A DNA stretch of 64,000 nucleotides from Verrucomicrobiia bacterium (GTDB lineage Bacteria > Verrucomicrobiota > Verrucomicrobiia > Limisphaerales > CAIMTB01), in assembly GCA_019634625.1 (NCBI GenBank), contig JAHCBA010000030.1:1-64000 (forward strand), read 5' to 3'. The translations under genes were made by a program, and so were the position numbers. Each line of letters opens with the position of its first letter. The stretch's first letter is position 1. Below the pieces are notes generated by a model. The model made no database searches and was not told where the DNA came from. It saw nothing but the letters and a program-made list of their open reading frames with translations. Shown here piece after piece: positions 1 to 64,000 of this stretch.

Positions 1-1
1 G

Positions 2-94
2 ATCATTCGAGGCGCCCCAATTCCGGGGATTACCGTGCTGCGCGATCTCCGCGTCGATGCAGTGGAGCAAGGTGCTGCACCAAGACTCTCGTAG
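2..94 (+). CDS. Possible 3' end of an unidentified gene (partial)
   Basis: An open frame runs in from the left window edge and stops at a TAG at 92-94. Its roughly 30 residues end in ITVLRDLRVDAVEQG and read like protein, but they are too short to assign to a family. It points towards the decayed minus-strand genes that follow. It may be the true C-terminus of a gene lying to the left, or chance. Confidence 0.25.
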   Translation: MIRGAPIPGITVLRDLRVDAVEQGAAPRLS

Positions 95-193
95 TTGGCT
101 TGCGGATCCAGCCGGAGCTTCGATCTCCACCGCCTGGACACGATTCCCCTGTCCCCCGCACCTTCCAACCCGGAACCCCGTGGATGCATCGGC

Positions 194-1079
194 TTAGTTC
201 AATCGCACCAAGGCGGTCGCCGCTGATTCGGCATCAAGACGCTCCTGGATGGACCCTGCGATCGCGGCGGCCGTGCGTTGGACGGTCCCGGTAAAGACCT
301 CACGCCCGTTGACCCGCACGGTCACTGGGCGGTCGAGATCCAGCAGGGCATCGGAAAGGCGCAGGTCGATCACTGCCGGCACCTGGCCGGTGAGGGTGAT
401 GATCTGCCCCTCGCATGCCGCCTCGATCTTTGCGCGCTCGTCGATGGCCTGTTCCTCCGGGGTCCGCGGCGGCCAGGCGCCCGAGTTCCGCCGCCCGCCC
501 GGCCACCACGGTGTTGCGGTTGTAGGCCGCGTCGTTGCCACCGACGAACACCGCAAACGGCAGATTGCGCAACCCCAGCACCGAGGATTCGTTCGGATGC
601 CCCGCCATCATCGCGGCCGACGCGAATCGGTCGGCCATGCGAGGCGCCAGTTGCCAGACTACGTCGCCGCCCGCCGAGTAGCCCAAGAGGTACACGCGGT
701 CAGGATTCACTCCGGACAGGGCCACATGGGCATCGATCAGGCTCTGAAACAGCGGATCGATGTGGGCTTCGTGCCACAGATTCCACGTGTCGGTCGGCGC
801 CCGGGGGGCCACGTAGATGCCCTCGGCCGGTTCGTACAGGCGGATCTAGGTTGCGCCACTGGCGGTCGTTGACCTCCGGACGGGTGTTGCCGCCTCCGTG
901 CATCGAAATCCACAGGCTCCTCCCTTCCGGCGGCGCCTCGCCGAAGGTCCGGTCCAGCCATCGCAGCACCCGGTCGCCATGAGCCATCGACTTCTCCGCC
1001 ATCGCCTTCCGCCACCGGGCCGAAGGGGAGTTCCCGCACTTCGTTCCCAGGGACAAATTGCAGACGTCCTTCCAACCCG
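194..1079 (-). pseudogene. Decayed copy of the transglutaminase/alpha-beta hydrolase gene at 5841-8111
   Basis: Three minus-strand frames together match the C-terminal half of the intact protein 4.8 kb to the right. They share the serine-hydrolase core (GYSAGGD, then MMAGHPNE..VLGLRNLPFAVFVGGND), the upstream SLWISMHGGGNTRP block, and the C-terminal LRLSDALLDLDRPVTV block. The frames cannot be joined. There is a one-base insertion near 846-848 relative to the intact gene. Sequence is missing between the ELPFGP and EKSMAHGDR blocks and again between GRLAAADP and the TPEEQAIDERAK block, and the transglutaminase half is absent. It is a partial duplication that has decayed and makes no complete enzyme. 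Similarity to the intact copy remains high, so the duplication is probably not ancient. Confidence 0.85.
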
Positions 1080-1083
1080 GGGG

Positions 1084-1320
1084 TCAGATCAAGCCGGTCC
1101 GCGACTTCATCTCAAGCGCGCACCCTCCCTCCCCGAGCAGGTACTGATCGAGCATCTCGGACAGCGGATCCACCAGCCAGTACTCCCCCACCCCATGCGC
1201 CTCGTAGAACCGGCGACGGCGTTCCCGCTCCGCGCCCAGACGGGCATCCAATTCGGCCACGAACTCGGGAAGCGTCGGCAACTCCATCACCTGTTCCAAC
1301 AACGCGTTCAAGGAACGGGG
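1084..1320 (-). pseudogene. Uma2-family (DUF820) nuclease remnant
   Basis: The minus-strand frame ending at 1084 contains RRRRFYEAHGVGEYWLVDP followed by a short acidic and glycine-rich tail. This is the hallmark C-terminal half of Uma2/DUF820 restriction-endonuclease-like proteins, where (K/R)R..Y...GV.EYWLVDP is conserved. The N-terminal half of the fold (the LSPS..H and catalytic D regions) is missing, and the frame fuses into unrelated sequence near 1320. It lies between the hydrolase pseudogene and the 3' end of the M56 gene and seems to be another broken gene in this scar. Family call by motif; it is clearly incomplete. Confidence 0.6.
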
Positions 1321-1403
1321 GTACAGACCGCCACCCGACCGGCAAGGACGCCCCGATCTTCGCCTTGGATGGTCCGAAAGGCTGGAGATCACCAAGAAGC
1401 CCG

Positions 1404-4400
1404 TCACCACTCCCCGATCCGGTTACTGATCTTCTCGTGGTCCCGCCCGCCATACCGGCGCCCGGAAACGCCATCGGGGCTTTCTCGCAACTCCAGGCTA
1501 TAGAGAATGCACACACGCCACGGGGACTGGTCCGGCGCAGTGACCAGGAACTCCTCCACAGTGCCCGGTGCGACCATCGCCGTGCTGCCCGACGGATAGT
1601 CGCGAGCGACGGTCCTCCAGCCGACCGGTTCGGAGACGTCATCCGGATCCCACACCTGGACCCGGACGTTCCACACCAGAATCCCCAGGGACTCGGCGTT
1701 CGTCACCGCGAACCGCGCGATCGACTCATTGGGATGCCTCGGACGAAGGGAGACCGAGATGCGATGCGGGTTGACCCGGTACACAGGCACGTAGAGATCG
1801 CCCATGGCATGGACGACATATTCGTCCGCATGCTCCTTCCCGGAGCCGTTCCCCTGAGGTTCCGCGACGCGAGCCTCCGCGGATGCGTCGGGCACGTCTT
1901 CGATCGGGAGAGCGTCGAGTCGTTGCGGCGCATCGCCTGGGGGATCGGGCGGCAATTCGGTTTCGCGCGACCGGCCTGGATCCGCGGCGGCACCGTCGGG
2001 CACGGCCTCGTCGATCCCAACCTTCGGCACGGCCTTCAGTCGAATCGGTTCCTGTCGGCTTTCCAGCGTGGCCTCGTCGAAGGCGTCCGATGGGGCATAC
2101 CCGGGCGCATCGAAGCGGTAATACCGAGGCTGGACCTCGGGTGCGGCGCCGATTCGAAAAAGACCCTCCCCATCGAGAGCGATCGGACGCGGTTCGCTGA
2201 CGATGACTTGAAAACGACCCTCGCGACCGATGGCGATCGGACTCGATTCCCAAACGACGGCATCCTCGTCGAATTCCCGTCGGCCTCGCCGGACGCGGAA
2301 ATGCGGAACGTCCCGCCCGTCGTCGGCGTCGATGACCCGGCCCGCGAGTTCCCGAATGGGCGAGAGGGTGACGGTGACGTGTGTGACATCGGAGGGCCGA
2401 TGCACCATGGACGAAACGAATCCGTCGCGCGACACCTCCAGCAGCGTGCCGAACGCCGGGGCATGGGTCCAAACCGCCCTGCCTCGAAGGTCCGTTTCCG
2501 GCCGCGCATCGAGGACCCACCTGCCTTCCATCGAAGTCGCCGCGATCACGGCATCGGAGACCGGTTCACCCTCGGGCCCCTGAACGTCCAAGGTCAGCTC
2601 GACACCCGGCTGGAGGACGATCGGTTCGATCACCGTGGGCGATCTGCCTGCATCGATCGGCACCAGCCTGGACGCGAATCCAGGCGCCTCCACCAACCCC
2701 AACCAGTCCGTGGGTTGGCCGGCGATTCTCATCGCAAAGGCCCCGGTCGCATCGGTGCGCGTGCCAACGACATCCCGGCGGCTTTGCCGGTCCCTCACCC
2801 GGACCGTGGCACCCCGGATCGGGCGCTGCCGGGAGTCCACGACGCTTCCGAGAAGGGCCCGCCCTCCCGAAAGGCGAATCCGGATCGGAGCCCCCCTCCT
2901 TTCGGCCGGTCGCAGGGTCCGCCGGAAGGGCTCGGCGAATTCGGGGTGCAGCACCTTCAGGCGAATCGACTCCGCGGGAAGTTCGCGGGGAATGACGCTG
3001 GAACTCCACTGTCCGTCGATGTCGCTGACCGCGACGATCTTGGTAAGGAATGGAAACTCCTTGGCGTCGCCGGCAAAGTTGGGCGGGGGCCCTTCGATTC
3101 GGACCAGGGCGTTGCGTACCGGTTGCCCCTGTTCGTCTTCGATCCTGCCCGCAATGCGCTCTCCCGGCTCCGCTCGGTAAACGTACTCCTCCGGAAAGTC
3201 GCCGTGCTGGCGGCGGGTCCATTGGATGAGGCGCGGCACGTAGCGATCATGATTGGCCCAGAGGCCGATCGACTTCAGGGGGGCCTCCGGGTAACGCACC
3301 TCCGCCCAACCCTCCTCGTCCGTGTCGATCGTCGCCACCCGACAATGGACCCCGTCCTCCGCCAGCTCGAGCCGAAGCCGCATCCCCGCGATCGGTTCGC
3401 CACTCTCCCCGTCCACGGCCCGAAACCGAAGCATGCCCGTCCAAGGCGCTTCGACTGCGGGAACGACCGCCTCCTCCCGCCATGCGGCGGGCAACTCGGC
3501 CCCCCCAACCGCCATCCCGACGACGACGAACGCAGCCGATTCTCCCGCGGACACGAGATCGATCGTACGAACCGTCCTCTCGGGATGCGGATTCGCCAAA
3601 GCGGAGAGACCGAGTCTCACGGAATTGCCATACTCGGCGAGGTTCGGCCCGTCGCCACTCCATACGATGCGGGAATCGGGATCGGAGAGCCTCGTCGGCG
3701 TTTCGTACCGTTGACGCCAATAGTTGAGTGTGTGATGCCCGTATCGAACGGGCAGTTCGGCGACGGTGCCGTCGGCGTAGTTCAATCGGATTCGCGCGAT
3801 GGTGGCGCCGTTGTCCGCGTAGTAATAGGTCCCGTGCAGGAGGTACAGGCGTCCGAAGGCTCGTCCCACGGCGATCCCCCTCGCCGCGGTGCGGAAGTAC
3901 CACTCTTCCCGGGTGGCATCGGTCCCCGCCAACCGGATGAGTCCGGAGATCGAGAACGGCACGCCGAGGAAGGTCCGCCTGCCCCGTGGGATCTGCCACC
4001 ACATGCCGGGCGGATCGAGCTGCCGGTGGAAGACGCCCGGCTCGAGGTGATCCCCCGGGAAGTCGGTGTGGCCGCCCAGATCGATGGCCTCCACGCCCCG
4101 GACGTACGGAGCCTCGGACGACCCATCGGGAGCCGCGTCAGGAAGTCGGGTAAGCGCGCCGACACCCAGGAGTCCCAGGAGGCTCGCCCCGAGGATCGAA
4201 GCGAAGCGAGGCGTGGGGCGCGCTTGAACCAGCATCTTCAACCGTCGCGGAAGCGGATTCGACCGCTCCACGATTCCCAACAACGGCTCGGAGGCTCCCC
4301 CGGCGGGCATGACAGTGGCCAGCTTGAGCAGGGTCGCCCCGTACGCACGGCGCGCGTCGAGATCCGCTCCCCGCAACGCCAGGGCATCGCACGCGGGTTC

Positions 4401-5261
4401 CAGATCGCGACGGATTCGAGATGCCGCCCACCGGACTGCCGGATTGAACCAATGAATGCAGGTCAGAAGGGTGACCCAAGCGTTCCACAACGTGTCCCTC
4501 CGACGGAGGTGCGCGAACTCGTGCCGGAAGATGTGGCGCCATTCGTCCGCTCCCAGTTCGCGAACCAGCCTCGCCGGGAGGACCAGGACAGGACGGAACC
4601 ACCCGTAAAGACCGGGACCGTCGAGATCCGGATGCACCCGCACCTCCACCGGCCGGCGCACTCCGGCCTCCTGACGACAACGCTCGATCAGTCGTCCCAG
4701 CGCCTCGTCCTCCGGAGCCGGACACCGTCGGAGGCAACGCCGGAACAGCACGGCTCCCACGGCATGCCGCACCAGCAGCCCGGCCCCCACCGCACCCCAA
4801 AGCACCGACAGCCACTCCATCCACCAAGGAAACCTTCCGGTCCCCGTTCGAGCGACCGAGTCGTCGGCGGGAATCGGCAGCCAGTCGGCGCCGTACACTC
4901 GAGGTAGAGCCGAGGGATCCGGAGCGCGAAGCCTCTCCCGATCGCTCACGTCCACCACCGCGACCCCGGGTGCGGGCGCAGCGGGAAGAACGGCTTCCGA
5001 GGCCACCGGTCGAGCCGGCACGAGAATCCGTTCCTCCGTCCGCCACGCGGTCAGTCGCTGCCAACTGAGCGAACTGGCCGGAAGGGTCGGGAGGGAGAGT
5101 CGAAGCAGGACCACGAACCAGAGTGCGAACGTCCACCCCGGACCCAGCCGATTCCGCAACACGCGCTGAAGGGCCACCACGACCAGAATCAGGGCGGCGC
5201 CTTCGATCGAAACCCTGACGACCGCCCCGAACACCGCCATCCACCATTCCGGAAGGTTCAT
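1404..5261 (-). CDS. BlaR1/MecR1-type M56 membrane metallopeptidase with long carboxypeptidase-regulatory-like tail
   Basis: The 1285-residue product probably senses an envelope signal and inactivates the BlaI-type repressor encoded just upstream. Hydrophobic segments near residues 10-35, 42-60 and 145-165 frame an M56 peptidase domain with the zinc motif HEFAH at about 247-251 and a downstream RRDLEPACDALAL. A further membrane segment near 350-370 (LGASLLGLLGVGAL) precedes about 900 residues likely to be outside the cytoplasm. These contain repeated carboxypeptidase-regulatory/CnaB-like units, for example RIAGRIEDEQGQPVRNALVRI and ALLGSVVDSRQRPIRGATVRV. The penicillin-binding sensor of classical BlaR1 is absent, so the ligand is unlikely to be a beta-lactam recognised in the classical way. 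The start overlaps the blaI-like stop by 4 bp (ATGA), indicating translational coupling. Family assignment is solid; the signal is unknown. Confidence 0.9.
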   Translation of the reverse strand: MNLPEWWMAVFGAVVRVSIEGAALILVVVALQRVLRNRLGPGWTFALWFVVLLRLSLPTLPASSLSWQRLTAWRTEERILVPARPVASEAVLPAAPAPGVAVVDVSDRERLRAPDPSALPRVYGADWLPIPADDSVARTGTGRFPWWMEWLSVLWGAVGAGLLVRHAVGAVLFRRCLRRCPAPEDEALGRLIERCRQEAGVRRPVEVRVHPDLDGPGLYGWFRPVLVLPARLVRELGADEWRHIFRHEFAHLRRRDTLWNAWVTLLTCIHWFNPAVRWAASRIRRDLEPACDALALRGADLDARRAYGATLLKLATVMPAGGASEPLLGIVERSNPLPRRLKMLVQARPTPRFASILGASLLGLLGVGALTRLPDAAPDGSSEAPYVRGVEAIDLGGHTDFPGDHLEPGVFHRQLDPPGMWWQIPRGRRTFLGVPFSISGLIRLAGTDATREEWYFRTAARGIAVGRAFGRLYLLHGTYYYADNGATIARIRLNYADGTVAELPVRYGHHTLNYWRQRYETPTRLSDPDSRIVWSGDGPNLAEYGNSVRLGLSALANPHPERTVRTIDLVSAGESAAFVVVGMAVGGAELPAAWREEAVVPAVEAPWTGMLRFRAVDGESGEPIAGMRLRLELAEDGVHCRVATIDTDEEGWAEVRYPEAPLKSIGLWANHDRYVPRLIQWTRRQHGDFPEEYVYRAEPGERIAGRIEDEQGQPVRNALVRIEGPPPNFAGDAKEFPFLTKIVAVSDIDGQWSSSVIPRELPAESIRLKVLHPEFAEPFRRTLRPAERRGAPIRIRLSGGRALLGSVVDSRQRPIRGATVRVRDRQSRRDVVGTRTDATGAFAMRIAGQPTDWLGLVEAPGFASRLVPIDAGRSPTVIEPIVLQPGVELTLDVQGPEGEPVSDAVIAATSMEGRWVLDARPETDLRGRAVWTHAPAFGTLLEVSRDGFVSSMVHRPSDVTHVTVTLSPIRELAGRVIDADDGRDVPHFRVRRGRREFDEDAVVWESSPIAIGREGRFQVIVSEPRPIALDGEGLFRIGAAPEVQPRYYRFDAPGYAPSDAFDEATLESRQEPIRLKAVPKVGIDEAVPDGAAADPGRSRETELPPDPPGDAPQRLDALPIEDVPDASAEARVAEPQGNGSGKEHADEYVVHAMGDLYVPVYRVNPHRISVSLRPRHPNESIARFAVTNAESLGILVWNVRVQVWDPDDVSEPVGWRTVARDYPSGSTAMVAPGTVEEFLVTAPDQSPWRVCILYSLELRESPDGVSGRRYGGRDHEKISNRIGEW

Positions 5262-5674
5262 GAGTTTGGCCTTTCGGTGTGCTCGTCCAGGATGCGTTTC
5301 ATCTCCCGGACCTCCTCCGGCGTCAGCCGTTGCCGGGTGGCGAAGTGAACGATGGCCTCCTTGATCGCGCCCCCGAAGACCCGCTCAAGAAACGTGCCGC
5401 TCTCCGCGGCCACCATCCGCTTCCGCGTAACGAGCGGTGTGTAGAGGTAAAGATTCTTGTGCGGCCGAGCCTCGACGAGCCCCTTGCGCACGAGCCGCGC
5501 CAGCATGGTCCGGACGGTGTTCGGATGCCGCGAGCCGCCCTCGGACAACGCCTCGATCAGATCGTAGGCCGTCTGGGGCGACCGTTCCCAGAGGAGTTCC
5601 ATCAAGCGCCACTCCTGCGTCCCCAACGCGGGAGGCGAGCCCGCGTGCTTCTTTTTCCTATTCGCGACCGGCAT
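5258..5674 (-). CDS. BlaI/MecI/CopY-family winged-helix repressor
   Basis: The protein has about 138 residues, normal for BlaI/MecI. It has the typical N-terminal winged helix (LGTQEWRLMELLWERSPQTA, then HPNTVRTMLARLVRKGLVEA) and a C-terminal dimerisation region with the protease-sensitive stretch. It should bind a palindromic operator and repress its own operon until cleaved through the action of the co-encoded M56 protease. I prefer the ATG at 5674 (MPVANRKKK). The alternative GTG at 5689 lies inside the operator, and the predicted transcription start falls near 5674. The gene overlaps the downstream M56 gene by 4 bp. Regulation is predicted to be autogenous. Confidence 0.9.
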   Translation of the reverse strand: MPVANRKKKHAGSPPALGTQEWRLMELLWERSPQTAYDLIEALSEGGSRHPNTVRTMLARLVRKGLVEARPHKNLYLYTPLVTRKRMVAAESGTFLERVFGGAIKEAIVHFATRQRLTPEEVREMKRILDEHTERPNS

Positions 5675-5679
5675 GAACT

Positions 5680-5695
5680 CACTACACACGTAGTG
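5680..5695. promoter_or_regulatory. Predicted BlaI-type operator
   Basis: CACTACACACGTAGTG is a perfect inverted repeat with 6-bp arms (CACTAC/GTAGTG) and a 4-bp centre. It contains the TAC..GTA core typical of BlaI/MecI operators. It overlaps the predicted -10 box of the blaI-like gene and lies just upstream of its ATG, exactly where an autorepressor should bind. Confidence 0.75.
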
Positions 5696-5709
5696 GGTTT
5701 TTCAGGCAA
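5681..5709 (-). promoter_or_regulatory. Predicted promoter of the blaI-M56 operon
   Basis: On the minus strand, TTGCCT (5709-5704) and TGTAGT (5686-5681) are separated by exactly 17 bp. Each matches four of six sigma-70 consensus bases. The -10 box lies within the operator palindrome. Transcription would begin at about 5674, the A of the preferred ATG, implying a leaderless or nearly leaderless mRNA. Confidence 0.5.
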
Positions 5710-5840
5710 CGAAATTCTCCCCGGCGGCACGCCTTTCCATCGGAGGGCCCAGCTCCCGCGAGGCCAGGCACGGGTTTCGATCGCAGGGGTGGACTCGCGG
5801 AGCTCGTCCCTCCGATTTCAACCCCTCGGGGAACCGTTGC

Positions 5841-8111
5841 TCAATTCCAGCGAAGGATGGCCGTTGCGGCCGAAGCCGCGTCGAGGCGCTCCTCCAGGGA
5901 CTCGGCGATGGCGGCGGCGGTGCGATCCGCTTTGCCGGCGAAAACCTCCGTGCCGTTGACCGTCACGGTGACGGGCCGGTCAAGGTCGAGCAGGGCGTCG
6001 GACAACCGCAATCGAAGCGTCCCCGGAACCTCTCCGCTCAACGCGATCGACTGTCCATCGCACACGGCCTCGATCCTGGGGCGCCCCTCGATGGGGGTCT
6101 CGGGCGGAATCTGCAGCCAATAGAAGCGGCGGTGAACGACGTCGTCCTGCTCCCACACGATCTTCTTCGGCCACGGCTGGCGGGTGAAGGTCGCCATCCA
6201 CGGCAGCGCCTCCGCATCCTTCTTCTGCATCCAGTGCCCGATGCCCTCGTACACGCGGGCCATGTGGATGTAGGCGCCCGGATCCGCCTCGGCCAACCGG
6301 CCGAGTTGCGCGGCACGCTCGGCGACGACCGTGTTGCGTCCGTAAGCGGAATCGTTCCCGCCGACGAAAACGGCGAAGGGCAGATTGCGAAGTCCCAGGA
6401 CCGAGGCCTCGTTCGGATGCCCGGCCATCATCGCCGCGGCCGCAAATCGGTCGGCCATGCGAGGCGCCAATTGCCAGACTCCGTCGCCACCCGCCGAGTA
6501 TCCGAGCAGAAAAACCCGATTCGGGTTCACTCCCGCGAGGGCGACGTGGGCGTCGATGAGACTTTGGAACAGGGAATCGATGTGGGCCTCGTGCCAGAGG
6601 TTCCAGGTGTCCGTGGGCGCACGAGGGGCGAGGTAGATGCCTTCGGCAGGCTCGTAGAGATCGATCTGATTGCGCCACTGCCGATCGTTGACGGCGGGTC
6701 GCGTGTTGCCTCCGCCGTGCATCGAGATCCACAGGCTGCGTCCGTCGGTCGGGGCATCCCCGAACGTCTTGTCGAGCCAGCGCAGCTCCCGGGTGCCGTC
6801 GCCGATGATCTTTTCCGACATCGCGTTCCGCATCTCCTCCGCGACGCGCGCGGTCCGGTCGGCGAAGAGCAACTCCAGACACCGCGCCGCCTCCGCCTTC
6901 GATAAGGAGGCCTGCATGGCGGGCAGATCCGATGGGCGCTCGGAGAACGGCAACGCAAGCCACGCCTCGATGGCGTCGATCGCCGGAGAGGCCGGACGGA
7001 GGTTTGCCCAGACCGCGTCGATCGTCGGCTCCCCCTTCTCGAGCGGACCGAACGGCAGTTCCCGAATCTCGTCGCCCACAGCGAATCGAAGTGTGCCTCG
7101 AAGACCGGGCTCGAGGCCGAGACGTGCCATGTCGTTCATGTCGGCGGTGCCGGCCTTCGTTTCGGCCTCGGCGACCACGCCGCCCGCCGGTTCGACCGCG
7201 CAGACACGGGCCACGATCCGGGTCCCACCCGGTCGATCGAAGAGGCGAACTCCCAGCATCGCACCGGCGCTCTCCGGGGATGCGCCGGCGCGCGGGCTCG
7301 TATAACGGGCGGTGACGTTGACCGCCGCCACGCTGCTCTGCCGACGGGACCAGACCATCGGAAAGGAAAGCCCCTCGCGCTTCCATGAGGTCGCGTAGAT
7401 GGCATGACGCGGTTCATCCGCCTTCGCCTTCGAGGCGTCGCCCGTGAACCAGCCCCGGTTCAATCCGCTGGCGTCGTACTCGTCCGCCCCGGTGAAATGC
7501 CAGTCGCCATCCCAAACCTCCACCCAGGTGTGGTTGCCCCGCAGATTGGTCCACATCGGGGTCCCGACCGCCCGGGCCGGAATGCCCACCGCACGGCACG
7601 CTCCCACCAGGATGATCGACAGTCCCGTGCAGGTGGCCCGGCTGATCTCGATCGATTCCTTCGGACTCTGGTTCGCCCGCTTCCGGCCCGTGTGGTAGTG
7701 GACATTGATCCGGTTGAACAACTCGCGGTTCAGCGTCTGGACCGCCTCGGTCGCGGTCGTCGCCTCCTTCACCAGTTCACCGGCCAGCTCGTAGAACTGC
7801 GCCCGCCACGGATCTCGCGGTTCATCGAACACCGCGTAGGGCAGAACATCGTTGTGGAACAATTCGACCGGCACCGACGCCGCCCACGGGAATCGCTCCC
7901 GCGCCCGGAATGCGAGATCCAGATTCTCGATCAGGAACTCCGCCGACAACGCCTCGCGATCCGCCTCCGGCATGTGCTCGATCAGGAACCGCGCCGCCTC
8001 TTCGCCGGGCGTCCCGTGCCGCTCACGCGCCGCCGCCAGAAACTCGTCGTGGGAAGAACCCCGGGCCGAAGTCGCCAGGGCGAGGAACAGTACGAGGACA
8101 GCGCGCATCAC
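5841..8111 (-). CDS. Secreted transglutaminase-like plus alpha/beta-hydrolase fusion protein
   Basis: The product has 756 residues and an N-terminal signal peptide (MMRAVLVLFLALATSARG). The first half carries a transglutaminase-like domain with the expected Cys (SRATCTGLS), His (GNHTWVEVWDG) and Asp (FTGADEYDAS) elements. The second half is a serine hydrolase of the dienelactone-hydrolase/esterase type, with an oxyanion-hole HGGGN and the nucleophile elbow GYSAGGD. A candidate acid is in VFVGGNDSAY and a candidate catalytic His in EGIGHWMQ. Substrates cannot be read from sequence; extracytoplasmic protein or peptide processing is plausible. A decayed partial copy lies at 194-1079, on the other side of the blaI-M56 pair. 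The start could be either of the two tandem ATGs. Confidence 0.85.
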   Translation of the reverse strand: MMRAVLVLFLALATSARGSSHDEFLAAARERHGTPGEEAARFLIEHMPEADREALSAEFLIENLDLAFRARERFPWAASVPVELFHNDVLPYAVFDEPRDPWRAQFYELAGELVKEATTATEAVQTLNRELFNRINVHYHTGRKRANQSPKESIEISRATCTGLSIILVGACRAVGIPARAVGTPMWTNLRGNHTWVEVWDGDWHFTGADEYDASGLNRGWFTGDASKAKADEPRHAIYATSWKREGLSFPMVWSRRQSSVAAVNVTARYTSPRAGASPESAGAMLGVRLFDRPGGTRIVARVCAVEPAGGVVAEAETKAGTADMNDMARLGLEPGLRGTLRFAVGDEIRELPFGPLEKGEPTIDAVWANLRPASPAIDAIEAWLALPFSERPSDLPAMQASLSKAEAARCLELLFADRTARVAEEMRNAMSEKIIGDGTRELRWLDKTFGDAPTDGRSLWISMHGGGNTRPAVNDRQWRNQIDLYEPAEGIYLAPRAPTDTWNLWHEAHIDSLFQSLIDAHVALAGVNPNRVFLLGYSAGGDGVWQLAPRMADRFAAAAMMAGHPNEASVLGLRNLPFAVFVGGNDSAYGRNTVVAERAAQLGRLAEADPGAYIHMARVYEGIGHWMQKKDAEALPWMATFTRQPWPKKIVWEQDDVVHRRFYWLQIPPETPIEGRPRIEAVCDGQSIALSGEVPGTLRLRLSDALLDLDRPVTVTVNGTEVFAGKADRTAAAIAESLEERLDAASAATAILRWN

Positions 8112-8173
8112 GGACCCGGACCCTACCCCTCCACCGCCCCATCGAGAACCGGAAACCGACGCGCCCCGTGCAA

Positions 8174-8398
8174 CTACCGCTTGCGAACCGGTCCAACGAT
8201 CTCGACCGTGACCGGCACCCCATCGAACTCCTCCGGCACCGAGCCTTCGGGCGACGGCGGCTCGCTCAGGTTGACCTTCAGCGCGTAACCCGAACCTGCC
8301 CGGGTGATCCCGATCCCCGCCAGGCCGCCCAGCGAACCCAGCGCCGCCAACGCCGCCACCTTCGCCGCCCGCGCCGCTTCCAGACTGGCCGGTTTCAT
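8174..8398 (-). CDS. Small hypothetical protein, likely partner or detached N-terminus of a trypsin-like protease
   Basis: The 74-residue ORF lies 55 bp downstream of the CHAT/protease chimera on the same strand. It has an Ala-rich helix followed by GIGITRAGSGYALKVNLSEPP and FDGVPVTVEIVGPVRK. That pattern (GIG...YALKVNL...DGVPV.VEVVG) recurs, as I recall, in small ORFs or N-terminal regions linked to bacterial trypsin-like/Nal1-like proteases. It has no membrane segment or signal peptide. A role as a structural piece or partner of the neighbouring protease half is inference. Confidence 0.6.
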   Translation of the reverse strand: MKPASLEAARAAKVAALAALGSLGGLAGIGITRAGSGYALKVNLSEPPSPEGSVPEEFDGVPVTVEIVGPVRKR

Positions 8399-8453
8399 GA
8401 CAACACCACCATTTCGGCCATTACACCGGGCCGCCCCGCCGATTCAACGCCAA

Positions 8454-9479
8454 TCACGCGAGCGCCAGCTCGACCTTCAGGGCCTGAAGCACGGCATGAA
8501 TCGGGTTGGCGTAGGTCAGACCCTGCCCGTTTGCCCCGCCCTGGTCGGACCCCGCAAACAACAACGCCACCGCCCGGAGATCGCTCCCCACGATCAACGA
8601 TCCGCTGTCGCCCCCCTCCGAGAAGGAACCCTCTTCCGCCCCTTCGATCTCGATCTGGTTGTCGAAGCGGAGCTCCCCGATCCCGAAGGCCACTCGGATA
8701 TTGTCCAACTCGAACGCGGTGACCCGCCCACGCGTGAGCCCGGTGGTCCGTCCCACCTTCGCCACAACAGTGCCTTCGTCGAGGAACACGTCGCCCACGC
8801 CCGTCAGTCGCCCCAGTCCTTTCAAATGCGCCGGTTTCACCTCGATCCCTTCGGCGACCGATGCCAGCTCCCGCAATTCGTCGTACGTGCCGCTCTCGGC
8901 GAAGTCGGGGTGCACGCGGTCACCCAGCCTGGCGGTCGCCTTCAGGATGGCGTCTTCCTCCCGGTCGTAATCCAGTTGGCCAAGGGAGATCGGTGCGCAG
9001 GCACAGAAGAGAATCCTCAACGGTCGCGGAATGGCCGGGGCGCCATTCACGGCAAAACGCGGGCGCACGGTGCGGCGCATGGACCATCGCCCGTCCTCGA
9101 CCAGAAATCTTCCTCCCTGCGCCGGGAGCAGTTCCCACGGCAGATTGAGAAGGCCGGCATCCGAGGAACGAAAAACGATCCGACATCCGTCATCCGGCGA
9201 CTCCCCACTCCATCCGTCGATGACCGGCCCGAACACGGCCTTTCGCAGACGCCCACCGAGGTCCAGGAGATCCACCGGATCCATCAGCGGCCGCCTACCG
9301 GCGCCGAACCCGGAGTCGAACGTCCCGGCGTCCCGCAGCAGGGCCTGCCGCACCTCCAGTGGAATCGTCCTCTCCCACGGTCGCCCGGGCGGATCCTCCG
9401 CCGGCACTCCGTCCAGATCGGCGGTGACCCGAACCTCGCCTCCCGGCTTCGTTTCGAGGTGGATGGCGATCTCGCGCAT
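8454..9479 (-). CDS. CHAT-domain / trypsin-like protease chimera
   Basis: The protein has 341 residues. Residues from about 80 to 215 resemble the N-terminal half of a CHAT (caspase-like) domain: LLNLPWELLPAQGGRFLVED, then PRPLRILFCACAPI, LDYDREEDAIL and SGTYDELREL. From about residue 220 the sequence switches to the C-terminal half of a trypsin/Nal1-like protease: VVAKVGRTTGLTRGRVTAF, FDNQIEIEG, the serine motif GGDSGSLIV, ALLFAGSDQGG and LTYANPI. The CHAT His and Cys regions (HLSGHG, then N.C.S) are missing, as is the protease half that would carry His and Asp. It therefore looks like an in-frame join of two genes and is probably catalytically inactive, unless it is completed by another protein. 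CHAT proteins and trypsin-like peptidases co-occur in bacterial conflict systems; this gene may be the remains of such a pair. Confidence 0.7.
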   Translation of the reverse strand: MREIAIHLETKPGGEVRVTADLDGVPAEDPPGRPWERTIPLEVRQALLRDAGTFDSGFGAGRRPLMDPVDLLDLGGRLRKAVFGPVIDGWSGESPDDGCRIVFRSSDAGLLNLPWELLPAQGGRFLVEDGRWSMRRTVRPRFAVNGAPAIPRPLRILFCACAPISLGQLDYDREEDAILKATARLGDRVHPDFAESGTYDELRELASVAEGIEVKPAHLKGLGRLTGVGDVFLDEGTVVAKVGRTTGLTRGRVTAFELDNIRVAFGIGELRFDNQIEIEGAEEGSFSEGGDSGSLIVGSDLRAVALLFAGSDQGGANGQGLTYANPIHAVLQALKVELALA

Positions 9480-9603
9480 GGGCTGGCTCGAAGACGAGCA
9501 ATGGGAACGGCGACCCCGGAGTGAATCTCAAGCCCGGGCGCGAAGCCAATCCCCATTTCGGGGAATGCCGACGGAGCCGATTCCGTGGTCGCGGCGCGCG
9601 ATC

Positions 9604-12600
9604 TCACCCGGTCCCCGTGCCGCTTTCGCGCTCCCGTACGATCCGCCACACGCGCAGGGCCTCGGTGACCGACCAGGCCTGGGCGTCGCAGCCGCGGTGG
9701 GTGTGCGGGGCGTCGCCATCCACGATTTCGGGCAGGTGCCCGGCACAGCCTTCATGCAGCAACCGGTCGCTGCTGCCCAGGATGGCGCGGGCAGCGCGCA
9801 CAGCCTCGGGCCGCCGGTCCCACGCCTCAACCAGCGCCTCGGCGAGAATCGGCAGGAACCAGGTCCACGCAGTCCCGTTGTGGTAGGCAGGTTTGCGCGA
9901 GGTGTCTTCGTCGCCTTCATACCGGCCCCGATAGGGACGTTCCGGATCATTCAGCAAACGCCCATCCGGACCGCGAAGCGGCAGCGGCGGCGACACAGGC
10001 AACGGAGCGAGCGAACGCACAGCCCCCGGCACCAGGAGATGGCGCAAGGCCGCCATGACCGCTCGTCGAGCCGACACTCCGCGAACCAGACCGAAGGCGA
10101 CGGGAAGCAGCATGTTGCATCGGAGCGCCGTGTCCGGCGTGGCATCCCGGGCCGGCGTCCCTTTCGGCGCCAGAAGGACGTCGCTGTACCAACCCTGTTC
10201 CTCGATCCAGAAATACCGGTGCCAGTGGGCCTCGGCCCGTTCCGCCAGTTCGCCCCAGCGACCGGCCCGGTCCGGGTCGGCGTCGCGCAGGAACCGCAGC
10301 GCCCGGATCCACAGCGCCTGAATCTCGACGGGATAGCCTTCCCGGGGCGTGCAGGCCGGATGGTTGGTATCCATCCAGGTGAAGTGCGACGGACTCCAGA
10401 CCAGCGCCGATTCGGGATCGACCCGGATGCCATTGGGTGTGCCGGTCAGGTATCCCTCGACCAGACGACGCACCACCTCGACGATGGTCGGGCCGCCGGG
10501 AGCAACCTGTCGGCGCAGCACCTCTCCCCGTCCTTCCACCGAGGCTTCCTCGACAACGACGGCGTACCAAAGCGGCGCGTCGCTGGTGTCGCGGTTCGAG
10601 GCGTTGTCCCCGTGAATCGCATTGGGAAGAGTGCCGCGAACCTCGAACCGCCCGAAGGTCTCCAGAATCTCGATCACTTCCGCACGCCATCCTCCGACCA
10701 GCAGCCCGCGGGCCGCGATGAGGGTGTCGCGTCCCCAGTCCAGAAACCAGGGATACCCGGCCACCACCGTTCGTCCGGTGCCGCGCCGCACCACGAACGC
10801 CGCGCAGGCCCGACGCAACGCCGATTGCCACCCGTCCTCCCCGTCCCCGACCTCCAACTCCCGACCCGCCGAATCCCCGACAGCTCCGAAGTCGCCCCGA
10901 AACACCCGCGCCACCGCATCAAGGTCTGGCCCGTCCGATTCGGCATCGAGCAACAGGACCATGTTGTCACCCGGGGCCAGAGGAATCTCGAACCACCCCG
11001 GACTGTATGCATCGCCCGAACCCTGCTGCCCGCGTCCGGCCTCGAACGGATGCGGCACGCCCTCGCACCACTCGGGCTCGCCATGAAACACTCCCCGACT
11101 CACGGTCACCCGCAGGTGCCGGTCCTCCGCCGGCCGAAACTCAAATCCCGCCGCCCCGTTGAGGGGACGGCAATGCTCCCGAAAATGGTGCTCCGCCCCG
11201 GGGTTCCGCCGGGTCTCGCCATGAAAACTGCGGTCTTCGAGATCCACCCGCAGCGTCAGGCGCACCTCCATCGGCCGATCCCCCGGATCGCGCCTGAACC
11301 GCAGGACAGTGGTGTTCCGCCCCTCGATCATCGCGGCCTCGATCGTCAGGGCAACATGGCGTCCATCCCCGGCATTCGCCCGGAACGTCCAGCACGCCAC
11401 CGGCCCGCCGGTGAACCCGGTCAGGTTGTGCCGGTCGAGGGCGGAAAGAAATCCGTCCGCGTTCAACCAGGCCCGGACCCGCTTGACGAAGACATGCCGG
11501 TCCACCGGCACCGACGCATGGAGATTGGCCCCCAACGCACAGTCGTACTTCGACCGGATCGCGCCCCAATCCACCCGCAACCGCGCCATCCCGCCCCGGC
11601 CATTGGTGAGCAGGGCCAGTCCCTCGGAATCCACCGGCGCAACCTGCGCCGGTCGGTCCGCGAGGAATCGCACTTCGGCCACAATCTGCGCGGGCTCCCC
11701 GTCATGCCGCTCGATCGTCAACCGGCCCGTCACCGACCCGGCCGGCTCACGCGGCGCCAGTGTGGCGACGTATCCGCCAGCCACCGGCACCGACTCGACA
11801 TGCTCCGCCGTGTCGGCCCCCTCCGTCTCCAGCCAGGCCCGGAATCCCGATTCATCCTGGATCACCAGCCACCAACCGGGCGGCACCAGCGTCACCCGGC
11901 GCGCATCCTCGACGCGCCAGATCATCGTGTTGGGGAACGCTTCGCCGGACTCCCTCACCCGCCCGACTGCGGTCCAGTCCAGCAGCACCTCCCGATCCGC
12001 CCGGACCCGCGCCACCGCCGTTGAAAGCGCCGCCAGCCAGGCTGCGGGTCCGACCTCAATCTGTCCGGCGAGTACGGACCCGTCCGGGTGCGGCGCGAGG
12101 CGCTCGGCCGGCAACAGACCGGCCGCCTGCCGAATGGCCCAGGCCGCACGGGCGTTCACGTCGCGCCAGCGATCCCCGTAGCCGGGTTCGGGTCCCGGCC
12201 CGGGAGCAAGGCAGTACGCGGCGCCAGCCTCCAGTCCGGCCACGATCCCCTTCTCGGAGGTCGCCAAAATGGGCGGCGCCTGGCCCAGCAAATCATGGGA
12301 CCACGCCGCCCCGTCCGGCAGCTCTGTCGCCGGGAATGTCACAGCCGCCGCCTGATCCACCTGCGTGTTGACCAGCACCAGCAACGGCCATTGCCCGTCC
12401 GCCGAACACCGGTAAAGGGCGAGGACGGGTGATCCGGGCGGGCTGATCCGGCGCACCGTGGCTCCGGCGAAGAAGGCCGGATGATCGGCCAGCAGGCGGT
12501 TCAGGGCGGACAGTTCCCCGACCAGGTTTTCCGGCTGATCCCAGGCCAGCCCGGTCCGCTGATGAACCCGGATCTTTTCCGGGGCCAGCCACTCGACCCC

Positions 12601-13950
12601 GCAGGTGAACCCGAAGCCGCCGTTCACACTCGCCAGGGCGCACAGGCGGTTTCGCAACAGCGACCAGGCGCGCCCACGGACCGCCAGCCGGTCGTTGTCG
12701 TGGGTCTCGCTGTAATGCACGTAGGTCCCCACCCGGGCGCTCTGCTCCAGCGCGTAGTCCAGGTAGCGCTGCACCTCCGCACCCGAATAGTTCTGAAACA
12801 GCTCCGAATACGCCCATTGCAGCCCCCCCTCGGTCAGCAGCCGCTCGGTCGCCTCCCACGACCCCCCCAATCCCTCCAGAAGAAACACCGTGTCCGGAAA
12901 CGCCGCCCGCACCCGCGCCGTGATGTACTGCCACACATGGACCGGGATCTGGTACCCCGCATCGCACCGGAATCCGTCCACCCCGCGCCGGCACCACGTC
13001 AGCAACGCCTCCGCCATGAGATCCCAGAGGGCGACATCCCGCTGTTCCAGCTCGACCAGATCCTCCCACACCACCCCCCACGCGCCGGGACTGACATACG
13101 TGCCGTCGGCTTCCCGCCGGAAATACTCCGGGTGCTCCTCGAACAGCCGTGATCCCCAGCCGGTGTGGTTGATCACCAGATCCAGAAACACCCGCGCCCC
13201 CAGCCGATGCGCCTCCCGGGTCAGCTCCCGGAACTGATCCACCCCGTTGCTGCGCCGGTCGAACTCCACCAGCGCCGGATCCACCGCCGTCAGGTCCAAG
13301 GCCGCATACGGACTCCCCATCCGCCCCATCCGCGCATGGACCGTCGGGGTCGGATGCACGGGAAGCAGATGAAGGATCCGGCATCCCAGCCGCCCGACCA
13401 CAAACGGAAGCTGCCGCGCCAGGTCCCGAAAGGTCCCCGAAGGGGGCAGCACCGCGAACCCCCGTTCCTCCAGCTCCCGGATCGCCCCCTCCCCGGCATC
13501 CGGCAGCCAGTGCCGTGCCGCCCGCGTCTCCCCGAACAGCCGCGTGAACGCGCAGTACACCAGGTTGGCCGAACGACAGCGGTCCGGATGCACTCCAATG
13601 CCGGCGTCCGGACCTTCCGGCCAGTGAAGATACCCGCGCCCATCCACCAGGTAGGGTTTGGCCAGGGAATACCCCACCTCGGTCAGCAGCAGATCCCGGG
13701 ACCAACCCGCCCCGTTCCACGTCATCGGCACGTCGTGCCAGGCCACCCCGAACGGCGGCACCCGCGCCGTGTGCGCCCGAACGATCTCCGCCCGCCACGC
13801 ACGCCCGCGCCCCAACGTCGTCCGCAGCCGCGCCCGCCAGCCCTGGTCGGGATGGATCCCGTCCTCCGCGCGAATGGAAAAGTTGAGTGTGTCGCCGACG
13901 TGTCCGACGAGGCGGGCGCCGGGCGCGGGCGACATGACGATCGATGGCAT
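9604..13950 (-). CDS. GH13 alpha-amylase / GH133 amylo-alpha-1,6-glucosidase fusion (glycogen debranching enzyme)
   Basis: The product has about 1448 residues. The N-terminal half is a GH13 barrel with VFLDLVINHTGWGS, the nucleophile motif DGFRCDAGY, the acid/base LLEGLGGSWE and SETHDNDRLA. The C-terminal half has the glycogen-debranching (GH133) signature PWFLDWGRDTLIAARGLL, an HGDNASNRDTSDAPLW segment and an HNGTAWTWF motif. It should debranch glycogen or alpha-glucans through 4-alpha-glucanotransferase and alpha-1,6-glucosidase activities; this pairing is usual in eukaryotic-type and some bacterial debranching enzymes. No signal peptide is seen, so it is probably cytoplasmic. The open frame continues to 14061, but I prefer the ATG at 13950 (MPSIVMSPAPG; GAGG just upstream) or 13935. 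Confidence 0.85.
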   Translation of the reverse strand: MPSIVMSPAPGARLVGHVGDTLNFSIRAEDGIHPDQGWRARLRTTLGRGRAWRAEIVRAHTARVPPFGVAWHDVPMTWNGAGWSRDLLLTEVGYSLAKPYLVDGRGYLHWPEGPDAGIGVHPDRCRSANLVYCAFTRLFGETRAARHWLPDAGEGAIRELEERGFAVLPPSGTFRDLARQLPFVVGRLGCRILHLLPVHPTPTVHARMGRMGSPYAALDLTAVDPALVEFDRRSNGVDQFRELTREAHRLGARVFLDLVINHTGWGSRLFEEHPEYFRREADGTYVSPGAWGVVWEDLVELEQRDVALWDLMAEALLTWCRRGVDGFRCDAGYQIPVHVWQYITARVRAAFPDTVFLLEGLGGSWEATERLLTEGGLQWAYSELFQNYSGAEVQRYLDYALEQSARVGTYVHYSETHDNDRLAVRGRAWSLLRNRLCALASVNGGFGFTCGVEWLAPEKIRVHQRTGLAWDQPENLVGELSALNRLLADHPAFFAGATVRRISPPGSPVLALYRCSADGQWPLLVLVNTQVDQAAAVTFPATELPDGAAWSHDLLGQAPPILATSEKGIVAGLEAGAAYCLAPGPGPEPGYGDRWRDVNARAAWAIRQAAGLLPAERLAPHPDGSVLAGQIEVGPAAWLAALSTAVARVRADREVLLDWTAVGRVRESGEAFPNTMIWRVEDARRVTLVPPGWWLVIQDESGFRAWLETEGADTAEHVESVPVAGGYVATLAPREPAGSVTGRLTIERHDGEPAQIVAEVRFLADRPAQVAPVDSEGLALLTNGRGGMARLRVDWGAIRSKYDCALGANLHASVPVDRHVFVKRVRAWLNADGFLSALDRHNLTGFTGGPVACWTFRANAGDGRHVALTIEAAMIEGRNTTVLRFRRDPGDRPMEVRLTLRVDLEDRSFHGETRRNPGAEHHFREHCRPLNGAAGFEFRPAEDRHLRVTVSRGVFHGEPEWCEGVPHPFEAGRGQQGSGDAYSPGWFEIPLAPGDNMVLLLDAESDGPDLDAVARVFRGDFGAVGDSAGRELEVGDGEDGWQSALRRACAAFVVRRGTGRTVVAGYPWFLDWGRDTLIAARGLLVGGWRAEVIEILETFGRFEVRGTLPNAIHGDNASNRDTSDAPLWYAVVVEEASVEGRGEVLRRQVAPGGPTIVEVVRRLVEGYLTGTPNGIRVDPESALVWSPSHFTWMDTNHPACTPREGYPVEIQALWIRALRFLRDADPDRAGRWGELAERAEAHWHRYFWIEEQGWYSDVLLAPKGTPARDATPDTALRCNMLLPVAFGLVRGVSARRAVMAALRHLLVPGAVRSLAPLPVSPPLPLRGPDGRLLNDPERPYRGRYEGDEDTSRKPAYHNGTAWTWFLPILAEALVEAWDRRPEAVRAARAILGSSDRLLHEGCAGHLPEIVDGDAPHTHRGCDAQAWSVTEALRVWRIVRERESGTGTG

Positions 13951-14093
13951 GACCTCGCGCCCAAGCAGACCGCGCCAGACTTGGGTAGGCAAGCCGGAGT
14001 GGTGTCTCCGCTGCAAATCGCGAATGGCGAATGGCGAACAGGGCATTCTCCAAGTCGGCATCGAGGAAGCAGCCGTTCGCAGGGACGCTCACC

Positions 14094-14186
14094 ATCCCAC
14101 GCGTCCTCGTACTCGTACTCAGCCCGAAGGGCGGTACTCGTCCTCGAGGTTCCGCGCCCCCGTTCGATCATGAAAGAACCGGCCCT
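14094..14186. repeat. Dispersed intergenic repeat R2, copy 1
   Basis: About 93 bp beginning CATCCCACGCGTCCTCG, with a small hairpin core AGCCCGAAGGGCGGTAC, and ending near GGCCCTCACC. It closely resembles 23691-23782, and a shorter version lies at 23320-23367. All copies lie in gene-free sequence. The right end abuts the permease gene fragment that begins at 14181. Confidence 0.7.
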
Positions 14187-14400
14187 CACCATCGTCCCCG
14201 TTTTCGGACTCGCGTGCCTGGGGCAGAGCCACCGCCAGGACCTCGAAGCCACCTTGCGCGAGGCCTCGGGAAGAGTGACCGAAGGCCGTCGCCACCGCCT
14301 ACTTCAGCGGGGCCCAGCATTCTTACGGCGACCAACCGTGGTTGCTCGGCAGATCCGCCGTCCTCCCGCCCCCGCCCCTCAGGCAGGCCGTCACGGAACG
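14181..14400 (+). pseudogene. Internally deleted fragment of the ADOP permease gene
   Basis: Bases 14181-14298 match 19958-20075, and 14299-14400 match 20660-20761, inside the intact permease gene at 18840-21236. The intervening 584 bp are missing. The five bases ACCGC are present at both edges of the deleted interval, consistent with a microhomology-mediated deletion. There is no start codon and the reading frame is broken. Mismatches are few, so the copy is fairly young. Confidence 0.85.
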
Positions 14401-14788
14401 GCCCCCGCTTCGTGCCCTCCGGCGGATCCAGCCGCACCCCGTACGTCGTCAGCCAGTTCGTGAACCGGTGCGGCGGGTAGCTCGGGCACACAAACAGCTC
14501 GAAAGGTCGCAGCCCCGTGTTGGTCGCCAGCAGGCTCCCCCACGTCACCCCCCGCTGCAATGGCGCATCCAAAATCACCTCACCCCGGTGCTCCTCCGCG
14601 TCCATCAACGTCGCCATCCCCGGTTGCCGAAGCTGGTTCAAACACACCGTTGCCCGCCCCTTCTCCTTGGCCCGCCCCAACGCCGGCAGCAGCAGACTCG
14701 CCAGAATCGCAATCACCGGCACCAGCACCACCAGCAGCAGCGCCAGCGGCCAGCGGCCAGCACAACACCAGCAACACGCACCATCCAA
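14401..14788 (-). pseudogene. Degenerate type II pseudopilin (prepilin-like) fragment
   Basis: The minus-strand frame reads LLLVVLVPVIAILASLLLPALGRAKEKGRATVCLNQLRQ in segments and then a GVTWGSLLATNTGLRPFELFVCPSYPP block. This is the standard verrucomicrobial prepilin-type N-methylation protein, except that the FTLIELLVVIAIIAI start is eroded and the prepilin peptidase site is gone. The C-terminus is cut at about 14401, where the permease fragment begins on the opposite strand. The missing processing site and the abrupt truncation make it a pseudogene. Confidence 0.7.
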
Positions 14789-15052
14789 TCATCACCAGCA
14801 GAAAGTTCATGTCGTTCCTCGCTCCAGTTCTCCACCGAACCCTCACCCCACCCGCCCGCTCCCGTCCCGGTTACAAAACCCTTGCCCCGTTCCCTTCCTT
14901 TCCATGCCGCATTCCCCATCGCGTACCGGCCGGCCCAGGCTCCGGGACGTTGCGCAATCGGCACCGGGAGCGCATCGAGATGGCACGGGGCCCCGAGCAA
15001 AATCCTATCCGTGGCGGCGCACCGGAACAATGCCCGCCCCGACCAAGAGACC

Positions 15053-17401
15053 ATGAAGATCCAAACGGTGGCCGGTGTGTTGGCAGTGTCGGCAGTGTTG
15101 GCCGTGACAATCAGGGTGGGACACGCAAGTCCACCCCCTCCGGACCCGTTCCGGCTCCAGATCCTTCATGCCTCGGATCTCGAGGGCGGCGTGGAGGCGA
15201 TTGGCGACGCGCCCAATTTCGCAGCCGTAGTCGAGCATCTGGTCGGGACGGAGGACCACACCGTCATTCTGTCGGCAGGTGACAACACCATCCCCGGCCC
15301 GTTCTTCAATGCCTCGGCGGATCCGGGGCTGCGGGCCACGCTGGATGCCGTCAACGAAGCCTGGTTCGGGGTTTCCGGGCTGGACATCCGCGAAGGAGCG
15401 GGGCGTGGCGACATCACCGTGATGAACGTGATCGGGTTCGATGCCTCGGCGTTGGGGAACCACGAGTTCGATGCGGGGACCGGCGTGCTGCGGGAGATGA
15501 TCGGACCTGTGTTCTCGGGGCAGGGCCTGGGGGGCGTGCGCTGGCTCGGGGCACAGTTCCCCTATCTGAGCGCGAATCTGGACTTCACGGCGGATGGCAG
15601 TCTGAACCCGGTGTTTACCAACGCCCTGTTGGCCGGCACCGCATTTCGTTCGCAACCGGACGATCTCGCGGCGGCCGCCGCAGCCCCAAAAATCGCGCCC
15701 GCCGTGACCCTCGAACGCGGAGGGCAACTCATCGGGGTCGTCGGGGCGACCACCCCGATGCTGGCGGCAATTTCATCACCGGGTCAGACACGCGTCATGA
15801 CAGCCGGGCTGGAGGGAATGGCCGATCTGGCAGCGGTGCTGCAACCGAACATCGACCAGCTGCTGGCACGTGGCATCGACAAGATCATCCTCGTCTCCCA
15901 TCTCCAGCAACTCGCACTGGAACGGGAACTCATCGGACTGCTGCGCGGGGTGGATGTGGTGATTGCCGGGGGATCCGACAGCATCCTCGCCAATCCGGAA
16001 AACGCCCTTCGCGCCGGCGACGTGGCCGTCGAGTCCTACCCCATCGTGACCCGCAACGCCGACGGCGACCCGGCGCTGGTGGTCAGCACCGACGGCCAGT
16101 ACAAATACGTCGGCCGGCTGGTGGTCACCTTCGACCCGCAGGGCCGGGTCCTCCCCGAACGGCTGGACCCCGCCGAATCCGGACCGTGGAAAACCGACGA
16201 CGATGGCGTGCAGGCGCTGTGGGGCGAGGCCGGCCAACCCTTTGCCCCGGGCACCCGCGGGGCCTTGGTGCGCGCCGTCACGACGGGCGTGGCCGGAATC
16301 GTGACCGCAAAAGATGGCCATGTGCTGGGCCGCTCGTCCGTCTTCCTCGAAGGCCGCCGGCTGGCGGTTCGTACCGAAGAGAGCAATCTCGGGAACCTGA
16401 CCGCCGATGCGAACCTCTGGATGGCGCGAACCGTGGATCCCACCACCAGCATCTCCCTCAAAAATGGCGGCGGCATCCGCGCCGAAATCGGATCGATCGA
16501 CGGCCGCACAGGCGAGTTGAAACCGACGTTGCCGAATCCCCTGTCCGGCAAGCAGGCGGGTGAAATCTCCCAGCTCGATATCGAAAACAGCCTCCGCTTC
16601 AACAACCGCCTGACCCTCGTCACCGTCTCCGCCGCCGGATTGAAACAACTCCTCGAACACGGAATCGCCGCCAGCCGGCCAGGGGCGACTCCAGGTCAGT
16701 TTCCCCAGGTCTCCGGCATCGAGTGCCTGTATGACCTCACCCGCACGCCGGCCCGGTTTCACCCGGACGGCTCCGTCATGACCCCCGGCGAGCGCGTGCG
16801 GCACCTTCGGGTCACCGGATGGCGCAACGAACGAAGTGATGTGCTGGTGCGGGACGGGGAATGGATGGGCGATCCCGGGCGGACTTTCCGGGTGGTGACG
16901 CTCAATTTCCTGGCCGATCCCCAGGCAACCCAGCCGGGCTTGGGAGGCGACGGATATCCGTTTCCGGCCGTTGGACATGAACGCCTGGACCTGGCACCCG
17001 TCCTTGCAGACCGCCCAGGCACCGCCACCTTCGCGCCCCCCGGCAGCGAGCAGGATGCCCTGGCCGAATACCTCCTGGCCGCCCATCCGACCTTTGCCTA
17101 TTCCGAACCCGAGACAGTCCCGTCCCTCGACCGGCGCCTCGCCGATCTTGCCGTGGCCGCGCCCAGATTCTTCTCCGTCCGACCCGTGGACGCAGGCATG
17201 GAACTGGTTTTCCCAACGGTGGCGGGCCGCACCTACCGGCTGCAGCACAGCTCGGAGGTCCCGGGACCCTGGGAGCCGCACGCAGCCGGCGTCCTGCTGG
17301 GGGATGATCTCACCCGGACCCTCGTCGACCCGGTCCCATCCGCCTCAGTCGCGCGGTTCTACCGCCTGATGGAAGTCACGACCCTGCAAGCCCAGCCATG
17401 A
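15053..17401 (+). CDS. Secreted 5'-nucleotidase / 2',3'-cyclic phosphodiesterase family protein
   Basis: The product has 782 residues. A signal peptide (MKIQTVAGVLAVSAVLAVTIRVGHA) is followed by a metallophosphatase domain with HASDLEGG, SAGDNT and GNHEFD metal-binding motifs. A 5'-nucleotidase C-terminal domain follows (NGGGIRAEIG, then ENSLRFNNRLTLVTVSAAGLKQLLEHG). The last 80 residues (TYRLQHSSEVPGPWEP through RFYRLMEV) form a small module also seen at the end of the IPT protein at 60826-62811; in this phylum I take it to be an extracellular sorting or binding module. It should hydrolyse extracellular nucleotides for phosphate or nucleoside salvage. I chose the ATG at 15053 because the signal peptide starts there; the open frame upstream runs through pseudogene sequence. 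Confidence 0.85.
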   Translation: MKIQTVAGVLAVSAVLAVTIRVGHASPPPPDPFRLQILHASDLEGGVEAIGDAPNFAAVVEHLVGTEDHTVILSAGDNTIPGPFFNASADPGLRATLDAVNEAWFGVSGLDIREGAGRGDITVMNVIGFDASALGNHEFDAGTGVLREMIGPVFSGQGLGGVRWLGAQFPYLSANLDFTADGSLNPVFTNALLAGTAFRSQPDDLAAAAAAPKIAPAVTLERGGQLIGVVGATTPMLAAISSPGQTRVMTAGLEGMADLAAVLQPNIDQLLARGIDKIILVSHLQQLALERELIGLLRGVDVVIAGGSDSILANPENALRAGDVAVESYPIVTRNADGDPALVVSTDGQYKYVGRLVVTFDPQGRVLPERLDPAESGPWKTDDDGVQALWGEAGQPFAPGTRGALVRAVTTGVAGIVTAKDGHVLGRSSVFLEGRRLAVRTEESNLGNLTADANLWMARTVDPTTSISLKNGGGIRAEIGSIDGRTGELKPTLPNPLSGKQAGEISQLDIENSLRFNNRLTLVTVSAAGLKQLLEHGIAASRPGATPGQFPQVSGIECLYDLTRTPARFHPDGSVMTPGERVRHLRVTGWRNERSDVLVRDGEWMGDPGRTFRVVTLNFLADPQATQPGLGGDGYPFPAVGHERLDLAPVLADRPGTATFAPPGSEQDALAEYLLAAHPTFAYSEPETVPSLDRRLADLAVAAPRFFSVRPVDAGMELVFPTVAGRTYRLQHSSEVPGPWEPHAAGVLLGDDLTRTLVDPVPSASVARFYRLMEVTTLQAQP

Positions 17402-18364
17402 GGGTACGAGTGCCGGTACGAGTACAGGTACGAGGCCTGCCGAAGGAGTCTGCGATGCGCTTCCGTGCTGCCCGCGAAGGCGCCATTCATTGACACCCTA
17501 TCTTCACCAAGGTCTGGAATCCGGTTCCCAGCAGATCCACTGCCATCCCACAGGATTGGCCCAACCGTACCGCCTGCCGCACCGTGAAGATCGCGGGGCT
17601 CGACGTCCGCACAGTGGGGGCACCCGACCGCGTCGCACGAGTTGTCCTGACGGATTATGCCGTATCCATGCAGTAAGGACGAAAGCGATGGCGCCGCAGA
17701 TTCCCGGGCAACACGAGGCGTAAGCGAGGCGCGTTTCGGAGCCCGGATCCGCCAGGAGCGAACGACGAAGCTCTTGCCCGAAACAATCAAGCCCAGCTTG
17801 GCGAAGGAGAATTCCAAAAGCACAAGAACGATAGTAGTCGCTATCGGGGATTGAACCCAAAGCCATGAAGAATTCTCTTCCCACTATCGGAAGGAACCTC
17901 GTTAGACAGTTGTTCCTCTCCAACACGCGCGAAGTGCGCCGGGCAAAGCGCATCAAGGCGATTCAATAGGGGATGCTGAAGGCTGCACTCGTCCTTGCCC
18001 TGCGACTGCCGCCCGTCCTCTTCATCCATAAACGTGTCCGGCGTCGACACCCTGAACAATCCATCCCCACATGAACCATGTGTCCTGACTTTCGAGCCTT
18101 GCACCATTGGGTCTGAGTCTGCTGGCCCACGCCCGGAGACGTCGCGATGGAATGGGAGTGACAGATCCGGGCGCCGGGGATGAATTGCCAAAATCTGGCG
18201 GGTGGCCCAGTCATCCGGAATCCCAGCCGCGGGCGTCATCCCAAATCAACCGGCAACACCTTCCCGGGGCGACTGCGAGACCCGTGAGCGGGGTGTCATC
18301 CGCCCTGCTCCTTCCCCGCTGCGTCCCCGACCGCCACATTCCTTCCAGTCCCGTCCCGTGAATC

Positions 18365-18400
18365 GACGCAAACGGCGTGCATATGCACGCCGTTTGCGTC
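18365..18400. repeat. 36-bp perfect palindrome without a loop
   Basis: GACGCAAACGGCGTGCAT is followed immediately by its exact reverse complement; symmetry ends at 18364/18401. It lies in the gene-free region upstream of the permease gene. It could be a recombination site, a protein-binding site or a cruciform-forming end of a lost element. No T-run follows on either strand, so a simple terminator is unlikely. Confidence 0.9.
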
Positions 18401-18560
18401 CCATTCCTCCCCTGACACCCCTGCCCCCGCGATGGATTTCGGGCCCCCCTGCTCCACTGAATGCCACCGCCCCAGCTCCTCCCACTTGTCGTTCACCACC
18501 ACCCCGCAAAGGGCGCATCTGCGAGTTGTCCGGAAGTCGCAACGGATCGGGGTCGGGGCC

Positions 18561-18719
18561 GTGTATCCCGGAGTTGTGGGGAGAGGTGCGAACGTCGCCG
18601 AGCGGCGCTTCGGAGGGCCTAGTTCCACGAGCCCGCAACGGTGTGGAACGTTGGGTTGAGGACTCGCAGAGCTCGTCCCTCCGATTCGCTGCCTTCTCAC
18701 CCACAACTCCGGGATGCAC
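18561..18719. repeat. 159-bp inverted-repeat element, copy A
   Basis: The ends are inverted repeats of about 20-25 bp: GTGTATCCCGGAGTTGTGGG on the left and the complement of GTGCATCCCGGAGTTGTGGG on the right. The interior carries the family cores (CTTCGGAGGGCC..GTTCCACGAG and GACTCGCAGAGCTCGTCCCTCCG). Both sides are flanked by the direct repeat CGGGGTCGGGG (18548-18558 and 18720-18730), resembling a target-site duplication. Other full copies are at 50658 and 60600. No coding capacity. Confidence 0.85.
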
Positions 18720-18839
18720 CGGGGTCGGGGTCGCTATGGGAATCGGTATTGACTGGAGCCATGAGGATTCCCGGATCTCGTCTCGACAGCCTCCCCCCCT
18801 GTTTTCCAGTTTTCCTGACGCTCCTTCGACGCTCCCCCC

Positions 18840-21236
18840 ATGACCGACCTGTCCCAGGCCCTCCGTTCCCTCAGACGTCATCCCCGCTTCAGCAGCACCA
18901 TCGCAGTCATCCTCGCCCTCGCTTTTGGAGCCGTCATGGTCGTCGTTCGTCTCGGACATCTCGCCCTCGATCGCCCCCTTCCCATCCGGACACCCGGCGA
19001 GGTGTTCGCCCTGGTCGTCCCCGAAGTCGGCAGCCACTTTTCCATACCCGGCTTCGACTCCGTTCGATCCCAAACCCACCTCTTCTCCGACACCACCGCG
19101 TTCGCCACCAGCACCCAGGTCGTTCGGCACGATCATCATGCCTCGCGCCGACACCTCCAACTGGTCGCCCCCAACTACTTCGAGTTCATGGGCATCACCC
19201 CTGCCCTCGGACGCCCGCTGACCACGGCGGACCGCAGCCTCCCGCACCTGGTCATCGCCCACGCCTGGTGGCAAGGCGAGTTCGGTTCCAGCCCCGACGT
19301 CCTGGGTCGGACCGTCCAGATCCAGGGACGACCGTTCACCGTGACCGGCGTTGCCCCGCCCAACTTCCCGGGTTGCACCCCCCTCGATCCTGCCGATGGC
19401 TGGCTGCCCCTGGACTTCGAATCGGATCTGGGACTGCCCGGACAATTCACGTACGGGGGAGGGCGTTGGCTCAAAACCCTCGTCCGACTCCACCCCGGCC
19501 GCACCCCCGACACCACCGCCGCCGCACTCCGCGTCATCGAGTCGGACCTGCTGGAACCCTGGATGATCGAGGAGCGCCGGCACCTCGAACTGGTACCCGC
19601 CGGGCGCGGCCTCATCCCGTTCGAACGACGCGCCGAGGGCCGTCGCGCCCTCACCGGATTGCAGGCTGCCGTCGCCATGGTGCTCTTGGCAACCGTTGCC
19701 AATCTGGCAGGTCTCATCGCTTCCCACAGCCTTCAACGCGACCGGGAACGCGCTGTCCGTCTCGCCCTCGGCGCCACCCGAGGCGCCCTCCTCCGCCAAT
19801 CCCTCGGGGAAGGAGTCCTCCTCGCCGCAGCCGCCACCCTCCTTGGAACCCTCTTCGCCAGCGCTGCCTGGCGTGCCCTGTCCGCCGTCCTCCCATCCCT
19901 GGCCCCGTTCGCCGCCGACGCTCCCGGGGTTCTCCCCGCCCTTCTCACCGGGCTCCTGGCCCTCACCATCGTCCCCGTTTTCGGACTCGCGTGCCTGGGG
20001 CAGAGCCACCGCCACGACCTCGAAGCCACCTTGCGCGGGGCCTCGGGAGGAGTGACCGAAGGCCGTCGCCACCGCATCCTCGGCAGTGCCTTGATTGCCC
20101 TGCAGGTCGCCTTGTCCGCGGTGCTTCTGCTGGGCGCCTTCAATGTCGCCCAAGCCCTCCGCCAGCGAAGTTCCCTTCCGTCCGGCATCGACTCCGGCCC
20201 AGCATGGATCGCCCGCTTGTGGCTCCGTGAACCCTCCGCCGCTCCCCCGGTCTTTGCCCTCCAACTCGAGGCGCTCCAGGCCCAACTCCAAACCATGCCC
20301 GGCGTGGCCCACGTCGCCCTGGCCACCGATCCGCCCCTCGGTCCCTCCGCGCGCATGGCAACGCTGGGAGGTCACCCGCACGCCGACTCCCCCCGCCTGT
20401 ACACCATGAACGCCGTTTCTCCGGGCTTCTTCGCCACTCTTGGCATTCCCCTCCTCGCGGGTCGTGATTTCGCCCCACACGACCACTCCAACGCCGAACC
20501 GGTTGTGATCCTCAGCCGCCGCCTTGCTGAAGCCCTGACAACCGACGGCTCCGTCCTCGACACTCTTGTCTCTCTCCAAGGCCGGTCCCACCGGGTCGTC
20601 GGCATCGTCGAAGAAGCCCGCTACCTTCGCTTCGAGCCCCCTTTCCTTCTTGGTACCGCCTACTTCAGCGGGGCCCAGCATTCCTACGGCGACCAACCGT
20701 GGTTGATCGGCAGATCCGCCATCCTCCCGCCCCTGTCCCTCAGCCAGGCCGTCACGGAACGTATCCAGGCCGCGGATCCGGGTCGCCAGCCTCCTCTTGT
20801 GGAATCCTACGCAGCCTTTGCCCGGCAAACCCTCAGGGACCAGCGCCTCAGCGCCCGTCTCCTCGCCAGTGCCAGTGCCATCGGGCTCATCCTCGTCAGC
20901 CTCGGCATCTTCGCCATCCTCACTCATCAGGTTGCCCGTCGCACCCGCGAGATTGCCCTGCGCCTCGCCCTGGGTGCCTCCCGATCCCGCGTCGTCGCCA
21001 TGGTCCTGCGTGGAGCCCTCGTTCCCACCACCCTCGGCCTCGTTCTCGGCGCCTCTGCTGCGGCCTTCCTGTCCCCCCGGTTGGCCGACATCGCCCTCGT
21101 CGTCTCCACCCGCCCCACCCCCACACACGTCGCCCTCGTTGCCCTTGGACTTCTCACCCTCGCCGTCCTCGCCGGCGCCACCTCCGCCCGCCGTGCCGCC
21201 CGCCTGGACCCCATGACCCCCCTTCGGGCCGACTGA
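18840..21236 (+). CDS. MacB/FtsX-family permease of the duplicated orphan (ADOP) type
   Basis: The 798-residue protein starts with the ADOP signature MTDLSQALRSLRRHPRFSST. It has two MacB_PCD/FtsX halves, each a periplasmic domain plus membrane segments: an N-terminal TM near 20-40, a first cluster of three TMs around 275-390, and a second cluster near the C-terminus (ILVSLGIFAILTHQVARRTREIALRLALGAS). No ATPase is encoded beside it, which is typical of these orphan permeases. The likely role is export or lipoprotein/antimicrobial handling, but the substrate is unknown. Two short stretches of this gene have been copied to 14181-14400. The start is the ATG at 18840, directly followed by the family motif. 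Confidence 0.85.
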   Translation: MTDLSQALRSLRRHPRFSSTIAVILALAFGAVMVVVRLGHLALDRPLPIRTPGEVFALVVPEVGSHFSIPGFDSVRSQTHLFSDTTAFATSTQVVRHDHHASRRHLQLVAPNYFEFMGITPALGRPLTTADRSLPHLVIAHAWWQGEFGSSPDVLGRTVQIQGRPFTVTGVAPPNFPGCTPLDPADGWLPLDFESDLGLPGQFTYGGGRWLKTLVRLHPGRTPDTTAAALRVIESDLLEPWMIEERRHLELVPAGRGLIPFERRAEGRRALTGLQAAVAMVLLATVANLAGLIASHSLQRDRERAVRLALGATRGALLRQSLGEGVLLAAAATLLGTLFASAAWRALSAVLPSLAPFAADAPGVLPALLTGLLALTIVPVFGLACLGQSHRHDLEATLRGASGGVTEGRRHRILGSALIALQVALSAVLLLGAFNVAQALRQRSSLPSGIDSGPAWIARLWLREPSAAPPVFALQLEALQAQLQTMPGVAHVALATDPPLGPSARMATLGGHPHADSPRLYTMNAVSPGFFATLGIPLLAGRDFAPHDHSNAEPVVILSRRLAEALTTDGSVLDTLVSLQGRSHRVVGIVEEARYLRFEPPFLLGTAYFSGAQHSYGDQPWLIGRSAILPPLSLSQAVTERIQAADPGRQPPLVESYAAFARQTLRDQRLSARLLASASAIGLILVSLGIFAILTHQVARRTREIALRLALGASRSRVVAMVLRGALVPTTLGLVLGASAAAFLSPRLADIALVVSTRPTPTHVALVALGLLTLAVLAGATSARRAARLDPMTPLRAD

Positions 21237-21250
21237 ACCGCAGCGATCCG

Positions 21251-21508
21251 TCAGGGTTCCTCAAGGCCCAGCCATTCAACCTGTGCGATGGCGACCTTGT
21301 TTCGTGCCGGATCGCCCACCCGCTCAATGGAAATCCGGTAGCGCGGGTAATACCCCGGAGAGGAGACCTCGAACGATCGGCGGTTGGTTTGGCAGGCCCA
21401 TTGGATGTCCGTCCGGCGGTCCAGCTCCGTCCAGGATTCCCCGTCGTTGGAGCCATGACCGCCATGGAACCAACCTGCGACTCGCGACAATGACAGCGCG
21501 GGCGGCAT
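21251..21508 (-). pseudogene. C-terminal fragment of an F5/8-type (discoidin-like) carbohydrate-binding protein
   Basis: The 85-residue frame reads SNDGESWTELDRRTDIQW, then FEVSSPGYYPRYRISIERV and ends in QVEWLGL. This is the SNDG..W..LD....F......Y..YR....V......V.LAE.E.L pattern of coagulation-factor 5/8 C-terminal-like domains found in secreted glycosidases. It has only the distal half of the domain and no signal peptide, so it is almost certainly the tail of a lost gene. Confidence 0.55.
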
Positions 21509-21559
21509 GTTGAAGGCGGAGGGAAGCCGGGCCGCCCGAGAGGCGAAGAACGGTACGGT

Positions 21560-22879
21560 TCAGGTCCCGAGTCCAAATCCGGCCCGGTACGATTTGCGGA
21601 TCAGGGGCTCGGCCTCGGGGGCATTGGTTGCGCGCATGTCGGCGGCGTTCCACTCGATGCGGCGTTGGAGGCGCGTGGCTAGATTCCCCACCAGCAACGC
21701 CTCCGTGAACGGGCCGGAGTAGGCAAAGCCCGCCCGCGCCAGTTCGGGCCTTCCCGCCTTGCAGGCCTGGACCCACTCGATGCGATGCCCGGGCGAACGC
21801 GGAATCGTCTTCGGAGGCAGCTTGAACGCCGCGCGCCGGCTCTCCGGAAACAGTTTCGGACTGCCGGACCAGCCCCCGCAAACCATCGTCCCCAGGTCAC
21901 CCACGAAGTAGATGCCGTTGTCCGCCAAATCCATCTCGTCGCCGAGATGCTCTGGGGTTGGCGGCATCTTCCCGCCGTCGTACCAACGTACCTTTAGCGG
22001 CGGCCGGCCTGACGGTGCGGCAAACTCCAGGGTCAGGATTTGCCACGCGGGGTAGGTCTCGCGTCCGAGCGCGCTGCTCTCGCACGCCGCCGCGATGGGC
22101 GCACCCAGATCGAGCGCGTAGAACGCGGGGTCCAGGTTGTGAACCGCCATATCGCCCAGCGCGCCGGTGCCGAAGTCAAACCAACCGCGCCACTGAAAGG
22201 GATGGTACGCGGAGTGGAACGGTCGCTCCGGCGCGGCGCCCAGCCACAGATTCCAATCGAGTGTCGCCGGCACGCTTGAAGTGTCCGCCGGACGTTCGGC
22301 GGGTTGCCTCCACCATCTGCCCGCACGGTCGGACCAGCCGTGGATTTCGCGCACCGTGCCGATGGCCCCTGCCTGAATCCATTCGCGCGTCAGGCGCAAC
22401 CCTTCCCCCGCGTGCCCGTTGTTGCCCATCTGGGTGACGAGGCCGGTTTCCCGGGCCACGCGCGTCATGATCCGCGCTTCCTCGATGGTGTGCGCCATCG
22501 GCTTCTCGACATAGACATGTTTGCCCGCGCGCAGCGCAGCCAGGGCAATGGGCGCGTGCATGTGGTCGGGAGTGGCGATCATGACGGCGTCAAAGTCCTT
22601 TTGCTTGTCCAGCATGACCCGGTAGTCCTTGAACCGCGCGGCCTGCGGAAAGGCATTGAAGGTGCCGGCGGCCCTGGATTCGTCCACGTCGCAGAGCGCC
22701 ACGATGTTCTCGCTCTTGAGATCGTTGAGCACGCCGCCGCCCTGGCCGCCGACACCGATACCGGCGATGTTCAGTTTCTCGCTCGGGGGTGTCTGGCCCT
22801 GGCCGAGGACGTGTCGGGGCACGATCTGAAATCCCACTGCCGCAGCGGCAGTGGCCTGGAGGAAGCGTCGTCGTCTCAT
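21560..22879 (-). CDS. Tat-exported Gfo/Idh/MocA-family oxidoreductase
   Basis: The 439-residue product begins MRRRRFLQATAAAAVGFQIVPRHVLG, a twin-arginine signal. A Rossmann domain follows (IAGIGVGGQGGG, VALCDVDE, MIATPDHMHAPIALAALRAGKHVYVEKPM, with the conserved EKP). The C-terminal GFO domain includes a WFDFGTGALGDMAVHNLDP block typical of the planctomycete/verrucomicrobial subfamily. It probably oxidises or epimerises a sugar outside the cytoplasm with a bound NAD(P); the sugar is unknown. The ATG at 22879 places the Arg pair at the N-terminus; the frame extends to 22990 without a better start. Confidence 0.9.
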   Translation of the reverse strand: MRRRRFLQATAAAAVGFQIVPRHVLGQGQTPPSEKLNIAGIGVGGQGGGVLNDLKSENIVALCDVDESRAAGTFNAFPQAARFKDYRVMLDKQKDFDAVMIATPDHMHAPIALAALRAGKHVYVEKPMAHTIEEARIMTRVARETGLVTQMGNNGHAGEGLRLTREWIQAGAIGTVREIHGWSDRAGRWWRQPAERPADTSSVPATLDWNLWLGAAPERPFHSAYHPFQWRGWFDFGTGALGDMAVHNLDPAFYALDLGAPIAAACESSALGRETYPAWQILTLEFAAPSGRPPLKVRWYDGGKMPPTPEHLGDEMDLADNGIYFVGDLGTMVCGGWSGSPKLFPESRRAAFKLPPKTIPRSPGHRIEWVQACKAGRPELARAGFAYSGPFTEALLVGNLATRLQRRIEWNAADMRATNAPEAEPLIRKSYRAGFGLGT

Positions 22880-23319
22880 GGCATGGGTTCCATCGATACG
22901 CGGGTCATCGCAACGTGGTGTGCATCCGCAACACGAAGTCGCGGCAGCTGTCCACGGCGGGATAACCTGGCGTCCCGCGCGGCAGTGCAAGTCGGGCGGC
23001 GCGGTCCGCAGGGAAGACGGCCGCAGTGACGCCGCACGCCATGTCTTGGCTGTTCGCCGGGTCGAAAAACACTTCGTCGAACTTGGTGGTCGAGCCGTCC
23101 CGGCGGAAGCCGCAGCCGCCGGGCATGGGCCCTGGTGGAAGGGGTTTGGCGTTGCCAGCCGTGTTCCTTACAGGAACTTCCCGCCTGGCGTCTTGCGAGA
23201 GTGGCAAGTCGGGAGGGGGAGTTCAAGGCAACACTCTAGGCAATGGGGTCAAATCTATATTTTTACAATTCAAGCCCCTTCGGCCTCCCGCAGCCGTCGT
23301 TCCACAGCCCGTTTCCGCT

Positions 23320-23367
23320 CACTCCCGTCCTCGTACCCAGCCCGAAGGGCGGTACTCGTACTCGAAG
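23320..23367. repeat. Dispersed intergenic repeat R2, short copy
   Basis: Shares CGTCCTCGTAC..CAGCCCGAAGGGCGGTACTCGTACTCGAAG with 14100-14150 and 23698-23742, but lacks the downstream part. The hairpin core (GCCC-GAA-GGGC) is intact. Confidence 0.65.
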
Positions 23368-23378
23368 AAAAAACGACC

Positions 23379-23464
23379 CCGGGGTCACATCTCTGATTTT
23401 GACAATTACTCTCGGAGTGCGGCTTGGCTTCTTCCAATTGTCAAAATCAGAGATCTGACCCCGG
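23379..23464. repeat. 29-bp inverted repeat with 28-nt loop (REP/MITE-like)
   Basis: The left arm 23379-23407 (CCGGGGTCACATCTCTG, continuing to GACAATT) and right arm 23436-23464 are reverse complements except for one base. A related single arm (GGGGTCAAATCTATATTTTTAC) lies at 23245. GGGGTCA-headed palindromes of this kind resemble REP sequences mobilised by RAYT/Y1 transposases; no transposase is present in this window. Confidence 0.75.
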
Positions 23465-23489
23465 CGGCCCCACCACCCTGCTCCACCTT

Positions 23490-23522
23490 TCGGAGGGACG
23501 AGCTCCGCGAGTCCTCATCCCA
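23490..23522. repeat. Fragment of the 159-bp inverted-repeat element
   Basis: Matches the conserved interior CGGAGGGACGAGCTCCGCGA with its GTCCTCATCCCA continuation, as in the copy at 60600. Both terminal repeats are missing. Confidence 0.6.
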
Positions 23523-23690
23523 TCGCTCCATCCTGGCATCCGCCATCGCTCACACAGAGACTCCAAGGCCCGGAGGGGAAACGCGGACAGGCATCCGAAA
23601 TCCATGCGGGAGCGCCTTGGTCTGCCTCCGTGTCTCCGTGCCTCCGTGTGAGGAACAGCCACTGCGGTTCGCCCGCACAGGAACGTGCGC

Positions 23691-23782
23691 CATCCCACGC
23701 GTCCTCGTACTCAGCCCGAAGGACGGTACTCGTACTCGAAGAACCATGCCCCTGTTCGATGACGAAACCCTCGGCCCTCACC
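23691..23782. repeat. Dispersed intergenic repeat R2, copy 2
   Basis: About 92 bp, closely matching 14094-14186 from CATCCCACGCGTCCTCGTAC to GGCCCTCACC. It lacks one of the duplicated CGTACT units of copy 1. Function unknown. Confidence 0.7.
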
Positions 23783-23968
23783 CGCTCAGCCTCGAATCCG
23801 TCACGAGGGCGTGCACAGATTGCCGATCCTTCGAGGGACCGAACCGGGACGATCCGGTCCTATGCCGCTTCAAGGCCTCGAGTACGAGTACGATGAAGCC
23901 GGGACGCGGTGCATCGAATCGCGAATCGCAGCAAGGGCATCCCACAACGGTCAGAATGCGGTGAGAGG

Positions 23969-24140
23969 GCGGACAAGGCTGTCCGCGCTCCGAACGGGGA
24001 CCGCGGGGGCGGACAGGGCTGTCCGCGCTCCGAACAGACCGAGGGGGCGGACAGGGCTGTCCGCGCTCCGAACGGACCGAGGGGGCGGACAGGGCTGTCC
24101 GCGCTCCGAACGGACCGAGGGGGCGGACAAGGCTGTCCGC
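23969..24140. repeat. Five-unit array of about 38-bp repeats, each a strong hairpin
   Basis: GCGGACAGGGCTGTCCGC, or the AAGG variant, recurs at 23969, 24009, 24047, 24085 and 24123, with steps of 40, 38, 38 and 38 bp. Each unit is GCGGACAG-GG-CTGTCCGC with 8-bp arms, followed by GCTCCGAACGGACCGAGGG. There are no unique spacers, so it is not a CRISPR array. It starts about 145 bp beyond the rpoC stop, in the direction rpoC is transcribed. Confidence 0.85.
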
Positions 24141-24284
24141 GCTCCGAGCGGACAGGGGGCACCCATCTCCGATCAGGAGGCGCACCCTGTTATCGCGACG
24201 GCCGGCGCGGAAGGTTGCCCAACTTCCAGGCAACCCTCCTCCCCCCTAATCGCCACTCGCCACTCGCCGTTCCCGATTCGCCCC

Positions 24285-28457
<4,173 letters not shown>

Positions 28458-28488
28458 AGAATTCACGGGGCGGGGTGGAGCGGTTGAG

Positions 28489-31400
28489 TTACGAGGCGAG
28501 GCCGGTGAAGGCGAGGGGCGCGCCCGGCACGGTCTGATCCACCGGGCCGGTGTAACCGACGCGGACATCGAGTCCCAGGGACTGCATTTCCTTGACGAGG
28601 ACGTTGAACGACTCGGGCACGCCGGCTTCGAGCGCATTGTCGCCCTTGACGATGCTCTCGTAGATCCGGGTGCGGCCCTGGACGTCGTCGGACTTCACGG
28701 TGAGAAGCTCCTGCAGGGTGTAGGCCGCCCCATAGGCCTCCATGGCCCACACCTCCATCTCCCCGAAACGCTGCCCGCCGTACTGGGCCTTGCCGCCCAA
28801 CGGCTGCTGCGTCACCAGAGAGTACGGTCCCACCGCGCGGGCGTGGATCTTGTCCGCCACGAGATGGCCCAGCTTCATCATGTAAATGAAGCCGACCACC
28901 ACCTCCTGATCGAACGACTCGCCCGTCCGGCCGTCGTACAGCGTCGTCTTGCCCGCCTCGGTGACCAGCGGCTCCCCGTGGTCGGTCTTCAGCTTGGCGG
29001 CCGCGCGCCGGAGATGCTCGCGGATCTCCGTCTCCTTGATGCCGTCGAACACCGGCGTGGCAAACTTCATCCCCAGGACCATTGCCGCCCAGCCCAGATG
29101 GGTCTCGAGGAGCTGGCCCACGTTCATGCGGGACGGCACGCCGAGCGGGTTCAGGACGATGTCCACCGGGGTTCCATCCGCGAGGAACGGCATGTCCTCC
29201 TCGGGAACGATCTTGGCCACCACACCCTTGTTCCCGTGGCGTCCCGCCATCTTGTCCCCCACCGAGAGCTTGCGCTTGGAGGCGATATAGACCTTCACCT
29301 GCTTGATGATGCCCGGATCGACGTCGTCACCCGACTCCAGGCGCTCCATCTCCTCGTCGTGCTGCATCTGCAGGTCGTCGAACTTCTTCTTAAACTGCCC
29401 GATGATCTCGTTGATCTTGTTGCGGATCGGCGAGGGATCGATCTCGATGCGGTCGTACACCTGCGCGAGCTTGCGCAGCAGCGTCTTGGTGATCTTCCGG
29501 TTGGCCGGGATGATGATCTCCCCGGTCTCGCTGTTCACCACGTCCAGCGGGATCTTCTCGCCGAGCAGGATGTTGGAGAGCGCCTCCGTCAGTTGCTCCC
29601 GCAACTCCTCGGTCTTGGACTTGTGATCGTCCTGAACCTGCTTGGCCGCCTTCCGCGAGTCGCCGTCCATGGCCTTCGGCGCCGCGGTGACCACGGCTCC
29701 CTTTTCGCTCTCCTTCTTCGAGGAGACCTTGACGTCCATGACGATCCCGTAGGTGCCGGACGGCACCTTGAGGGAGGTGTCCTTCACATCCGCGGCCTTC
29801 TCGCCGAAGATGGCCCGGAGCAGTCGCTCCTCGGGGGCCAGTTCGGTCTCGGACTTCGGGGTGATCTTGCCGACCAGGATGTCGCCCGGCTTGACTTCCG
29901 CACCGACCCGGATGACGCCGTCGGGCCCGAGGTTCTTGAGGGCTTCCTCGCCGAGATTGGGGATGTCCCGGGTGATTTCCTCCGGCCCGAGCTTGGTGTC
30001 GCGGGCGCCCACTTCGAACTCGTCGATGTGGATGCTGGTGAAGACGTCGTCCTTGACGATGCGCTCACTGATGAGGATGGCGTCCTCGAAGTTGTAGCCG
30101 TTCCACGGCATGAACGCGACGAGGACATTGCGGCCCAGGGCGAGATCGCCCTCGGAGGTGCAGGGCCCGTCGGCGATGACCTGTCCCTTCTTCACGGCAT
30201 CTCCCTTGGCGACCAGGGTTTTCTGATTGATGCAGGTGGCCGCGTTGGACCGCATGAACTTGCGGATCGGATACACGAACACGCCGTTGCCCGGGTCGTT
30301 CTTGAGCCGCTTCTTGCCCTCGGGCATCCGCCCGTCCGCGGTGATGACGATCTGATTCCCGGTGACGGACGCGACTTTTCCGCCCTCCTCGGCCACCAGC
30401 ACCGCCCGGGAGTCGCGGGCCACACGCTCCTCGAGACCGGTTGCCACGAAGGGCGCCTCGGTCAGGAGCAGCGGCACCGCCTGCCGCTGCATGTTCGAAC
30501 CCATCAGCGCGCGGTTGGCGTCGTCGTGTTCGAGGAATGGAATCAGCGACGCCGCCACCGAGACCAGCTGCTTGGGCGACACATCCATGTAGTTCACCTG
30601 CTTGGGCTCGGCATCGATGAAATCGCCCTTGCGGCGGCAGGTGACGCGCTCGGTGAGGAAGTTCCCCTTGTCGTCGATCAGGGCGTTGGCCTGGGCGATG
30701 ACGTAGTTCTCATCGCGGTCGGCCGTGAGATACTCCATGTGGGTGGTGACCCGGCCGTTCTCGACCTTCCGGTAAGGGGTTTCGATGAACCCGAAGTCGT
30801 TGATCCGGGCGAAGGTCGCCAGGGAGGCGATGAGCCCGATGTTCGGACCTTCCGGTGTTTCGACGGGACAGATCCGGCCGTAGTGGGACGGATGGACGTC
30901 GCGCACCTCGAAGCCGGCGCGGTCGCGGGAAAGTCCCCCGGGCCCGAGGGCCGACAACCGGCGCTTGTGCGTCAGTTCAGCCAGCGGGTTGATCTGGTCC
31001 ATGAACTGGCTGAGCTGCGAACGGCCGAAGAAGTCACGGATCACCGCGGACAACGCCTTGGGATTGATGAGCTTCTGGGGCGTCATCGTGTCCATGCTCT
31101 GGTCGAACAGCGTCATCCGCTCCTTCACCAGACGCTCGGTCCGGGCAAGGCCGACCCGGCACTGATTGGCCAGCAATTCTCCCACGGTCCGCACCCGGCG
31201 GCTGCCGAGATGATCGATGTCGTCCAGGCTTCCCTCGCCCCGCTTGAGCATCAGGAGATACCGGGTCGCCGAGATGAGATCCTGCTTGGTGAGAATCCTG
31301 GAGTCCTGCTTGTCGGGAAGGCCCAGCTTCTGGTTGATCTTGTACCGTCCCACCCGGCCCAGGTCGTACCGTTTCGGATCGAAGAACAGCCGCTTGATCA

Positions 31401-32409
31401 GGGCCCGAGCATTGGCCGCCGTCGGGGGATCGCCGGGACGCAGCCGCCGGTAGATGTCCTTGAGGGCCTCGTCCTCATTGCGGGTGGGATCCTTCTTGAG
31501 GCACTTGATGACGATCGCGTCATCCACGGTGGTATCCACCACGCGGATCTTGTTGATGCCCAGTTCCGCGATCTGCCGGACGACCACCTTGGAGAGCGGC
31601 TCGAAGGCACGGGCCACGACGATCCCCTTGTCGAGATCCATGGCATCCTCGATGAGGACCTTGTTCTGGATGTCCTCCAGGGCCTCCGCCTGCTTGATGG
31701 TCAGCTCCTCGATGTCGTAGAAGTGGCGCAGCACCTCGATGTCCGTGCCGCGGAGCTTGTCCTTGTCCTCCCCCTTCTCGCGGTCATCGAGAAAGGCAAG
31801 CGCCCGGAAGAACGTGGTGACCAGAAATTTGCGGCGGCGTTTCTTGCGGTCGAGATAGACGTAGAGGAGATCGCTGGTGTCGAACTGGGCCTCGTACCAC
31901 GAGCCCCGATCGGGGATGATACGAAATCCGTGCAGCATCTTGCCGTTGGCATGCTGGGTCGCTTCGAAGGCCAGACCGGGGGAGCGATGGAGCTGGCTGA
32001 CGATGACGCGTTCGGCGCCGTTGATGACGAACGTGCCCTGGGGGGTCATCAGGGGCAGTTCGCCCATGAACACCTTTTCCTCCTTGGTCCCCGCCTCCTC
32101 CTCGAGGTGGAAGGTCACATGAAGGGGCGCCCCATAGGTAAGGCCCTCCCGGATGCACTCGAGCCAGTCGATCTTCGGATCGCCAATCTCGTAACTGTGG
32201 AATTTCAGTACGACCTTGCCGTCGTAGCTCTCGATGGGGAAGACCTCGGTAAAGACGGCCTGCAGCCCGGTATTCTTGCGCCGGGAGGGCGCGAGGTCCC
32301 GTTGAAGGAATTCCTCGTAGGAATTGACCTGCAACTCAATCAGATTGGGCGGGGCGATGACCTCGCGGATCCTGCCGAAGTTCGTCCGTTCCGTCGCGCG
32401 CTGTGGCAT
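28489..32409 (-). CDS. rpoB: RNA polymerase beta subunit
   Basis: The 1306-residue product contains the rifampicin-binding region ([20 protein letters not shown]), [19 protein letters not shown], and [20 protein letters not shown]. It starts at the ATG at 32409 ([17 protein letters not shown]). It pairs with rpoC immediately downstream. A Rho-independent terminator and a second hairpin lie upstream, between rplL and rpoB, and should reduce rpoBC expression relative to rplJL. Confidence 0.98.
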
Positions 32410-32469
32410 GGTGATGGGGGCTTAGGGCTTGATCGTCGGCCGGCCAGGGTTGGGTGTTTGGGCGGAGAA

Positions 32470-32505
32470 TAAAAAAGCAGGAGCCCGGCCGGCGCCGGCT
32501 TCCCG
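32470..32505 (-). terminator. Rho-independent terminator/attenuator upstream of rpoB
   Basis: On the minus strand a GC-rich imperfect stem (GGAAGCCGGC..GCCGGCCGGGCTCC) is followed by TGCTTTTTTATT. It lies about 60-95 bp upstream of the rpoB ATG and downstream of rplL, in the position of the classical rplL-rpoB attenuator. Confidence 0.7.
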
Positions 32506-32593
32506 CTCGATTGGTTTTGAGCCCCCTGCGTCCCTCCGCCCGGGACGGCCATCGGACACAGTGGGCTGGTTGATCGTCGTTGGAATAAGTTAT

Positions 32594-32623
32594 GCAACCG
32601 GGGTGGCGAACCACCCCGGTTGC
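32594..32623 (-). terminator. Very stable hairpin with UUCG loop just after rplL
   Basis: GCAACCGGGGTGG and its exact complement form a 13-bp stem closed by a TTCG tetraloop when read on the minus strand. It begins 11 bp after the rplL stop. There is no strong T-run, so it may act as an RNA processing or stability element together with the true terminator at 32470-32505. Confidence 0.75.
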
Positions 32624-32634
32624 GGATCGCGATT

Positions 32635-33024
32635 CTACTTGATTTCCACCTTCGCGCCAGCTTCCTCGAGCTTCTTCTTGGCGGCGTCGGCGTCGGCTTG
32701 ATTCGCCGCTTCCAGCACGGGCTTGGGAGCCTCTTCGACCAGCTTCTTGGCCTCGGCCAGGCCGAGCCCCGCCTTGATCTCGCGCACCACCTTGATGATG
32801 GCGATCTTCTTGTCGGCCGGGAAGGACACGAGAACGACGTCGAACTCGGTCTTGGCCTCCGCGGCGGCAGGAGCGGCGGCCCCGGCGCCAGGAACTGCGG
32901 CGGCGATGGCCACCGGTGCGGCGGCGCTCACCCCCCAGTCGGCTTCCAGTTTCTTAACCAACTCGGCCACCTCCAGGATGGTCAGTTTTCCGAGTTCCGA
33001 TGCGATTGCGTTGATGTCTGCCAT
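32635..33024 (-). CDS. rplL: Ribosomal protein bL12 (L7/L12)
   Basis: The 129-residue acidic, Ala-rich stalk protein has an N-terminal dimerisation helix pair ([19 protein letters not shown]), an Ala-rich hinge and the conserved C-terminal domain ([26 protein letters not shown]). It binds L10 and recruits translation factors. It follows rplJ after 145 bp. Confidence 0.97.
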
Positions 33025-33073
33025 GGTCTGCTTCGTTCAGTTTCGTCGCCCGCCGCGGCCGCTGCGGATTTCA

Positions 33074-33151
33074 GCGGGCAAGCCTGCCCGCCGACGAGGG
33101 ACTCTTCAGGGTTGGTGTTGTGCCCCGGCAACGGACCGCCGCTGCCGGGGC
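33074..33151 (-). promoter_or_regulatory. Two hairpins in the rplJ-rplL spacer
   Basis: GCGGGCA-AGCC-TGCCCGC (33074-33091) and GCCCCGGCA..TGCCGGGGC (33122-33130 and 33143-33151) form stable stems in the transcript between rplJ and rplL. They may influence processing or the higher translation of L12; no T-run follows. Confidence 0.45.
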
Positions 33152-33169
33152 GAAAGTGTGGATCGAGGA

Positions 33170-33694
33170 TCAGGCGCCGCCCTTCCCGTCGCGGTCGGCC
33201 TTGGCCTGGAGCACCCGCGCGAGCTGTGCCGCGGGCTCGTTCAACAGGCGGACCAGCTGCCCGGCGGGGGCCTGGAACAGCCCCAGCAACCTGGCCCGGA
33301 GAACCTCCAGGGACGGCAGGTCCGCCATGGCCCCCACGTCGGCGGCGCTCAAGTGGCGGTTGTCCAGGAAACCGAACCGGACCTTCGGACGATCGAACTC
33401 CGAGGCAAACGTCTTGATGACCTTGGCCGCCGTCGAGATCTCCTGGGATCCGGTGACCACCGCAATGGGCCCGGCGAGAGTCGCCCCAAGATCCGCAATG
33501 CCGGCCTCCCGGGTGGCGATCTTGAAGATGTTGTTCTTGACGACGTGGATCTCGGCGTGCGCCTTGTTCAGCCGCTTCCGCAACTCGCTGAAATGGTGCA
33601 CCTGGAGACCGGTGTAGTCGGTGACGATGAAGTACGGCGACTTGTTGAGTCGCTCCAGATACTCCGCGCTGATGGACTTCTTTTCTTCGCGCAT
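33170..33694 (-). CDS. rplJ: Ribosomal protein uL10
   Basis: The 174-residue product has the L10 fold (ISAEYLERLNKSPYFIVTDYTGL, then LRKRLNKAHAEIHVVKNNIFK). It anchors the L12 stalk on 23S rRNA. It starts 12 bp after rplA, so no independent leader for autogenous control is visible between rplA and rplJ. Confidence 0.96.
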   Translation of the reverse strand: MREEKKSISAEYLERLNKSPYFIVTDYTGLQVHHFSELRKRLNKAHAEIHVVKNNIFKIATREAGIADLGATLAGPIAVVTGSQEISTAAKVIKTFASEFDRPKVRFGFLDNRHLSAADVGAMADLPSLEVLRARLLGLFQAPAGQLVRLLNEPAAQLARVLQAKADRDGKGGA

Positions 33695-33706
33695 GGGGAG
33701 GGGGCG

Positions 33707-34399
33707 TTAGTGGGCGATGTCGCGGGCGTCGATCCGGATGGCCGGACCCATGGTCGAGCTGAGCGCGCAATTGCGAATGAAGATACCCTTGGCGGAACCT
33801 GGTTTGGCCTTGAGCACCGCCTCAAACACGGCCCGGGCATTCTCCTCGATCTGCTCCGGGGTGAATGAGACCTTGCCAATGGCCACGTGGAGATTGGCCG
33901 TTTTGTCCACCTTGAACTCAACCCGGCCCGCCTTGAACTCCCGCACCGCCTTGGCCGTGTCATCGGTCACCGTCCCCGTCTTCGGATTGGGCATGAGCCC
34001 GCGCGGCCCGAGCACCTTGCCAAGTTTCCTGACTTCCACCATCGCCTCCGGCGTGGCCACCGCGATGTCGAAGTCCGTCCACCCGTCCGTGCACTTCTTG
34101 ATCATGTCGTCGAACCCGACGAACTCCGCACCCGCCTGGCGGGCGGCATCCGCCGCGGCACCGGGCTTGGCGAAGACCAGGACCCGGACCGTCTTGCCGC
34201 TGCCGTGCGGCAGGGGGACGGTTCCGCGCACCATCTGGTCGGACTGCCGGGGATCGACCCCGAGCCGGAAGGCGAGGTCCAGGGTTTCGTTGAACTTGGC
34301 TCTGGGCATCTTGGCAAGCAGTTCCACCGCTGCCTTGAGCGGGTAGGACTTGCCGGCATCGACCAGGGCGAGGGCTTTTCGATAGCGTTTGCTGGGCAT
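33707..34399 (-). CDS. rplA: Ribosomal protein uL1
   Basis: The 230-residue product has the L1 signatures [36 protein letters not shown] and [15 protein letters not shown]. In other bacteria L1 also represses its own rplKA mRNA. It starts at the ATG at 34399, 48 bp after rplK. Confidence 0.97.
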
Positions 34400-34447
34400 G
34401 GGAATTGGCGGTGCAACCGGGCCTGGAAGACCCTCCCGCCGCTGGGG

Positions 34448-34873
34448 TTAATCGACCACCTCGATGCCCATGCTTCGGGCAGTGCCGGCAATCACCCGGA
34501 TCGCGGCATCCTCCGACGAGGCATTGAGGTCGTCCTTCTTGGTCTTGATGATCTCAAGAATCTGTTTCCGGGTCACCTTGCCAACCTTGTCCTTGTTGGG
34601 TGCCTTGGCTCCCGATGCGATCCCTGCCGCCTGCTTGAGCAGGGCCGCGGCGGGCGGGGACTTGGTGATAAAGGTGAACGACTTGTCCTGGTAAACGGTG
34701 ATGACCACCGGCACCACCATGCCGCCCGAGTCCTTGGTGCGCGCGTTGAACTCCTTGCAGAAAGCCATGATGTTGACCCCGTGCTGACCGAGCGCGGGAC
34801 CCACGGGCGGCGCCGGATTCGCCTGCCCGCCGGGAATCTGCAGTTTGATGCTCGCAGTAACCTTCTTTGCCAT
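34448..34873 (-). CDS. rplK: Ribosomal protein uL11
   Basis: The 141-residue product has the canonical L11 length and sequence: [20 protein letters not shown], then [11 protein letters not shown], and a C-terminal RNA-binding [10 protein letters not shown]. It forms the GTPase-associated centre with 23S rRNA. It is 12 bp after nusG. Confidence 0.98.
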
Positions 34874-34885
34874 GTGCGTAACGGA

Positions 34886-35434
34886 TTAAGCCTTCTCCAC
34901 CTTCCAATACTCGAGTTCCACCGGGGTGTTCCGGCCGAACACGTTCACCGAGATCTTCAGCTTGCCCTTGTCGTTGTCGATCTCCTCGATCACCCCGTTG
35001 AAGTTGAGGAACGGACCGTCGTTGATCTTGACCGTCTCGCCCACCGTGAAGCTCACCTTCGGGCGCTCGGCATCCTCCGACTCCGCGATCTGCACCTTGA
35101 TCGCCGCCATCTCGTCCTCACCCACTTCCACCGGCCGCTCCCCCCCCACGAACCCGATGATCCCCGGCGTCTCCCGGATGAAATACCAGGGCCGGTCCAG
35201 CAGCCGGTGCTCTTCGTCCACCAGGGCCATCTGGATGTACACGTACCCGGGATGCAGCTTCCGTGACGTGACGGTCTTCTTCCCGTTACGCACCTCCGCC
35301 ACCTTTTCCATCGGGACGAGCACTTCCGAGATGTACTCGGACATCTCCTCCGCCCGGGCGCGCTTCTCGATATTGTCCTTAACCTTCTGCTCCTGCCCGG
35401 ACAGTGTGTGGAGGACGAACCAGCGGTGGCGCAT
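34886..35434 (-). CDS. nusG: Transcription termination/antitermination factor NusG
   Basis: The product has about 182 residues. The NGN domain begins RHRWFVLHTLSGQEQKVKDN and contains HPGYVYIQMAL and PGIIGFVGGERP. The KOW domain carries the VKINDGPFLNFNG motif. I prefer the ATG at 35434; a TTG at 35464 would overlap secE and adds ten residues unlike NusG. Confidence 0.95.
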   Translation of the reverse strand: MRHRWFVLHTLSGQEQKVKDNIEKRARAEEMSEYISEVLVPMEKVAEVRNGKKTVTSRKLHPGYVYIQMALVDEEHRLLDRPWYFIRETPGIIGFVGGERPVEVGEDEMAAIKVQIAESEDAERPKVSFTVGETVKINDGPFLNFNGVIEEIDNDKGKLKISVNVFGRNTPVELEYWKVEKA

Positions 35435-35456
35435 GGAAGGGGGAGAAAAGGGTCGA

Positions 35457-35705
35457 TCAGACAATACTGCTCACCACCCAGGTAAGCACCATATCCACCA
35501 CCACGGTGAAGACGGCCAGCATGGCGGTGGCCACCATGACCAGCACGGTCGAACCCCACAGTTCCTCCCGGTTCGGCCACGTGCATTTCCGCAATTCCTC
35601 GCGCGTCTCCTGGACGAACTTGGTAATGCGGGCGAACCAACCGAATCGCCAGGCGATCGCGAAGGCGACCGCCACGATCACGGACCATACGATGAAACTT
35701 GTCAT
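35457..35705 (-). CDS. secE: Preprotein translocase subunit SecE
   Basis: The 82-residue product has the SecE motif FVQETREELRKCTWPNREEL followed by the essential transmembrane helix (STVLVMVATAMLAVFTVVVDMVL). An additional N-terminal hydrophobic segment is present. It lies in the usual place between the tRNA cluster and nusG. Confidence 0.95.
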   Translation of the reverse strand: MTSFIVWSVIVAVAFAIAWRFGWFARITKFVQETREELRKCTWPNREELWGSTVLVMVATAMLAVFTVVVDMVLTWVVSSIV

Positions 35706-35722
35706 GGATTAAAGCTGGATTG

Positions 35723-35812
35723 TGGCGGAGGGGGAGGGATTCGAACCCCCGGTGCAGTTTCCCGCACTACGGTTTTCAAGACCGTCGCATTCGACCACTC
35801 TGCCACCCCTCC
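35723..35812 (-). tRNA. tRNA-Ser (anticodon UGA)
   Basis: A 90-nt cloverleaf with a long variable arm, acceptor stem GGAGGGG/CCCCTCC, anticodon loop CTTGAAA and encoded CCA. It is placed between tRNA-Trp and secE. Tuf-secE spacers usually carry tRNA-Trp only. Confidence 0.93.
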
Positions 35813-35826
35813 ACTTGACCGGTCGC

Positions 35827-35902
35827 TGGCAGGGCGTGAGGGACTCGAACCCCCAACCAACGGTTTTGGAGACCGCTACTCTACCAATTGAGCTAACGCC
35901 CT
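35827..35902 (-). tRNA. tRNA-Trp (anticodon CCA)
   Basis: A 76-nt cloverleaf with acceptor stem AGGGCGT/ACGCCCT, D-arm TAGCTCAATTGGTAGAG, anticodon loop CTCCAAA, T-loop GGTTCGAGTCC and encoded 3' CCA. It sits in the conserved tuf-tRNA-Trp-secE arrangement. Confidence 0.95.
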
Positions 35903-35971
35903 GCGATGCGACAGTCACCGATCCAAAACCGATGGGACCTGCCTTGGCAAGCCCCAACCGGGGAGGGAGGC

Positions 35972-35998
35972 GGGGTTCCCCCGGCGGGGGAACCCCGT
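35972..35998 (-). terminator. Strong hairpin after tuf
   Basis: CGGGGTTCCCCC and its exact complement form a 12-bp stem with a 3-nt loop, 5 bp past the tuf stop. No T-run follows, so it may protect the tuf mRNA 3' end or attenuate transcription into the tRNA-secE-nusG segment. Confidence 0.65.
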
Positions 35999-36003
35999 TC
36001 TCG

Positions 36004-37197
<1,194 letters not shown>

Positions 37198-37260
37198 TGC
37201 CTGACTCCTACTTGCGGTCGTTCGTTTCTCGCGTGCGTTGACTAAATCAAATCCGAGGCT

Positions 37261-37336
<76 letters not shown>

Positions 37337-37379
37337 GCTCGTTCCACGTTCCATGCTGACCCCGCGAGACGACGAAAAG

Positions 37380-37416
37380 ACACTCAGCCCGTCCCAACTT
37401 TTGGCTCGGGCTGTGT
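37380..37416 (-). promoter_or_regulatory. Leader hairpin of the tRNA-Thr-tuf operon
   Basis: On the minus strand ACACAGCCCG..CCAA-AAG-TTGG..CGGGCTG..TGT forms a long interrupted stem, followed by TCTTTTCG. It sits between the predicted promoter and tRNA-Thr and may act as a processing or attenuation element. Confidence 0.45.
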
Positions 37417-37450
37417 TGTCCGTAGCGCTGCGGCCCAGCTTGGAAGGGAC

Positions 37451-37479
37451 TTGTTACGGATCCGGCGAAAAACTGTCAA
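37451..37479 (-). promoter_or_regulatory. Sigma-70 promoter of the tRNA-Thr-tuf operon
   Basis: A perfect -35 box TTGACA (37479-37474) and TAACAA (37456-37451) are separated by 17 bp on the minus strand. The predicted start near 37444 gives a leader of about 108 nt before tRNA-Thr. The -35 box overlaps the stop codon of the upstream batD gene. Confidence 0.75.
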
Positions 37480-39329
37480 TGCGTTTCTCGACGGGAATCG
37501 CCAGGCTGCCGAAGCATGGCCCGCACCCGGTCAACCTCGCCTCGCAGCCCCTGCAGATCCACCCAGCCGCCGGTTCGGGCGTAACGTGCCTGATTGCAGG
37601 CCTGAAAAAGCCGCTGCAACCCCTCGATGGTCTCCCGATCCACCCCTCGGGCCGACAGCAACCCTTCCACGTCCCCCTCGGTGATCGATGCCGGTGGCAA
37701 CCCCACCCGCGCGCCGACCATGTCCTGGAGCAGCCGAAAAAGCCCGGCAAAAAAGGCCTCTGAATCCCCTGCGTCCGCCCATTGCCCCAGTGCCACCGAA
37801 CCGGCCTCGATGCGCCGCTCCAACTGCCTCCGACGCCGCCCCTCGATGTCGGCCCCCGCCCGCTCCCGGTAGCGCGTCGCCACCCATGCCCCAAGCCATA
37901 TCCCCCATGGCAGGACGGCCAACCCGAGAAACCACGGGCGCGCTGCCCACGCCACCGCCATTCCCGGTCCGGTTCCCAGGTGCGGCCGCAGAGGCGGCAA
38001 CTCGGGCGCGGACGTGCCGGTCGCCCCCCCGCCGATCGCCGAAGCCGCCAGCGCCGGGGTTCCCGTGCCCGGTTCCACGCGGATCGGCAGTGGCGCCGTC
38101 CGCACCGTCCGGTAGGCCCCTGCCGAGGGCGAAAAGTAGCTGAACACCAAGGGCGGTATTTCCGCCAACCCGGCGGCCTCCGGCGTGATGACCTGCTCGA
38201 ATCGCTTGGTGCCGGACAGACCCAGGGAATCCTGGGTGACGAAGTTCGCCGTGGGTGGGTACACCCGAAACCCACGCCATCCGGGTTGCTCGGAAAGCTG
38301 GACCGCATCGAAATTGCCGCGGCCGCGCACTTCGACACGCACCGTGATCGGATCGCCGGCCGTCAGGTTGGTGGGCGAGGCGCTGAGAGCGACCTCGAAG
38401 TCGCCCACCGCTCCCTGGAATCCCTCCGGAACGCCGTCGACCGGGAGCGACCGTACCCGCACCGTGCGGGACGGCGACGACAGGCTGAAGCGGCGATTCT
38501 CGCGCAGTCCGAAGAAGGTGTCGTCGAACAAGTCCGACAGCCCGGAGCGACGCGACACCGGGATCTCGATGATGCAATTCGCCGCTTGAACCGGCAGATC
38601 CCCCGCACGTGCCGCCGTGAGGGGCTGGAGGAACCTGGCCCGCATGTAGAGCCGGTTATTGGTCCGGATGTTGGGTTCCTGCCCTCCGTCCTGCAGTTTG
38701 CCCAGCAGGAACCCTTCCTCCTGCAACTGCGGCGCCTGCAGCAGGCGCCCGCCCAGCGCGTACAGCCATACCTCGGCCACCCATGGCTCGCCCACGTACA
38801 CATCCCGCTCCGGCACACGCAGCTCCAGAAACGCCGCCTGGTCCATCCCGTCGCCCGTGTTGGCGGCCGGATCCCCCGCTGCCACGACGTTCAGGTCCAG
38901 TGCCTCTGCCTGCAAGGTCTGCCCGCCCACGTTCACCGTGATCGGTCCGATCGAATACCGGCCAACCCGGGTGGCCGTCACCAGGTAGGACAGCTCCACG
39001 AACACCCGCTGCCGTCGATTGACCATCTCGAACCGCGTCGCCCGGCCCGCCGGTGTGACCCGGATCCCCGCCACCGTCGGGATCCGCGGCGATTCGCTCC
39101 CGCCACCCCCTTCGACCACCACCTTCAGCATGGCGCTGTCCCCCATTCCCAGCACTTCCCGATCCAACGTGGCGGTCAGGCCGGCCGCCCACGCCGGAGC
39201 CGTCATCCACAGGACCATCATCCCGGACAGTACCGCCCAAACCCGCCCGAACCTCGAAAAGCCACCCTTCCGAACCCCGTCCGACGAGGCCCCCGGCAGG
39301 CGGCAGGTTCGCGAAGATCGTTGCGTCAC
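37476..39329 (-). CDS. BatD-family protein
   Basis: The 617-residue product has an N-terminal export signal (MMVLWMTAPAWAAG). A long BatD region of beta-rich repeats follows, with a typical GLTATLDREVLGMGDSAMLKV start. A membrane segment near 465-485 (AARPWFLGLAVLPWGIWLGAWV) precedes a cytoplasmic helical tail. It probably works with BatA and BatB/C in an envelope complex; Bat proteins are linked to aerotolerance and virulence in other bacteria, but the mechanism is unresolved. The start is probably the GTG at 39329, 1 bp after the batB/C stop. Confidence 0.85.
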   Translation of the reverse strand: MTQRSSRTCRLPGASSDGVRKGGFSRFGRVWAVLSGMMVLWMTAPAWAAGLTATLDREVLGMGDSAMLKVVVEGGGGSESPRIPTVAGIRVTPAGRATRFEMVNRRQRVFVELSYLVTATRVGRYSIGPITVNVGGQTLQAEALDLNVVAAGDPAANTGDGMDQAAFLELRVPERDVYVGEPWVAEVWLYALGGRLLQAPQLQEEGFLLGKLQDGGQEPNIRTNNRLYMRARFLQPLTAARAGDLPVQAANCIIEIPVSRRSGLSDLFDDTFFGLRENRRFSLSSPSRTVRVRSLPVDGVPEGFQGAVGDFEVALSASPTNLTAGDPITVRVEVRGRGNFDAVQLSEQPGWRGFRVYPPTANFVTQDSLGLSGTKRFEQVITPEAAGLAEIPPLVFSYFSPSAGAYRTVRTAPLPIRVEPGTGTPALAASAIGGGATGTSAPELPPLRPHLGTGPGMAVAWAARPWFLGLAVLPWGIWLGAWVATRYRERAGADIEGRRRRQLERRIEAGSVALGQWADAGDSEAFFAGLFRLLQDMVGARVGLPPASITEGDVEGLLSARGVDRETIEGLQRLFQACNQARYARTGGWVDLQGLRGEVDRVRAMLRQPGDSRRETH

Positions 39330-39330
39330 G

Positions 39331-41259
39331 TCACCAGTCCTTCCAGATGCGTTCCCGGCTCCGACGTCGTTCCTGCGGCATGGGCTGCTCCTCCCCCCGC
39401 GCTGCGTCCAGCACCCGCATGGCCTGCTCCGGAGTCATCCGATCCGTGGCCTCGGGCTCCCCCCGATCCGTGGGGCTGGAGCCGTCCGCGGACGATTCGC
39501 CCTGCTCCCCCTCGCCGTCCTCGGGAGCCGATTCCCCAGCCTGACCCGGGTCAGCCCCGCCTTCCGACTCGGAATCGGCCTTGGAGGAAACGCCGGGACT
39601 CTCCTCCGGACGCGACCGTTCCTCCTGCGAATCGCCTTGGTCGGGTTCCTCGGGCGCCTCCGCAGGGGAACGCTCCGGTTCCCCGGACTCGTCGGACCGT
39701 TCCGACTGCGGCTGCGGCTGCGGCTGCGGCTGCGGCTGCGGCTGCGGCTGGGACTGCTGCTGTTCCTGTTCGAGTTCCTCCAGTCGTTGCCGGACGTAAT
39801 CCAGATTATGGCGTGCGTCCTCGGCCTCCGGGGCCAGCTTCAACGCCGCCTCGAAATTGCGGATGGCCTCCCGCCAGAGCCGCTGACGCTGTTCCGCCTC
39901 GGAAATCCGTTCGCCCCGTGAAAACTGCGTGTTCCCAAGGTTGTAAAACGCCCGCCGCTGCAACTCCAGGTCCGACGTCCGCAGCGTCTCCGCAAAATGG
40001 CTCATGGCCCGTTCATAGTCCTCGGCCCGGTAGGCCGCCGCCCCGGCATTGAATCGCAGCCGTGCATCGTCGGGCCGTTCCCTGGCCAATCGATCAAACT
40101 CACTCTCCGCCTCCCGAAAACGGCCTTCCCGGAAGTCCCTCATGGCCGACCGTGGCGACCCGATCGCGGCCAGTGGCAGCAGCAGCACAATCCACGTCCC
40201 GGCAACCTGGGCCAGCGACGGATGCGACTGCCGGACCGGACGGACGGTCCCGGACCGGCCGCGCCGCTCGGGCAGGACCGCCTCGATCGCCAGCAGCACC
40301 AGCGCCAGCACCAGCGGCCACTGAAACCGTTCCTCAAACTCCTCAATCGAACGTGTCGCCATCTCCACCCGCGGCAACGGTTCGAGCCCCCGCGTGAACA
40401 GCTCCGCCATCGCCCGCGGCCCCTGCAACGGCATGTAGAGCCCCCCCGTGGCCACCGCCAGCTCCCGCAGCAACGGCTCGTTCAACGACGACTTCACCAC
40501 ATGTCCCTCGGCATCCTTCAAATACGTCTCCGTCCCGTCGGGCGCCAGCAACCGGATGATCTCTCCCCGGCTCGTCCCCACACCCACCGTAAAGATCCGC
40601 ACCCCCTGGGACGCCGCCTCCCGGGCCGCCTCCACCGCGCCGGCTTCGTGATCTTCGCCGTCCGTGATCAAAACCAGAACCCGGATGCCCTCGGGCTGCG
40701 ACCGGAACGCCTCCATGGCGGTACGGATCGCCGCCGCCAGCGACGTGCCCCCCTGCTGGATGATCTCGGTGTCGAGCAATTCCACGCTCTGCCGGAACGC
40801 CTCGTCGTCAATGGTCAGCGGGCACTGGAGAAACGCCGTCCCGGCAAAGGCGATCAACCCGACCCGGTCCGTCCGCGCCAACCGCCCCAGATCCAACGCC
40901 GCCAGCTTCGCCCTCCGCAGCCGGGACAAACCCGGTCCCGCATCCTCCGCCAGCATGCTCCTCGACGTGTCCACGGCCACCAGGATGTCCAGTCCGCGCT
41001 GCGTGACTTCGACAGTGCCCACACCGTAGCGGGGCCGCGCCAGGGCCACCACCAACGCCCCCAGCCCCAACACCAGCAGCAGCCCCCGCACCCGCGCCCG
41101 CCGCGGCGACAACCCGATGGTCAGCGCATCCTGCAGCCGCTGCGGGACGAACAGCCCGATCAGGCGGCGCCGCTCCCGCCACGACCACCACAGGAACACC
41201 GCCACCGCCGGCAGCCCGATCAGCAGAACCCACAACAGCCTGGGATGCGCAAAGGTCAT
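39331..41259 (-). CDS. BatB/BatC-like fusion: VWA domain plus TPR and QP/acidic tail
   Basis: The 642-residue protein has two N-terminal membrane segments, a VWA domain with the MIDAS motif DTSRSM, and a further membrane segment near 325 (WPLVLALVLLAIEAVL). Two to three TPR repeats follow (FREGRFREAESEFDRLA.., YNLGNTQFSRG..). The tail is low-complexity: a run of six or seven Gln-Pro pairs, then an acidic Ser/Glu/Gly-rich stretch. BatB and BatC are separate genes in many bacteria; here they are one. The start at 41259 overlaps the upstream batA-like gene by 4 bp (ATGA). Confidence 0.85.
   Translation of the reverse strand: MTFAHPRLLWVLLIGLPAVAVFLWWSWRERRRLIGLFVPQRLQDALTIGLSPRRARVRGLLLVLGLGALVVALARPRYGVGTVEVTQRGLDILVAVDTSRSMLAEDAGPGLSRLRRAKLAALDLGRLARTDRVGLIAFAGTAFLQCPLTIDDEAFRQSVELLDTEIIQQGGTSLAAAIRTAMEAFRSQPEGIRVLVLITDGEDHEAGAVEAAREAASQGVRIFTVGVGTSRGEIIRLLAPDGTETYLKDAEGHVVKSSLNEPLLRELAVATGGLYMPLQGPRAMAELFTRGLEPLPRVEMATRSIEEFEERFQWPLVLALVLLAIEAVLPERRGRSGTVRPVRQSHPSLAQVAGTWIVLLLPLAAIGSPRSAMRDFREGRFREAESEFDRLARERPDDARLRFNAGAAAYRAEDYERAMSHFAETLRTSDLELQRRAFYNLGNTQFSRGERISEAEQRQRLWREAIRNFEAALKLAPEAEDARHNLDYVRQRLEELEQEQQQSQPQPQPQPQPQPQPQSERSDESGEPERSPAEAPEEPDQGDSQEERSRPEESPGVSSKADSESEGGADPGQAGESAPEDGEGEQGESSADGSSPTDRGEPEATDRMTPEQAMRVLDAARGEEQPMPQERRRSRERIWKDW
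39714..39750. repeat. Hexanucleotide (GGCTGC) microsatellite inside the BatB/C gene
   Basis: About six tandem GGCTGC units encode the Gln-Pro run of the BatB/C protein. Slippage would lengthen or shorten the linker by two residues without shifting frame. Confidence 0.85.
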
Positions 41260-42251
41260 GGCAGCTTCCGCCAGATCGTGTGTCCCAATACCAGTTCCAT
41301 CAGCAGCAGGATCAGCCCGGGCACGGCAAACCACCCGAAAACCTCGTGGAACCGCTGATATCGTCGCACCTCGGTCTCGGTCTTTTCCAGCCGGTCAATC
41401 TCATCGTAAATCGCGCGCAAGGTGTCCGTGCTGACCGCCCGAAAGTATTTTCCACCCGTGCTCTCCGCAATCCTCTCCAGGAGTTCCTCGTCGATGTCCA
41501 CGTTCATCGGCACATAACGCGTCTGCCCGAACACGTCCGTCTGCGGAAACGGCGCCACCCCCCGCGTCCCCACCCCGATCGTGTACACCCGCACGCCCAG
41601 GGCTTCGGCCGCCTGCGCGGCGGTCAGCGGCGGGATCTTCCCGGCGTTGTTCTGCCCGTCGGTCATCAGGATCACCACGCGGCTCCGGGACGGCACGTCC
41701 CGCAGGCGGTTCAGCGAGGCCGCAATCGCCGAGCCGATCGCCGTGCCATCCTCGACGATGCCAAGCCTCAATTGCTCGATCCGTTCCCGGAGAAACCGAT
41801 GGTCCAGCGTCAACGGCGCCGCGACATAGGCCCGCCCCGCAAAGGCCACCAGCCCGATCCGATCGTTGGGGCGCCGCGCCACGAACCGCTCGAGCACGTC
41901 CTTGGCCACCGCCACCCGGTTGGCCCGCTGTCCGCCCAGTTGAAAATCCTCCGCCGCCATGCTCATCGAAAGGTCCAGCGCCACCACGATGTCGATCCCG
42001 CTGGCCGTCACCGTGACCTCCCCCTCCCCCACCCGGGGACGCGCCAGGGCCACGATCAGCAGCGCCAGGGCCAGCCACCGGAGCCGTCGCAACACCAGGG
42101 CGGCATAGGACTGACGCAGCGACGCCACCCCCTGCACCAGTTGCACCGAGGAATAGAGGAAGGCCGCGTCCCGCGCCCGCCGACGCCGGTACCATGCCAG
42201 CCAGGGCAGCCCCAGCAGCAGCAGCAACCACCATGGATGCGCGAAACTCAT
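41256..42251 (-). CDS. BatA-family VWA membrane protein
   Basis: The 331-residue protein has two N-terminal membrane segments (WWLLLLLGLPWLAWY and LRWLALALLIVALARP), a VWA domain with the MIDAS motif DLSMS and TDGQNN, and a C-terminal membrane anchor. It is the second VWA partner of the Bat operon. It overlaps both neighbours by 4 bp or fewer. Confidence 0.88.
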   Translation of the reverse strand: MSFAHPWWLLLLLGLPWLAWYRRRRARDAAFLYSSVQLVQGVASLRQSYAALVLRRLRWLALALLIVALARPRVGEGEVTVTASGIDIVVALDLSMSMAAEDFQLGGQRANRVAVAKDVLERFVARRPNDRIGLVAFAGRAYVAAPLTLDHRFLRERIEQLRLGIVEDGTAIGSAIAASLNRLRDVPSRSRVVILMTDGQNNAGKIPPLTAAQAAEALGVRVYTIGVGTRGVAPFPQTDVFGQTRYVPMNVDIDEELLERIAESTGGKYFRAVSTDTLRAIYDEIDRLEKTETEVRRYQRFHEVFGWFAVPGLILLLMELVLGHTIWRKLP

Positions 42252-42847
42252 GCCTTCAACCTCGCCAGTTCCGCCGGCACCCCGCCCACCGGAGGCGGTG
42301 GCGGCACCGTGTCCTCCACCAACCGGATCGCCGCCGAATGCAATCCCCGCAACTCGCCCTCCGTCGGATCGTGCCGCGCGAACTTCACCAGATCACACCG
42401 GGTCAGAAAATCCGCCAGCAGTTCCCGATGCGATTCCGGCAACTCCGCCGCCCCGCCCATCTCCGCCAGAAACTCCTCGGTGGTCCGGTCCGGCGCATTC
42501 CACCCGAACCGCTCCTCCAGGTACCCCCGCAGGATCCGCGATACCTCGGTGCAGAAACGGTCGGGGTCGGACAGCAGGGCAAGGGCCCGATCGAGCGCCT
42601 GCCGGGCCCGCACATGCGCCGGCAACGGCGGCGGTTCCGGCTCCTTCCGGTTCAGCCGGCGTTGCCGGGCCCGCCACCACAGATACAGGGCCGCCGCCAC
42701 GGCCCCGAGCAGCAGGGCCGTCACCAACCCCCACAGGATCCAATCCCACACCGACCCCACCGGCACCGGGCCCGCAATGTCCCGCAGGCCGTCGGCAAGG
42801 GACGGACTGTCGGGCGCAGGCGGTGGCGGGGACGCGGGACTGGCCAT
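42248..42847 (-). CDS. DUF4381-like membrane protein of the MoxR/Bat operon
   Basis: The product has about 199 residues. A Pro-rich N-terminus precedes one membrane helix (WDWILWGLVTALLLGAVAAALYLWW). A cytoplasmic helical domain (PAHVRARQALDRALALLSDPDRFCTEVSRILRGYLEERFG) resembles DUF4381-type proteins between DUF58 and VWA genes in MoxR operons. I chose the ATG at 42847; an upstream TTG would overlap the DUF58 gene. Confidence 0.75.
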   Translation of the reverse strand: MASPASPPPPAPDSPSLADGLRDIAGPVPVGSVWDWILWGLVTALLLGAVAAALYLWWRARQRRLNRKEPEPPPLPAHVRARQALDRALALLSDPDRFCTEVSRILRGYLEERFGWNAPDRTTEEFLAEMGGAAELPESHRELLADFLTRCDLVKFARHDPTEGELRGLHSAAIRLVEDTVPPPPPVGGVPAELARLKA

Positions 42848-42858
42848 GGCAACGCAGC

Positions 42859-43815
42859 TCAACCGCGGAGGCGGCGCTTCTCGCGGGTCTCGAAGAACCG
42901 CGCCAGCGCCCGGGCATAAGGCTGGTCGGTTCGCAGTTGGATGAAGTCGATCGCCGCCGACCGGAACAGCTTCTCCAGCTCCCGTTGCCCGCGACGCTGC
43001 CGCTCCGTGAACCCCTCCCGCCGCAGCCGGTGGCCGGTGTCGATCTCCACCACCTCCCCGGTCTCCGCATCCTTCAGGATCATCCGGCCCAGCGGGGGCA
43101 GCTCCAGTTCGAATCGATCCACAACCTGCACCGCGACCACGTCATGCCGCCGCCGCGCCTGGCGCAGCGACGAAAGCGGCACCTGCCCGAGCGTGGCGCT
43201 GAACACGACCCCGCGCCGAAGATGCCCCGCAATGTCCCGCTGCGCCGTGCGCGTCTGCCCGAGAAAGTCCGAGATCAACACCACGACGGCGCGCCGCGTC
43301 ACCACCCGCTGCACAAAGTCCAGGGCCGCCTGGATGTCGGTGCCCCGGTGGCGCGGCTCGAAGAACAGGATCTCCCGGATCACCCGCAACACATGGCGCC
43401 GCCCCTTCCGCGGCGGAATGAAGGCCTCGACCTCCTCGCTGAACAACAGCAGCCCCACCTTGTCGTTGTTGCGGATCGCCGAGAAGGCCAGCACCGACGC
43501 CAGCTCCGCCGCAAGTTCCCGTTTGGTGTAGTCCGACGACCCGAACAACCCCGACCCGCTCACGTCCACCACCAGCACGACCGTCAGCTCCCGTTCCTCG
43601 ACGAACTTCTTGATGAACGGATGGTTCATCCGCGCGGTGACGTTCCAGTCGATGGCCCGCACGTCGTCCCCCGGCTGGTACTCCCGCACCTCGTCGAAAT
43701 CCATGCCCTGCCCCTTGAACGCGGAATGGTACTGCCCGGCCGCCGACTCCGAGACCAGCCGCTTGGTGCGGATCTCGATCTGCCGGATCTTCCTCAGTAT
43801 CTCGCGCGGAATCAT
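42859..43815 (-). CDS. DUF58-family protein (MoxR operon)
   Basis: The 318-residue product has the DUF58 signature GQGMDFDEVREYQPGDDVRAIDWNVTARM and a degenerate VWA-like core with the MIDAS-like DVSGSG. It is soluble, with no membrane helix. It is probably the scaffold or client of the MoxR ATPase encoded just upstream. Confidence 0.88.
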   Translation of the reverse strand: MIPREILRKIRQIEIRTKRLVSESAAGQYHSAFKGQGMDFDEVREYQPGDDVRAIDWNVTARMNHPFIKKFVEERELTVVLVVDVSGSGLFGSSDYTKRELAAELASVLAFSAIRNNDKVGLLLFSEEVEAFIPPRKGRRHVLRVIREILFFEPRHRGTDIQAALDFVQRVVTRRAVVVLISDFLGQTRTAQRDIAGHLRRGVVFSATLGQVPLSSLRQARRRHDVVAVQVVDRFELELPPLGRMILKDAETGEVVEIDTGHRLRREGFTERQRRGQRELEKLFRSAAIDFIQLRTDQPYARALARFFETREKRRLRG

Positions 43816-43861
43816 GGCGGCGGCAGGCTGCGATCAACCCTTCCCTCAAACCCCGGCCCGG

Positions 43862-44851
<990 letters not shown>

Positions 44852-44982
44852 GCGGGCCCATTGATGCCGAAGGACCGAAACCCCCCGCAAGCGCCATTGT
44901 TCCCGAATCGTTTCCACCCCCGCGGCACTCCCCTGTTGACGTCCACCCCGTTCCGCACCCGGAATGTCCGCACTCGACCGCC

Positions 44983-45873
44983 ATGAAAACCATCGCCCTC
45001 TTCCTTGCCGCCGCCGCCGCCGCCGTCCCGCTCCGCGCCGCCGAATCCCTCCTCGCCCCGGGCGCCCGCCTCGAACGCCTCGCCACCGGCTACGAGTTCA
45101 CCGAAGGCCCCGCCACCGACCGCCACGGCAACGTCTTCTTCACCGACCAGCCCAACGATCGCATCGTGAAATGGATCGCCGCCGACGGTTCCACCCTCGA
45201 CTGGCTCAAACCCTCCGGCCGCGCCAACGGCATGTATTTCGACCGCGACGGCAACCTCCTCGCCTGCGCCGACGAAAAAAACCAGCTCTGGTCCATCGCC
45301 CCCGACAAGACGGTCACCGTCCTGCTCGAAGACTACGCCGGCAAACGCCTCAATGGCCCCAATGACCTCTGGATCCGTCCCGATGGCGGCCTCTACTTCA
45401 CCGACCCCCTTTACCGCCGGTCCTACTGGGACCGCGACCCGGCCATGCAGCAGACCGGCCAGCACGTGTACTTCATGAGCGCCGACCGCCGCGCCGTGAA
45501 ACCCGTCGCCACCGACCTCGTCCAGCCCAACGGCATCATCGGCACCCCCGACGGCACCACCCTCTACGTCGCCGACATCCGCGCCGCCCGCACCTACGCC
45601 TACACCATCCGCCCCGACGGTTCCCTCGCCGACAAACGCCTCTTCTGCGAACTCGGCTCCGACGGCATGACCCTCGACGCCGAGGGCAACCTCTACCTCA
45701 CCGGCCGGGGCGTCACCGTCTTCGATCGCGACGGACGCGAACGCGAACGCATCACCGTGCCCGAACCCTGGACCGCCAACGTCACCTTCGCCGGTCCCGA
45801 CCGCGATCTCCTCTTCATCACCGCCGGCAAGTCGATCTACGGCGTGAAACTCCGCGTCCGCGGCGCCCAGTAA
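44983..45873 (+). CDS. Secreted SMP-30/gluconolactonase-like protein
   Basis: The 296-residue product has a signal peptide (MKTIALFLAAAAAAVPLRAA). A six-bladed beta-propeller of the SMP-30/gluconolaconase/LRE family follows, with GYEFTEGPATDRHGNVFFTD, the metal-binding LNGPNDLWIRPDGGLYFTDP and LVQPNGIIGTPDG. It probably hydrolyses sugar lactones. It is followed by two other secreted hydrolases on the same strand. Confidence 0.9.
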   Translation: MKTIALFLAAAAAAVPLRAAESLLAPGARLERLATGYEFTEGPATDRHGNVFFTDQPNDRIVKWIAADGSTLDWLKPSGRANGMYFDRDGNLLACADEKNQLWSIAPDKTVTVLLEDYAGKRLNGPNDLWIRPDGGLYFTDPLYRRSYWDRDPAMQQTGQHVYFMSADRRAVKPVATDLVQPNGIIGTPDGTTLYVADIRAARTYAYTIRPDGSLADKRLFCELGSDGMTLDAEGNLYLTGRGVTVFDRDGRERERITVPEPWTANVTFAGPDRDLLFITAGKSIYGVKLRVRGAQ

Positions 45874-45912
45874 CCCTCCGACACCTCCCCCGACCGCCCC
45901 CCTTCCCGGCTC

Positions 45913-47202
45913 ATGCATCCCACACCGCTCCACCGCCCGCTCCTCGCGGCGCTCACCGCGCTCGCCGCCGCCCTCACCCTGGGTCCCGCCCACCTGCACG
46001 CCGCCGACTCCCAGGAACCCCGCTGGTGGAAGGGCAATCTCCACACGCATTCCCTCTGGAGCGACGGCGATGACTACCCGGAAATGATCGCCGACTGGTA
46101 CAAGCGCCAGGGCTACCACTTCCTCGCCTTCTCCGAGCACAACGTCGTGCCCGAAGGCACCCGCTGGTTCCCCGTGACCGACCAGCGCGGAGGGGGACGG
46201 GTCCTCGACAAATACCTCGAACGTTTCGGCACGCCGTGGGTCGAGCGCCGCATCCACCGCGGCATGCCCGAGGTCCGCCTCAAACCGCTCTCCGAGTTCC
46301 GCACGCGCTTCGAGGAACCCGACCGTTTCCTCCTCATCCCCGCCGAGGAAATCACCGACCGCCACCTCGTCGCACCGGTCCATCTCAATGCCACCAACCT
46401 CCGCGACCTCATCCCGCCCCAGGGCGGCACCAATGTCCTCGACGTCCTCCAGCGCAACGTCGATGCCGTCCTCGCCCAGCGCGAGGCCACCGGCCAGGTC
46501 ATGATACCCCACGTCAATCATCCCAACTTCGGCTGGGCCATCACCGCCGAGGAATTGATGCAACTCCAGGGAGAACAGTTCTTCGAAGTGTACAACGGCC
46601 ACCCCGCCGTCCGGAACGAAGGCGATGCCACCCACGCCAGCATGGAGCGGATATGGGACATCGTCCTCACCTGGCGCCTCGCCGTCCTCGACCTCCCCAT
46701 CATGTACGGCCTCGCCGTGGACGACTCCCACAACTACCACGACTGGGCCATCCCCCAGAGCAATCCGGGCCGCGGCTGGGTCATGGTCCGTGCCCCCTTC
46801 CTCACCCCCGAATCCCTCATCCTCGCCCTCGAAGCCGGCGACTTCTACGCCAGCAGCGGCGTGACCCTCCGGACCTTCGGCCGACGGGGAAACACCCTCG
46901 AGATCGCCGTCGATCCCGAACCCGGCGTCACCTACCGCACCGAATTCATCGGCACCCTCCGCGACTTCGACCGCACCAACGAGCCGATCCGCAATCCCGC
47001 CGGCTCGCCCCTCCGAGTCACCCACCGCTACACCGATGACGTCGGCCGCGTCCTCGCCACCGTCGAAGGCACGACGCCGTCCTACACCTTCACCGGACAG
47101 GAACTCTACGTCCGTGCCCGCGTGATCTCCTCGAAGCTCAAGGAAAACCCCTACCGCGAAGGCGAGTTCGAGGTCGCCTGGGTCCAGCCCGTGCAGCCAT
47201 GA
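45913..47202 (+). CDS. Secreted PHP-superfamily-like metallohydrolase
   Basis: The 429-residue product has a signal peptide and then a PHP-like metal site: KGNLHTHSLWSDGDDYPEMI, FLAFSEHN, a late HVNHPNFGWAI and LAVDDSHNYHDW. The C-terminal 120 residues form a beta domain. PHP proteins in secreted form are common in this phylum; phosphoesterase activity is the family expectation and the substrate is unknown. It overlaps the GDPD gene by 4 bp (ATGA). Confidence 0.8.
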   Translation: MHPTPLHRPLLAALTALAAALTLGPAHLHAADSQEPRWWKGNLHTHSLWSDGDDYPEMIADWYKRQGYHFLAFSEHNVVPEGTRWFPVTDQRGGGRVLDKYLERFGTPWVERRIHRGMPEVRLKPLSEFRTRFEEPDRFLLIPAEEITDRHLVAPVHLNATNLRDLIPPQGGTNVLDVLQRNVDAVLAQREATGQVMIPHVNHPNFGWAITAEELMQLQGEQFFEVYNGHPAVRNEGDATHASMERIWDIVLTWRLAVLDLPIMYGLAVDDSHNYHDWAIPQSNPGRGWVMVRAPFLTPESLILALEAGDFYASSGVTLRTFGRRGNTLEIAVDPEPGVTYRTEFIGTLRDFDRTNEPIRNPAGSPLRVTHRYTDDVGRVLATVEGTTPSYTFTGQELYVRARVISSKLKENPYREGEFEVAWVQPVQP

Positions 47203-48116
47203 ACCTCGTCCCAACCCCCAGCCCTCGTCGGCTGTCCCGGTTCGCCCTCGCCGGGTTCCTCGCCGCCGCCCTCCTCATGCCGGCACTCCCCGCCTCCGAG
47301 CCTCCCAGCCCGGCTGAACGGCTGGTCCATGCGCCACACCCCCTCGTCATCGCCCATCGCGGCTATTCCGCCTGGGCCCCCGAAAACACCCTGCCCGCCT
47401 TCCAGTACGCCCTCGTCGCCGGCGCCGATCTGGTCGAACTCGATTACCACCACTCCTCCGACGGCGTCCCCATCGTCCTCCACGACACCACCCTCGATCG
47501 CACCACCGACGCCATCGCCCGCTGGGGCGGGAAGGACTTGCCCGTCGCCCGCCGCACCGCCGCGGAACTGGCCACGCTCGATGCGGGAAGCTGGTTCACA
47601 CCCCCCTTCCCGGGATTGAAGCTCCCCACCCTCGAATCCGCGGTGGCAGCCATCCAGACCCGCGGCGTCACCCTGATCGAACGAAAGGCCGGGGACGCCG
47701 CCACGCTCGTCCGCCTCCTCCAGGATCGCGGCTGGGTCAACCAGGTGGTCGTCCAGGCCTTCGACTGGTCGTTCCTCGCCGACTTCCGGCAACTCGAACC
47801 CCGCCAGATTCTCGGTGCCCTCGGCCCCCCCGGCAGCCGCGACGGACGCCGCCTCACCGATGCCGAGAAGTTCCTCAACGCCGACTGGATCGATCAGATC
47901 CATGCCCTCGGTGCCCGCCTCGTCGTCTGGAACCGCCAGATCGATGCCGCCGCCGTGCGCCACGCCCACGACCGCGGCCTCAAGGTCTGGATCTACACCA
48001 TCAACGAAGGCCCGCTGGCTGCCGAACTCCTCTCCATGGGCGTGGACGGCATCATCACCGACCACCCCGCCATCCTCTGGCGCACCCTCGCGCGACAGGC
48101 CCCGCACCCCCGCTGA
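47199..48116 (+). CDS. Secreted glycerophosphodiester phosphodiesterase
   Basis: The 305-residue product has a signal peptide and a GDPD TIM barrel with VIAHRGYSAWAPENTLPAF, DLVELDYHHSSDGVPIVLHDTTLDRTT and VDGIITDHP. It releases glycerol-3-phosphate from glycerophosphodiesters in the periplasm. Co-translation with the PHP protein suggests joint phosphate-ester scavenging. Confidence 0.92.
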   Translation: MNLVPTPSPRRLSRFALAGFLAAALLMPALPASEPPSPAERLVHAPHPLVIAHRGYSAWAPENTLPAFQYALVAGADLVELDYHHSSDGVPIVLHDTTLDRTTDAIARWGGKDLPVARRTAAELATLDAGSWFTPPFPGLKLPTLESAVAAIQTRGVTLIERKAGDAATLVRLLQDRGWVNQVVVQAFDWSFLADFRQLEPRQILGALGPPGSRDGRRLTDAEKFLNADWIDQIHALGARLVVWNRQIDAAAVRHAHDRGLKVWIYTINEGPLAAELLSMGVDGIITDHPAILWRTLARQAPHPR

Positions 48117-48138
48117 ATGCCGCTGAATCCGTCCGCTC

Positions 48139-48273
48139 CCGGCAAAGGAAGTGCCCCGCGCCGTCTGCCTTCGGAGCGCCCAATTCCACGAGGCATCCTG
48201 TCTTCGGAGGGCCGAGTTCCACGAGGCATCCTGTCTTCGGAGGGCCGGGTTCCACGAGGCCGGCAAGGAAGTG
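48139..48273. repeat. Tandem 33-bp repeat (2.8 units) derived from the 159-bp element core
   Basis: Units at 48169-48201, 48202-48234 and 48235-48259 read CTTCGGAGGGCC.AGTTCCACGAGG plus CATCCTGT. This is the same core as inside the 159-bp elements. The array is bracketed by CCGGCAAAGGAAGTG (48139-48153) and CCGGCAAGGAAGTG (48260-48273) as direct repeats. Confidence 0.8.
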
Positions 48274-48313
48274 AAGCATGACTGCTTCACCCCCATCGAG
48301 CCCCGCCCACGCC

Positions 48314-48754
48314 TCAAGGCCGCAACCCATCAAACACGGCCCAGGGAAGATTGCGGGCCACCGTGAACACCAGCACTGCCAACAGCAACCCCCAGATCGC
48401 ACGGGTTGTGACCGCCGCCGGAAGCCCCCGTCGCCTCCGCCATCCCCACCACGCCAGCACCGCCGGCAACCCAATCACGAACAGCCCGTTGCTCCGGGCC
48501 GCCGCAATGACGTCGCCATTCAGCAGTTCATGCACCGACCGCATCCCGCCGCACCCCGGGCACAGCAGCCCGGTGATGGCGTGGAACGAACATCGCGGAA
48601 AGAAGATCTGACCCTCGGGTCGGTGGAAGTGCAGCACCCCCAGAACGGCCACACCCGCGACCGCCGCCAGGCCCCATCCCCACCACCGCCAACCCGAGCC
48701 CGTCGGTTCAGAATCGGACTTCGCATCCATCATGGGCGGCGCCTCGTTCATCAT
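48314..48754 (-). CDS. DUF2752 membrane protein
   Basis: The 146-residue product has three membrane helices and the DUF2752 motif CSFHAITGLLCPGCGGMRSVHELLNGD, with the CPxCG..R cluster. Function unknown. It is 19 bp after the GYF_2-domain gene on the same strand, a pairing seen in other genomes. The N-terminal start could be any of several Met codons. Confidence 0.85.
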   Translation of the reverse strand: MMNEAPPMMDAKSDSEPTGSGWRWWGWGLAAVAGVAVLGVLHFHRPEGQIFFPRCSFHAITGLLCPGCGGMRSVHELLNGDVIAAARSNGLFVIGLPAVLAWWGWRRRRGLPAAVTTRAIWGLLLAVLVFTVARNLPWAVFDGLRP

Positions 48755-48773
48755 GGCACCGCCGCTCCCGTCC

Positions 48774-49484
48774 CTACTGGAACATCGACTTCACCTCGGG
48801 CTTGAACAGGACCACCAGCACCCAGATCCCAACCGGCAGGCCAATGCAGCAGCAGGGCGACGTGCAGGGCACCATGCCCAGAACGGCGGCGGCCACCACC
48901 AGCCCGAAGCTCTCCAGCGCCTGCATCTTCTGCGCCGCGTAGATCATCAATCCGGAGATCGCCAGCCCGATCAGCGAACTCACCACCGCCATCGGTCCCT
49001 GCATCTGCGAGAGCATCTCGAACATCTGCCGCATCTCCGGCGGGACATCCTCCGGCGACGGTTGGAACCCGCTGCCGAACATGTTGGCCACCAGCCCGAT
49101 CAGGGCCAGCACCACGCACAGAATGCCGGTGACCAGCAGCGCCGTCGCCGGACCCCGCACCATCGCCCGCACCTGCTCCCGTCCGTCCAGCCCTCCTCCA
49201 AAGGCCGGCAGCGGCACGGGCGCCATGGCCGGCCCCGAACCCATCGCCGAACCGCCCGCCATGCCGGGGGCGGAGACCTCCCTCGACTCCCTCAATCGGG
49301 CCTGCTGGGCCTGCTCGCCCAGCACCTCGGCAAACTCCGGAAGGGCCCCCATCGGCGCCCATTCCCCGCCCTCCTTCTGCACCCGGGTCTGCGCATTGGC
49401 CCGGTTGTCCCGAACCCACTGGCAAAGTTGATCGAAACTGACCGGCCCGTATTCCTTTTGGTCGCCGCCAATGATCTTGTACAT
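48774..49484 (-). CDS. GYF_2 (DUF4339) domain membrane protein
   Basis: The product has about 236 residues. The N-terminal GYF_2 domain is MYKIIGGDQKEYGPVSFDQLCQWV..W.PM, then a linker. Membrane helices follow near 110-135, 160-180 and 190-225 (FGLVVAAAVLGMVPCTSPCCCIGLPVGIWVLVVL, a Cys-rich loop). No catalytic residues are apparent. I set the start at the ATG at 49484, where the domain begins. Confidence 0.8.
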   Translation of the reverse strand: MYKIIGGDQKEYGPVSFDQLCQWVRDNRANAQTRVQKEGGEWAPMGALPEFAEVLGEQAQQARLRESREVSAPGMAGGSAMGSGPAMAPVPLPAFGGGLDGREQVRAMVRGPATALLVTGILCVVLALIGLVANMFGSGFQPSPEDVPPEMRQMFEMLSQMQGPMAVVSSLIGLAISGLMIYAAQKMQALESFGLVVAAAVLGMVPCTSPCCCIGLPVGIWVLVVLFKPEVKSMFQ

Positions 49485-49557
49485 GGATGCCCTTCCGGTG
49501 CCCTTCGGCAACGACGTTCCCGAACCAGCCTCCGGCCCGCAAGCCGGAATCCGTGAT

Positions 49558-50592
49558 CTAAGCTCGGAGTTGGTCCAGCTTCGCCGCCGCCGCGCCGGAA
49601 TCGATCTCCTCAGCCGCCCGTTCCCGCCCTTCCTGGATGCTCCCCGCCCGACCCGCCACGAACAGCGCCGCCCCGGCGTTCAACAACACCGCCTCCCGCT
49701 TCACACCCCGCTCTTCGCCCGCCAGAATCCGGCGCACGATCGCCGCATTCTCCTCGCGATCCCCCCCGGCCAGATCCGCCAGCGTCGCCGGCGGCAGATC
49801 CCAGTCCGCCGCCGACAATGTGCCGGTCGAAAACCCCCGCTCATGGTGAAACTCCGCCACCTGCGTGTCCCCCAGAACGGACAGCTCGTCCAGCGCCCCT
49901 TCCGGCGTCTCCCCGCACACCACCATGGCCCGCCGCAGCCCCAGCTCCTGCAAGACCCGCGCCAGCGGAGCGCACAGCGACGGCACCGACACCCCCACCA
50001 ACTGCCCTGACGGACGGGCCGGATTCAACAGCGGCCCGAGGAAATTGAAGATCGTACGCTGCCCCTGTCCGGCACACAGCTTCCGGGCCGCCGCCAGATG
50101 CTTGAACGCCGGGTGATACCGTGGCGCAAAAAAGAAGGCGAAATCCTTCGCCTCCAACGCCTCCGCCGCCTCCGCCGGCGGCAGTTCGATGGGAATCCCC
50201 AGCGCCTCCAGCACATCCGCGCTCCCTGCCTTCGACGTGATGGCCCGGTTCCCGTGCTTGGCCACCGGCACCCCCGCGCTCGCCAACACCAGCGCCACGG
50301 TCGTCGAAATGTTGAACGTGTTCCGATGGTCCCCCCCCGTGCCGCACACATCCACAATCCCCCGCTCCCGCGTCGCCACCCGGATCGGCGGCGCCACCGC
50401 CAGATCCCGCAATTCCAACGCAAATCCAGCAATCTCCGCCGGCGTCTCTCCCCGCCGCGCCAGGGCCATCAGAAACTCCGCCTTCACCTCCGCCGGCACC
50501 CCCTCGTCCGTCAATGCCGCCACCGCCTTCGAAATCTCCGTCGAGACCAGCTCCCGGCCCTGCCGGATTCCTTCCGTGAGAACATCGAGCAT
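49558..50592 (-). CDS. trpD: Anthranilate phosphoribosyltransferase
   Basis: The 344-residue product transfers phosphoribose to anthranilate in tryptophan synthesis. It has the PRPP-binding loop VDVCGTGGDHRNTFNISTT, the HGNRAITSKAGSADVLEALG block and FFFAPRYHPAFKHLA. No other trp genes are adjacent. Just upstream (50658-50816) is a full copy of the 159-bp element. Confidence 0.96.
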   Translation of the reverse strand: MLDVLTEGIRQGRELVSTEISKAVAALTDEGVPAEVKAEFLMALARRGETPAEIAGFALELRDLAVAPPIRVATRERGIVDVCGTGGDHRNTFNISTTVALVLASAGVPVAKHGNRAITSKAGSADVLEALGIPIELPPAEAAEALEAKDFAFFFAPRYHPAFKHLAAARKLCAGQGQRTIFNFLGPLLNPARPSGQLVGVSVPSLCAPLARVLQELGLRRAMVVCGETPEGALDELSVLGDTQVAEFHHERGFSTGTLSAADWDLPPATLADLAGGDREENAAIVRRILAGEERGVKREAVLLNAGAALFVAGRAGSIQEGRERAAEEIDSGAAAAKLDQLRA

Positions 50593-50657
50593 GGGCGCAG
50601 GCTACCGCCCCCCCGAACCCGCCGCGACCGGAATCTCGGCCCCGTAGATTCCCCCCG

Positions 50658-50816
50658 GTGCATCCCGGTGTGGTGGGTGAGGAGGCAGCGAACCGGAGGG
50701 ACGAGCTCTGCGAGTCCTCCACCCAACGCCCCCCACCGTTGCCGCCTCGTGGAACCCGGCCCTCCGAAGCACCGCCTGGCGGAGTTCGCACCTCGCCCCA
50801 CAACTCCGCGATGCAC
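50658..50816. repeat. 159-bp inverted-repeat element, copy B
   Basis: Begins GTGCATCCCGGTGTGGTGGG and ends in the complementary CCACAACTCCGCGATGCAC. Its interior carries CGGAGGGACGAGCTCTGCGAGTCCTC and CCTCGTGGAACCCGGCCCTCCG. It lies between trpD (5' side) and the M23 gene (3' end). No flanking direct repeat is obvious. Confidence 0.85.
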
Positions 50817-50822
50817 AGGCTC

Positions 50823-51794
50823 TCAGGGCGCCGTCAGGTACCTTCCCTCCGCCGGCTCCACCGCCCTTCCCTCCCGCGCCCGAAACCGTACCGGGAAGGT
50901 CTCCCGCCGCTCGCCATCCACCGCCCGGAATACCGCGAAATGCAGGTGCGGTCCCTGCGAATACCCGGTGTTCCCCGAGTACCCCAGAAAATCCCCCGCC
51001 GCCACCCGCATGCCCGGATGCACCCGCGCTCCCCGATGCTGCAAATGGACGTATTCCCCATAGGTGCCGTCGGGGTGCCGGATCAGGATCCGGTTCACCC
51101 GGTCCCGCAGCCGCGGATCCAGCCCGCCCTCGGCATGCTCGTCCACCACGACTTCCACCCGGCCCTCCCGCGCCGCGTGGACCGCGGTCCCCACCGGCAG
51201 ATCGAAGTCCACCGCGTAGGCGTCGTTCCCGGAATGCGTGAACGTGCCGCCCCAACCCTGCGACACCCTCGCCCGTACCCCCGAAGCAAATGGCACCCGG
51301 TACTCCGCCCCGCGGTCGTGGCGCACCCCCGTCTGACCAAACTGCCAGTGGTACCGCACCCGGTAGCTGAAATCCTCCCGCTCGTTCCCCGGCCGGATGC
51401 GCACAAATGGAAACGCCCCCGGCCCCGGGCAGCTCAGCACCACCGGCATGGCCCGATCAGGGACGCAGTTTTCCCCCGTCACCCAGAGCGTCAGGGTCAC
51501 CGCCGCCAGATGGGTGTTCTCCACACTCAGCCGCAACCCGCCCTCCTGCGGAGCCTCAACCACCCGTACCCTGCCCTCCGACCGGCTCGCCGCCCGACCC
51601 TCCAGCCCCGGAGCCCCGCTGCATCCCGTCGTCGCCCAGACCAGCCAGCAACCCAGCAGCCAGCGCACCACGCCCAGACTCCGGGCCCCCAACCCAGCGT
51701 CACAAGCCAGCACGCAGCCAGACCGCCCCACCCCGGCCACCGTCCCCGCATCGATGGAACCCGCCCCGCGCCGCATCGGATCGGGCCGCCTCAT
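50823..51794 (-). CDS. M23-family metallopeptidase lipoprotein
   Basis: The product has about 323 residues. A lipoprotein signal (WLLGCWLVWATTGC) precedes a beta-rich region. An M23 (LytM-like) domain follows with zinc ligands in THSGNDAYAVDF, a VHLQHRG segment and GPHLHFAVF. It should cleave peptidoglycan cross-links at the outer or inner membrane face. The ATG at 51794 overlaps the lysA stop (ATGA), coupling the two genes; both concern peptidoglycan and diaminopimelate. Confidence 0.85.
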   Translation of the reverse strand: MRRPDPMRRGAGSIDAGTVAGVGRSGCVLACDAGLGARSLGVVRWLLGCWLVWATTGCSGAPGLEGRAASRSEGRVRVVEAPQEGGLRLSVENTHLAAVTLTLWVTGENCVPDRAMPVVLSCPGPGAFPFVRIRPGNEREDFSYRVRYHWQFGQTGVRHDRGAEYRVPFASGVRARVSQGWGGTFTHSGNDAYAVDFDLPVGTAVHAAREGRVEVVVDEHAEGGLDPRLRDRVNRILIRHPDGTYGEYVHLQHRGARVHPGMRVAAGDFLGYSGNTGYSQGPHLHFAVFRAVDGERRETFPVRFRAREGRAVEPAEGRYLTAP

Positions 51795-53107
51795 CGCCGG
51801 GACGACCGCTGCAACCACGCCGGCACCCGTTCCCGGCTCCAGATGTCCTCGACACGCTGCCGCTCCCGCACCAGGGCGAACCGCCGTCCGTCCACCAGCG
51901 CCTCCGCCGCCAGCGGTCGCGAATTGTAGTTCGACCCCATCACCGACCCGTAGGCCCCGGCACTCAGCAACGCCAGATGATCCCCCTCCCCGACCCGCGG
52001 CAACGGCCGGTCCTTGGCAAAGTAATCCCCGCTCTCGCAGATCGGCCCGACCACGTCCGAAGGGACCGCCCGGCCACGCTTCCGCGTCACCGGGACAATC
52101 TCGTGGAACGCATCGTAAAAGGCCGGCCGGATCAGGTCGTTCATCGCCGCATCCACAATCACGAAGTTCTTCTTCCCGGTGCGCTTCACGAACTCCACCC
52201 GCGTCACCAAAGCCCCCGCGTTGCCCACGATGAACCGCCCCGGCTCGAGCAGGATCCTCAACCCCAGCGGCGCCAGCAGCGGCTTCAACGCCTCGGCATA
52301 GGTCGAGGGCGTCAGAATCCGGCGCGCCTCCGGCTCCTTCCGCCACCAGTCCGGATCGCCGCTGGCCAGGGCCGGGTCGTACACAATACCGATGCCACCG
52401 CCAATGCTGAGAAAGTCGAACCCGTGCCGCCGGTGCAGGCGCTCCGCCATCGGAACGATCTTCTCCACCGCCCGCCGGAACGGCTCCACATCCGTCAACT
52501 GCGAGCCGATGTGCATCTGGATCCCGCGCAACCGAATGTTCGAAAGCTTCGACGCCGCCGCGTAAAGCCGCTCCACCCGTTCGAAGGCAATGCCGAACTT
52601 GTTCTCGTAGGTCCCCGTCGTGATCTTCGCGTGCGTCCCGGCATCCACGTTCGGATTCACCCGCACCGCCACCGGCGCCTTGCGTCCCAACCGCCGCGCC
52701 ACCCGCTGGATTCGCTCGAGCTCCGGCGCGCTCTCCACATTGAACGAATAAATCTCCCGCCGCAGTGCGTACTCGATCTCCCGCTCCGTCTTGCCCACCC
52801 CCGCAAATACGCAACGCCCCGGATCGCCCCCCGCCGCCTCGACCCGGCGCAACTCCCCCTCGCTCACCACATCGAACCCGCTCCCCTGGTTCGCCAGGGC
52901 CCGCAGCACCGCCAGATTCGAGTTGGCCTTCACCGCGTAACAAATCAGGTGGTCGAGCGGGTCCAGCGCCCGGTCCAGCTTCTCGAAGTGGTCGCGCAGG
53001 GTATGCCGCGAATACACGAAAAGCGGCGTCCCGAAACGCTCCACCAGCGCCTCGATCGACACCTCTTCGCAATACAGTTGCCCGCCCCGGTAACGAAAGT
53101 CGTGCAC
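51791..53107 (-). CDS. lysA: Diaminopimelate decarboxylase
   Basis: The product has about 438 residues and carries out the last step of lysine synthesis. It is a PLP type III fold enzyme with the lysine in CYAVKANSNLAVLRAL, GSGFDVVSEGEL, MHIGSQLTDVEPF, the glycine loop FLSIGGGIGI, EPGRFIVGNAG and CESGDYFAKDR. I prefer the GTG at 53107 (VHDFRYRGGQLYCEEV), where homology begins; an ATG at 53215 would overlap the upstream gene by 47 bp. Neither has a good ribosome-binding site. Confidence 0.93.
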   Translation of the reverse strand: MHDFRYRGGQLYCEEVSIEALVERFGTPLFVYSRHTLRDHFEKLDRALDPLDHLICYAVKANSNLAVLRALANQGSGFDVVSEGELRRVEAAGGDPGRCVFAGVGKTEREIEYALRREIYSFNVESAPELERIQRVARRLGRKAPVAVRVNPNVDAGTHAKITTGTYENKFGIAFERVERLYAAASKLSNIRLRGIQMHIGSQLTDVEPFRRAVEKIVPMAERLHRRHGFDFLSIGGGIGIVYDPALASGDPDWWRKEPEARRILTPSTYAEALKPLLAPLGLRILLEPGRFIVGNAGALVTRVEFVKRTGKKNFVIVDAAMNDLIRPAFYDAFHEIVPVTRKRGRAVPSDVVGPICESGDYFAKDRPLPRVGEGDHLALLSAGAYGSVMGSNYNSRPLAAEALVDGRRFALVRERQRVEDIWSRERVPAWLQRSSRR

Positions 53108-53168
53108 GAGAACCGCAGGCTGCCAGACCCGCCTCCCGTCGGCCAAGCCGAAGCTGCCACCCGCTCCC

Positions 53169-55868
53169 TCACACCACCGGCTCCCGGTAGCACAAGGCCC
53201 GCTGCCCCATCGCATCGACGTTCAACAGCAACCGGCCACCCGCCGGACCGGGCGGGTCCGAATCGATCACCCACAAGGCGTCGGCCAACGGCTCCGCCGA
53301 TGGCAGCAGCCGGACCAGCTGGTTGGGATGCCGCCGCAGCAAATCCTCCCGCAGGTGATGCCCCTCACGCCCGGGCGAGATCGCCAGATACAGCATGTCC
53401 ATCTCCACCAGGTCGTTGAAAAAATGCGTCCCCAACGACACGTCCGGTACCAACCCCTCGTGCATCACCGTCATCTCGACCAGCACCGACACGGTGTCGA
53501 TCTCGGCAAAGGACACCGGAACCCCCAGCGACGGCGTCGATGTACCCCACCGCCCGGGCCCCAGCAGCAGCACGATCGGACGGACCCCCGCCGTCTCCAG
53601 GTGCGTGAGCCTGCCGATCGTCCGCGCAATCGAGTATCGCTGCGTCATGCTCATCCGCCCGTACACCGCCGGCACCACGTAGATCAGCCGGTCGATCACC
53701 GTGGCCAGACTCTGCCCCACCACCGGTCCCCGCGACTGGAACAGCACGTCCGCAGGGTCGAGGTCCTCCGGGAACTGGATCCGGCTCCCCTGGCCCCGCA
53801 GCGTCACCTGGAACGGCCGGCACTGCACCACATTCACCCGGAAGCTCCCGTCCGCCTCGAAATTGGCGGTGAACTCGATGTCCACCGGGTAGTCGTACGC
53901 CTCCTGAAGCGTGGCGCACAGTGCCCGCATCGCCGGGACGAACCGGGTCTCACCCAGCACCCGCTCGAAATCGAGCATCCAGGGCGCCCCCCCGGCCCCG
54001 CTCCCATCGTCGGGAAAAAACCAGCCCCGCACCGCCTCCGGCAGCAGTCCGGCCACCGTCCCGGACTCCGGGCTCACCATCCGGTTGGCCCGCAAATCGA
54101 GCCCGTCCACCCGGCGTTGAGCGAATTCCCGCACTTCCTCCGGACTCGATTCCACCCGCTTCCCGGGGGCGTTCAGGGCAACCAGCCGGGTGTAGTCGTC
54201 CCCGGTGCGGTCCACCGCCCGCGTCCCCAGCCCGAAGACCAGCCGGAGCACGCCCGCCGCCGGGTCGATGTCCTCGTGCCACACATACGGGTTGAAGGAA
54301 AAGCCGACGCCCGCCACCTGGGGCAGGAAAAGGTGCCCGTGCATCTCCCCCGAAACCCTCTGCACCAGCAGGGCCATCTGCTCGTCATGGTCCAGCAGCT
54401 CGTGTTGCAGGCGATACCTCAGCCCCTCCTCGCTCAGGGCGCTCGCGTACACCGTCCGCACGGCCGCCATGAAGGCCGCCAGCCGTTCCTCCGGGGTCCC
54501 CTGGTTGACGCAGAACACACTCTCGTACTTCCCCGAAAAGGCGTTGCCGTAATTGTCCTCCAGCAGGCTGCTCGATCGCACGATCAGCGGCGATTGCCCG
54601 AAATACTCGATCACCTCGAGGAACTGGTCCCGGATGAAATCCGGAAACGTCCCCGTCAGAATCCGTCGCCGCGCCTCCTCCGCCCGCTCCAGGTGAACCT
54701 CGAAGTCCCGGGCCCGCCGCCGCAGCCACCAGCAACCGTTCTGGACCAGGTACGTGTAGAACACATCCGATCCCACATAGAACGAGTCGTGGCTCTCCAA
54801 CCGCCCCGCCCAGGCCGGATCCGACCGCAGCAGGATGGCCCGCGCCAGCAGCATGCCGAGACTCTTCCCGCCAATCTGCCCCGTCCCGATCATCCGCTGC
54901 ATGATCTCCACCACGGCCCGAAGATCGAAATACTCGCGGGCCAGCCGCGACAACCGCTCGTCCCGGGTCACCACCATCCGCAGGAGGTCCTCGAACAATT
55001 CCCCCGCCTCACGCCCCACCGCCTCGCCCCGCTCCAACGCCTGGGCCATCTGCTGCGCCCGCTGGAACGTCCGCACCCAGATCCCCGGCCGGTGAATCGT
55101 GAACTCCAGCCACGGCTTGGGCACCGCCCCCAGGATGTCCGTAATCGTGGCGCTGCGGGTGACCGGCCGGAATGCCGCACCCTCCCAGCTGTGCAGCATA
55201 TACAACGTCGGCGAATACCGGCGCCAGACCTTCAGCGGATGCAGGTACCGCCGTTCCTCCTTGCGGAACAGTTCCAGCACCACCTGGGACGTCCGATTGA
55301 TGCAGTCGGTGGCATGGAACGAATGCTCGTGTTTCAGCAGCGCGAAGTAGGCGATCGTGTCCAGTTCGTGCAGGTACGGACAGGCGATCATGAAGAAGTT
55401 CCCCAGCATGCGGTCGCTCAACCAGTCCGCCGCCAGATCCGACAGACAGTCGAACACGTAGTACGCGCCGCGGCCCGTCGCCTCGATCCGATCCAGGATG
55501 CCCGACAAGAACCGCTCGAATCCCGCCTGCGGATCCAGTTCATGGATCTCCCTTCCAGCCCCGGCGGCGAACAACGGCGCGTGCCGGGCAAACCGGAAAT
55601 ACACGAACCGCCGCCCCAACCTCCGGGCCTCCCCCGCCAGCGGCTCGAGAACCGGCAGGTAGTCGTCCAGCGTATCCACCTCCCAAACCACGTTGTCCCC
55701 CGCATGCAATCCCTGGATCACCGCGTCCAGACCCGGCATGCCCGTGCTGAGCCGTTCCGGACCGGGCAGCCCGCCCGTTGCCACATCGGACTCCATGCCG
55801 GCCAGTAGAAGCCTCCCGTCTCCCCCCGGGCAAGCCGCCCTTGCAGCATCCCTTCCTCCCTCGTGCAT
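53169..55868 (-). CDS. KaiC/RecA-like domain fused to a PEP/pyruvate-binding (PPDK_N) domain
   Basis: The 899-residue product begins with a KaiC-like region (ERLSTGMPGLDAVIQGLHAGDN..), but the usual Walker A GxxxxGK(S/T) is replaced by LHAGDNVVWEVDT. After a long central part comes a phosphoenolpyruvate synthase-type ATP/pyruvate-binding domain: GTGQIGGKSLGMLLARAILL, SPLIVRSSSLLEDNYGNAFSG, and later VPDVSLGTHFFNDLVEMDM. The swivelling His domain and PEP barrel of true PEP synthases are missing. It probably binds nucleotide and acts as a signalling or regulatory enzyme; the biochemical role is unknown. The start at 55868 has GAGG upstream; an ATG at 55796 is an alternative. Confidence 0.75.
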   Translation of the reverse strand: MHEGGRDAARAACPGGDGRLLLAGMESDVATGGLPGPERLSTGMPGLDAVIQGLHAGDNVVWEVDTLDDYLPVLEPLAGEARRLGRRFVYFRFARHAPLFAAGAGREIHELDPQAGFERFLSGILDRIEATGRGAYYVFDCLSDLAADWLSDRMLGNFFMIACPYLHELDTIAYFALLKHEHSFHATDCINRTSQVVLELFRKEERRYLHPLKVWRRYSPTLYMLHSWEGAAFRPVTRSATITDILGAVPKPWLEFTIHRPGIWVRTFQRAQQMAQALERGEAVGREAGELFEDLLRMVVTRDERLSRLAREYFDLRAVVEIMQRMIGTGQIGGKSLGMLLARAILLRSDPAWAGRLESHDSFYVGSDVFYTYLVQNGCWWLRRRARDFEVHLERAEEARRRILTGTFPDFIRDQFLEVIEYFGQSPLIVRSSSLLEDNYGNAFSGKYESVFCVNQGTPEERLAAFMAAVRTVYASALSEEGLRYRLQHELLDHDEQMALLVQRVSGEMHGHLFLPQVAGVGFSFNPYVWHEDIDPAAGVLRLVFGLGTRAVDRTGDDYTRLVALNAPGKRVESSPEEVREFAQRRVDGLDLRANRMVSPESGTVAGLLPEAVRGWFFPDDGSGAGGAPWMLDFERVLGETRFVPAMRALCATLQEAYDYPVDIEFTANFEADGSFRVNVVQCRPFQVTLRGQGSRIQFPEDLDPADVLFQSRGPVVGQSLATVIDRLIYVVPAVYGRMSMTQRYSIARTIGRLTHLETAGVRPIVLLLGPGRWGTSTPSLGVPVSFAEIDTVSVLVEMTVMHEGLVPDVSLGTHFFNDLVEMDMLYLAISPGREGHHLREDLLRRHPNQLVRLLPSAEPLADALWVIDSDPPGPAGGRLLLNVDAMGQRALCYREPVV

Positions 55869-55947
55869 CCCGCCTCAAAACCATCGACACCTTCGGCCCG
55901 TTCCTCTAGGAGCCCTGCGCGTGTTTCGAATGGCCTGACGACCTGAA

Positions 55948-55994
55948 AGCCCGGCTCGATCCGCCGGGCTCAGGGCGGCACCCGGGATCCCGGG
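55948..55994. promoter_or_regulatory. Hairpin and 14-bp palindrome upstream of gdhA
   Basis: AGCCCGGC-TCGATCC-GCCGGGCT (55948-55970) is followed by the palindrome CCCGGGATCCCGGG (55981-55994) in the 235-bp spacer between divergent genes. They may be a terminator-like structure or a regulator site; no T-run is present. Confidence 0.4.
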
Positions 55995-56103
55995 CGCAAA
56001 CCAACCCGGCAGGCCACCGATCATGGCGGCTCCCCGGGTGCCCCGTTCGGCGGGCATTCCGATCCAGCAGGACAACATCAACCCAAGACGCAACCCCCAG
56101 CCC

Positions 56104-57441
56104 ATGGCAATTGTTCAGGAAATCCTCGAACTGGTGGCCCGCCGGAATCCCGGCGAACCGGAGTTCCTTCAGGCCGTGACGGAATTCGTGGAGTCCATCG
56201 ATCCGGCCCTGCAACGCCATCGCAAGTACCGCGAGGGCCGTGTGCTCGAACGGATGGTCGAGCCGGAACGGTTGGTCTCCTTCCGCGTCCCCTGGCAGGA
56301 CGACCGTGGCCAGTTCCAGGTGAACCGCGGGTTCCGGGTCCAGTTCAGCAGCACCATCGGGCCCTACAAGGGCGGCCTTCGCTTCCACGCCACGGTCAGC
56401 GCCAGCATCCTGAAATTCCTGGCCTTCGAGCAGGTCTACAAGAACGCCCTGACCACCCTGCCCATGGGCGGCGGCAAGGGCGGCTCCGATTTCGACCCCA
56501 AAGGCCGCAGCGATCATGAGGTCATGCGCTTCTGCCAGTCCTTCATGACCGAACTGTTTCGTCATGTCGGTCCCGACACCGACGTTCCCGCCGGCGATAT
56601 CGGGGTGGGCGCCCGCGAAATCGGATTCCTCTTCGGGCAGTACAAACGCCTGGCCAACGAATTCACCGGCGTCCTCACCGGCAAGGGCATCAAGTGGGGC
56701 GGCTCCCTGATCCGCCCCGAAGCCACCGGGTACGGATGCGTTTATTTCGCCCAGGAAATGCTCAAGACCCGCAGCGAATCCCTCGAGGGCAAGGTCTGCA
56801 CCGTCTCCGGCTCGGGCAATGCCGCCCAATTCACCGTCGAAAAACTCCTCCATCATGGCGCCAGGGTGGTCACCCTCTCCGATTCCAACGGCTTCATCCA
56901 CGATCCCGACGGCATCAACGAGGAAAAGCTCGCCTGGATCAAGGACCTCAAGAACGTCCGCCGCGGTCGCATCCGGGAATACGCCGCCCGCTTCGGCGCG
57001 GAGTACCAGGAGGGCCGCCGCCCCTGGCAGGTCCCCTGCCACTGCGCCTTTCCCTGCGCCACCCAGAACGAAATCGGCGGCGAGGACGCCCAGACCCTCC
57101 TGGACCAGGGCTGCACCCTCGTCGCCGAAGGCGCCAACATGCCTTCCGAACCCGCCGCCGTGGACCGCTTCCTCGCCCGCAGGATCCTCTTCGCGCCCGG
57201 CAAGGCCGCCAATGCCGGCGGCGTCGCCACCTCTGGTCTCGAGATGGCCCAGAACTCCATGCGCCTCCCCTGGACCCGGGACGAAGTCGAGCGTCGCCTT
57301 CAGTTGATCATGGTCACCATCCACCGCGAGGCCTTCGAGACCGCCGCCGAGTACGGCTGTCCAGGCAATCTCGTCGTCGGCGCCAACATCGCCGGCTTCG
57401 TCAAGGTGGCCGACGCCATGCTCGAACAGGGCCTCGTCTGA
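56104..57441 (+). CDS. gdhA: NADP-type glutamate dehydrogenase
   Basis: The 445-residue product is of the hexameric small-GDH family. It has GPYKGGLRFHATVS, the catalytic-lysine motif PMGGGKGGSDFDPKGRSD, the Rossmann loop VSGSGNAAQF and a C-terminal ANAGGVATSGLEMAQN. It assimilates ammonium into glutamate. I chose the ATG at 56104 (MAIVQEILELVARRNPGEPEF), the usual start of the family. Confidence 0.95.
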   Translation: MAIVQEILELVARRNPGEPEFLQAVTEFVESIDPALQRHRKYREGRVLERMVEPERLVSFRVPWQDDRGQFQVNRGFRVQFSSTIGPYKGGLRFHATVSASILKFLAFEQVYKNALTTLPMGGGKGGSDFDPKGRSDHEVMRFCQSFMTELFRHVGPDTDVPAGDIGVGAREIGFLFGQYKRLANEFTGVLTGKGIKWGGSLIRPEATGYGCVYFAQEMLKTRSESLEGKVCTVSGSGNAAQFTVEKLLHHGARVVTLSDSNGFIHDPDGINEEKLAWIKDLKNVRRGRIREYAARFGAEYQEGRRPWQVPCHCAFPCATQNEIGGEDAQTLLDQGCTLVAEGANMPSEPAAVDRFLARRILFAPGKAANAGGVATSGLEMAQNSMRLPWTRDEVERRLQLIMVTIHREAFETAAEYGCPGNLVVGANIAGFVKVADAMLEQGLV

Positions 57442-57448
57442 CGCCGCG

Positions 57449-57820
57449 TCACGGGGTCCCGCCCTGCGCCACCAGTCCCACCGACCCGGTCCGCGGATCG
57501 TACTGGAACCGCTGCCCCGCCGGCGCCGCCGGCAATCGCGGCAGGTAGCCCTCCTCGACCAGTTCCTCCAGACGCCCGGGCCTCCGCCCTTCGCCCGCCT
57601 CGAAGGTCCGGATGGCATGCTGAAGGTTCGAGAGATCCACCACCTGCGCCGCCTGCCGCTGGGCCTGGCCCACTGCCCCGAGGTAATCCACCGGCGCCGT
57701 CAGCGGATTCCCCGATTTCGTCCCGCCCGACGCCCCCTCGCCCGCCCCCTCCTTCGGCTCGCCGCCGCACCCCGCTCCCACCAGCACCGCCACGCCCAGC
57801 GTTCCGATCGCGCGCTTCAT
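57449..57820 (-). CDS. Small lipoprotein with pseudopilin-like C-terminal segment
   Basis: The 123-residue product has a lipoprotein signal (IGTLGVAVLVGAGC). A segment follows with LSNLQHAIRTFEAGEGRRPGRLEELVEEGYLPRLPAAPAGQRFQYD, a layout seen in secreted verrucomicrobial proteins related to pseudopilins. Function unknown. It converges with gdhA with 7 bp between stops. Confidence 0.75.
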   Translation of the reverse strand: MKRAIGTLGVAVLVGAGCGGEPKEGAGEGASGGTKSGNPLTAPVDYLGAVGQAQRQAAQVVDLSNLQHAIRTFEAGEGRRPGRLEELVEEGYLPRLPAAPAGQRFQYDPRTGSVGLVAQGGTP

Positions 57821-57857
57821 GCCGCCACCCTACGCCGCCCGCCCTCCCCGAGGCAAT

Positions 57858-57972
57858 CGGGTCAGGCCCGTACACAGTTCACGTCGCGGTCAGGACCAGG
57901 CCGGGTGGACCCGTCCGCCGTCAGAGCCTGTCTGAAAACTGGAAGGACCCCTTCCCGTTTTCAGACAGGCTC
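57858..57972. repeat. REP-like element, copy 1
   Basis: Begins CGGGTCAGGCCCGTACAC and ends in GTTTTCAGACAGGCTCT. The same two end sequences bound 62823-63003. The right part is the long hairpin described separately. Confidence 0.75.
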
Positions 57973-57973
57973 T
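57923..57973 (-). terminator. Long hairpin at the 3' end of the DUF2270 gene
   Basis: AGAGCCTGTCTGAAAAC pairs perfectly with GTTTTCAGACAGGCTCT (17 bp), with an inner GGAAGG/CCTTCC stem and a 3-nt loop. It begins within the DUF2270 stop codon, so it likely forms the mRNA 3' end. No T-run follows. Confidence 0.7.
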
Positions 57974-58692
57974 CAGATCCGCCACCGGCTTCGCGCGGTC
58001 CGGCCGAACTCATGGATCTCGCCGACGAGTTTGCGTGCGACGTAGGCCACAATGGCGATGGTCCCCACCATCGTGCCCAGCATGACGACTGCCACCAGCC
58101 AGCTCGCGATCTGGCCCACGGCGAGGGCGTCGTAAAAGCTCGCCGGCGAATCGATCGGATGCGGACTGTGCATGAACACCTTGACCATCCAGGCTGCCAG
58201 GATCAGCACGTAGATGAAGACGTAGTTCTGCTTGAGGCGCCAGCCCACGGCCTCCATCGGGCCGATCTTGAACGATGGAATCAGCAGATCCTCCGCCACC
58301 AGCTTCCGCCAGTCCCCCTCCAGCGTCTCCGGCCGCTGGGTGACCATCGGCACCAGGAAGTGCGCCTCCAGCATCCGGACCCGCGCATGGAACGCATCGT
58401 AGAAGCGATACCGCCGCGCCTCGATCCACATCAGGATCGTCACAATCGCCAGGTTGAAGAAGAAGATGATGTGCGGCACGTCCCGCAACGAGAATGCCAC
58501 CGTGAAGATCGTGCTCGTCGAAGTGATCGCCCAGGTGGTTGTCACATCCAGCCGCTGCCGCCAGATCATGATCCGTCCCAACTCCCCGCGGTAGAAGTGG
58601 GACATCGCGTTCACATAGGTCGTGTCCTGGAGGATCGACTTGCGAACGGTCCGTTCGTCAGGCGATGGGGGCGGAGGTGGGGTCGGAGGCAT
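57973..58692 (-). CDS. DUF2270 membrane protein
   Basis: The product has about 239 residues with the DUF2270 pattern: MSHFYRGELGRIMIWRQRLDVTTTWAITSTSTI, IEARRYRFYDAFHARVRMLE and membrane helices near 60-75, 80-95, 155-175 and 200-225. Function unknown. I prefer the ATG at 58692 (MPPTPPPPPSPDERTV); an ATG at 58731 is possible. Confidence 0.85.
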   Translation of the reverse strand: MPPTPPPPPSPDERTVRKSILQDTTYVNAMSHFYRGELGRIMIWRQRLDVTTTWAITSTSTIFTVAFSLRDVPHIIFFFNLAIVTILMWIEARRYRFYDAFHARVRMLEAHFLVPMVTQRPETLEGDWRKLVAEDLLIPSFKIGPMEAVGWRLKQNYVFIYVLILAAWMVKVFMHSPHPIDSPASFYDALAVGQIASWLVAVVMLGTMVGTIAIVAYVARKLVGEIHEFGRTARSRWRI

Positions 58693-58787
58693 ACGGCGCT
58701 CCCGCGGACGCTGCGCCCACGCCGCACGCATCGCAAACGAGAATGAGAACGGCGACGAGGACGCAGCGGGAGGCAGCCTTCAGCGCG

Positions 58788-58879
58788 GTGCCTCCCGGAG
58801 TTGTGGTTGAGGTGGCAGCCCATCGGAGGGACGAGCTCCGCGAGTCCTCAACCCAACGCTCCACACCGTTCCGGCCCCG
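58788..58879. repeat. 159-bp inverted-repeat element, copy C (right end missing)
   Basis: Begins GTGCCTCCCGGAGTTGTGG, has the core CGGAGGGACGAGCTCCGCGA, and ends at CCACACCGTTCCGGCC. The second half and right terminal repeat are absent. It lies 5' of the DUF2270 gene. Confidence 0.8.
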
Positions 58880-58907
58880 CAGACGTTCGACCTGCACCGA
58901 ATCGAGC

Positions 58908-60500
58908 CTACGGCGCAACGCTCTTCCAGGCGTCGATGCGACGGCTCCAGGTGTCCATGTCGAAGTTGGCCGGACGTTCGTAGTCCTGGTTCACCAGGAG
59001 TTCCTCCAGCGTCACCGGCGCCGTGCGGACGCCCCCTTCCGGCACCTCGCGCCCGGCGATCCAGACGATCGCATTGAGGACCGCCGTCCGGAAACCCGGG
59101 TGCGCCCAGTTCCAGTGGTAATGTGCGCCGGTGATGCCGAAGCCGCGGCCGGGCATCTGTCCGCGCTGATAGGTCCACATGAGATGCTGGGATTCGCGGC
59201 GTTCCAGAACGGCCGCCCGCACCTGGGGGTTGCCCGAGTGCGGTCCGTCGGGGCGGCTGAGCGATTCCGGCGGCGGCAGGGCGCTGAAAATGGGCACGAC
59301 CTGTTCCAGATCGTCGGCAAACCGCATGTGGTAATACCACTCGTCGTAGATCTCGAAGGGCTTCACTCCACGGGCCGCCGGGTGCCCGGGCAACTGCCGG
59401 ATGCTGGCCGTCCAGTGCGGGTTCACCGACCAGTGGGTCTCGAAGTAACCGCCAAGCCAGCGCAGGAAATAGTCGCCCGAATCCCCCTTGGGAATCTCGA
59501 CGGCGTAGTGAATTGCCCCGAGTCCGACCCCCCGCTTCATCACCTCGTCCAGCCGGTCCAGGTGAGGCAACGCCATGTGACCGCCGCCACCATTCGAGAA
59601 CATCACGATCGCATCGGCATTGTCGAAGGCGGTCGGGTCCTTGGGCCATCCATTCGTGTACACCGCCGACTGGATGCCCTCGACGTTCTCCCCAAGCAAC
59701 CGGGCCAGCAGCAGGCATCCGGCTCGATGCTCGTGGTTGCCGTATCCATGGCTGAGCGTCCCCGCCACGAACACCACCTTCTTGCGGTCATCGCTCAATG
59801 GCAGACGCCGCAGCTGGACGTCCCGGATCTCCACCCGCATCGGCGGACCGCTGTGCAACTGGAAGGCCAGCAGCCCGTCGAATCGCGCCTCCGACCCGAG
59901 ATCGATGAGCTCGCTCATCTTCACCCCGTTGACCCGGGTCACCAGGTGGTTTCCCCGCGCCGTGATGTGGTACTCGTTCCAGTCGCGCAACCGCACCCGG
60001 GCAGCCAGCGCGTCGCCATCGCCCCAACGCGTCACCGTGCGTGTCCCGTCCGGCGCGATCACCACCGTCTCGCCACGGCGCGCCAGGATGCCGCGCCCGC
60101 GCTCCTCGTACAGCGCCCCCGTCCAGCCGTCATTCGACAGGTCCGGCTGGTAGCCGCCGACGACGTAGGTGCCGTGGCGGACGGACCGGATCTGGACGCC
60201 GGAATTGGCATAGTCCGTCGGCATCCGGAACCGGAGCCGGATCTCGAAATCGTCCACCCCGCCGCGTTCCCAGATGAGGAAGGTGTTCCCCTCGGCCACA
60301 TTCGAGGGTGTCGTCTCGCCCACGATCGACCCGTTCTCGACCCGCCAGAATCGCGGGTCGCCGCTCCAGCCCTCGAGCGTGGTCCCGTCAAAGATGCGCT
60401 GGAAACCCGGCTCCGTTCCAGGCGCGGCGGCGGCAGGGAGCACCGTCCACACAAGACAGGCGACGGCAACGCAGAGTCGGGAGGTTCGAAACGGATTCAT
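58908..60500 (-). CDS. Secreted DUF1080 (3-keto-disaccharide hydrolase-like) plus ThuA-like fusion protein
   Basis: The 530-residue product has a signal peptide (MNPFRTSRLCVAVACLVWTVLPAAAA). A DUF1080 lectin-like/hydrolase domain follows (GFQRIFDGTTLEGWSGDPRFWRVENGSIVGE, DYANSGVQIRS, RDWNEYHITARGNHL). The C-terminal ThuA-like domain starts KKVVFVAGTLSHGYGNHEHRAG. In this phylum such fusions act in extracellular sugar breakdown. The actual substrate is unknown. The ATG at 60500 places the signal peptide at the N-terminus. Confidence 0.88.
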   Translation of the reverse strand: MNPFRTSRLCVAVACLVWTVLPAAAAPGTEPGFQRIFDGTTLEGWSGDPRFWRVENGSIVGETTPSNVAEGNTFLIWERGGVDDFEIRLRFRMPTDYANSGVQIRSVRHGTYVVGGYQPDLSNDGWTGALYEERGRGILARRGETVVIAPDGTRTVTRWGDGDALAARVRLRDWNEYHITARGNHLVTRVNGVKMSELIDLGSEARFDGLLAFQLHSGPPMRVEIRDVQLRRLPLSDDRKKVVFVAGTLSHGYGNHEHRAGCLLLARLLGENVEGIQSAVYTNGWPKDPTAFDNADAIVMFSNGGGGHMALPHLDRLDEVMKRGVGLGAIHYAVEIPKGDSGDYFLRWLGGYFETHWSVNPHWTASIRQLPGHPAARGVKPFEIYDEWYYHMRFADDLEQVVPIFSALPPPESLSRPDGPHSGNPQVRAAVLERRESQHLMWTYQRGQMPGRGFGITGAHYHWNWAHPGFRTAVLNAIVWIAGREVPEGGVRTAPVTLEELLVNQDYERPANFDMDTWSRRIDAWKSVAP

Positions 60501-60599
60501 GATGGTGTGGCCCACAATGGGCGGGGCCGGTGACGGGCACAGGTTGAAGCCCATTGCCCTGGGGGTTCAAGACGGTTCTCAACCCGGTTCCACGACCCG

Positions 60600-60758
60600 G
60601 TGCATCCCGGAGTTGTGGGTGAGGAGGCAGCGGATCGGAGGGACGAGCTCCGCGAGTCCTCATCCCAACGCACCCCATCGTTGCGGCCTCGTGGAACTCG
60701 GCCCTCCAAAGCCACGCCTCGCGAAGCCCGCACCTCTCCCCGCAACTCCGGGATGCAC
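60600..60758. repeat. 159-bp inverted-repeat element, copy D
   Basis: The ends are inverted repeats (GTGCATCCCGGAGTTGTGGG and the complement of GTGCATCCCGGAGTTGCGGG). The flanks are GGTTCCACGACC (60586-60597) and GGTCCACGACC (60759-60769), again like a target-site duplication. It lies in the spacer between the divergent DUF1080 and IPT genes. Confidence 0.85.
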
Positions 60759-60825
60759 GGTCCACGACCAGTCCCCCTTCGGGGGCTGGCGCGGTGTCGT
60801 CCCCGATGGCATCGTGATCGCTCTT

Positions 60826-62811
60826 ATGGTTGTAAGCCCCTCGGCTCTGCGCCGGTTTCTAAGCTTCGGGATCGGGTTCGCCACACTCGCCGGCGCCACC
60901 GCCGCGACCGCCGCCACCGTCACAGGGTTCGCTCCGGATCGCGGCCCCGCCGGCACCGAGGTCGTCATCGTCGGCACCGGATTGCAGTCGGCCACCCAGG
61001 TGTACTTCGGCACCACGGAAGCCCCCGGCGAAATCCTCGCCCGCGCCGCCACCAGCGTCCGCGTCCGCGTCCCCCCCAATGCCTTCAGCGGTCCCATTTC
61101 CGTGTTCACCGGCACGGGCGCGGCAACGAGTTCCCAGATCTTCGTGGCCGCGCCCCGGATCGAGCTCTTCGAGCCGGCCTTCGGCATCCCCGGCACCGAG
61201 GTGCAGCTCTTCGGCGCCAACTTCGCCACCGGCCTCGCCGGAGGTCGCGGGCAGGTCACAGCGGTCACCTTCGACGGGCAGGCGGCCCAATTCCAGGTGG
61301 TCGCCCTCAACCAGCTTCGCGCCGTCGTCCCTCCCAATGCCCGGACCGGACCGATCCGCGTCGTGAACGAGGCCGGCAGCGCCACGACGCCGGTTCCCTT
61401 CCACGTTGCCGCGGTCCTCAGTGGTTTCGCCCCACCCCGCGCCCGCCCCGGAGACACCATCGAGATCCGCGGAAGCAATCTCGGCCAGGCCCTCCGCGTC
61501 GAGTTCGGTACCGCCCCGGCCGCCTTCGCGGCCCAATCCCCCACCAACCTGCTGGCCGTCGTCCCAACCAACGCCGTCCGCGCCGCCCTCCAGATCGTCA
61601 CCCCTGCCGGAGCCGCCTTCACCTCGAGCAACTTCGTCGTGCTGCCCCGCATCATTTCCTTCCACCCGCCCACAGGCAGCACAGGTACCAATGTCGTCCT
61701 CGAAGGCGGCGGCTTCCAAGGGGTCACCGACGTCCAGTTCAACGGCGTCAAAGCCAGCTTCACCGCCACCTCACCCACCCGGGTCACCGCCGTCGTCCCC
61801 GCTGGCGCCACCACGGGCCCCATCAAGATCGTCACCCCGGACGGCGACTTCACCACCGAAGCCAGCTTCACCCTGCCGCCCCGCATCACCGCCTTCACCC
61901 CCGGCACCGGCAGGCGCGGCGACACCGTCACCGTGGACGGACAGAATCTCAACGGCGTCACCCGACTCCTGTTCCACCATGCGGAGGCGCCATTCACAGT
62001 CGTTTCTCCAACGCGCCTCACCGCCGTCGTCCCCGCCCTGGCCACCACCGGCCGGCTGACACTGGAAAGCCCTGCCGGATCAGAGGTCAGCGCGGCCACC
62101 TTCACCGTCCTGCCCGTTCTCGACGGGTTCTCGCCCAACACCGGCCCCTTCGGCACCGCCGTTCACCTCGCCGGCGCCGGCCTCACCAACCTGGCCTGGG
62201 TCCGACTGGGCGACGCCGACGCCACCTTCACCGTCATCGACGCCACCAACGTCCGGGTCGTCGTGCCCCTTGCCGCCTTCAGCGGCCCGTTCCACGTCCG
62301 CACCGCCGGCGGCGTCGAGGTTTCGTCCTCGGCCAGCTTCTTCGTCACCGGCGCCCAACCCGTCCTCAACGCCTTCCAGCCCGCCACCGGAAACGCCGGA
62401 ACATCGGTCACCCTGACGGGACTTGGCCTGCGAACCGCCTCCCAGGTGACCTTCGGAAGCGTCAACGCGCCGTTCACGGTCGTCTCGGGAACGGAACTCC
62501 GCGCCACCGCTCCCGCTGGTGTCACCACTGGACGAATCGCCGTCACCACCCTCGACGGCATCGCGGTAAGCGCCTCCGACTTCATCGTGGACAGCGGCGT
62601 CGTGCGGCTGGCGATCGAGGTGGCGGAAGGGCAATTGGTCCTGCGCTGGCCTGCCGGTGCGACGGACTACACCCTCGAATCCTCCACCGTCCTGGGACCG
62701 GACGCCGCCTGGGCCGCGGTTCCCGGGACGCCGGTGGTTCAGGGCGCCCAGAGGACACTCACCCTGCCCCTCCCCGGCACCGGCACCCGCTACTTCCGTC
62801 TCCGCCAGTGA
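60826..62811 (+). CDS. Secreted protein with seven IPT/TIG repeats
   Basis: The 661-residue product has a signal peptide (FLSFGIGFATLAGATAATAA). Seven IPT/TIG beta-sandwich repeats follow, each with the ..F.P..G..GT.V...G..L pattern (for example VTGFAPDRGPAGTEVVIVGT, IISFHPPTGSTGTNVVLEGG, LDGFSPNTGPFGTAVHLAGA). A C-terminal module (LRWPAGATDYTLESSTVLGP..W through RYFRLRQ) resembles that of the 5'-nucleotidase at 15053. It is a candidate adhesin or surface carbohydrate-binding protein. I chose the ATG at 60826; the frame upstream crosses the repeat element. Confidence 0.8.
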   Translation: MVVSPSALRRFLSFGIGFATLAGATAATAATVTGFAPDRGPAGTEVVIVGTGLQSATQVYFGTTEAPGEILARAATSVRVRVPPNAFSGPISVFTGTGAATSSQIFVAAPRIELFEPAFGIPGTEVQLFGANFATGLAGGRGQVTAVTFDGQAAQFQVVALNQLRAVVPPNARTGPIRVVNEAGSATTPVPFHVAAVLSGFAPPRARPGDTIEIRGSNLGQALRVEFGTAPAAFAAQSPTNLLAVVPTNAVRAALQIVTPAGAAFTSSNFVVLPRIISFHPPTGSTGTNVVLEGGGFQGVTDVQFNGVKASFTATSPTRVTAVVPAGATTGPIKIVTPDGDFTTEASFTLPPRITAFTPGTGRRGDTVTVDGQNLNGVTRLLFHHAEAPFTVVSPTRLTAVVPALATTGRLTLESPAGSEVSAATFTVLPVLDGFSPNTGPFGTAVHLAGAGLTNLAWVRLGDADATFTVIDATNVRVVVPLAAFSGPFHVRTAGGVEVSSSASFFVTGAQPVLNAFQPATGNAGTSVTLTGLGLRTASQVTFGSVNAPFTVVSGTELRATAPAGVTTGRIAVTTLDGIAVSASDFIVDSGVVRLAIEVAEGQLVLRWPAGATDYTLESSTVLGPDAAWAAVPGTPVVQGAQRTLTLPLPGTGTRYFRLRQ

Positions 62812-62822
62812 CCCCGGGCAAC

Positions 62823-63003
62823 GGGGTCAGGCCCGTACACGGCACATTCCCCAGAAACCCTTCGGGCGACGGTCCTTTCGTCCTGGGCCGGCGTCGGCCC
62901 GGCCGTGACAGCCCGCTGCGGGGATGCACCGGCCTCGCCTTCCCCCGGCTGCGGAACCCGTATCCCTCATCGCAGGGCCCCTTCCGGTTTTCAGACAGGC
63001 TCT
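62823..63003. repeat. REP-like element, copy 2
   Basis: Begins GGGGTCAGGCCCGTACAC and ends in CCCTTCCGGTTTTCAGACAG with a GCTCT continuation, matching the ends of copy 1. The interior is different and longer, and the left arm of the hairpin is missing. It lies just beyond the purF stop. Confidence 0.7.
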
Positions 63004-63009
63004 AAAGCA

Positions 63010-64000
63010 CTAAAGCAGCGTCGTCTGCAGCGCCTCCTTTTCGAAGGGCTCCCGGAAACTTGTCGCCCGAGCCGCCCGCCGTTCCATGCTGTGCTTCTCC
63101 ATCGACGGGCTGAACGGCACGGGATAATCGCCATTGTAACAGGCGAGGCAGAATGAGTCCTTCGGCGCCCCCACGGCCTTCACCATGCCCTCCAGCGAGA
63201 GGTATCCCAGCGAATCCGCGTTCAGGTACCGCCGGATCTCATCGATCGTGTAATTGGCCGCCATCAGCTTCGAACGGTCCGGGAAGTCGATCCCGTACAC
63301 GCACGGATTCATGTGCGGAGGGCAGCTCACCACGACATGCACCTCCTTGGCCCCGGCCTCCTTCAGGCTGGTCACCCGCGCCTTCGAGGTCGTCCCCCGC
63401 ACGATCGAGTCGTCCACAATCACCACCCGCTGCCCACGCACCAGATCCGCAATCAGGTTCAACTTCACCCGCACATTGAAATCCCGGATCAACTGGCTCG
63501 GCTGAAGGAAGCTCCGTCCGACGTAGTGGTTCCGGACGAAGGCCATTTCGTACGGGATCCCCGACTCCAGGGCATACCCCAACGCCGCGTAGTTCCCGCT
63601 GTCGGGCACCGGCACCACAATGTCCGCATCCACCGGAAACTCCCGGGCCAGTTGCCGGCCCAACTCGACGCGGGCCCGGTACACGCTCTGGTTGCCAATC
63701 GTGCTGTCCGGCCGCGCGAAGTACACATACTCGAAGATGCAGAACGCCCGCCGCTGGTGTTCCGGGAACGGATGAAAGCTCCGCACCCCCTCCCCGTTGA
63801 TGATCACCACCTCGCCAGGCTCGATATCCCGCTCGAGCTTGGCCCCGATCAGGTCGAAGGCACACGTCTCCGACGCCAGCACCCACGCATCCCCCAGTCG
63901 CCCCAGCGACAACGGCCGGAACCCGAACGGATCCCGCACCCCCACCAACTCCTGGTTGGTCAGGATCACCAGCGAGAACGCCCCTTCGATCCTTCGCAGC
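63010..64000 (-). CDS. purF: Amidophosphoribosyltransferase, C-terminal part (runs off the window)
   Basis: About 330 residues of PurF are present, open through the right edge (RRIEGAFSLVILTNQELVGVRDPFGFRPL). It catalyses the first step of purine synthesis. Visible motifs are the PRPP loop VVIVDDSIVRGTTSKARV, VPVPDSGNYAALGYA, SCPPHMNPCVYGIDFP and DSFCLACYNGDYP. The N-terminal catalytic Cys lies outside the window. Confidence 0.95.
   Translation of the reverse strand, partial: LRRIEGAFSLVILTNQELVGVRDPFGFRPLSLGRLGDAWVLASETCAFDLIGAKLERDIEPGEVVIINGEGVRSFHPFPEHQRRAFCIFEYVYFARPDSTIGNQSVYRARVELGRQLAREFPVDADIVVPVPDSGNYAALGYALESGIPYEMAFVRNHYVGRSFLQPSQLIRDFNVRVKLNLIADLVRGQRVVIVDDSIVRGTTSKARVTSLKEAGAKEVHVVVSCPPHMNPCVYGIDFPDRSKLMAANYTIDEIRRYLNADSLGYLSLEGMVKAVGAPKDSFCLACYNGDYPVPFSPSMEKHSMERRAARATSFREPFEKEALQTTLL

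Follow-up and report, generated by a model that had tools for sequence, protein, structure and literature searches.

Conflict systems in which CHAT, trypsin-like and STAND proteins occur together have been described (Kaur et al. 2020, PMC7159879; Kaur et al. 2021, PMC8195603; PMC10907252; Tuck et al. 2025, PMC12799240). Small trypsin-co-occurring proteins, Trypco1 and Trypco2, were described in the NTP-dependent members of this group (PMC7159879, PMC8195603), and in the nuclease-protease pairs and caspase-nuclease loci of bacterial immunity a trypsin-like or caspase-like protease is the activating partner (PMC12799240). The locus considered here lies in a 64,000-nucleotide stretch of a Verrucomicrobiia genome (contig JAHCBA010000030.1), called the window below. 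It comprises a hybrid reading frame, in which the beginning of a CHAT protein runs into the end of a protease related to NARROW LEAF 1 (Nal1), and a small gene directly downstream (Table 1). We argue that the hybrid is very probably the scar of an in-frame deletion, which removed about 3 kb from inside a three-gene operon.

Table 1. Positions of the features of the locus and of related loci
Feature	Position	Strand	Remarks
Hybrid ORF	window 8454-9479	-	341 aa; CHAT N-terminal part and Nal1-like protease C-terminal part
Hybrid residues 1-205	window 8865..9479	-	N-terminal beta-rich region and N-terminal part of CHAT domain
Hybrid residues 206-341 and stop codon	window 8454..8864	-	C-terminal part of Nal1-like trypsin-fold protease, GGDSGS present
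Joint L205/A206	window 8865/8864	-	codon CTG (L205), then GCA (A206); placed by aligning each half with complete parents
Small gene	window 8174-8398	-	74 aa; intact, full length
Glycogen-debranching gene	window 9604-14061	-	flanks the locus
Transglutaminase/esterase gene	window 5841-8111	-	flanks the locus
Fragments like transglutaminase/esterase gene	window 197-1017	-	64-85% identical to parts of that gene
L027 CHAT-AAA/STAND-like NTPase-TPR coding region	1084-4382		frameshift around 2600-2840 as read
L027 complete protease	4410-5408
L027 small gene	start ~5535
L038 (Planctomycetaceae contig), second CHAT/protease joint	4920-5085		CHAT 217-243 to protease 300-327
L039 (G108, window's order)	5001-5360		frameshifted protease tail remnant, then intact small gene
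L086 (G134)	6041-7604		close CHAT-NTPase-TPR relative with frameshift and internal deletions
L084 (G546)	5140-12001		intact CHAT-NTPase-TPR gene and following genes
L104 (window genome)	G000:C19:39457-40170		second, more distant Nal1-like protease
Complete proteases compared with hybrid C-terminal half			L004, L025, L026, L027, L028, L029, L033
Loci with small gene and complete protease			L025, L026, L027, L028, L029, L030, L031, L032, L034, L036, L037

The hybrid frame and its two parents

Residues 1-208 of the hybrid are 42% identical (E 2e-36) to the CHAT-NTPase-TPR protein of a Hydrogenedentota locus, L027. Residues 205-340 align with complete proteases of about 330 residues at 67-73% identity (E down to 4e-57; 67% for the protease of L027). 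Pfam matched both halves below the curated cut-offs: CHAT (PF12770) on residues 74-140 with an E-value of 0.031, covering just the first ~65 of its 289 profile positions, and Nal1_C (PF25819) on residues 236-300 with an E-value of 7e-6 (25.8 bits against a cut-off of 26.1). The CHAT half was assigned from its alignment with four relatives, L027, L084, L085 and L086; Pfam detects CHAT in L027 (E 9e-22) and L084 (E 6e-25), together with an AAA_16/STAND-like NTPase and TPR. The C-terminal half is 68-72% identical to complete members that pass the Nal1_C cut-off. Taken alone, the profiles give weak signals, and the identity of both halves is certain because homologues match them. Each half follows its complete parent along its full length, and the two alignments end at one common point.

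This point is about 30 bp from position 8835, near which the first-pass annotation had placed the join; the join itself exists. On the CHAT side it precedes the HLSGH motif by ~10 residues, and on the protease side it follows the catalytic Asp (VDCA) by 4, so that both catalytic sets are incomplete. The CHAT His (HLSGH) and Cys (SGCETA) are absent from the 341 residues and lie past the joint in L027, L084 and L085. The protease His (NNHVLA) and Asp lie N-terminal of the joint and are missing too, which leaves GGDSGS, with the Ser, as the sole catalytic motif. The annotation's description of a CHAT half without His and Cys and a Nal1-like half that keeps GGDSGS without the His and Asp half was therefore accurate. 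Given the residues on which catalysis is known to depend in the two families, we would expect the hybrid to be catalytically inactive.

No decay is visible in the hybrid frame, which is open from end to end. Third-position G+C is normal, at 0.78/0.81 against 0.77-0.83 in neighbouring genes. The protease half keeps 47 of the 48 columns that are invariant among complete relatives, and its branch is of ordinary length, with no accelerated change. With the protease half so well preserved, either the deletion was recent, or the frame has been kept open, or an error of assembly produced the joint.

The Nal1-like protease and the small gene

Sequence and predicted fold both place the complete protease with NARROW LEAF 1. 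Complete relatives pass the Nal1_C cut-off and carry the motifs NNHVLA, VDCA and GGDSGS, and the 32 best Foldseek matches of the L025 model are all rice NAL1 chains (E down to 9e-13). AlphaFold modelled the complete protease from a 13-row alignment with a pLDDT of 69 and a pTM of 0.74, and its N-terminal domain is predicted to fold as strand-strand-helix-strand.

The small gene is conserved. A homologue lies 3' of a complete protease on the same strand in each of the 11 loci whose sequence extends far enough; the records are labelled Akkermansia (MAGs), Hydrogenedentota, Acidobacteria, Rokubacteria, Proteobacteria and Actinobacteria, and the small proteins are 40-56% identical to the 74-residue protein of the window. 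Compared end-to-end by hhalign, the small-protein family and the protease N-terminal domain match with a probability of 84% (E 7e-6), which bears out the relationship to the protease N-terminal region proposed in the first-pass annotation. The 74-residue protein matches no Pfam family at E<=10, Trypco1 and Trypco2 included, and no NCBIfam or PADLOC model. We considered that it might be the N-terminus of the neighbouring protease, displaced, and rejected this, because intact loci hold a separate small gene besides a protease that has an N domain itself. Judged from these alignments, the small gene is an intact, conserved, stand-alone relative of the protease family's N-terminal domain, and its product may act as a protease inhibitor or folding partner.

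Most of these protease-small gene pairs have no adjoining CHAT gene; a CHAT neighbour was sought at the other protease loci and none was found except in L027. Elsewhere in the window genome there is a second, more distant Nal1-like protease, 44% identical to that of L025.

Origin of the joint

In L027, the CHAT-NTPase-TPR gene, the protease gene and the small gene follow one another on one strand, tightly spaced, in the order and orientation that the parts have in the window. The points that match the joint, at ~1662 in the CHAT gene and ~5001 in the protease gene, are ~3.3 kb apart. This is the only genome where the three genes stand together with no deletion between them, and its CHAT gene is frameshifted as read. 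We infer that an ancestor of the window genome had the same arrangement: a CHAT-STAND-type NTPase-TPR gene, then a Nal1-like trypsin-fold protease gene, then a gene for a 74-76 residue relative of the protease N domain. The deletion would have joined CHAT residue 205 in frame to the C-terminal part of the protease, with loss of the CHAT His and Cys, the entire NTPase and TPR regions and, on the protease side, the N domain together with the His and Asp.

The first-pass annotation had raised conservation of the junction across genomes. No match spanning the joint was found outside the window's own genome among 196 order-level and 388 phylum-level genomes; there was no other in the genome contigs of 84,980 species and none in viral contigs, both covered by a peptide-pattern scan, or in plasmids. 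A conserved CHAT/protease architecture was accordingly rejected. In homologues, CHAT and protease are separate genes, the pattern that the annotation had associated with a local deletion. No other contig of the window assembly carries the missing NTPase/TPR region or protease N part; TPR matches of 26-31% identity on contigs C1 and C7 were taken as other TPR proteins and rejected as the missing middle. A Planctomycetaceae contig, L038, holds a second CHAT/protease joint (LCFEDERGRLDARDGPEMAERSFAGSDQGGANGQGLTYANP), at a place that differs from the one in the window. Its halves meet at FAG, a triplet present in each parent, and no intact CHAT relative was found in that genome. Finally, another genome of the window's order (G108) retains a frameshifted protease tail in front of an intact small gene. 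Because no homologue spans the joint, the middle is absent, a second joint exists in L038 and G108 holds this remnant, a deletion within the operon is the simplest account. The hybrid is real but probably dead, most likely an ordinary gene remnant left by a deletion. Its product would lack protease activity, and we take it for a pseudogene, probably a recent one.

Could the middle have been dropped during assembly, the organism itself having a complete CHAT-NTPase-TPR/protease/small operon? The undecayed state of both halves and the 88 contigs of the window assembly would be consistent with such an artefact. However, the joint is in frame, which would happen once in three times by chance, the middle sits on no other contig, and a comparable but different joint occurs in another assembly (L038). 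We consider an assembly artefact unlikely.

The first-pass annotation had offered two readings, a fossil of a CHAT-protease system or a deliberate regulatory chimera. The separate genes in the same order in L027, the different joint in L038 and the lack of any homologue with the window joint favour the fossil. Nothing gave positive support to the chimera, which would act with the small protein as a non-catalytic adaptor or dominant-negative partner; we regard it as most improbable, and it owes the small chance it keeps to the undecayed open frame. Also on its side are the retention of conserved residues in the protease half, the intact small gene directly downstream and the inactive caspase and trypsin domains reported in effector position in MoxR-vWA ternary systems (PMC7159879). 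Yet no second genome has the same joint, each half is cut within a fold, and neither partner protein is whole in the window genome. In the AlphaFold model of the hybrid (16-row alignment; pLDDT 55.5, pTM 0.50), the first ~140 residues are fair and the protease half scores 29-46, although the complete protease is predicted better. This hints faintly that the protease half may fail to fold, since the alignment was shallow and the last part of four CHAT rows was misplaced. In a wider version of the chimera, the hybrid would function together with the small protein as a CHAT-protease adaptor devoid of catalysis, and Nal1-like protease and free N-domain relative would form an undescribed two-gene module, in which the small protein is a separate inhibitor or folding partner, sometimes under a CHAT-NTPase-TPR switch. 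We think this very unlikely.

The deletion account may be extended: the small gene alone would have been retained and selected, for a role independent of the protease, the hybrid being tolerated debris. We put this forward tentatively, as a doubtful addition. The window copy is full length, and in G108 too an intact small gene follows a broken protease tail. There are just two such cases, though, against 11 complete loci in which the small gene accompanies the protease; and as a second Nal1-like protease is encoded elsewhere, a protease partner is not strictly absent from the window genome.

Hybrid gene relatives were not found in the other four genomes of the genus (G001-G004), nor was a clean empty site or an intact sister locus; relatives of the two flanking genes, glycogen-debranching and transglutaminase/esterase, sit on different contigs there. 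Near the start of the window, fragments resembling the transglutaminase/esterase gene contain one in-frame TAG and lie in more than one frame; from their sequence they seem to be the decayed remains of another copy of it.

A CHAT-domain search found close relatives of the CHAT family in 2 of 320 genomes of the order, the window genome and G134, whose copy is broken, with no protease nearby. In G546 and G585, which belong to the window's class, CHAT-NTPase-TPR is a single open gene of 1008 and 1133 residues, 45-50% identical to L027, again with no protease nearby. In G546 this gene is followed by one with a predicted membrane segment and, by eye, two caspase-like genes, a group that is a possible conflict locus.

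Comparison with described systems

What would the intact operon have done? From what is known of these families, sensing and switching would fall to the TPR/NTPase part, with the CHAT and trypsin-like proteases acting downstream. The small protein, similar as it is to the protease N domain, would bind or hold the protease. A conflict role for the intact operon is plausible, because CHAT, trypsin-like and STAND proteins co-occur in the conflict systems cited above. The repeated breakage in the window, L038, L039 and G134 would fit genes that carry a cost or are of use only under some conditions, which is often true of conflict genes. PADLOC models matched neither the hybrid, nor the small protein, nor the complete proteases; the CHAT proteins of L027 and L084 gave just a weak match over an NTPase stretch or matches to generic TPR models.

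The arrangement to which the hybrid points may merit following in its own right: a Nal1-like protease paired with a free-standing small gene that resembles the protease's N-terminal domain. The pair occurs in several phyla, has no family name in the libraries searched, and is coupled to a CHAT-NTPase-TPR protein in L027.

Compared with NARROW LEAF 1 proteases, the window copy has just the C-terminal part with the Ser, whereas the bacterial family as a whole adds a separate small-gene partner resembling the N domain. The hybrid resembles CHAT-STAND NTPase-TPR proteins in its N-terminal half, as the alignment with L027 indicates, and differs from them in that the window copy has no NTPase, no TPR and no catalytic portion of the CHAT domain. 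With the nuclease-protease pairs and caspase-nuclease (canu) loci (PMC12799240) the contrast is in the neighbours, no nuclease gene having been identified beside the window or L027 genes. The NTP-dependent conflict systems (PMC7159879, PMC8195603) differ from our locus, where we identified no MoxR or vWA gene and where the small protein matched no Pfam family at E<=10; what they share with it is that peptidases, STAND NTPases and TPR are found close together.

Follow-up and report, generated by a model that had tools for sequence, protein, structure and literature searches.

Repeats scattered through a 64,000-nucleotide stretch of a Verrucomicrobiia draft genome (contig JAHCBA010000030.1, positions 1 to 64,000; hereafter the window) very probably form a MITE family that has been moved in trans by an ISKra4-type, Mutator-like transposase with a preference for sites at a fixed distance from a promoter −35 element. 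The ends of the repeats, their 9-bp target duplication, their copy number, the ends that they share with an insertion sequence (IS), the offset of a −35-like motif on the gene-start side and the recurrence of the pattern in another genome were all directly observed. An earlier note, made from the letters of the window alone, had left the choice between a non-autonomous MITE-like element and a structured RNA/DNA element. The first is supported by the exact ends, the terminal inverted repeats (TIRs), the 9-bp duplications and the existence of a transposase-bearing counterpart that shares those ends.

Anatomy and abundance of the repeat family

The window contains three full copies (A, B and D) and one partial copy (C), which are given here with their flanking features.

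18550 to 18558: left copy of the target-site duplication of A, GGGTCGGGG
18559 to 18721, minus strand: MITE copy A, 163 bp, inverted, with the 159-bp core at 18561-18719
18722 to 18730: right copy of the target-site duplication of A, GGGTCGGGG
18749 to 18754, plus strand: −35-like TTGACT at base 28 outward from A, directed at the gene at 18840
18840 to 21236, plus strand: gene downstream of A, MacB_PCD/FtsX permease
49558 to 50592, minus strand: glycosyl transferase family 3 gene (Glycos_transf_3), towards which the left end of B points
50656 to 50818, plus strand: MITE copy B, 163 bp, with the 159-bp core at 50658-50816; target duplication not surviving
58786 to 58880, plus strand: MITE partial copy C, left half only
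58908 to 60500, minus strand: gene downstream of D, 3keto-disac_hyd/ThuA protein; start probably at 60500 (MNPFRT...)
60565 to 60570, minus strand: −35-like TTGAAC at base 28 outward from D, directed at the gene ending at 58908
60589 to 60597: left copy of the target-site duplication of D, TCCACGACC
60598 to 60760, plus strand: MITE copy D, 163 bp, with the 159-bp core at 60600-60758
60761 to 60769: right copy of the target-site duplication of D, TCCACGACC

Copies A, B and D each measure 159 bp from GTGCAT to ATGCAC and share a pairwise identity of 87%. Their assignment to one family in the earlier note holds, but the 159-bp length given there does not: comparison of the flanks of 32, then 66 and then 102 copies revealed that the element extends two bases further at each end, making a unit of 163 bp. 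These extra bases are CG or CC on the left in 81 of the 102 copies and GG or CG on the right in 74; the left end starts with C in 83 and the right end finishes with G in 87. The MITE is an imperfect palindrome with matching TIRs of about 26 bp at both ends (C-S-GTGCATCCCGGAGTTGTGGGTGAGGA) and, judging from its length and context, has no coding capacity. The TIR core GTGCATCCCGGAGTTG was found seven times in the window with up to three mismatches, against 1.06 expected, and none of 100 shuffles reached seven. The sequence at 58788, noted earlier as a partial copy, is a left-half remnant of the family, 94% identical to the consensus over the first 80 bases and 68% over 159.

Direct repeats of 11-12 bp had been described at copies A and D. 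These repeats are real and match at 9/9 positions at each copy, but their length is 9 bp and the remaining bases are chance neighbours. In the set of 102 copies, which left out end pairs without a core unit within seven mismatches, copies near the end of a stretch and duplicates, the flanks of 49 match at 8/9 or better (27 at 9/9 and 22 at 8/9), compared with 0.06% of flank pairs taken from different copies. Flank agreement reaches 66.8% of positions at the 9-bp frame versus about 27-35% elsewhere, apart from frames that share the same bases. The flanks of copy B match at 3/9 positions, and we found no target duplication there.

To measure abundance, we searched the 6.74-Mb draft genome with a 20-base TIR. 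With up to three mismatches there were 280 + 266 matches (2 + 0 for a reversed control), corresponding to as many as about 270 elements; the family thus numbers a few hundred copies, not three. Of the 72 copies that measure 159 bp, 71 have 84 to 96% identity to the consensus and a single outlier has 46.5%. The closest pairs differ at 1-3/159 bases, which indicates that movement was not all ancient, and some copies differ at 1/159, pointing to recent movement. We also sought empty sites in four genomes of the same genus, which aligned only in patches of 65-93% identity, none across an insertion site; these genomes are too diverged.

Gene context was scored for 86 copies in 1.25 Mb of long stretches with a crude, purpose-written gene caller. 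We counted 37 copies in tandem, 31 in divergent and 10 in convergent gaps, 7 overlapping a called gene and 1 at an edge. The earlier description of all copies as intergenic is thus right for most; one of the seven exceptions is copy D, which overlaps a called plus-strand ORF whose called start is doubtful. The long stretches are enriched for copies, the 60 fetched ones having been picked around known TIR matches; the gene-side and base-28 comparisons described below, the latter internal to each flank, are independent of that choice. The orientation context lay near the length-weighted background (convergent gaps hold 10/78 copies and make up 13% of gap length) and by itself gave no promoter-targeting signal, so that the promoter rule rests on the motif and the side on which it lies.

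The palindromic, extragenic character of the repeats, their hundreds of copies and the presence of solo core units in the window would also suit REP/BIME-type repeats mobilised by a RAYT (Y1) transposase. We consider this origin extremely improbable given a full-length element with TIRs, a 9-bp duplication and a DDE-type partner that shares the ends. To our knowledge, RAYT-type elements are not expected to leave target duplications of the 9-bp type.

The consensus MITE has a predicted fold of about −105 kcal/mol, a stability that a structured non-coding RNA or attenuator family would account for. However, none of 53 predicted pairs showed a compensatory change in 23 copies, no Rfam family matched the elements at the gathering threshold, and copy A gave only chance-level matches at E ≤ 1. 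The 9-bp duplications, and the position of motif-bearing elements upstream of the −35 and hence outside the downstream transcript, also argue against an RNA family. We reject the structured alternative of the earlier note as unsupported, leaving it barely any probability.

A transposase-bearing element with the same ends

The earlier note had found no transposase tied to the repeats in the window and had suggested a search for a transposase gene with the same ends. The statement is true within the window, but we found a partner outside it, both on contig C21 of the same genome and in a sibling species. In the latter, a genome of the same genus (G004, contig C12), MITE-type TIRs bracket 2195 bp with two overlapping ORFs. 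The first is DruA-like (Pfam PF14236, 4e-23; going by Pfam's name, we take this family to be the Druantia protein DruA), and the second has the ISKra4 family transposase as its best match (NCBIfam NF033572, 4e-45, 154.6 bits). The helper transposases have NF033572 as a full-length best match at 154.6, 181.8 and 176.9 bits, the NCBIfam cut-off being 205. A DruA-like ORF adjoins the transposase gene at loci L109, L110, L112, L117, L119 and L139, and at L109:159-1022 it precedes and overlaps that gene. Our search of the open-access literature returned no paper with both ISKra4 and DUF4338.

The relative in the window's own genome is a 2.2-kb element at C21:98859-101049. Its ORF2 is 59% identical to that of G004. 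Alignment of six rows, two of which represent the same element, revealed triad motifs of the form MMDGW or MLDGW, then YLVMDGA or YLVMDRA followed by LDFHH, and finally GSGAVES, with D, D and E assigned by alignment position, not structure. The C21 ORF2 contains one in-frame TGA, which follows both the second conserved Asp and the LDFHH signature but precedes GSGAVES. With the in-frame stop in the sole close helper, the family is probably stranded now, immobile and with a dead helper in its own genome. C21 is the only close helper copy that we found in a draft of 88 contigs, and intact copies could accordingly be missing from the assembly.

The ends link this IS to the MITEs. The left ends of the C21 IS and of one MITE subfamily agree at all of 23 bases, and the diagnostic CA/C left end of this IS occurs in at least 20 of 102 MITEs (17 with GG/G and 3 with GG/C right ends), a lower bound taken from the 15 commonest end classes. 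Both the IS and MITE ends start with 5'-C, the terminal base reported for the ISKra4 group, and an IS in genome G086 has a 9-bp duplication, within the 8-9 bp reported for that group. We found no 9-bp duplication at the two ISs with the nearest ends (own C21 and G004 C12).

More distant autonomous relatives are present in the own genome on C35 (34%) and C27 (27%). The C35 element (L112:308-2948), of ISKra4 type, differs in its ends (GCGCATCTCAGATTTTCGG); its 9-bp duplication, CTTGGGGAG, is perfect, and TTG stands at base 28 to its right. Across the order, 112 of 320 genomes contain relatives of the transposase at E ≤ 0.001, most of them distant. A further candidate autonomous element in the own genome (C16:70501-72081, 1581 bp) was rejected; it is actually two damaged MITEs around a PQQ-like gene, a label given by eye.

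These observations suggest a model in which the helper is the 2.2-kb element with the ends of the MITE, and its transposase would recognise the MITE TIRs in trans, excise the MITE and reinsert it with a 9-bp duplication.

A fixed offset to a −35-like motif

We found that in 40 of 204 flanks TTGAC, with up to one mismatch, starts at base 28 counted outwards from the element, whereas the other 139 positions have a mean of 2.47 and a maximum of 8. Base composition read outwards hardly varies, the exceptions being bases 28-31 (T, T, G, A/C) and, less markedly, bases 51-53. Among the 170 of 204 flanks that entered the gene-side comparison, which required a copy within the long stretches and a gene on the side concerned, the motif occurs in 27 of 106 that face a gene start and in 2 of 64 that face a stop (Fisher p 9e-5). 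A −35-like motif thus stands at an exact offset on the gene-start side. When flanks of the own genome were pooled with those of G032, a genome from another family of the same order, a −10-like TANNNT was found at bases 50-53, 16-18 bp past the −35, in 13 of 69 motif-bearing flanks, with 0-2 in other 4-bp blocks. Only four flank pairs resemble each other, which indicates that the insertion sites are largely independent.

In the window, copy A has TTGACT before the MacB/FtsX gene and copy D has TTGAAC before the ThuA-type gene; copy B has only a weak match at base 28 and no clear motif. A terminator and promoter consensus scan around copy A found neither; the strict consensus rejects GC-rich −10 boxes. 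Plain TTG at base 28, on either side, is present in 38 of 102 copies. This number indicates that targeting is a preference, or that weakness or decay hides many of the promoters. A promoter score, set at a 2% control threshold per flank and with −35 weights chosen after inspection of these same flanks, gave a promoter-like match at base 28 in 57% of the 102 copies when either side was counted, and on both sides in only 5%.

The two ends of the element are not used equally. The left end faces a gene start in 64 cases and a stop in 21, compared with 42 and 43 for the right end (Fisher p 8e-4), and in tandem contexts 28 of 37 copies have the left end towards the gene (p 0.003).

The pattern recurs in other genomes of the order. 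In G032 we found 274 + 272 matches to a looser TIR pattern, as well as a MITE of 215 bp with an interior unlike that of the own-genome MITE. Thirty G032 loci were fetched and six were dropped when their ends were not found; in the 24 copies with placed ends, the duplication matches at 8-9/9 in 15, and 18 of 48 flanks have TTG at base 28, against a mean of 0.77 and a maximum of 5 at the other positions. Close MITE pairs lie exactly 13 bases (2+9+2) apart in 14 of 20 cases in G032 and 1 of 4 in the own genome, a spacing expected if one 9-bp target is used twice. Genomes G001, G055 and G057 contain single MITEs of 117-208 bp with duplications at 7-9/9, several with T at base 28, alongside other MITEs that have neither; the numbers for G001 and G057 are small, and we keep them as single examples.

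Several autonomous elements also show the offset. Among those whose ends could be placed, the G086 IS has the same CG/TG junctions and TIRs, a perfect 9-bp duplication, and TTGACA and TTGACT at base 28 on its two sides. In G096 (RA.bin27, L144) an autonomous element has TTGAAG and TTGACA at base 28, and on one side each the G004 element has TTGGGT and the own-genome C35 element TTGCTG. We did not see TTG at base 28 for the autonomous elements of own C21, G072 and G117. The elements at L119 and L144 are flanked on both sides by TTGA at base 28, as if they lay between divergent promoters.

We considered whether the offset might reflect a preference of the transposase for the sequence TTGAC itself, or for a paired GTCAA...TTGAC, and not for promoters or RNA polymerase. 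Such a preference would suit the single-base precision of the motif position, the presence of TTGA at base 28 on each side of two autonomous elements, and the near symmetry of the element's two ends. However, 27 of the 29 motif-bearing flanks face gene starts, a −10-like element that bare TTGAC would not predict lies 16-18 bp further on, and both sides score in only 5% of copies. This explanation is therefore the less likely one, although it retains appreciable weight.

Alternatively, the elements might be cis-regulatory modules, such as upstream insulators or regulator sites, that selection has kept before promoters. Hundreds of copies at one preferred distance from the −35, a left end that accounts for 64 of the 106 start-facing flanks (at the Fisher p of 8e-4 given above) and a consensus with strong hairpin potential are features that such modules might have. 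We judge this improbable: integration already leads one to expect both the offset and the orientation bias, the offset is common to autonomous ISs and an unrelated MITE, the 53 pairs lack compensatory change, and the copies stand at 84 to 96% to the consensus with one outlier at 46.5%.

We therefore favour promoter-directed integration, in which the transposase may sense promoter-bound RNA polymerase or read the −35 directly. The preferred target would place the nearer edge of the MITE 18 bp from the −35 hexamer of a sigma-70-type promoter, or 27 bp including the duplicated nine. The core promoter would remain intact, and insertion would be tolerated, presumably because about 27 bp of native DNA are kept above the −35; the family could in this way have grown to a few hundred copies.

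Relation to known elements and other repeats in the window

The ISKra4 group corresponds to p-MULT 4 of the Mutator-like DDE transposases (Guerillot et al. 2014, PMC3942029). According to the sections of that paper on these groups, p-MULT 4 has inverted repeats of 18-39 bp with a terminal C and duplications of 8-9 bp, 13 ISKra4-group ISs insert upstream of a promoter, with 13-17 bp as the criterion used, and in p-MULT 3 about 16 bp separate the −35 from the end of the element. Its phylum list for the p-MULT 4 transposase family is without Verrucomicrobia, and the word MITE was not found in its main text. As far as those sections describe the group, our elements resemble it in full-length transposase similarity, inverted repeat length, terminal C, 9-bp duplication, a D-D-E triad with the D(2)H signature and insertion upstream of promoters. 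They differ in comprising a non-coding 163-bp derivative, in a helper with a DruA-like ORF1, in a Verrucomicrobiota host, in transposases that score below the NCBIfam cut-off and in a −35 that lies 27 bp from the end, outside the 13-17 bp of some members. Promoter targeting by this kind of transposase is already known; to this our analysis adds the MITE with its 27-bp spacing, its copy number and its phylum. The spacing exceeds the published 13-17 bp by about 11 bp, or one helical turn.

TnGBS and ISLre2 (p-MULT 3) are likewise described as inserting at a set distance upstream of vegetative −35 elements and with an orientation bias, but at 15-17 bp, and they are large ICEs or ISs, not MITEs; our transposases have only weak similarity to theirs (NF033529, 59.7-65.1 bits). 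The bacterial MITEs RUP, NEMIS, ERIC and Nezha, as presented in PMC3733652, are also non-coding, 70-300 bp long and bounded by TIRs of 15-30 bp. They differ in helper family, and we found no promoter-offset rule for them in the account that this paper gives. The same source describes GTAG-tagged REPs of the verrucomicrobium O. terrae, which are also palindromic extragenic repeats from this phylum but measure 20-40 bp and have other ends, and are set apart here by description only. No paper on MITEs of this ISKra4-type family was found in the open-access PMC literature.

MITEs are usually regarded as scattered intergenic clutter. Here, the sequence by itself gives the insertion rule with single-base precision, and an unrelated MITE and autonomous elements of the order show the same rule. 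This rule makes testable how a DDE transposase recognises promoters, why the spacing is about one helical turn beyond 13-17 bp, and how a strong palindrome newly inserted just ahead of many promoters affects the transcriptome. The offset could also help to find promoters in uncultured, GC-rich genomes without RNA data. More speculatively, and at a confidence well short of even, we suggest that a Verrucomicrobiota Mutator-like transposase reads promoter-bound RNA polymerase (or the −35) one helical turn beyond its known cousins, making the MITE a uniform, in-phase 163-bp hairpin module at 100 or more promoters of one genome, independently amplified at many promoters in a genome of another family, which could insulate or be recruited as a shared regulatory site.

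Other repeats were also observed in the window. Solo MITE cores without ends lie at 5788-5817 and 23490-23530, and three tandem 33-bp units at 48165-48263 resemble the right-half core of the MITE (TTCGGAGGGCCGAGTTCCACGAGGC). A tandem array of a 38-bp repeat, GGACCGAGGGGGCGGACAGGGCTGTCCGCGCTCCGAAC, occupies 23960-24187. A near-perfect palindrome at 23379-23464, CCGGGGTCACATCTCTGATTTTGACAATT, whose 29-bp arms (97%) enclose a 28-nt centre, may be a further small mobile element, and an inverted 30-mer pair (AGAGCCTGTCTGAAAACTGGAAGG..., 90% complementary) is found at 57923-57952 and 62974-63003. Finally, two stretches of 107-123 bp are repeated at 94-96% identity between 14181-14400 and 19958-20761, the second copies lying within the MacB/FtsX gene.
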